11,775 bases of DNA from Promethearchaeota archaeon (GTDB lineage: Archaea; Asgardarchaeota; Lokiarchaeia; Sigynarchaeales; SOKP01), in the NCBI GenBank assembly GCA_016839425.1, contig JAEOUI010000021.1, positions 1 through 11,775 on the forward strand, written 5' to 3'. This document shows positions 1 through 11,775 of this stretch, piece by piece. The notes under the pieces are model-generated. The model was not told where the DNA came from. It did no database searches and saw only the letters and a program-made list of their open reading frames with translations. The stretch's first letter is position 1; each line of letters starts with the position of its first letter. The translations under genes and the position numbers were made by a program.

Positions 1-1
1 A

Positions 2-487
2 AAGAATGAACAGAAAAAGAAGAATATTGAGATTCAGAAGGTAGATTGTGAATATGACAAGAACATGATAAAGATTAAGATCGTAGGAACCCCAACTCGA
101 AAAGATAAACCTTCCTCCAGATTATCCGATGCGAAATTCGTCATAGGTGGAGGTCACGGTCTCGTTTCAAAAGAGAATTTTAATAAGCTTTTCGAGTTAG
201 CACGTTTAACTAATGGTCAAGTCGGAGGTACTCGACGTCCTATTCTTGACGATTGGATGCCGGAACACCTTCAAATTGGAATCAGTGGGGAAACCATTCA
301 ACCATCGCTTTACATCGCTTTTGGAATCTCGGGAGCAATTCAACACGTCGTGGGCATAAACGATTCACAAACGATCATTGCGATAAATAAGGACCCCAAT
401 GCTACTATTTTTGATTCGGCAGATTATTGCGTGGTGGCTGATGCAAACGAGATCCTTGAGGGCTTATTAGAACATTTTAAGGTTTAA
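2..487 (+). CDS. etfA: Electron transfer flavoprotein alpha subunit, C-terminal part (5' end outside window)
   Basis: This is the FAD-binding C-terminal domain of the ETF alpha subunit, which with ETF beta passes electrons between acyl-CoA dehydrogenase-type flavoenzymes and downstream carriers. The frame is open from base 2, so the gene begins before the window and the ATG at 65 is internal. Visible family motifs are VIGGGHGLVSKENF, the GGTRRPILDDWMP segment (family usual: GASR...), the flavin-contacting QIGISGETIQPSLYIAFG stretch, SGAIQH and the INKDPNATIFDSADY block, all in the expected order and spacing. The protein ends normally at TAA 485-487. Its neighbour converges from the minus strand 84 bp away. 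etfB would be expected upstream, outside the window. The family call is secure. Whether the ETF is bifurcating cannot be judged from this fragment. Confidence 0.94.
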   Translation, partial: KNEQKKKNIEIQKVDCEYDKNMIKIKIVGTPTRKDKPSSRLSDAKFVIGGGHGLVSKENFNKLFELARLTNGQVGGTRRPILDDWMPEHLQIGISGETIQPSLYIAFGISGAIQHVVGINDSQTIIAINKDPNATIFDSADYCVVADANEILEGLLEHFKV

Positions 488-571
488 TATTTACGATAAT
501 ATTTATTTTATCACTTGTTTAAAAAAATTTAATATAGGAAAAATGAGAAATAGATAAAATTAGGAATAGTT

Positions 572-2395
572 TTATTTTTTCTTCTTGAGCTCTTGCATTA
601 ACTTTTCAGCTAACTGTATACCCTCTTCTGACTTCTTTTTGTATTTTTTCACTTCTTGTTCCAACATCGCAATAGTGTTTTCTAATTCTAATACGAGCTC
701 GCTATCATTAGAGCTAGGGAATGAATCAAGAGTTTCTGGCGTTGGCGTTTTTACGGTTATTTCGTTTCTCGATTTTAATGCATTATATTTTTCCTTCCAC
801 ACCTTTACTTCCATTTCCAATTCTCTAATCTTCTCACCTTCATTTCCTGGAGGTATGGAAATTGGTGCTGGCCCCCCAGATTGTAATTCTTGCCTAAGGA
901 AATCGTTCTCATCTTCTAATTCCTTTATTTTTGCCTTGAGTTCTGTAATTTGTTCCAAATAATTCGAAACTGATCTTGCTGTGGTTAATTCTTGAAACTC
1001 TTCCTTACCTGCTTCGAGTTCAGCTTCTGTTTTTTCACCTAATATTCGATGCTTTCTCTTTTGAAGTTCTTCTATCGTTTGTTCTGACAGAAAATCGAGT
1101 GGATTGAATCCAATTCCCCCGTGTTTTGTGGTTCTTTTCCTTACTTTTACAAATAATGGAATTCCAGCAACGGCTTCACCGCATATGATACATTCTCCCT
1201 TATCCAAACCAGAAATATCGTTCTTGTTTTCGTTGCTTAGATCTTCTGCGCTTTGGATCGTGATGCTAATGTCTCTCACATCGCTTAAATTCATGACAAT
1301 CCATGTACCTGCTTGTGCTCGGATAGTTGTATCAAGAAGTTGAGGGCGTTGAGTGCCAATGATAATATTAGCACCAAATTTTCTACCTTCTTGGGCAAAT
1401 AATTTTACGATCTCACAAGTTTCTGTTTGTTTTTTTCCAGCAAACAAGTGTGCTTCGTCCAAGAACAAGTAAAACGGGGGTATTGTCCTCGAAGTACTCG
1501 CCTCGTATAATTTTTTAAGAAGCTTGCCAGTGACGACTTCTTGAACTTCCAAGTCGAGTCCTCGCAAATTAACAATCGTGCATAACCTTTGAGCAACAAT
1601 ATCTGTTGCGTCGAGAGAAAACAAGTAATCAAGATCGATATCACCCCCTTTATTCTTATTCAAGTCTGCAAATTCGATGATATTATCTACAAAAGAACTT
1701 TCACCTGGTCCTTCTGATCTTTCTTTTATTTTATCCTTTATTGAAAATTTTGGAGGTGTCTTTTCTTTTATTTCCACATCGTCAATTTCAATATATTCAT
1801 CGTCTTGAGGGATAATCTCGATTTCTGTTGCCGCAGGCGAATCGTCATCATCTGACGCAACTTTTAGACTTCCATATTCTCCGTGTCGATCAACTATTAC
1901 TAGAGGAATCCCTTTTTTGAGGAATTCCTCGCATAACACGCCCATCGTATAAGATTTTCCCGAACCAGATTTTCCTGTTATAAAAATTCGACCAAAATTC
2001 TTTACTGCTAGATTGACATCGAAAGGATAACCCAACAACTTGCCTATCGCCACGGAAATTTCTGGAGGATTATTTATTCCTAATAAATTAGCTATCTGTT
2101 CTTCCGTTGCGAGATAAACATCCGCTCCCACATCAAAAGGTCGCTTTGGTCTATCGCCTAAAACGAGTAACTTCGCCATCATTCCCTTTTCCTCTGTCCA
2201 CATGTCAACGATGTTTAACATGTAATAGGGCTTTTCTCCATCAACTCCTTCTCCTTTTGCGTAAATAGTGAAGTAATCCGTGCGCTCGATTTTAGGATCG
2301 TCGATCTTGACCCTCACTTTATGTGTAGTGGTTTTCCCTGTTAATCTACCAATGGGCTTATTCCCCTGCCCTTCTGATTCGTTAATATCTGACAT
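572..2395 (-). CDS. HerA-like (FtsK/HerA superfamily, DUF87) ATPase with C-terminal coiled coil
   Basis: The 607-residue protein resembles archaeal HerA, a hexameric DNA-translocating ATPase that usually works with the nuclease NurA in end resection. The N-terminal ~130 residues fit the HAS-barrel seen before HerA ATPase domains. Walker A is GKSGSGKS (141-148), followed by the HerA-typical DRHGEYG (169-175). Walker B with catalytic Glu is LFLDEAH (310-316), then GTQRPQ (347-352) and a C-terminal arginine-rich strand. An acidic low-complexity insert lies near 182-212. Residues about 445-607 are mostly charged heptad-like coiled coil interrupted by a Pro/Gly-rich linker, ending in a lysine run; this tail is longer than I expect for canonical HerA. 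ATG 2395 is supported by a GTGAT ribosome-binding site 4 nt upstream. There is no nurA nearby, so it may be an orphan HerA-like translocase and not the resection enzyme. Confidence 0.9.
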   Translation of the reverse strand: MSDINESEGQGNKPIGRLTGKTTTHKVRVKIDDPKIERTDYFTIYAKGEGVDGEKPYYMLNIVDMWTEEKGMMAKLLVLGDRPKRPFDVGADVYLATEEQIANLLGINNPPEISVAIGKLLGYPFDVNLAVKNFGRIFITGKSGSGKSYTMGVLCEEFLKKGIPLVIVDRHGEYGSLKVASDDDDSPAATEIEIIPQDDEYIEIDDVEIKEKTPPKFSIKDKIKERSEGPGESSFVDNIIEFADLNKNKGGDIDLDYLFSLDATDIVAQRLCTIVNLRGLDLEVQEVVTGKLLKKLYEASTSRTIPPFYLFLDEAHLFAGKKQTETCEIVKLFAQEGRKFGANIIIGTQRPQLLDTTIRAQAGTWIVMNLSDVRDISITIQSAEDLSNENKNDISGLDKGECIICGEAVAGIPLFVKVRKRTTKHGGIGFNPLDFLSEQTIEELQKRKHRILGEKTEAELEAGKEEFQELTTARSVSNYLEQITELKAKIKELEDENDFLRQELQSGGPAPISIPPGNEGEKIRELEMEVKVWKEKYNALKSRNEITVKTPTPETLDSFPSSNDSELVLELENTIAMLEQEVKKYKKKSEEGIQLAEKLMQELKKKK

Positions 2396-2399
2396 TTAT

Positions 2400-2483
2400 A
2401 TCACTCTTTTACTGTAATTTATATTCTTTATTGAATGTTCTCTTCTCGTATTAAGTATATTCATAGCGTTTAAACTATTTAAA
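2400..2483 (-). promoter_or_regulatory. Promoter and ribosome-binding site of the HerA-like gene
   Basis: On the minus strand a GTGAT motif (2400-2404) complementary to the archaeal 16S rRNA 3' end lies 4 nt before ATG 2395 and decides the start. A TTTAAATA box (2476-2483) preceded by A-rich sequence could be the TATA element, which would put transcription start near 2450-2455. The ribosome-binding site is a good match. The TATA box is tentative in such AT-rich DNA. Confidence 0.45.
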
Positions 2484-2619
2484 TCTTTTAGGGGTCCAAT
2501 TATTTTCCGTTATTTCAAAAGCTTCTGAGTACATATTTTAAAATTTTCTGTTTATCAAAATTAGGATTAAGATAATTTTTTAATAAGAATATGAAAAATA
2601 AAGAGTATTTAGTTTTAAT

Positions 2620-4305
2620 TTAAGATGAATCCCATTTTCCATTGGCTCGAGCACTATTAATGTCATCAGTTAACCTTCGCTCCAAAATCACATAATCAGG
2701 TTTGTTATTTCGAGTTAGAGGAAAGTCTTCGAGAAATACGATTAATGAAGGGCGTTTATAAGATGCCATTTCTTTACAATGGTTGTTAATACTTTCTTCG
2801 GTTAAGATTGCGCCTTTCTTTACTTTTATATAAGCTACGACTGCTTCAGTAAAAATAGCGTGTTTGGCACCCAAAACTCCCACATACTCTACTTCAGGTA
2901 GAATTGAAACATAAGCTTCAATTTCAGGTTGGAAAACTCGATATCCCTTTGGATTTATCATGTATTTCTTCCTTCCAGCCAAATGAATGCCTTTTTCATC
3001 TTTAAATCCCATATCTCCAGTATAAAGAACCGAATCCTCTGAAAGAACTTCCTTTGTTGCTACATCGTAATTAAAATATCCAAGGAATGTTTGTGGTCCT
3101 TCGAAGCAAATCTCACCGATCTCACCATCCTCAAGAATATCTCCAGCCAAACCATCCTCTTTCATTTGAGCTCGGATCGTTGCAGGATAGATGGGAAAGG
3201 CAGTACCAAGACCATGAGAAATATCGTCAAATGTCGCTTTTTTAGGAGTGTAAGTACATAAACCCGAAGTTTCCGTAAGACCCAATCCCGTACCGATATT
3301 AGGTGCCATTTTTGCCAAGTTATTTAAGAATTCCTCATCAACAGATTGACCACTATAAATACCATGCTTGAGCGAACTCAAATCATAAGCATCGTAATGT
3401 TTTAAATTCCATTCCATAGAATACGAAGCTGGTATTTGCCCGAGACAAGTTACTCTGTGATTTTGAATCGCTGATAATGATCTTTCTGCGTCAAATCTCC
3501 CTAATACAATTGCAGTTCCTCCTTGAAAAAGAATGGTCATTAGTTGTTCTGTCAGACCACCAACAAAAGCTGGGGGCATGTTAACTAACATCCTATCCTC
3601 CCCAGTTATATTAAACGCACTTGATAAACACATATTTTGACAGGTGATCCCTCGACTTGTTAACATTGCGGGTTTTGGAAAAGCAGTGGTTCCCATTGTA
3701 AATAATAATAAAATGGGATCGGTTTCAAGAACCTTAGCACATTCTTTTTGATAACTTTCAAAATCGTGTTTTTTTTTCAATGCTCCTTCATATTCAATTT
3801 CTGCTTCGTTAAAAAGTTCATGGCCTTTTAGGATTCCTTCTCGGTATTTTTCATAAGAGGTGCCAAATTGTATCACATAATGCAACCAAGGGTAATTATT
3901 CCGAATTGCGTATCCAATCGTTCCAAAATTTCCAAATTTTGTCTTACCAAGATGACAATACATTTTAATATTGTCCCTTATTAAGGCTAAAGATATCATG
4001 ATTTCAGGGGGCTTTAAGCTCAAATCTAAAGGACACCACATAACTCCTAATTTCATGCACGCAAAACCCAGTATAAAATGTTCGTAAGAATTCGGAAGGC
4101 TTGTAACACAAATATCACCTTTTCTCAAATCCATGTTGAACAATTTATATGCCATAGCATTAATGGCTTTCAATAAATATTTATAGGAGACTTCCTTTCC
4201 GGTATCGCAAAAAAAGAGTGCCATATGATATGGACGAATACTTGCCCATTTTTCGACGACACCAATGAGAGTGTGCGGATGTTTTTCGAATTCTTCTAAT
4301 GACAT
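2620..4305 (-). CDS. Acyl-CoA synthetase-like adenylate-forming enzyme (AMP-binding family)
   Basis: This 561-residue protein has the length and motif order of class I adenylate-forming enzymes, which activate a carboxylate with ATP to an acyl-AMP and usually transfer it to CoA. The phosphate-binding loop is TMGTTAFPKP (203-212), followed by the GLGLTETSG motif (340-348), YTGD (428-431), the hinge region GRKKYMINPKGYRVFQPEIE (444-463) and a C-terminal PLTRNNKPD segment whose Lys535 matches the catalytic lysine of the small domain. The P-loop departs from the family usual TSGTTGxPKG: Met, Ala and Pro replace Ser, Gly and Gly. The lysine of PK and the threonines are kept. The substrate cannot be read from the sequence; medium- or long-chain fatty acids would suit the nearby ETF. 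The gene stands alone, with 376 nt upstream before hdrA and 224 nt downstream. Confidence 0.9.
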   Translation of the reverse strand: MSLEEFEKHPHTLIGVVEKWASIRPYHMALFFCDTGKEVSYKYLLKAINAMAYKLFNMDLRKGDICVTSLPNSYEHFILGFACMKLGVMWCPLDLSLKPPEIMISLALIRDNIKMYCHLGKTKFGNFGTIGYAIRNNYPWLHYVIQFGTSYEKYREGILKGHELFNEAEIEYEGALKKKHDFESYQKECAKVLETDPILLLFTMGTTAFPKPAMLTSRGITCQNMCLSSAFNITGEDRMLVNMPPAFVGGLTEQLMTILFQGGTAIVLGRFDAERSLSAIQNHRVTCLGQIPASYSMEWNLKHYDAYDLSSLKHGIYSGQSVDEEFLNNLAKMAPNIGTGLGLTETSGLCTYTPKKATFDDISHGLGTAFPIYPATIRAQMKEDGLAGDILEDGEIGEICFEGPQTFLGYFNYDVATKEVLSEDSVLYTGDMGFKDEKGIHLAGRKKYMINPKGYRVFQPEIEAYVSILPEVEYVGVLGAKHAIFTEAVVAYIKVKKGAILTEESINNHCKEMASYKRPSLIVFLEDFPLTRNNKPDYVILERRLTDDINSARANGKWDSS

Positions 4306-4312
4306 TTTTCTT

Positions 4313-4326
4313 CACAAATCTTTGTG
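4313..4326. promoter_or_regulatory. 14-bp palindrome just upstream of the acyl-CoA synthetase start
   Basis: CACAAA-TC-TTTGTG has perfect 6-bp arms around a 2-bp centre. It sits 8-21 bp before ATG 4305 and includes the GTGA that would act as ribosome-binding site. An ATTAAAAC stretch directly upstream (about 4327-4334) could be a TATA box. The symmetry suggests a dimeric regulator site between TATA box and start codon. It is short enough to be chance in AT-rich DNA. The rest of the 4306-4531 gap is AT-rich with no gene that I can see. Confidence 0.3.
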
Positions 4327-4531
4327 TTTTAATATGTTACAACGATTATTCTTATTAAAAATTGCTAAATAATTATCAACATACTGTTTTGACAATAAAT
4401 ATTATCATTCTTCTAGGCTTGGACAATTTTAATTATTCTTCTTAATTTTACCTTAACAGATTAGGTGATTTTTCTTTATATTATAAGGTATAACTATTTT
4501 TTCATTTGATATACCACATTTTTAAAAAAAT

Positions 4532-4603
4532 AAACCCGATCCCTTGCGTGGGCGAGTCTACGAACGACTATCGTTTTTTCGTTCGAATCATTCTATCGGG
4601 TTT
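4532..4603 (-). promoter_or_regulatory. SECIS-like element in the 3' UTR of hdrA (selenocysteine insertion RNA)
   Basis: On the hdrA transcript this begins 78 nt after the stop codon. A perfect 9-bp basal stem pairs AAACCCGAU (4603-4595) with AUCGGGUUU (4540-4532). Above it, UGAU (4590-4587) faces AGAC (4559-4556), giving tandem sheared G-A/A-G pairs as in the eukaryotic SECIS core (UGAN/NGAN, kink-turn-like). A U-U pair and a 7-bp helix follow, CGAACGA (4585-4579) with UCGUUCG (4567-4561). The 11-nt apical loop AAAAACGAUAG starts with the A run expected of the conserved AA. The 3' side of the basal part carries an extra small CCC/GGG hairpin (about 4541-4553), an asymmetry compared with simple SECIS stems. 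It would recruit the SECIS-binding machinery to decode UGA as selenocysteine. The U-rich stretch that follows means it could also act in transcription termination. Confidence 0.8.
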
Positions 4604-4681
4604 TAGTGTTGATTGGTTGAATGAGGACAAATATATAAAAAAAACAAACAAACAAATGGTAACCATTGCCTTTTTAGCAAA

Positions 4682-6622
4682 TTAGCTTAATATCGCATCG
4701 ATTTGTTTTTCGTACTGAGACTCTTGATAGTATTTCAATGTGATTGCTTCGGATGGGCAATTAGCCAAGCAAGTACCGCAGCCCCTACAGAGAATTTCGT
4801 TTACTTCGAGACCGTTTTTAGTCGTTTTTATAGCATTATATGGACAATTTAAAGCGCAGAGTCCACATTTGGCACAAGAATTCTTATTTATATAACCTCT
4901 TATCAAAAGTATTTCATAAGTATCCTTATGTAAAATGCTTGTTAAAGAAGATGCTGCCGCCCTCCCTTGTGTAATTGCGTCTGGAATTGTCTTGGGTCCT
5001 TGAGATGCTCCCGCTATGCTAATACCTGGGATTTTCGTATCTATCAAGTTTAATCGGGAGTGTGCTTCCTTGAAGAAACCATCCCTGCTTACTTCTAAGC
5101 CAAGCATTCTTTCGATTTTTTTTGCTGATTTCGAAGGGATAGATGCTGAAGAAAGAACAATGAGATCAAACTCCATTTCCAAGAATCTATCCATTCCAAA
5201 GGCTTCAATCTGTACAATTAGATCTTTTGTCTTTGGATCTTCTTTTATTTTTCCCACATGACCTCGAACAAAAACTATGCCACTATCTCTTGCCATACGA
5301 TAGTATTCTTCGTAATCTTTTCCTGCGCATCTCATATCAATAAAACTTACAACAATTTCCGTGTCGGGATATTCTGATTTTATTAATTTTGAGTTTTTAA
5401 TTGATAGATTACAACAAACCACGCTACAATAAAAATGTGTTTTTTTATCCCTCGAACCAGCGCAATTTACGAATAATATTTTTTTCGGGCGCTTTGCATC
5501 AGACGGTCTAACAAGATGTCCTTTTGTTGGACCATTTGGGGCTAATATTCTTTCGAGCTCGAGTTGCGTGATGATATTGCGATATGTACCTCTTCCGTAT
5601 TCCTTACCTTTATGAACTTCTAGTCCTGTTGCAACAACTATCGAACCTACCGTAAGATTCTGGATTTCATCTTTTTGATTGAAGTCAATAGCGTTTAATT
5701 CGCAGACGTCCTCACAAATCCCACATTTAATACATCGATTCATATCAATTTGCGCAATTGAGGGAACCGCTTGGGCAAAGTATGTATAAATGGCTTTTCG
5801 TGAGTTTAAATTCTCGTTAAATTCGTCAAATCCATACGCGGGACATGCCTCAACGCACGCTCCGCACCCGTTGCAATCTTCGGTAACATATCTTGCCTTT
5901 TTCCGGAGTTTTACCTTGAAATTTCCAATAAATCCAGAAATATCTTCGATGCTTGTATATGTGTATAAATGTACATTTGGAATGCTTGCGACTTTAAGCA
6001 TGACGGGACCTAAAATTCAAATACTGCAATCGTCGGTAGGAAAGGTTCTATCAAGCTTTGCCATTATTCCCCCAATACTGGGTCTTTCTTCCACGACATA
6101 GGTTTCGTATCCTTGTTCTGTCAAATCAATAGCAGCCGAAAGTCCTGCCACACCAGCACCTATTACAAGAACTTTTTTATCCAAATCAACGCTTTTTACA
6201 TCAATCTTCTCAAGGTCTACGGCCCGTGCGACTGAAGCTTTGATAAGGTCCTTTGCTACATTGAGAGCACCCTCTTTGTCTCCCCTATGAACGAAGGAGG
6301 AATGCTCTCTAATATTGACAAACTCTAAATAAGAGTGATCAATTCCCGTATCGCTCAATATCTTTTTAAATACTGGTTCGTGGGTTTTTGGTGTTCAAGC
6401 AGCAACTACCAAGCGATTAGCTTCCATCGTTGCCATATTTTCTTGAATAAAAGTTGATCCCGCAGTGGTACAAAGGCTTATGTAATTATCGCAACCAACC
6501 ACTCCAGGCAATTTTTTTGAATATTCAGTTAACGCCGTGCAATCTATAGTTTCGGCAATGTTCAGTCCTCACTGACAAATAGCTACAAATATTCTGCTTA
6601 TTTCTCCTGTATCTAAAACCAT
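4682..6622 (-). CDS. hdrA: HdrA, heterodisulfide reductase-like flavoprotein subunit with three predicted selenocysteines
   Basis: HdrA is the FAD and iron-sulfur subunit of heterodisulfide reductase complexes and performs flavin-based electron bifurcation or confurcation in the cytoplasm. The 646-codon reading frame from ATG 6622 has in-frame UGA at 6571-6569, 6397-6395 and 6019-6017 (residues 18, 76, 202). They fall in FVAICQ-U-GLNIA, VVAA-U-TPKTHEP and DDCSI-U-ILGP, where homologues have conserved Cys. The FAD-binding GAGVAG (155-160) comes next. Cluster motifs are CNGCGACVEAC (250-260), CIKCGICEDVC (297-307), CAKCGLCALNC (583-593) and CRGCGTCLANC (612-622). GSRDKK and CSVVCC of the central FAD domain are also present. 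A GTTGAT ribosome-binding site (6634-6629) precedes ATG. Length equals normal HdrA only if all UGAs are read. A naive caller yields 4682-6001 plus 6017-6358 and loses the N-terminus. No HdrB, HdrC or hydrogenase genes adjoin. Confidence 0.93.
6017..6019 (-). other. UGA codon read as selenocysteine 202 of HdrA
   Basis: The codon lies in DDCSI-U-ILGP; homologues read DCSICIL[TA]P. HdrA of some methanogens (Methanocaldococcus type) is a known selenoprotein, and I recall its Sec at this position. Cys199 stays Cys, giving C-x-x-U. Confidence 0.9.
6395..6397 (-). other. UGA codon read as selenocysteine 76 of HdrA
   Basis: The codon lies in VVAA-U-TPKTHEP. HdrA homologues read VVAAC[ST]PRxHEP here, so the UGA replaces a conserved Cys. 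The downstream frame continues without a gap. Confidence 0.87.
6569..6571 (-). other. UGA codon read as selenocysteine 18 of HdrA
   Basis: The codon lies in CQ-U-G, matching the C-x-C-G motif at the HdrA N-terminus (commonly CHCG). The first Cys (16) remains Cys, giving a C-x-U pair. Confidence 0.85.
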
Positions 6623-6683
6623 TGCATTATCAACTTTTTTTTATTTTTTTTTTACCCTCGCGGTTTTTTATGGGATTATAATC

Positions 6684-6770
6684 TTAATAATGAACGCTCA
6701 TATTTAAATGATCGCTCATATAAAGCGCCAGAACGCCTGCCCAGCTGACCAGATGAAAGAGAAATGACAA
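6684..6770 (-). other. GC-richer patch with a possible 28-codon hydrophobic ORF upstream of hdrA
   Basis: Within the 300-nt gap between gapdh and hdrA, bases about 6723-6775 are clearly richer in G and C than the flanks. On the minus strand a TTG-started frame (6770-6684) encodes 28 residues beginning MSFLFHLVSWAG and ending MSVHY. It ends 62 nt before the hdrA start. It could be a leader peptide, a remnant of a former gene, a non-coding RNA or chance. I see no tRNA-like T-loop and no strong hairpin. The rest of the gap is AT-rich, with A-rich hdrA leader sequence at 6634-6655. Confidence 0.2.
6691..6721 (-). promoter_or_regulatory. Direct repeats flanking a putative TATA box upstream of hdrA
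   Basis: On the minus strand ATATGAGCGATCA (6721-6709) and ATATGAGCGTTCA (6703-6691) match at 12 of 13 positions with an 18-bp period. A TTTAAATA stretch lies between and partly within them (about 6701-6708). If that is the TATA box, transcription would start near 6677, about 55 nt before ATG 6622. The paired sites look like a regulator-binding site over the hdrA promoter. The 18-bp period is also a multiple of three and the repeats lie inside the small frame 6684-6770, so a coding origin is possible. Confidence 0.4.
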
Positions 6771-6909
6771 CTCTGCTAATCAATTTTGACAAAAAAAATT
6801 ATCAAAATATATTTGAAAAAAAGTTGAATAATTCTTAATGATAAACAAACCATAAAGAATCTAATTTGATGATTTAAGGATAAGAATAAATAAAAACGAA
6901 GATAAAATT

Positions 6910-6919
6910 AAAAAAAAAA
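6910..6919 (-). terminator. Oligo-U terminator after gapdh
   Basis: Ten consecutive U on the minus-strand transcript lie 3 nt after the gapdh stop codon. Archaeal RNA polymerase terminates at such U tracts without needing a hairpin. Confidence 0.6.
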
Positions 6920-6922
6920 GTT

Positions 6923-7924
6923 CTACAGTTTTTTTACGATTAGTTCTGCCATCCTATTAGAAAAGCCCCATTCATTATCGTACCAGCTTAATATGAACGC
7001 CTCGTCGTTAATTACTTTTGTCCAAATGCTCGAAAACACGGAACTATGTGGATCTCCGACGATATCGCTACTAACAATAGGGTCGTCGTTATATGCTAAA
7101 ATTCCTTTTAATGGACCTTCTGCTGCGGCCTTCATTTTTGCGTTTATTTCGTCAGCTGAAGCAGGTTTTTCAAGGATTGCTTTTAAATCTACAACGCTAC
7201 CATCGATAGTTGGAACTCTCATAGCAATACCGTCCAATTTTCCTTTAAGATCCGGGTAAATCTCGCCGATGGCCTTTGCAGCGCCAGTAGATGTTGGGAT
7301 CATGTTCATGGCGGCTGCCCTACCTCGAATCATTTTCGACGCGTCTCCCGCACGAGCGATGTCCACATTCGATTGGTCGTTTGTATAAGAATGAATCGTG
7401 GTCATAAGTCCATACTTTATGTTATAATTCTCGTGTAATACCTTTACGACTGGAGCCAAACAGTTCGTCGTGCACGAAGCATTCGATATGATCTTGTGGT
7501 CAGGAGTAATTTTATCATCGTTGCATCCTAACACAACCGTGATGTAGGGATCTGTTGCTGGTGCGCTGATCAAAACTCTCTTCGCTCCCGCATCGAGGTG
7601 TTTGGATGCTTTATCTCTTGCCACGAACAATCCGGTAGATTCTACCGCCACATCAATCTCGTTTTTTGAATGCGGTAGGTTTCCAGGGTCTCTTTCCGCC
7701 GTGATTGGAATTTCTTTCCCATCGACTACCAAGGCACCATCCTTAGCTTGAACATTACCCTTGAATCTCCCAAATACAGTGTCGTATCTTAGGACATAAG
7801 ACAAGTATTTGGGTTCAAAAAGGTCGTTAATGGAAACAATTTCAATTTCGGGATTACCCCAAGCGGCTCTGAAGAATAACCTTCCAATTCTACCAAACCC
7901 GTTGATTGCTACTTTCTTTACCAT
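6923..7924 (-). CDS. gap: Type I glyceraldehyde-3-phosphate dehydrogenase (bacterial/eukaryotic type, NAD-dependent)
   Basis: This enzyme interconverts glyceraldehyde-3-phosphate and 1,3-bisphosphoglycerate in glycolysis and gluconeogenesis. At 333 residues it has full family length. The Rossmann motif GFGRIG is at 9-14, and Asp34 in SINDL fits NAD over NADP. Catalytic Cys151 sits in SNASCTTNCLAP, with His178 in TTIHSYT. The substrate-binding RGRAAAMNMIPTSTGAAKA stretch (200-218) and the C-terminal WYDNEWGFSNRM are intact. Most archaea use the unrelated-sequence type II GAPDH, so this type I gene hints at acquisition from bacteria, though type I also occurs in some other archaea. ATG 7924 is preceded by a GTGA-type site. 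A 23-bp inverted repeat and TATA-like box lie upstream and an oligo-U tract follows, so it is probably transcribed alone. Confidence 0.97.
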   Translation of the reverse strand: MVKKVAINGFGRIGRLFFRAAWGNPEIEIVSINDLFEPKYLSYVLRYDTVFGRFKGNVQAKDGALVVDGKEIPITAERDPGNLPHSKNEIDVAVESTGLFVARDKASKHLDAGAKRVLISAPATDPYITVVLGCNDDKITPDHKIISNASCTTNCLAPVVKVLHENYNIKYGLMTTIHSYTNDQSNVDIARAGDASKMIRGRAAAMNMIPTSTGAAKAIGEIYPDLKGKLDGIAMRVPTIDGSVVDLKAILEKPASADEINAKMKAAAEGPLKGILAYNDDPIVSSDIVGDPHSSVFSSIWTKVINDEAFILSWYDNEWGFSNRMAELIVKKL

Positions 7925-7968
7925 GTTAGTTTCACTTCTCTGTCTAAATTTGTTCTTTTATTTCAAGT

Positions 7969-7991
7969 AACGATCAGAAGATATGATCGTT
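7969..7991. promoter_or_regulatory. Inverted repeat at the gapdh promoter (possible operator)
   Basis: AACGATCA (7969-7976) and TGATCGTT (7984-7991) are perfect 8-bp arms around a 7-bp spacer, 45-67 bp before the gapdh start. The TATA-like box at 8002-8007 predicts transcription start near 7979, inside the repeat. A repressor bound here would block initiation. As RNA it could instead be a short 5' UTR hairpin, if the transcript starts further upstream. Confidence 0.5.
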
Positions 7992-8001
7992 AGTTTTTAA
8001 G

Positions 8002-8007
8002 TTTATA
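8002..8007 (-). promoter_or_regulatory. Putative TATA box of gapdh
   Basis: TATAAA on the minus strand is preceded by AAAAG, about 80 nt before the start codon and about 25 nt before the inverted repeat centre. An alternating TA run at 8034-8044 is a second candidate in this divergent promoter region. Confidence 0.35.
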
Positions 8008-8134
8008 CTTTTGAACACTAAATAGATATAGCTTATATATATATTTATGGAGAACATTAACGAATTTCGACAAAAATTTAAAAATTAATTTGACTATATG
8101 ATAGATCAATTCGTTTATCACGGGTTTGAAATTC

Positions 8135-8860
8135 ATGGTGAAAAAAGGAATTTTTGTATTACTTGTTATAGTGGCTTTTGTTGGAGGAGGTGTTTTAGGC
8201 GGATTTTTAGGTGCTACATTTTTTAGTGCATCACCAACAGAATCTCCTATCGAACCCTATTCTCATACCATTCTTATTGACGGAATCAATGATTTTTATT
8301 TGGATAGAGAACTATTTAACACCTCGAGTTCCGCAAGCGGATTTTACGGCTATATTTCTTGGGATTCAAATTATTTTTATGTTGGACTCAACGACTCAAA
8401 TGATATAAGTGGAATAAATCCCGATATATATCTCTTGATTTATTTCGGAAATGGAAATCTAGGAACGACTATTGGAAAGCTTTATAATACGCAACAACCA
8501 AACTTGGCGTTTAATACATCGCACCACTTTTGGTGGAGATCGGATGTTCTAACATGTGGTATGGACGCTTGGAACGGTACGAATTGGGCCGATACAGATC
8601 TAAACTTTACAGGTGAATGGAGTCGAGCTGGTGCTTATTTTGAATCTCGATTTCTTTTGGAAAATCTAGGGTCACCATCTTCTTTAAAATTACATATAAG
8701 CATGATATATACAGGGGGGGGTACTCCAAGTACCTGGTGCTCAATACCGCATAATTCCGTTGATGCGGGCGGAGCCAATGATCCTGATTACATATCATAT
8801 TACGATTTCGATCTCGAAGACACAACCGCTCCTAATACCTACATACCATTATATCCTTAA
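8135..8860 (+). CDS. Membrane-anchored extracytoplasmic beta-rich protein (DOMON/CBM9-like fold suspected), copy 1
   Basis: The function is not recognised. The 241-residue protein starts MVKKG followed by a glycine-rich hydrophobic segment (about 5-30), a signal anchor with the C-terminal ~210 residues outside the cell. The outer domain opens with HTILIDGINDF and has a GYISWDSNYFYVGLN strand pair. This IDG...D...W-D-x-x-x-(F/I)-Y-(V/I)-G pattern recalls CBM9/DOMON-like beta sandwiches that bind sugars or haem; that is a resemblance only. There are several NxS/T sequons (such as NTS, NGT, NFT) and two cysteines that could form a disulfide. I chose ATG 8135 over the in-frame TTG 8126 because it directly precedes the Lys-Lys plus hydrophobic start. 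The gene 123 bp downstream is a paralogue with the same layout. Confidence 0.75.
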   Translation: MVKKGIFVLLVIVAFVGGGVLGGFLGATFFSASPTESPIEPYSHTILIDGINDFYLDRELFNTSSSASGFYGYISWDSNYFYVGLNDSNDISGINPDIYLLIYFGNGNLGTTIGKLYNTQQPNLAFNTSHHFWWRSDVLTCGMDAWNGTNWADTDLNFTGEWSRAGAYFESRFLLENLGSPSSLKLHISMIYTGGGTPSTWCSIPHNSVDAGGANDPDYISYYDFDLEDTTAPNTYIPLYP

Positions 8861-8880
8861 TTTTATTTTTTGTTTTTTTT
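8861..8880 (+). terminator. Oligo-U terminator after surface protein copy 1
   Basis: The stop codon is followed at once by TTTTATTTTTTG and eight more T, a strong archaeal-type U-tract terminator. It suggests the two paralogues are separate transcripts. Confidence 0.6.
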
Positions 8881-8915
8881 AAAAACCTGAAATTCCCACG
8901 AAAAAAAGGAAAAGC

Positions 8916-8978
8916 TTTTAAATAGTAGTTCACAGTTATCTTCAATCCAATTTCAACATTTTTGTTGTGCAAGTGATC
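8916..8978 (+). promoter_or_regulatory. Promoter and ribosome-binding site of surface protein copy 2
   Basis: TTTTAAAT at 8916-8923 is preceded by an A/G-rich stretch resembling a BRE and predicts a start near 8945. GTGATC at 8973-8978 lies 5 nt before ATG 8984 and supports that start. Together with the upstream U tract, this indicates the gene has its own promoter. Confidence 0.5.
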
Positions 8979-8983
8979 AAAAA

Positions 8984-9721
8984 ATGAAAATTAATAAGGA
9001 AAATTTGAAAATAAATAAAGAAAGCATAATAAAACATAAAAAACCGATTATAGCCGGAGCAGGAATAGTCGTCATTGTGATCGTGGTCGCAAGCGTTACC
9101 GGATTTCTCGTTGCGAATCCAAGCGTTCTTAATCCCGGTGGAGAAGAAAATCCATACGCTCATACGATAACAATAGACGGCGTGAACGACTTTACAGCAA
9201 GCACCGAAGAATTTAGCACATCTAATTCAGATTATAAAGCATATATTACATGGGACGCTAACAATATATACATTGGAATGAACGGATCAATGGGATCTTC
9301 TACTCGTCGTTTATTTGTATATTTTGGTGACGGTAGTGGGATAGGCGAAAGTTCTGGGGAACAATACGATGGTCCTGAGCCTATCTTGCCTTTTAACGCC
9401 TCATATTGCTTTCAATGGAGTTTATATTACGATTCAGTGAATTTATTTAAAGGAAACGGAACGGGTTGGACGGAAATTACCCCAAGTTTTAGTGGTGTAT
9501 GGAATAGGACAAATAGCTTTTTTGAATGCAAAATTCCAAAAGCAGACATTGGTATTACATCACGTCTCCAAGTACATATATCTATAAAACAATCTTCTTC
9601 AGGTAATATTATTGTAGCACTACCTTTCAACTCAATAGATAGTGATGATTTCGTTTCATATTATGATTTTAATATAGATTCTGAAGCCGTACCATCAAGT
9701 TACGCGACTATAAGTATCTAA
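8984..9721 (+). CDS. Membrane-anchored extracytoplasmic beta-rich protein (DOMON/CBM9-like fold suspected), copy 2
   Basis: This 245-residue paralogue of the preceding gene has an unknown function. The N-terminus is Lys-rich and contains a small internal repeat (KINKEN, KINKES). It is followed by a transmembrane segment at about 21-44, so the protein is a type II-like anchor with the bulk outside. The domain starts HTITIDGVNDF and keeps AYITWDANNIYIGMN, a LFVYFGDG strand, the NGTGW motif, LQVHISI and the closing FVSYYDFNID, each with a counterpart in copy 1 in the same order. Sequons (NGS, NAS, NGT, NRT) suggest a glycosylated surface protein. The two cysteines lie at positions roughly equivalent neither in sequence nor spacing to copy 1. 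The copies are well diverged, so the duplication is old. Confidence 0.75.
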   Translation: MKINKENLKINKESIIKHKKPIIAGAGIVVIVIVVASVTGFLVANPSVLNPGGEENPYAHTITIDGVNDFTASTEEFSTSNSDYKAYITWDANNIYIGMNGSMGSSTRRLFVYFGDGSGIGESSGEQYDGPEPILPFNASYCFQWSLYYDSVNLFKGNGTGWTEITPSFSGVWNRTNSFFECKIPKADIGITSRLQVHISIKQSSSGNIIVALPFNSIDSDDFVSYYDFNIDSEAVPSSYATISI

Positions 9722-9735
9722 TTTTTTTTTTTTTT
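9722..9735 (+). terminator. Oligo-U terminator after surface protein copy 2
   Basis: Fourteen consecutive T directly follow the stop codon on the plus strand. The 47-bp gap to the convergent ferredoxin gene also holds an opposing U tract. Confidence 0.65.
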
Positions 9736-9752
9736 AAAACTTAAAGTAATCT

Positions 9753-9761
9753 AAAAAAAAA
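9753..9761 (-). terminator. Oligo-U terminator after the ferredoxin gene
   Basis: Nine U on the minus-strand transcript begin 7 nt after the stop codon. It faces the T14 tract of the convergent gene, making a compact two-way termination zone. Confidence 0.55.
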
Positions 9762-9768
9762 GATAGTT

Positions 9769-10536
9769 TTATTCTTCTTCGGTTTCTACTCGTCCTAACA
9801 ATCTAAGGACCGAGTCAGCTAGCTTGTTCTGGCTTTTACTCTTGATACCTTTTATCTTTCCTTCCTTCCCAAGAACTCTGAGCATAATGCCGTTCCACAC
9901 GGATCCAGGCTCTCCCTTTACATTCTTAAAGCGATCCCTGTATATCTTGACATCTATGTTATCGTATTTTTTTGCTGCGTCGCTACATTTAAAGCATAAG
10001 ATGCACTTGTCTTTATCCACCGAAATGGCTTTACCGTCCCTTTTCATTGCGTCGACGGCACATTCATCTACGAACGCATCAATTAATTTTCCATCTTTTT
10101 CATTACAAGTTATTGTAATGCTCCCTTCAACAACTTTTCGAACTTTTTGCCCGTTTTCGAGCGTTCTCACTTCCTCTTCGAACTCTGGTAGAGATCCGTT
10201 CTCTACCAACAGGAGCTTGTTTTCCCCGTTAATAAGTAGTTCCAAGGTATATCCTGGACAAATCCAAGTGCAACACCCGCACCAAATGCACTTTTCGGGA
10301 TCTACTACGGTTTTCTGGTCTGAAGGGATTTTCATTTCTTCGGGTGTGCCAATCGCCGTTCTCTTGAGCACCTCTTCGTAGATGGACACGGTAACGGGAC
10401 ACACGCGGTGGCAGAAACCACATTCCACGCACTTACTATCGTCGTACTTGAGTACCATATCGTGATTAAGCATGCGATACTCGTAGTGAGTGATTGTTTC
10501 GCTCGCCTTTAAAGCTTTTTTTGCTGGTAAGCTCAT
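9769..10536 (-). CDS. Polyferredoxin-like 4Fe-4S protein
   Basis: This 255-residue cytoplasmic iron-sulfur electron carrier or oxidoreductase subunit has two complete cluster motifs, CVECGFCHRVC (36-46) and CIWCGCCTWIC (83-93). The second contains an additional Cys88. A third ferredoxin-like region has CAVDAM (159-164) and CILCFKC (178-184). It lacks the usual distal Cys-Pro after the CxxCxxC, so the third cluster would need Cys159, Cys144 or a partner protein as ligand. A basic tail without cysteines follows and ends in a Glu run. Proteins of this kind serve formylmethanofuran dehydrogenase, hydrogenase or HdrA-type complexes; nothing in the immediate context decides between these. ATG 10536 is the first residue of a typical start. 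The gene stands alone, converging with the surface protein gene. Confidence 0.82.
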   Translation of the reverse strand: MSLPAKKALKASETITHYEYRMLNHDMVLKYDDSKCVECGFCHRVCPVTVSIYEEVLKRTAIGTPEEMKIPSDQKTVVDPEKCIWCGCCTWICPGYTLELLINGENKLLLVENGSLPEFEEEVRTLENGQKVRKVVEGSITITCNEKDGKLIDAFVDECAVDAMKRDGKAISVDKDKCILCFKCSDAAKKYDNIDVKIYRDRFKNVKGEPGSVWNGIMLRVLGKEGKIKGIKSKSQNKLADSVLRLLGRVETEEE

Positions 10537-10729
10537 GATTTATCGATCAAATGTAGTTAAAAATTATTAAATACTAATAAGTTGAATACTGTAATAAAGC
10601 TTTTAGTTTATTTTAGCAAACTATTTTCAACAATTCTAATTTGATTAAAATAGATACTTTCTTTTATTATTTCAGGAGTAGAATAAATCACAACTAAAAA
10701 AGGAAAAAAGATGAAAATAATTCAATCAA

Positions 10730-11320
10730 TCATACCATATAATGCAAGTAGGACACATCGATTTTTGCGTTAATGTATTTAATGACTTTCATGATTTCGC
10801 TAAATGTTTTTTCGTCCCCAAAGTGAAGGAGCAAGATATTCTCGTCCATCATTCCCTCAATCATTCCTATTATTGTTTCGGCGATATAAACGGGTCGAAC
10901 CTTTTGTTCGAAGAAATCCCTGTTTTCTTCGAGTTCTTTTTGATATAATTCGATCCAAAATTTGAGATACCTACCTCTTGCGCTATTTTTATCTTCCATT
11001 AGGGCTAATTCTTCCTTGTCTTGCGTAAGATGCTTTTCTATCTTTCGTAACTTTTCTAAAAAGAATGTTTTTGTTTCTTCGGGGATTTTAATCTGATAAT
11101 AAGGAACCCCAAGGGATCCTAATAAACCTGGGAGCGGGGAATTTCTAAAGGATATGAAAAGGTCGTCAGGAACATCAATTGTCGCAAAATTAATTGTTTT
11201 ATCGCTAAAATACTTGAGAATGTCTTTAATTTCCTTGATCTTTGGACTCTCGTTAATATAATTCACGAGATATATCGCCATGGTCTTTCTAACGGTTTTA
11301 TTCCTGTTTAGTACCTCCAA
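10730..11320 (-). CDS. Uncharacterised protein, mixed alpha/beta, cytoplasmic
   Basis: I do not recognise a family. The 196-residue protein has no signal peptide, membrane segment or cysteines. Residues about 14-60 look alpha/beta (MAIYLVNYI..., FATIDVPDD), followed by a PLPGLLGSLGVPYYQI stretch. A long charged helical region spans about 80-145. A hydrophobic ENILLLHFG strand leads to a C-terminal helix and ends in VSYLHYMV. The start is uncertain. TTG 11320 has a good GAGGTG site 8 nt upstream, but a TATATAAA box at 11337-11344 would start transcription near 11315. That would leave the first ATG, 11281, as start (183 residues). The gap to the ferredoxin gene is 193 nt, so co-transcription in this direction is possible but not evident. 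Confidence 0.7.
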   Translation of the reverse strand: MEVLNRNKTVRKTMAIYLVNYINESPKIKEIKDILKYFSDKTINFATIDVPDDLFISFRNSPLPGLLGSLGVPYYQIKIPEETKTFFLEKLRKIEKHLTQDKEELALMEDKNSARGRYLKFWIELYQKELEENRDFFEQKVRPVYIAETIIGMIEGMMDENILLLHFGDEKTFSEIMKVIKYINAKIDVSYLHYMV

Positions 11321-11336
11321 TTTAGTAACACCTCTT

Positions 11337-11344
11337 TTTATATA
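11337..11344 (-). promoter_or_regulatory. Putative TATA box of the uncharacterised gene
   Basis: TATATAAA is followed by AAGAGGTG on the minus strand. Its distance to the TTG start is short (17 nt), which argues for initiation near or inside the first codons and for use of the ATG at 11281. Confidence 0.35.
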
Positions 11345-11473
11345 CTTTCTTGAATAAAATGAGATAGGACGCGTATTTAAGAAGTTTGATTGCCTGATTT
11401 TTTTTTTTTTGACAATTTTATTTATCTATTATAATGCCATTGAGTCTGAAGTTTTCCAAAACTTTTGTTATTA

Positions 11474-11508
11474 AAAAAATCCTCAAAAATAATTATTTAG
11501 AGGTTTTT
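11474..11508 (-). terminator. Hairpin plus U tract in the right-hand intergenic region
   Basis: On the minus strand AAAAACCTC pairs with GAGGATTTTT around an A/T-rich loop that is itself nearly palindromic (AAATAATTATTT, 11486-11497), and a run of seven U follows. It could end the transcript of the partial gene at 11655. The rest of the 334-nt gap (11321-11654) is very AT-rich, includes a T13 run at 11398-11410 (plus strand), and shows no gene that I can support. Confidence 0.4.
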
Positions 11509-11654
11509 AGGGATGTTTTTGATTTTTTTAAATTAGAAATCTTATGTTTTAAAGCTATTGTTTAATTGCCATTCTTTAAATTTATTATAGTCAAGATATA
11601 AAATCTTTTTACTTTTGTTGCCTCCTTTTATGTGAAATCATTATTCTTGATAAA

Positions 11655-11774
11655 TTAGTTACAAAATATTTGAAATATAATGAGTGTAATGATATTTGTT
11701 AATAAAATAAGCCCAATTAAAATGGCGCCTATTATAAAGCCAATATAAGAAAATGCATCAATCTTATAATAAAT
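11655..11774 (-). CDS. C-terminal fragment of a possible membrane protein (5' end outside window)
   Basis: An open frame enters from the right edge and ends at TAA 11657-11655. It gives 39 residues that are almost entirely hydrophobic (core YIGFIIGAILIGLILL), consistent with one or two transmembrane helices and a short tail. No family can be assigned. Such a frame can arise by chance in AT-rich DNA, where A/T-rich codons bias to hydrophobic or lysine residues. The absence of lysine runs and the GGCGCC within it favour coding slightly. Confidence 0.4.
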   Translation of the reverse strand: MYYKIDAFSYIGFIIGAILIGLILLTNIITLIIFQIFCN

Positions 11775-11775
11775 A

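Follow-up and report, generated by a model that had tools for sequence, protein, structure and literature searches.

The window, the 11,775-nucleotide stretch of DNA analyzed here, carries an hdrA gene whose 646-amino-acid frame contains exactly three TGA codons, at residues 18, 76, and 202. These UGAs are very probably recoded as selenocysteine (Sec), and the gene probably encodes a functional, intact selenoprotein HdrA of a Lokiarchaeon (Promethearchaeota). From the pattern of conservation described below, we favor, with somewhat less assurance, a model in which the Sec sites ligate the dimer-bridging N-terminal [4Fe-4S] cluster, such that three of its four ligands would be Sec in this protein.

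4682..6622, minus strand: hdrA with three Sec codons (U18, U76, U202), 646 aa with TGA read as Sec, stop TAA
6571-6569, minus strand: UGA codon 18 in the context CQUGLN, residue 13 of 5ODC in the phmmer alignment
6397-6395, minus strand: UGA codon 76 in the context AAUTPK, residue 71 of 5ODC in the phmmer alignment
6019-6017, minus strand: UGA codon 202 in the context DDCSIUILG, residue 197 of 5ODC in the phmmer alignment

The read-through product matches HdrA in a single stretch, from residue 9 or 10 to 645, in both NCBIfam and PDB searches. E-values reach 2.7e-218 for NCBIfam HdrA models, with bit scores under the curated cut-offs (726.9 versus 1100 for HdrA2 and 567 versus 1400 for HdrA), and 1.2e-192 for PDB HdrA chains. 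The domain order is kept, comprising an N-terminal Fe-S domain, a thioredoxin-reductase-like FAD domain, and inserted and C-terminal ferredoxin domains, and the fold matches 5odc, 8rvy, and 7bkb over the full length. The window hdrA has C or U at all 26 near-invariant cluster Cys columns, and three random codons of the 646 would all land on its 29 Cys/Sec codons with a probability of ∼8e-5. These single-stretch profile and structure matches bear out the preliminary description of one continuous HdrA interrupted by UGA only at 18, 76, and 202; its placement of the three sites at conserved cysteines also holds, the columns being Cys or Sec only among 152 listed HdrA rows.

A close relative from a Lokiarchaeota genome (L001; L037 is the same gene) is 93% identical to the window HdrA and keeps the same three TGAs, which are fixed between the two genes while adjacent third positions vary. 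Dividing the comparison at the TGAs gives four segments, with dN/dS between 0.03 and 0.09 and dS between 0.58 and 1.29 throughout.

Codons 1-17, window versus L001: dN 0.052, dS 0.68
Codons 19-75, window versus L001: dN 0.068, dS 0.73
Codons 77-201, window versus L001: dN 0.024, dS 0.58
Codons 203-646, window versus L001: dN 0.036, dS 1.29

These ratios indicate that purifying selection acts on the segments after each TGA. Together with the shared UGAs, they agree with the earlier statement that random decay does not account for the three codons.

SECIS element and Sec machinery

A candidate SECIS element lies 90 nt past the hdrA stop.

4557..4591, minus strand: SECIS core with AUGA, a 9-position upper stem, an 11-nt apical loop starting from AAAAA, and a closing GA
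4533..4602, minus strand: whole SECIS-like hairpin with the lower stem AACCCGAU/AUCGGGUU, kept in L001

A covariance model, R1, was trained on 57 distinct elements with nine pairs and an 11-nt loop, excluding those of the window and L037. Built in this way without the window gene, it scores the window element at 31.4 bits (E 2.8e-5) and the relative's element at 35.1 bits; nothing else in the window matches, even with E allowed to rise to 1. We also scanned 1.5 kb downstream of each hdrA for a pattern of an AUGA core, an 8-15-pair stem, an A-rich apical loop, and GA/AA. Among the matches listed, elements scoring at least 16 occur in 80 of 152 hdrA rows versus 2 of 456 controls, the controls being first-order Markov resamplings rather than exact dinucleotide shuffles. 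All 80 fall within the 141 Sec-bearing rows, the other 61 having no score-16 element within the scan, versus none in the 11 Sec-less rows listed, four of which (L130, L133, L144, and L179) have less than 1.5 kb of downstream sequence. Outside its training set, R1 matches 33 of 79 listed rows at E up to 0.05 and none of the other 46; on the 11 Sec-less rows it has no match at this threshold and one at E 0.88.

Covariation across the 57 elements is consistent with a conserved hairpin. Paired cells make up 93.6%, versus 51.9% in shuffles and 40-45% with the partner slid, a figure that leans toward structure because the alignment was preselected by a scan tolerating at most two mismatches. Cells changed on both sides number 207 versus 58.8 in shuffles, and the covariation score is 1.056 versus 0.227; none of 500 shuffles reaches either value. 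The count of pairs with a both-side change (9/9) is uninformative, being reached by 345 of 500 shuffles. Thermodynamic signals are weak: the hairpin has a fold z-score against shuffles of −1.58 in the window and −2.47 in L001, and the 185-nt 3′ region (z −0.31) has no convincing excess stability. Rfam at the gathering threshold gave no match anywhere in the window. A first scan of 430 nt, from 30 nt before the hdrA end, placed 36 of 149 rows above the 95% shuffle level versus 19 of 447 shuffles. This signal was weak because hdrA and the SECIS are usually separated by an mvhD-like gene, and the 1.5-kb extension resolved it. We assign the element to hdrA because the AMP-binding gene on its other side is flipped in the relative and the element is still behind hdrA. 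The terminal TGA of some hdrA genes (L128, L159, L002/L113, and perhaps L116) apparently lies inside the SECIS AUGA motif.

The Sec machinery was sought in G001, the genome of the 93%-identical relative. SepSecS is found there at 469.9 bits (cut-off 224.85); among 14 control genomes this family matched in one, M. jannaschii. Among solved structures the G001 SelB is closest to archaeal SelB 4ac9, the match spanning residues 9-468 of 473; the TIGR00475 score of the G001 protein lies under the cut-off (235.9 versus 242.25). SelD is itself Sec-containing (HGUSC), and a PSTK-like gene scores 128 bits, below the family cut-off of 290.5. The G001 tRNA-Sec, identified by eye against the relatives' copies, adjoins SepSecS and has a TCA anticodon and an apparent T-arm intron, its 5′ end being lost at the contig end. 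With G001 included, SepSecS is above cut-off in 53 of 58 relatives and tRNA-Sec in 26 of 58. For the latter, only above-cut-off matches to RF01852 were counted, because the family also matches all 14 control genomes, in five of them over the cut-off. Two RF01852 matches were rejected as tRNA-Sec, one in G001 that ARAGORN calls tRNA-Ser(GCT) and one in G003 (L035) with, by eye, TAA at the anticodon.

The machinery that the preliminary description had asked for is found in the relative's genome, with the reservation that PSTK and SelB score below their family cut-offs. Its Sec reading gains support from UGAs at Cys columns, purifying selection, a 3′UTR SECIS recognized out of sample, this machinery, and the continued use of UGA as an ordinary stop. 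Within the scope of these tests, with the machinery sought in the 93%-identical relative, nothing that the preliminary description listed as refuting was encountered.

Sec sites across HdrA relatives

The census covers 152 hdrA rows among the matches listed, drawn from G001, its relatives, the window, and L002. They represent 151 distinct genes, L002 and L113 being identical, and the sample is biased toward relatives of the window gene. Within columns 2-646, 344 of 345 TGAs in the listed rows fall on the 26 near-invariant Cys columns, the single exception being L180 at column 165, and 336 of the 345 fall on four columns.

Column 202: TGA in 141 of 152 listed rows
Column 18: TGA in 124 of 152 listed rows
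Column 76: TGA in 49 of 152 listed rows
Column 51: TGA in 22 of 152 listed rows
Column 300 (ferredoxin domain): Sec in four rows (L165, L168, L170, L175), beyond the N-terminal sites
Column 303 (ferredoxin domain): Sec in two rows (L148, L150), beyond the N-terminal sites
Column 593 (ferredoxin domain): Sec in one row (L056), beyond the N-terminal sites
Column 615 (ferredoxin domain): Sec in one row (L161), beyond the N-terminal sites

Columns 300, 303, 593, and 615 are conserved Cys positions of either the inserted or the C-terminal ferredoxin domain. The counts leave out 59 TGAs before column 2 or in insertion columns, all N-terminal of column 18, which arose because frames had been extended upstream by as many as 30 codons; between residues 1 and 18, insertion columns account for four of the 59. 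Among the matches listed, any residue found at columns 18, 51, 76, and 202 is Cys or Sec, and Cys16 and Cys199 are never Sec.

The four columns occur in the following combinations among the matches listed.

18+202: 75 rows
18+76+202, the set of the window: 32 rows
18+51+76+202, all four: 11 rows
No Sec at the four columns: 11 rows, one clade
202 alone: 9 rows
18+51+202: 6 rows
76+202: 3 rows
51+76+202: 3 rows
51+202: 2 rows

Every listed Sec-bearing row thus has Sec at 202, and totals per HdrA reach four in 14 of the 152 listed rows and five in two. Within the group the triple arrangement is nothing out of the ordinary (32 of the 152 listed rows), and the window gene is one of many such cases. 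A FastTree tree requires at least 19 Cys/Sec changes at column 76, 8 at 51, 8 at 18, and 1 at 202. The window gene and L037 form a supported pair with Sec at 18, 76, and 202 and no mvhD, and the neighboring clade mostly has 18+202 with mvhD.

We compared 30 further loci (L003-L032), mostly non-Asgard. Columns 18, 51, and 76 are Cys in 28, 28, and 29 of these, respectively, and the remainder have no residue; in these loci, the alignment with homologues that the preliminary description had suggested returns Cys and no other residue at 18 and 76 wherever the position is present. Column 202 is Cys in 28, without a residue in one, and TGA in one, the HdrA match of L004 (Clostridia; 4001-5977; DCSAU), apparently a bacterial single-Sec HdrA. 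L029, in the same comparison, has three stops at non-Cys positions 133, 134, and 565.

Database entries of these proteins show traces of other decoding. All 22 database homologues aligned (P0002 and 21 others, of 120 listed) have Trp at columns 18 and 202, and some also at 51, 76, or 303; they are apparently selenoproteins mis-decoded with TGA as Trp. P0001, P0026, P0027, P0063, and P0111 start just past residue 202, truncated by standard gene calling. Multi-Sec recoding explains why such genes look truncated or mis-decoded in databases.

Candidate cluster ligands and alternative readings

In the HdrA structure discussed by Chadwick et al. (2022; PMC9012536), the N-terminal cluster is held by Cys residues of the N-terminal domain and by Cys197 of the other subunit. 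We take this structure to be 5ODC, though the organism is named differently there. In the phmmer alignment, window residues 18, 51, 76, and 202 correspond to 5ODC residues 13, 46, 71, and 197, the 5ODC numbering here being that of the window minus 5. We infer that this cluster takes its four ligands from the four Sec-prone columns. There are four candidate Cys residues (16, 18, 51, and 76) for the three N-terminal-domain places, and 18, 51, and 76 are chosen over 16 because of the Sec pattern itself. If the 26 columns were alike, the four most Sec-rich would all fall within 16, 18, 51, 76, and 202 with a chance of ∼3e-4, an estimate computed after the pattern was seen.

In a predicted model, three successive β strands of the N-terminal domain (11-16, 41-47, and 70-75) end at or shortly before 16/18, 51, and 76, respectively. 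Loops at the ends of successive strands are usually brought together in this way. Of the 23 sequences behind the model, 22 have Trp at two Sec columns or more. The mean pLDDT is 75, confidence is low in the parts 191-202, 20-23, and 78-80, and only the strand order was used.

These observations suggest a mechanism in which a single 3′UTR SECIS, of the Lokiarchaeal eukaryote-like type I, would direct SelB and Sec-tRNA to all three UGAs, which sit 2.0, 1.8, and 1.4 kb upstream of it. The predicted product is HdrA at full length, bearing Sec at positions 18, 76, and 202; Sec18 and Sec76 would lie in the N-terminal domain alongside Cys51, and Sec202, by analogy with the solved homologue, would be contributed to the partner subunit's N-terminal cluster. 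Selenolate ligation is the most likely role because Sec18 and Sec76 lie by Cys51 and Sec202 is the residue given to the partner's cluster. Selenolates on the electron path of a flavin-based bifurcating enzyme might then tune potential, electron-transfer rate, or oxidant tolerance. A 2022 review (PMC9499178) likewise describes Sec in heterodisulfide reductases as ligating Fe-S clusters. The route served is described differently in the relevant passages of three sources: Chadwick et al. (2022; PMC9012536) place the N-terminal HdrA cluster on the ferredoxin branch, a review (PMC6019823) gives HA3, HA5, and HA6 as the low-potential route, and a structural paper (PMC12350162) gives HA3 and HA5 as that route and HA4 as the other; cluster labels and electron routes differ between them.

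The fuller claim, that Lokiarchaeal HdrA contains a natural poly-selenolate [4Fe-4S] cluster at its dimer interface, with Sec as three of four ligands here and four of four in 11 of the 152 listed rows, and that repeated Cys/Sec swaps at the ligands have produced a natural variant series in a bifurcating enzyme, might equally prove right or wrong.

Rather doubtful, in our view, is that Sec is inserted but does not ligate a cluster, serving instead as redox-active selenols or a selenium store, or reflecting neutral Cys/Sec drift once a SECIS is present. Drift requires no special function, and the changes are indeed frequent (at least 19 at column 76 and at least 8 each at 18 and 51); repeated switching at 76 could mean weak selection there. 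The MvhD-like genes at the same loci are also Sec-rich (114 and 107 of 118 at two columns, among the matches listed). Such a reading does not, however, predict the confinement of Sec: among the matches listed, 336 of 345 counted sites belong to the four columns attributed to a single cluster, the equally conserved and nearby Cys16 and Cys199 are never Sec, only 8 cases are spread over the 20 near-invariant Cys columns outside 16, 18, 51, 76, 199, and 202, and Sec at 202 is shared by all Sec-bearing rows and can be accounted for by a single change on the tree. We consider it improbable that the UGAs act mainly as a selenium-dependent switch, with truncation at codon 18 and substitution by a Sec-free paralogue under low selenium and complete HdrA under ample selenium. 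Methanococcus maripaludis does exchange Sec and Cys isoforms of HdrA with selenium supply, as reported in the relevant text of PMC11097638, and some related genomes do carry HdrA paralogues free of Sec (one clade, 11 of 152 rows among the matches listed), but a switch leaves the choice of Cys-to-Sec sites unexplained; it is also compatible with selenolate ligation rather than exclusive of it.

Readings that dispense with Sec fare worse. Genome-wide reassignment of UGA, whether to Cys or, on the pattern of code 4, to Trp, would suit the Trp at columns 18 and 202 in the 22 aligned database homologues (of 120 listed), yet it is very improbable given that UGA is a normal stop in the window's 196-aa gene, in the ETF-domain gene of L238, and at the end of 9 of 152 hdrA rows among the matches listed. 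An internal TGA occurs in only one above-cut-off SepSecS match, that of G017; moreover, the TGA columns are elsewhere Cys and not Trp, and a SECIS and tRNA-Sec are present. That the gene is decayed, or that the UGAs are sequencing or assembly errors, is scarcely credible: the stops themselves are the sole point in favor, and against it stand the identical UGAs in a second genome, the conserved SECIS, and dN/dS of 0.03-0.09 per segment. Decay and sequencing error are both very unlikely because the segments are under purifying selection and the TGAs are fixed amid changing third positions. Sec recoding is well supported, and selenolate ligation of the N-terminal cluster is its favored role.

Gene neighborhood and known systems

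The hdrA gene lies among the following neighbors.

2620..4302, minus strand: AMP-binding (acyl-CoA synthetase-like) enzyme
6923..7924, minus strand: GAPDH-like protein, recognized by eye
9769..10536, minus strand: multi-[4Fe-4S] ferredoxin-like protein of 255 aa, also present in the relative
2..487, plus strand: C-terminal part of ETF alpha
10730-11320, minus strand: conserved 196-aa protein ending at TGA as an ordinary stop, counterpart L238:4928-5518
8126-8860 and 8870-9721, plus strand: two adjacent ORFs with similar sequence (PY.HTI.IDG.NDF) and an N-terminal hydrophobic stretch

The last two are apparently paralogous secreted or anchored proteins, and the true start of the 8870-9721 frame is probably further in. 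Pfam at 1e-5 gave no match for ORF 8126-8860 or for the relative's copy of the 196-aa protein. On the G001 contig L238, the order begins with a two-Sec HdrA, MvhD (FlpD), and an FrhB-like Fe-S protein; further on come the ferredoxin-like and GAPDH-like proteins, the three-Sec HdrA, the AMP-binding enzyme, a HerA-like ATPase, and ETF alpha, followed by an ETF-domain (beta-like) protein and then an acyl-CoA-dehydrogenase-like protein. GAPDH and acyl-CoA dehydrogenase were annotated there by eye, and HerA, the AMP-binding enzyme, and ETF alpha by scanning the window copies. Between the two close relatives, the AMP-binding gene has switched orientation with respect to hdrA without moving (window 2620-4302; L238 12643-14337).

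The L238 MvhD (FlpD; 2356-2823), confirmed with Pfam, has Sec at CWKU and GUYP. By motif, an MvhD-like gene follows hdrA in 118 of 152 loci among the matches listed, with Sec at the CWKU column in 114 and the GUYP column in 107 of these 118; some of the 34 rows without one end at a contig edge. A six-frame search of the window, with motifs that we take to mark MvhD and HdrB (CCG), found no MvhD-like and no HdrB CCG-like motif. Since hdrA stands alone without the usual mvhD, electrons probably pass between the protein and either partners from other loci or its neighbors; of the latter, the ETF, acyl-CoA-synthetase-like, and ferredoxin-like proteins are tentative candidates. The neighborhood makes a link between fatty-acid-type substrates, ETF, and HdrA possible.

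Discussion of Sec mostly concerns catalysis, generally by one such residue per protein. Our literature search, which covered titles and the starts of abstracts, returned nothing on poly-Sec ligation of an Fe-S cluster. The 2016 study of Mariotti et al. is said to describe five Lokiarchaeal selenoprotein families, three with multiple Sec; the organism group and recoding system are the same, the phenomenon is probably the same, and a multi-Sec HdrA may well already be in print there. The new element would be the mapping of Sec onto the presumed ligands of one cluster. If it is correct, the paralogues form a natural substitution series, from zero to four of four selenolate ligands, and the window gene serves as a test case for a naturally occurring cluster bound chiefly through selenium. 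Selenolate ligands would also offer a way to ask why a cell puts selenium around an electron-transfer cluster, and the gene lends itself to asking how a single SECIS can act on several UGAs at distances of up to 2 kb.

Methanococcales are an established source of Sec-containing HdrA, which is also widespread among Asgard archaea (PMC11227280, PMC9723677, PMC11291895, PMC2933860, in the parts bearing on HdrA). A 2026 review (PMC13188914) describes most prokaryotic selenoprotein families as having one Sec and a small subset two or three, and notes several Sec for some FrhD/VhuD; its relevant text makes no such statement for HdrA. According to the relevant text of Huang et al. (2024; PMC11227280), which does not give the number of Sec per HdrA, Asgard HdrA is widespread in Lokiarchaeia and its element is type I eSECIS-like, with AUGA_GA and an A-rich apical loop, as here. 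The same text has hdrA and frhD always adjacent, a pattern to which the window hdrA, with its own SECIS and no mvhD-like gene, is an exception. The HdrAU of Methanococcales belongs to the same family and shares Sec at the residue-202 column (CxxU) and a SECIS in the 3′ region, but it is listed with one Sec motif, CxxU (PMC9312934, relevant part), whereas the window HdrA has two extra Sec residues, at 18 and 76, and a eukaryote-like SECIS. Among the solved complexes compared, HdrABC-MvhAGD (5ODC) and Elp-Hdr (8RVY), the 5ODC HdrA has Cys at all of positions 13, 46, 71, and 197, where the window protein has Sec, Cys, Sec, and Sec, respectively.
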